Shown one piece after another: positions 1 through 9,124 of a stretch of 9,124 bases of DNA. The position numbers and the translations under genes were made by a program. Position 1 is the stretch's first letter. Every line of letters starts with the position of its first letter. The notes beneath the pieces are model-generated. The model saw only the letters and a list, made by a program, of their open reading frames with translations, made no database searches and had not been told where the DNA came from. Origin of the DNA: Theionarchaea archaeon. GTDB lineage: Archaea > Methanobacteriota_B > Thermococci > Methanofastidiosales > SZ-28-30. The stretch is taken from assembly GCA_018992685.1 (NCBI GenBank), contig JACVGT010000017.1, positions 1 through 9,124 of the forward strand, read 5' to 3'.

Positions 1-15
1 ACCGAAGCAGTCCAT
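1..15 (-). CDS. Possible 5' end of a third operon gene (partial, cut by window edge)
   Basis: Downstream of the propeller gene on the minus strand, an AAGGAG Shine-Dalgarno element (complement of 23-28) precedes an ATG whose codon is 15-13, with 7 bases between them. Only five codons (M D C F G) remain before the window ends, so nothing can be said about the product. The gap to the upstream stop codon is about 32 bases and no T-rich terminator is seen on this strand, which fits a continuing operon. The call rests only on the ribosome binding site and start codon. Confidence 0.3.
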
Positions 16-47
16 GATGGGACTCCTTACTTTTTTAAGTTAGTGTC

Positions 48-1844
48 TCATTTTCTTTTTACGATGATTTTTCTGCCAATGAAGACAGCCACAACTACCA
101 CCAGTGAAGTAATGAGAATAATCAAAACCCACTGTGACAATGGTTTCTCAGGAGAAGGCGGAGCTTGAATGTCCTTTCCGGGTTGAATCGATTCTACTGA
201 CTGCGGAAAGGTCTGACAGCACCAGTCAGGCTCCCTGTCGTCAGCGGGATTGTTGGTTATATTCATCTGATCGGTACCATCAGCATTCATGACATAGATC
301 TCCTCATTGCCATCCCTATCCGATGTGAAGGCAATTTTCGTCCCATCCGGTGACCAGACAGGATACCAGTTATTGGCAGAATTCTCAGTGAGCTTCTCCA
401 CTGTCTTCCCATCTGAATCCATCACATAGATATCCCTATTCCCTTCCCAATCTGAATCGAATGCAATCTTCGAGCTGTCAGGGGACCAGGCAGGATCTCG
501 TCCATAAAAAGTCAAATCCTTCACATTACTCCCATCTGAGTTCATCATAACAATGCCACCTGCCAGTAGACAGCAAGCAATCTTCGAACCATCAGGGGAC
601 CAGTCAGGGGCAAAACCCCCGTCAAAGATTATTCTGACACTAGTTCCATCAGCATTCTGAATACAAATATATCCTCCTGCAGAAGCTATAGCATTTCCAT
701 CCGGGGACCAGGCTGGCCATCCATTATCATACTCTGTAATGGAGATATTTCTGTAATTTTTCCCATCAGAATCCATTATATATGCCTGGAAAAAGTCGCC
801 ACATTGGAGAGAAAATGCAATCTTCTGTCCATCTGGAGACCAGTCAGGATGAAAGTGTGAACAAGAATGAGTACTCAACTTGGTCAGGTTTTCCCCATCA
901 GGGTCCATAGAATAGATCTGGCTGCCCAGGTTGCTGTAAGCAGTGAATGCAATTTTTGTGCCGTCAGGGGACCATGCAAGTTCTTTATCATCAGCGGGAC
1001 CACTGGTAAGCCTTATCTTACTTGTCCCATCCTTATTCATGAGATAAACATCATAATCTCTTTCTTCTGCCCATGAGTACAGTATCTTTGTACCATCTGG
1101 TGACAGTACTGGATCCACAGCTGAAGAAGGGCTACCTTCGATTCTTCTTATGCTGCTGCCATCAGCTTTCATTGTGTATATGCCGCTCTCGTTATCCCGA
1201 ACTGAAGCAAAGATGATTTCACTGCCATCAGGAGACCAGGAAGGATCCCAGCCGTAACTATCCTCATTCTCAAGCCTTTCTATATCAGTTCCGTCTGAAC
1301 TCATGAGGTATATTGATTGAGTCTTATCCCCGCCTGAGACAAATACAATCTTCTTTCCATCAGGAGACCAGCAGGGATCAAAATCACTGCCTCGTCTGTG
1401 GGTCAGATTTATCTGCTCTGTCCCGTCTGCATTCATGACATAGATATCCTCACCACCGTATCGGCCCCTTACAAAAGCAATTCTTCTACCGTCAGGAGAC
1501 CAAGCAGGATTCCAGTCGTAAAAAGGATTATCAGTCAGCCTCTGTACATTGGTTCCATTGACATCCATGACATAGATGTCTTCATTCCCATCTCTCATTG
1601 AAGTGAAAGCAATTCGTGTCCCATCTGGGGACCAGGCAGGTCCAGAGTTAGTGAAGAAATTGTTTGTTACATTGGTTGGATCGGTGCCATCTGCATTCAT
1701 TATATAAATATGTGGAATGCTGTCCCTCCCTGAGATGAAGGCGAGCTTCCAAGAGTTATCAGGTTGCTCAGAAAAGAGGGACTGGCAGCCTATTATCAAG
1801 AGTCCTCCAAGAAAGAATGTGCAAAGATATTTAGTATCTAGCAT
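48..1844 (-). CDS. PD40/TolB-type beta-propeller lipoprotein-like surface protein
   Basis: A 598-residue secreted protein built almost entirely of PD40 (WD40-like, TolB C-terminal type) repeats. Eleven units carry the signature SPDG or SPDS (mostly WSPDG, followed by IAF and then an IYVMNADGT-like stretch). A twelfth half-unit (KLAFISGRD...IYIMNADGT) follows the signal sequence, and a short closing PDW precedes CCQ. Twelve units would suit two six-bladed propellers (inference). The N-terminus has a hydrophobic segment ending in a lipobox-like IIGC with Cys20. The C-terminus has a proline-rich linker, a membrane segment at about 572-590 and the tail RKIIVKRK. A start at 1865 is possible, but ATG at 1844 is preferred: AGGGG lies 8 bases upstream and the lipobox then falls at a normal distance. 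The gene overlaps the zincin stop by 7 bases (ATGCTAG), which suggests translational coupling. Such propellers usually bind proteins or peptides; no enzyme motif is seen. Confidence 0.88.
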   Translation of the reverse strand: MLDTKYLCTFFLGGLLIIGCQSLFSEQPDNSWKLAFISGRDSIPHIYIMNADGTDPTNVTNNFFTNSGPAWSPDGTRIAFTSMRDGNEDIYVMDVNGTNVQRLTDNPFYDWNPAWSPDGRRIAFVRGRYGGEDIYVMNADGTEQINLTHRRGSDFDPCWSPDGKKIVFVSGGDKTQSIYLMSSDGTDIERLENEDSYGWDPSWSPDGSEIIFASVRDNESGIYTMKADGSSIRRIEGSPSSAVDPVLSPDGTKILYSWAEERDYDVYLMNKDGTSKIRLTSGPADDKELAWSPDGTKIAFTAYSNLGSQIYSMDPDGENLTKLSTHSCSHFHPDWSPDGQKIAFSLQCGDFFQAYIMDSDGKNYRNISITEYDNGWPAWSPDGNAIASAGGYICIQNADGTSVRIIFDGGFAPDWSPDGSKIACCLLAGGIVMMNSDGSNVKDLTFYGRDPAWSPDSSKIAFDSDWEGNRDIYVMDSDGKTVEKLTENSANNWYPVWSPDGTKIAFTSDRDGNEEIYVMNADGTDQMNITNNPADDREPDWCCQTFPQSVESIQPGKDIQAPPSPEKPLSQWVLIILITSLVVVVAVFIGRKIIVKRK

Positions 1845-2263
1845 AGCACTGACCCCTGTATCCATCTTGTGAGTATCTCAGAAAGTGGAACTTGAGACTC
1901 CTGATTATATCCAACCCCGTAAAAGCACAGGTGAGTCACATGCATCACGAAATTCTTTTCACCCTTCGTGATGTCGCCTGAGGAGAATTCAACTCCGACC
2001 CAGGAAAGGGCAAGAAGGTATGAATATTCTACATTATAGATAGACTGATGCTCTGCATTCCTTGCTTCATCATTAGGAGGATCACCTAGAATAGCGTGAC
2101 ATGCCTCATGAAGGATGGTTAATGCCATATCTCCTACTTTTCCACCGCTGAAATTAATGGATATGCTTTCAAACCCCTCATGATTGTTTGTCTCTCCCCA
2201 ATCCGTGGGGGAGCCAGCCACCATGGAAACCACCACTACCATAACAACCATTGATTCTTTCAA
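1838..2263 (-). CDS. Small secreted zincin-like metalloprotease (HExxH), family not recognised
   Basis: A 141-residue protein. Residues 1-18 are a hydrophobic secretion or anchor segment rich in V and M, with a short basic start. The sequence LTILHEACHAIL contains a zinc-binding HExxH at residues 52-56 within a predicted helix. E71 or H72 in NAEHQ is the candidate third ligand. Together these support a metallopeptidase fold, although the protein is much shorter than most secreted zincins. The start could be GTG at 2266 or TTG at 2263. TTG is preferred because it lies exactly 8 bases after GGAGG, the same spacing and TTG-AAA context as the genes at 2820 and 9096. It is the first gene of a two- or three-gene operon, driven by the promoter at 2301-2315, and its last codons overlap the propeller start. 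The propeller may recruit or hold its substrate (inference). Confidence 0.75.
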   Translation of the reverse strand: MKESMVVMVVVVSMVAGSPTDWGETNNHEGFESISINFSGGKVGDMALTILHEACHAILGDPPNDEARNAEHQSIYNVEYSYLLALSWVGVEFSSGDITKGEKNFVMHVTHLCFYGVGYNQESQVPLSEILTRWIQGSVLC

Positions 2264-2300
2264 CACTGATTCCTCCTTGTCTCACAAAACTCCTCATTCC

Positions 2301-2315
2301 TACTTAAAGGTTTCG
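2301..2315 (-). promoter_or_regulatory. Archaeal BRE/TATA promoter for the zincin-propeller operon
   Basis: The minus strand reads CGAAACCTTTAAGTA. Its first 11 bases are identical to the promoters at 2759 and 5468. The TATA-like centre near 2304 predicts a transcript start near 2279, just upstream of the AAGGAGGA site (2278-2271), giving a very short leader. No experimental support is available. Confidence 0.6.
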
Positions 2316-2404
2316 ACCCGAGTTTTAAATCTGCAAAAATTCTCACAAATCCAGATTATCGTGATCATTTATTCCTAAGTTAATATTTGCTAGGAGAATA
2401 CTTG

Positions 2405-2671
2405 ATGATGATCCAGAAACGTATTCAATCACCTGACGCAGCACACACTGGTGAAAGTAGTATACACATCTCGAGAGATATTGATTTTTCCGATGGAACT
2501 TTTCCCGGTCTATCTGCTTTTAAGTGATTTGATGAGCTTGATGTTTTTGAGAGGAGGCGGACTGTACCTTTTATCAGCCGGGCTCAGGAACTGCCACCTC
2601 GACCACTCTTTTCACTTGACTCCCGCTCGGAATTAGTGAAATATAGAAGAGAATACTATCAAAGGAGCTAG
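2405..2671 (+). pseudogene. Short unknown gene with one in-frame TGA (88 codons)
   Basis: The frame opens with ATG at 2405, 8 bases after GGAG (2393-2396). It runs to TAG at 2669-2671 and is interrupted only at codon 41 by TGA (2525-2527). Both halves look coding: the first contains HISRDIDFSDGTFPGLSAFK, the second FDELDVFERRRTVPF and, at its end, VKYRREYYQRS. The amino-acid mix is that of a small soluble charged protein with no membrane segment. I do not recognise the family. TGA ends other genes here, so this is most simply a nonsense mutation (from CGA, TGG or GGA) or a sequencing error. It is divergent from the zincin operon with about 140 bases between starts, and no clear promoter was found. 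Confidence 0.5.
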
Positions 2672-2758
2672 GTGCAAAAAACCTCCGGCTGCAGTTCAGA
2701 TTGAATAATCACTACTGTGTTCTGTTAGATTTTTTCTGATCATTCCTTTGCTATTGAA

Positions 2759-2773
2759 CGAAACCTTTATATA
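2759..2773 (+). promoter_or_regulatory. Archaeal BRE/TATA promoter for the C25 peptidase gene
   Basis: CGAAACCTTTATATA combines a BRE-like CGAAAC with a strong TATA element (TTTATATA, 2766-2773). A transcript start is expected about 25 bases beyond the centre, near 2795. That leaves a leader of roughly 25 bases containing the ribosome binding site and the TTG start at 2820. Confidence 0.7.
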
Positions 2774-2804
2774 GAGACAATTCCAAAAGTATGCACAACC
2801 TACT

Positions 2805-2814
2805 GAGGAGGTGA
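2805..2814 (+). promoter_or_regulatory. Full-length Shine-Dalgarno site that decides the start
   Basis: GAGGAGGTGA is a near-complete complement of the 16S rRNA 3' end. A GTG at 2811-2813 lies inside this site and so cannot be the start for a ribosome bound there. The next in-frame start codon, TTG at 2820-2822, is 8 bases from GGAGG and is taken as the true start. Confidence 0.7.
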
Positions 2815-2819
2815 AAAGA

Positions 2820-5168
2820 TTGAAAGGTAAGACAACTGCAACAATTCTGATACTATTGCTGAGCCTGAGTCTTTCTGCAGTTTCTTCGACAGACGATACC
2901 TTCAGTGTCACCTACACGTTTGAGCCCACAGTGGGCGGCTGCGGCGAGGTTATGGTGGAAGATACCTTCATGCAGGCCCTGCCAGGAGAGCCAATCCTCC
3001 CCTACCGGGCTGCCACAATTCTGTTACCACAGGAGGCACTGGTGAGGGATGTCAAGGTAAAGTGTGGTGAACCCGTGGTACAGACAGGTGTTGATCTCCC
3101 CTGGGGCCACCCCCCCTGCACCCTGGGCGGCACACCCGTGACTGTGAGCAGGAATGAAGAGATCTACAACTCCATGAACTGGTACCCCCATGAGGTATTC
3201 ACCGTGGTCTCTGTGGAATCGTTCAGGGGATTCCAGATACTGAACGTCATCCTGTATCCTGTGCAGTACCAGCCGAAGTCCGGTACGGTGAAGTTCTATC
3301 CCACCTTGACTGTTGAGGTACAGTTCGGAGCGGGTATGAAGAACAAGCTGTACAGGGGATTGCCCGCAGATGAGCAGGCTGTTATCTCCCTGGTGGACAA
3401 CCCAGAAATGGCAGAAACCTACGAGAGTGGACCTGTCCCATTACAGACCTATGAATACATCATCATCACCAACGACACCATGCAGTCAACGTTCCAGACC
3501 CTGGCTGACTGGAAAGCGTGTTTTGTCAATGGAACTGCTGTCTATACGGTTTCCTGGATTACTGCCAACTACTCTGGAAGAGACAACCCAGAGAAAGTGA
3601 GGACGTTTATAAGCGACATGTACACCAACTACGGAACCAAGTACGTCTTACTGGGAGGAGACATAGCTGCTGTTCCCTACAGAGGGTTCTACATCTCCAC
3701 AGGTGGCTATGTTGACTCTGACATGCTGGCTGATATGTACTTCAGGTGCCTTGATGGCACGTTCAATGATGACAATGACAGCTACTGGGGTGAGATCACT
3801 GATGGTATTGACTGGTATCCAGAGGTGGCTGTAGGAAGAGCACCTTGTGAGACAGTAACAGAAGCCGGAAACTTCGTGAACAAGGTCATAGCCTATGAAC
3901 AGGCAGAGAAACCCAAGAGAGCGCTGCTCCACGAGTCCAGAGTGGTTTCGGGCAATGTCCCGGATGCCCGATGTCTGGCCTGGAACTGTGATGACTATCT
4001 GCCGGGTGATTACTCCGTAGACTACGTCTTTGAAGAAGATACGGGCGGTGTTCCCAAGAGCAGATGGATCAGTCAGTGGGGTCAGAACCCCCTGGTAGTC
4101 GCACACATAGGACACGGAAACTCCACCGTTTACTACATCAACTACGAAAAGGATGTGGGTACGGTGAGCTGGTACAACTCCGACATAGCCTCACTCACCA
4201 ACACCTTCTGGCCCTGGACCACAAGCGTGGCCTGCATCACCGGACAGATTGAGTACAACGACTGCCTGGCAGAAGCCTATGTCATGGACCCAGACAATGG
4301 CGCTATTGCAGCCATCTACAACGACAACTACGGCTGGTTCATGACCACAGATGCCTGTGCTCTGAGTGGTGAATTCTGTGAGATGGAGTTCAGAGCGTGC
4401 TGGAGTGACGGGAAGGAGAAATTCGGTGACCTGCTCAACCAGGCACTGAGCTACATGATATCCTCTGCGTCATCTGACTCCTACTACAGGTGGTGCTTCT
4501 ACGAGAGGAACCTAGTGGGTGACCCAGAATCACCCTGTCTGACAAAGAGAGAATGCATACCCGTAGACAGTGTCACCATTACCTATCCTGTGGACGGACA
4601 GAAAGTGGATCAACCCATCACAGTCACCACATCAATTGAAGGATGCGTTGACACTGTGGAATTCTATGTTGATGGTGTTCTCATGTCCACAGATGCCACA
4701 GCACCGTTCGAATACTCCTTTGACCCCTGCCCCCTGAAGGAGGATGCAGACATGGTTATCTCCGTAAAGGGCTACTGTGCTGGCGAATTCACGAACGAAG
4801 ACTCAGTAACTGTCTATGTGGACTGCGTCCCACCGGAAACCTACATTACCATAACCAACCCACAGGACGGAGCCACAGTCAGTGGAACAATCTACATCAC
4901 AGCAGATGCCAGTGTCGATATTGACACCGTGGAATTCTACGTCGACGGCAAGTTGAAGTCCACTGATGATACCAGGCCCTTTGAGTGCAGGTGGAACACC
5001 AAGAGTGTCAAGGATGGAACCCACGTCCTGAAGGTGGAAGGGTACGCAAGCGGAGTGCCCAGTGCAACTGATGAGATCACAGTCACTGTTAAGAACAAGT
5101 CGAGCATTGCACTGCTCTCATTCCTGTTGCTGTTCCTGCCCGCAATTGTTATCAGAAGAAGACACTAA
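2820..5168 (+). CDS. Secreted C25 (gingipain-like) cysteine peptidase with two Ig-like domains and C-terminal anchor
   Basis: A 782-residue extracellular peptidase of family C25. Residues 1 to about 20 form a signal peptide (MKGK then a Leu-rich core). An N-terminal pro-region runs to about 205. The catalytic domain runs from YEYIIITND (about 211) to NLVGDPESPC (about 565), the usual GDP ending of the family. Both catalytic residues are visible: H432 in AHIGHGNST and C472 in SVACITGQ, followed by the conserved CLAEAYVM. Two Ig-like modules follow (about 583-665 and 675-757), then a membrane segment (about 762-777) and the tail IRRRH. The predicted role is a cell-surface, membrane-tethered peptidase. 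C25 enzymes cleave after Arg or Lys in Porphyromonas, but specificity here is unknown. Start choice: TTG at 2820, because the upstream GTG lies within the Shine-Dalgarno site. It has its own promoter and a terminator directly after the stop, so it is probably monocistronic. Confidence 0.92.
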   Translation: MKGKTTATILILLLSLSLSAVSSTDDTFSVTYTFEPTVGGCGEVMVEDTFMQALPGEPILPYRAATILLPQEALVRDVKVKCGEPVVQTGVDLPWGHPPCTLGGTPVTVSRNEEIYNSMNWYPHEVFTVVSVESFRGFQILNVILYPVQYQPKSGTVKFYPTLTVEVQFGAGMKNKLYRGLPADEQAVISLVDNPEMAETYESGPVPLQTYEYIIITNDTMQSTFQTLADWKACFVNGTAVYTVSWITANYSGRDNPEKVRTFISDMYTNYGTKYVLLGGDIAAVPYRGFYISTGGYVDSDMLADMYFRCLDGTFNDDNDSYWGEITDGIDWYPEVAVGRAPCETVTEAGNFVNKVIAYEQAEKPKRALLHESRVVSGNVPDARCLAWNCDDYLPGDYSVDYVFEEDTGGVPKSRWISQWGQNPLVVAHIGHGNSTVYYINYEKDVGTVSWYNSDIASLTNTFWPWTTSVACITGQIEYNDCLAEAYVMDPDNGAIAAIYNDNYGWFMTTDACALSGEFCEMEFRACWSDGKEKFGDLLNQALSYMISSASSDSYYRWCFYERNLVGDPESPCLTKRECIPVDSVTITYPVDGQKVDQPITVTTSIEGCVDTVEFYVDGVLMSTDATAPFEYSFDPCPLKEDADMVISVKGYCAGEFTNEDSVTVYVDCVPPETYITITNPQDGATVSGTIYITADASVDIDTVEFYVDGKLKSTDDTRPFECRWNTKSVKDGTHVLKVEGYASGVPSATDEITVTVKNKSSIALLSFLLLFLPAIVIRRRH
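4566..5090 (+). repeat. Tandem Ig-like module duplication inside the C25 peptidase
   Basis: Two modules about 273 bases apart share the pattern TVEFYVDG-x-L-x-STD-x-T-x-PFE. They are also similar in DNA, for example GTGGAATTCTA near 4656 and near 4929. This points to an internal duplication with later divergence: the first module keeps several cysteines (CVD, CPLK, YCAG) where the second has mostly lost them. Confidence 0.65.
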
Positions 5169-5172
5169 TCCT

Positions 5173-5192
5173 ATTTTTCTTTCTTTTTTTTT
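5173..5192 (+). terminator. Oligo-T terminator after the peptidase gene
   Basis: Starting 4 bases after the TAA stop there is a nearly uninterrupted T-rich tract (TATTTTTC, then TTTC, then nine T). No strong preceding hairpin is seen, which matches the intrinsic oligo-T terminators of archaea. Confidence 0.6.
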
Positions 5193-5467
5193 GACCATGT
5201 TTTCTGAGAGATTAGAGTGAGGACGCCATCAGTCCCCTCCTCTGATACTGCTTTCCCGTGGAGATGACTCACAGACTGTATACGGGCCACAGAACGGTGA
5301 TGTGACCGTGTGAGATTGAAAGGAGAAAGGATACGTCAGGTGCAGGTACTGTCCAAAGTCATAAATATCCACCGGTGAGAACAACCCCTGAGAGGACGTC
5401 AGACCCGGAGAGGGAGCGTACCTCCTTTTTCCCGCAGTACTTTTTCCATAAGTTGCATTTGGTGGAG
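5193..5467. other. Intergenic stretch without a supported gene
   Basis: The gap between the two large plus-strand genes holds no intact gene. One forward frame from ATG 5197 to TAA 5364 contains protein-like pieces (SRGDDSQTVYGPQNGDVTV and GYVRCRYCPKS) but is broken by three TGA codons, so it is at best decayed. An ATAAATAT at 5361-5368 resembles a TATA box. The T5 runs at about 5427-5431 and 5444-5448 could end a short RNA, but nothing else supports one. Confidence 0.4.
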
Positions 5468-5482
5468 CGAAACCTTTAAAAA
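5468..5482 (+). promoter_or_regulatory. Archaeal BRE/TATA promoter, probably giving a leaderless mRNA
   Basis: CGAAACCTTTAAAAA matches the promoters at 2301 and 2759. The centre of TTTAAAAA is near 5478, so the expected transcript start about 25 bases downstream coincides with the ATG at 5504. No Shine-Dalgarno element precedes that ATG, so the transcript is probably leaderless. Confidence 0.65.
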
Positions 5483-5503
5483 TCCTCTCTTGGATGAGTA
5501 ACC

Positions 5504-7759
5504 ATGAAAAGGATTATGGGTATACTCTTTTTAGTTTTCCTGATTTCGCCTCCGCTCATTGTGCCTGCTTTCGAGAGCACTCAGGACTACTCGTTCAGGC
5601 TGGCTTGGGATGGGCCTCCCCGCACATCTTCAACAACATTTTTTGATGACATTACTGATGATGGACTCCAGGAGATCATGTATTCAGAGAAAGATGAAGA
5701 TGGTACTCTCTTCTTTACCGCTCTGGACACTTATGGAACCACGCTCTGGAGGGTTCCCCTTGAGGGATCTCTCCTGTGGTATATCTCCAAGGACATTGAT
5801 GACAACGGTCTGAGAGAGGTCTTCCTCATAACGCGCATGACCTCGACATCTGAAGAAAGAGCATCCGGTGTAGGACTGCGACGAATCTGGTGCTTCGACA
5901 CGGATGGTGTCCTCCTGTGGACTCATGATATGACCGTTGACCCCATGTGGGACGGGACATGGTTCAAGCGCTTCAGTCACGGTGGCTTCCTGGATAGTGA
6001 TGGAGATGGATACAAAGAATGTGTGATAGGTAATGTATTTCTTGATGACGATGGGACCGTCCTGGAAGTGTATGGTGACGAGTATTCCTACAGTGGGGGT
6101 GTTTATCAAGACCGCGATACTGAAGTACTATTCATATTCGTAAGAGAGACTGCAACGTCCTCCCTTGGAGAGTACACCTTTTGTTGCAGCATCTGCCACC
6201 CTGATGGAACAGAGCTCTGGCACAAAGAGGTTTCAGAATACACAATTCCTGCACTCCTTAAAGCTGGAGACACAACCCGGCTCTTCCTCGTACAGATTAA
6301 TAAGATGACAGAAATAGACCTCCACACCTTTGAAGAAACTGTCGTCCCTCTTCGTGTGGAGGGAAGATACATACCTGCTCTGCCAGAAATGGAAAGTATA
6401 GATGTAGATGGCGACGGCAAACATGAGTTTGTTGTTACAGCTGGGGATGTGAGTGACTTCGGGAGAGCTGCCGTTCTGGTCTATGATGAGAGCCTTCATC
6501 TGCTCTGGAGCTATACTGGTCCCAACTTTTCCTGCGAGATCAAAGATCTTGATGGAAATGGAACCTGTGAACTCTGCTTGTCTTACTGTCGTCATTTTTC
6601 TGCTTCTGGTCTTAATCCTTCATTTTTCCAGGTACTAGACTATGGCAGGTCTGAAAGGTGGAGAATCCTCTTCGATGATTGTTACGATTCCCCGAATTTT
6701 CTCGATATTGATGCAGATGGGAAAATAGAGATCATCATGGAGATGGATTTCACGCCTGAAGAAAAAGAACCGCGGTATCTGTACATTTTTGGGTCTGAAG
6801 GAGAAATGGAAAAGCAGATCAAGGTTCCCTTTGGGGGATCCCGGGATTTTGAGGATCTGGATGGTGATGGAGACCTTGATATATTCTATAACGTGAGAAA
6901 TGAAGGCGTATATGTGTACAGCAACACGAGAATTCAAGGTCTACTTGACAGCATATCCGGAGGAGAACCTCTTGAAGAGGTTGCCCTCGGGAACAGGGGA
7001 TTCAGGAGGGATAACGTGCCACCCATCTCACTGTACTGCGAGTACCAGAAGATTAAGGAGTTTTTCGATTATCCCCTTTCTGCTCCACTTCCGTACAGGA
7101 GGAAGATGGTCATCATCTTGAGCATACCTCTCATTCTGGGCCTGATTTTCTGCTATCACCTGGTTAGAGTGCTCAAGAAGGAGGAAAGTGACTGGGAGCC
7201 CTTGTGGGAATTTAAGAAGATCATACCGTATACATTGCTCCTGCTGGTAGCACCTGTTGGGTTGTTATACTTCATCTACAAGATTAGAAGGTCTACTGAA
7301 GAACTCAAGAACGCTCTGGGGTTCATGCGAATCAGGAGAAGACAACTCGTGGTCTCTGGAGCTGTGGGATTGATCTTTGGCCTGATCACCTGGGGAGCAA
7401 TCTACCTTAATGCTGTGAGTGTAGATCTCGGATTCAGAACAGAGAGCCAGCGAATAGTACTTTCAGTGGCAGTCCTTTCACTTGCGGTAGTTGCAAGCTT
7501 TGTGGAAGAAATCCTGTTTTCCGGGTATTTGTATCCGGTCGTGAGAAAGAGAATGGGGAGCTCGCGAGGGATCATCTTGACCGCTGCGGTGTTTGCCGTC
7601 CTCAATGTACAGGTGGTCTTGATTCCACTGTTTTTCGTACAGGCAATGATAAAAACCTACGCCTATGAGAGAACTCATTGCATCTGCATTCCCATGATCA
7701 TCCACGTCATCAACAATGCTCTCATTCTGGCTGGAACTATTCTGGTACTCGTAACGTAG
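5504..7759 (+). CDS. FG-GAP/EF-hand-like repeat ectodomain fused to a degenerate CPBP-type membrane protease domain
   Basis: A 751-residue surface protein. Residues 1 to about 23 are a signal peptide. The ectodomain to about 530 has calcium-binding-type DxDxDG loops, as in FG-GAP/VCBS propellers: DIDDNG 97, DSDGDG 164, DVDGDG 300, DLDGNG 348, DIDADG 401, DLDGDGD 451 and a weaker DDITDDG 48. Membrane segments lie at about 535-552, 574-592, 615-636, 651-667, 690-713 and 731-750. The last part resembles the CPBP (CAAX protease/bacteriocin-processing, ABI) family. E668-E669 and H734-xxx-N738 are present. The Arg usual in EExxxR is S673, and the His of FxxxH is N701 (FAVLN). Activity is therefore doubtful, and it may be a pseudo-enzyme or a binding and sensing module. 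Start: ATG 5504, leaderless, 25 bases from its TATA box. A hairpin/T-tract terminator follows. Confidence 0.85.
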   Translation: MKRIMGILFLVFLISPPLIVPAFESTQDYSFRLAWDGPPRTSSTTFFDDITDDGLQEIMYSEKDEDGTLFFTALDTYGTTLWRVPLEGSLLWYISKDIDDNGLREVFLITRMTSTSEERASGVGLRRIWCFDTDGVLLWTHDMTVDPMWDGTWFKRFSHGGFLDSDGDGYKECVIGNVFLDDDGTVLEVYGDEYSYSGGVYQDRDTEVLFIFVRETATSSLGEYTFCCSICHPDGTELWHKEVSEYTIPALLKAGDTTRLFLVQINKMTEIDLHTFEETVVPLRVEGRYIPALPEMESIDVDGDGKHEFVVTAGDVSDFGRAAVLVYDESLHLLWSYTGPNFSCEIKDLDGNGTCELCLSYCRHFSASGLNPSFFQVLDYGRSERWRILFDDCYDSPNFLDIDADGKIEIIMEMDFTPEEKEPRYLYIFGSEGEMEKQIKVPFGGSRDFEDLDGDGDLDIFYNVRNEGVYVYSNTRIQGLLDSISGGEPLEEVALGNRGFRRDNVPPISLYCEYQKIKEFFDYPLSAPLPYRRKMVIILSIPLILGLIFCYHLVRVLKKEESDWEPLWEFKKIIPYTLLLLVAPVGLLYFIYKIRRSTEELKNALGFMRIRRRQLVVSGAVGLIFGLITWGAIYLNAVSVDLGFRTESQRIVLSVAVLSLAVVASFVEEILFSGYLYPVVRKRMGSSRGIILTAAVFAVLNVQVVLIPLFFVQAMIKTYAYERTHCICIPMIIHVINNALILAGTILVLVT

Positions 7760-7787
7760 GGTCTGCCCACACTGAAGATCGGTTCTT

Positions 7788-7825
7788 TCCTGGATTTCGG
7801 ACTCTCCAGGATATTTTCTTTCTTT
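7788..7825 (+). terminator. Hairpin plus T-rich terminator after the FG-GAP/CPBP gene
   Basis: TCCTGGA (7788-7794) and TCCAGGA (7805-7811) form a perfect 7-bp stem with a 10-base loop. A T-rich run (TATTTTCTTTCTTT, 7812-7825) follows at once. It lies 29 bases after the stop codon, and its T-tract merges into the first CRISPR half-repeat. Confidence 0.6.
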
Positions 7826-7889
7826 CAATCCTACTATCGACCTTTGGAGTTACATCGTAATCTCAGTCCTACCATAGTCTGATTTCAAC
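7822..7889 (-). CRISPR. Detached outer end of the CRISPR array: half repeat plus one full repeat
   Basis: 7860-7889 matches the array consensus at 26 of its 28 fixed positions (differences T to C at position 3 and A to G at position 7; central pair CC). 7823-7837 matches the first half (TTTCAATCCTA, then CT, then AT) and then diverges, so it is a broken repeat. The two starts are 38 bases apart instead of the normal 64-66, which implies a small deletion. The strand is given as minus because the reverse complement ends in GATTGAAAT, like archaeal crRNA 5' handles. These are the oldest, trailer-side units under that orientation. Confidence 0.65.
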
Positions 7890-7937
7890 TGGCTGGAGGG
7901 GAACCCACCGAGAAGCGCACATTTGGGGAGAATATGA

Positions 7938-8198
7938 GAGCTACCAGCACAGAGGGAGAATTCAGGAAGTGAAAATGAAGTTGATCCTAACTCTTGAGGT
8001 TTCATCCTTACAGTCACTTATGAGGACAATACTCAATGGGGAGGGGTGACAATACCTAGCAACCAAGACTACCAATGGAAGTCGCAATTGGACAGTAATG
8101 GAAACAGAATATATTATGTTAAGATTGATGGTCAGTGGGTGGAAATGCCACCTGGCTGGAAGCCTGGAGATCCGATCCCACCTCAAAATGCTATTTAA
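7938..8198 (+). pseudogene. C-terminal gene fragment with an in-frame TGA
   Basis: From just inside the left border of the candidate insertion, one frame reads with protein-like content: LPAQRENSGSENEVDPNS, then TGA (7995-7997), then GFILTVTYEDNTQWGG, and on through IYYVKIDGQWVEMPP and GWKPGDPIPPQNAI to TAA at 8196-8198. The part after the TGA is 66 codons, with alternating hydrophobic residues and aromatics typical of secreted beta-rich domains, but I do not recognise a family. There is no plausible start codon with a ribosome binding site in this frame. A frameshift from ATG 7975 (preceded by AGGAAGTGA) is an alternative reading. It is most likely a decayed or truncated end of a larger gene. 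Confidence 0.45.
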
Positions 8199-8202
8199 TA
8201 TA
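8193..8202 (+). promoter_or_regulatory. Possible TATA box for the two small ORFs
   Basis: ATTTAATATA lies about 48 bases before the ATG at 8246, so transcription would start near 8224 and leave a leader of about 20 bases carrying the GGTGA site. It lacks the CGAAACC upstream element of the other three promoters, so support is weak. Confidence 0.3.
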
Positions 8203-8245
8203 TGATCCGCAAATAACCAATTAGAAAACGAAAAGGTGAAATGTG

Positions 8246-8326
8246 ATGGATGAGATAATCCAGAGACTAGGATTGATGAACATAAACGGGAATCTCCATG
8301 ATTCTAGGAAAGAGGGAATAGCATGA
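8246..8326 (+). CDS. 26-residue small ORF, coupled to the next gene
   Basis: ATG at 8246 follows AGGTGA (8234-8239) with 6 bases between, a good archaeal ribosome binding site. The product (MDEIIQRLGLMNINGNLHDS followed by RKEGIA) is a short amphipathic, charged peptide with no membrane segment and no family I recognise. Its TGA stop overlaps the ATG of the following ORF in ATGA, the usual arrangement for translational coupling. It could be a leader peptide or small partner of the 72-residue membrane protein, or a remnant of a longer gene joined to it before a frameshift. Confidence 0.45.
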   Translation: MDEIIQRLGLMNINGNLHDSRKEGIA

Positions 8327-8541
8327 AGAAGAAACAATGGTATGTATTCGAGGCAGTTTTCTTCCTGATCTTTGTGATCTTTTATTTCGCAAGTTCAAGA
8401 CCCCCCATGAGTGATCTTCAGATTGAATCTCACCTGGATCTCGTAGCTCTGATTGACAACAGGATTGAACACGCCATAGCAACCGTTGCAATAATCATGT
8501 CAGGTGCATGCATGATCTGTTCACGATGGGCAGACAACTGA
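8323..8541 (+). CDS. Small membrane protein of unknown function (72 aa)
   Basis: ATG at 8323 is preceded by GAGGG (8312-8316) 6 bases upstream. The protein starts MKKKQWYVFE, has a strong hydrophobic segment at about 9-24 (AVFFLIFVIFYF), a hydrophilic middle (SRPPMSDLQIESHLDLVALIDNRIEHA split around residue 40), a second hydrophobic segment at about 50-64 (IATVAIIMSGACMI) and a polar end. It is thus a predicted two-pass membrane protein. No motif identifies a function. It lies in the DNA that separates the two parts of the CRISPR array, directly downstream of and overlapping the 26-codon ORF by 4 bases. Confidence 0.6.
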   Translation: MKKKQWYVFEAVFFLIFVIFYFASSRPPMSDLQIESHLDLVALIDNRIEHAIATVAIIMSGACMICSRWADN

Positions 8542-8644
8542 TACTGCTTTCTTCGAGGACAATCATGAGAAAATGTACCACTACAATTAAATCGGGAATA
8601 TACTGTGGGTAACGAGAGTTGGCAAAAGTCAATTCATCACGCAC

Positions 8645-8985
8645 ATTTCAGCCCTACAATAGTCTGTTTTCAACTATCCAGTTGCCCGTCTGTGCTGGAG
8701 TGGGTTGTAAATTTCAATCCTACAATAGTCTGATTTCAACTTGAGCTCATTCTCGAGAACACAGGAGAAATGATGAATTTCAATCCTACCATAGTCTGAT
8801 TTCAACCGGACATCAGAAAAACGCCAAGATACGGGCGTTTATTTCAATCCTATCATAGTCTGATTTCAACTACTGCCACGGTGGGAGCTGCTGTAGCCCT
8901 ACTCTATTTCAATCCTAACATAGTCTGATTTCAACCAACATCTGGGTGATTCCCAAGCTGACCGCTGCAACATTTCAATCCTATC
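8645..8985 (-). CRISPR. CRISPR array, five full repeats and one truncated repeat
   Basis: The 30-base repeats lie at 8645-8674, 8711-8740, 8777-8806, 8841-8870 and 8906-8935. A 14-base truncated repeat follows at 8972-8985. Spacers are 36, 36, 34, 35 and 36 bases. On the plus strand the repeat is ATTTCAATCCTA, two variable bases, then ATAGTCTGATTTCAAC. The central pairs are CA, CA, CC, TC, AC and TC in order. The reverse complement ends GATTGAAAT, like archaeal crRNA 5' handles, so transcription is probably leftward with the leader expected beyond 8985. The first repeat (8645) carries three further changes, as is common at the trailer end. No leader, no AT-rich flank and no cas genes are present. 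Confidence 0.93.
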
Positions 8986-9096
8986 GGAGACAAAGGCAAT
9001 CCTTCCGTAGTTATCTGACTCCATATGTGCAGAGGAAAAACTTCCTGTGTACGGGAGGGATATCATCAGGATCACCCAAACGTACTTCCTTTTCAA
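8899..9096 (-). pseudogene. Truncated PD40/TolB-type gene N-terminus fused into the CRISPR array
   Basis: TTG at 9096 stands exactly 8 bases after GGAGG (9109-9105) and is followed by AAA, as in the genes at 2820 and 2263. It opens a signal peptide (MKRKYVWVILMISLPYTGSF), a short linker and the first propeller strand GRIAFVSDR, ending at residue 39 (8980). This aligns with DNSWKLAFISGRD at the start of the propeller gene at 1844. After GATAGG the frame continues into the CRISPR repeat and a spacer, giving unrelated residues until TAG at 8899-8901. The rest of the gene is missing, so it cannot fold as a propeller. An upstream ATG at 9123 is in frame but has no visible ribosome binding site. 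Its promoter, outside the window, might now transcribe the array. Confidence 0.7.
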
Positions 9097-9124
9097 TGTG
9101 GCTTCCTCCTGCATTTTCTCCATC

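Follow-up and report, generated by a model that had tools for sequence, protein, structure and literature searches.

A CRISPR Array Cut Within a Repeat and Joined to a Gene Start

The window that we analyzed, which is the whole of contig C35 (9124 bp, one of 45 contigs of a 3.03-Mb MAG), ends in a CRISPR array that breaks off in the middle of a repeat, lacks a leader, and passes directly into the start of a gene for a PD40 propeller. The complete form of this gene, with an identical 5' end, lies on another contig of the same assembly, C26, and the join itself falls at a branch of the assembly graph. We lean, with moderate confidence, toward the reading that an old type I-B array, deprived of its leader and of the half of its last repeat that faced the leader, became joined to a second copy, ectopic or strain-specific, of the PD40 gene start.

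The array has the near-identical repeats, regular spacing, and unique spacers of a CRISPR locus (coordinates of all features are given in Table 1), with spacers of 34–36 nt, each of which is found only here. Four of the five full repeats read GTTGAAATCAGACTATNNTAGGATTGAAAT (one of these keeps the T before NN, with variant TG), and the full copy at the opposite end from the join is the most decayed, as one would expect if the array is an old remnant. Beyond the last spacer, the half repeat ATTTCAATCCTATC sits at the spacing of the array and matches the repeat in register at 14/14 positions, which is not a chance resemblance. Across 8645-8985 the repeats vary at two or three fixed inner positions (successively ACA, ACA, ACC, ATC, AAC, and ATC), and each of the two arrays on C26 is fixed for one of these variants, array 1 for AAC and array 2 for ATC. 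That variants matching both C26 arrays occur in neighboring repeats suggests, as far as sequence can tell, mixing between arrays.

On the other side of the join, the gene portion comprises ~48 codons that encode a signal-peptide-like segment and then NYGRIAFVSDR, running into GATAGGATTGAAAT. The ORF that results from this fusion has no match in Pfam, including the PD40 family PF07676, and so it does not by itself qualify as a PD40 propeller protein, whereas on C26 an identical gene start leads into the full gene, a minus-strand PD40 propeller ORF of 605 aa (36419-38236).

Table 1. Features at and near the join in the window
Feature	Position	Strand	Remark
CRISPR array: full repeats (five, 30 bp each) with four intervening spacers	8645..8935	-	same repeat family as the C26 arrays
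Full repeats	8645-8674, 8711-8740, 8777-8806, 8841-8870, 8906-8935	-	
Last (leader-proximal) spacer, 36 nt	8936..8971	-	found only here
Truncated repeat, 14 nt, 3' half only	8972..8985	-	GATAGGATTGAAAT on the minus strand
Bases common to repeat (ATC variant) and gene, CTATC / GATAG; join here	8981..8985	.	
PD40 gene 5' end	8981..9124	-	100% identical to C26:38094-38237; equals the 144-bp graph overlap
Fused ORF, 74 aa; gene start reads through half repeat, spacer, and next repeat	8899..9123	-	no Pfam match
Solo decayed repeat	7860..7889	-	possibly an outlier of the same old array

The Join Coincides with a Branch of the Assembly Graph

We compared all 90 contig ends for shared sequence and found more than 12 pairs of ends with exactly 144 (or 143) bp in common, many of them at insertion-sequence copies, which identifies 144 bp as the graph overlap of this assembly. 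Shared ends of overlap length are the behavior of de Bruijn assemblers at repeats, at regions shared between genomes, and at strain or within-population variation (PMC10914622). The 144 bp that close C35 also close C26, and, read from the contig sequences, the join is an assembly branch point, with C26 and C35 as the two branches leaving one 144-mer. Conservation within the family was considered as the cause of this identity and ruled out, the other PD40 paralogues of the genome being far more divergent (~65–81% DNA identity). An insertion-sequence-like multicopy element with ends near TGTTACCCATGTC breaks many other contigs (C2, C3, C5, C6, C14, C21, C23, C27, C28, C29, C33, and C34).

C35 crosses 8980/8981 unbroken, and neither the last 144-mer of the array nor its last spacer has any other continuation or occurrence in the bin, so that the array has one right-hand neighbor and the gene start has two. 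This single neighbor appears to argue against a minor chimera, which should retain the true leader-side path as well, and we infer that the join exists in cells. Some caution is due in that the join lies ~140 bp from the contig end and that the MAG is 91% complete and includes six small contigs consisting only of N, so that the missing leader half could lie in the sequence that is lacking.

A first alternative, which we regard as unlikely, is that the join is an artifact, due to chimeric molecules in the library or to an error in the graph where the contig ends, and that the true array goes on with a full repeat and its leader. It would account for a join placed exactly at a graph branch and contig end and for a gene start that belongs to an intact gene elsewhere, and the leader ends of active arrays may vary so much between cells that the true paths are pruned. 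However, the unbroken course of C35 across the join speaks against it, as does the lack in the bin of both an alternative array continuation and a third leader copy; moreover, with an overlap of 144 bp, the join could be assembled only if reads, or paths derived from reads, led through it, and 3–5 shared bases alone cannot create such a path.

We are equally doubtful that C35 derives from a co-occurring strain that has only the fused form and C26 from a strain with the intact gene. Regions shared between genomes and within-population variation do yield shared ends of overlap length (PMC10914622), but contamination of the bin is estimated at 0.7%, and a single-copy upstream region common to both strains should form a contig starting with the 144-mer, of which the bin holds none. 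This absence of any contig continuing upstream of the PD40 gene fits a short duplicated segment and, given the incomplete bin and its N-only contigs, is not proof of one.

Few Bases Are Shared at the Join

The first-pass annotation had described an array joined in mid-repeat to a PD40 gene through six shared bases, and had expected the lost gene to continue as GATAGGGAT. The observation is real at the sequence level, with five full repeats and a half repeat followed by the gene start, while its details need correction. The intact gene on C26 reads TCC GAT AGA GAC (SDRDSKSQIF), i.e., GATAGAGAC in place of the predicted continuation, and the shared stretch is not six bases but the five of GATAG if the repeat that was lost belonged to the ATC type, or the three of CTA if it was an AAC, ACC, or ACA variant. 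When we simulated random joins of the two sequences, at least 5 bp were shared in 0.6% of them and at least 3 bp in 5.8%, so that the shared bases are no more than suggestive; 3–5 bp give weak support for a specific repair route.

The Window Array Belongs to a Type I-B Repeat Family but Lacks the Leader

C26 carries Cas6, Cas8b, Cas7, Cas5, Cas3, Cas4b, and Cas1b, which constitute a type I-B system, between two arrays of the same orientation at 19254-22980 (array 1, 57 AAC-type repeats) and 32357-33772 (array 2, 22 ATC-type repeats). At the right end of both arrays we find the same leader, 99% identical over ~127 bp and containing TATA-like motifs, which fixes the orientation of the arrays and shows what the window array lacks. 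With these arrays flanking the I-B cas genes, the window array has in common the 30-bp repeat family, down to identical variants, the orientation, and the spacer size; unlike it, both are uniform in their repeats and have a conserved leader beside the cas genes. Where a leadered array has its leader directly beside a complete first repeat, the first repeat of the window array is cut to 14 nt. The leader is absent from the window and occurs elsewhere in the bin only beside the two C26 arrays, and a search of the bin for an orphan leader with the missing half repeat found none. Within array 1, one 37-nt spacer is present twice in succession (C26:20342-20445).

Proposed Origin of the Join

How the join arose, and with what functional consequences, we infer as follows. 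A short, old array of the type I-B system would have lost its leader together with the leader-side half of its last repeat, and their place would have been taken by another copy, ectopic or strain-specific, of the start of the PD40 propeller gene that C26 carries in intact form. Illegitimate end joining, or else a template switch, at 3–5 bp of homology probably produced the join. The gene start may have been copied to the array, a second full copy may have been cut down later, or two strains may have been co-assembled. Most likely, we are dealing with no new kind of CRISPR locus but with an ordinary illegitimate join, or with what strain mixing or assembly has left behind.

A local event, in which a full PD40 gene stood beside the array until most of it was lost, along with the leader and half a repeat, in a microhomology-driven deletion, was the mechanism suggested by the first-pass annotation, and we judge it improbable. 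Its premises hold in part, in that the array is truncated in mid-repeat and leaderless with some microhomology (3–5 bp) at the join, and order and orientation fit as well, a leadered array on C26 also lying to the left of the same minus-strand gene. The deletion itself finds no support, however: C26 carries the gene whole, its 5' end identical to that in the window, and neither the window array nor its left flank is present in the 38 kb of this contig, where we find only other arrays built on the same repeat and paralogues, with 67–71% DNA identity, of the PD40 and C25-peptidase genes. The parents of the join, of which that on the gene side is known from C26 and that on the array side sets the number of shared bases through its lost half repeat, are not neighbors on C26. 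A local deletion would presuppose that the gene had recently been duplicated beforehand, or else that one strain lost a very large segment, in which event C35 should have been broken by the path of the undeleted array.

It had also been proposed that the rest of the PD40 gene or an intact leader be sought in relatives; the gene turned up complete within the same assembly, on C26, while the relatives gave no counterpart of the array. Among 60 related genomes, the window array and its left flank retrieved weak repeat matches only, and the sole genome of the same genus gave none. For the gene for a CAAX-type protease to the left of the array, the related genomes hold distant relatives only. Against genome contigs, the protein of this gene found no match and the C26 PD40 gene found only generic PD40 proteins (~25–44% identity). 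In exact scans, viral contigs gave no match to the gene start, to the last spacer, or to the boundary of repeat and leader.

Relation to Known Leaderless Arrays and Expected Function

An old remnant joined to a gene start, as we propose for the window, keeps its spacers and, without a leader, should take up no new ones. By analogy with leaderless loci, the window array probably acquires no spacers because its leader is lost: in Sulfolobus solfataricus, locus F is leaderless and is reported to be inactive in spacer uptake and invariant in content (PMC4390879). Both are archaeal leaderless arrays that stand beside leadered arrays of the same genome, but locus F has 88 spacers, whereas the window array has five, mixed repeats, and a half repeat fused to a gene. 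Recombination between arrays within one cell is also documented in Sulfolobus (PMC4390879).

Illegitimate joining at short homology is known from another archaeon with a type I-B system, Haloferax volcanii, in which microhomology-mediated end joining after self-targeting leads to deletions in the targeted gene (PMC7521656). The present join differs in that its parents are not adjacent on C26 and that the window spacers have no match in the genome beyond the array itself, on which ground a self-targeting origin was rejected; C26 array 2 gave weak repeat-like matches only.

Transcription of the remnant could occur only by read-through, e.g., from the promoter of the gene. That the fused gene start acts as a working promoter and keeps the old I-B array expressed as the tail of a secreted-protein transcript seems to us highly improbable. 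If the join is real, it is a further example of a CRISPR array severed from its leader and frozen, and it offers a clear end point for asking about remnant transcription; knowledge of CRISPR systems is left unchanged by it. The meaning of the junction changes once the graph neighbors of the contig are read, as the supposedly lost gene is intact elsewhere.

Other Repeats and Paralogous Genes

In addition to the array, a half repeat at 7822-7833 of the window, cut near the same point as that at 8972-8985, precedes the solo decayed repeat. Solo decayed repeats at three loci (window 7822-7920, C15:177-240, and C30:177-240) have similar right-hand flanks, TGG..GGG..GAACC..GAAGCGCAC.

C35 and C26 have two pairs of paralogous secreted genes in common: a 605-aa PD40 propeller (window 48-1865 vs. 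C26:36419-38236, 53% amino acid identity) and a C25 peptidase (window 2811-5168 vs. C26:8856-11528, 71% nucleotide identity). More PD40 genes lie on C3, C4, C8, C19, and C22. At 5504-7759, the window encodes a 751-aa protein that combines FG-GAP-like repeats with a C-terminal CAAX-type (Rce1-like) membrane protease, and its nearest relatives, at 37–38% identity, are found on C14 of the same genome and in one genus-mate.
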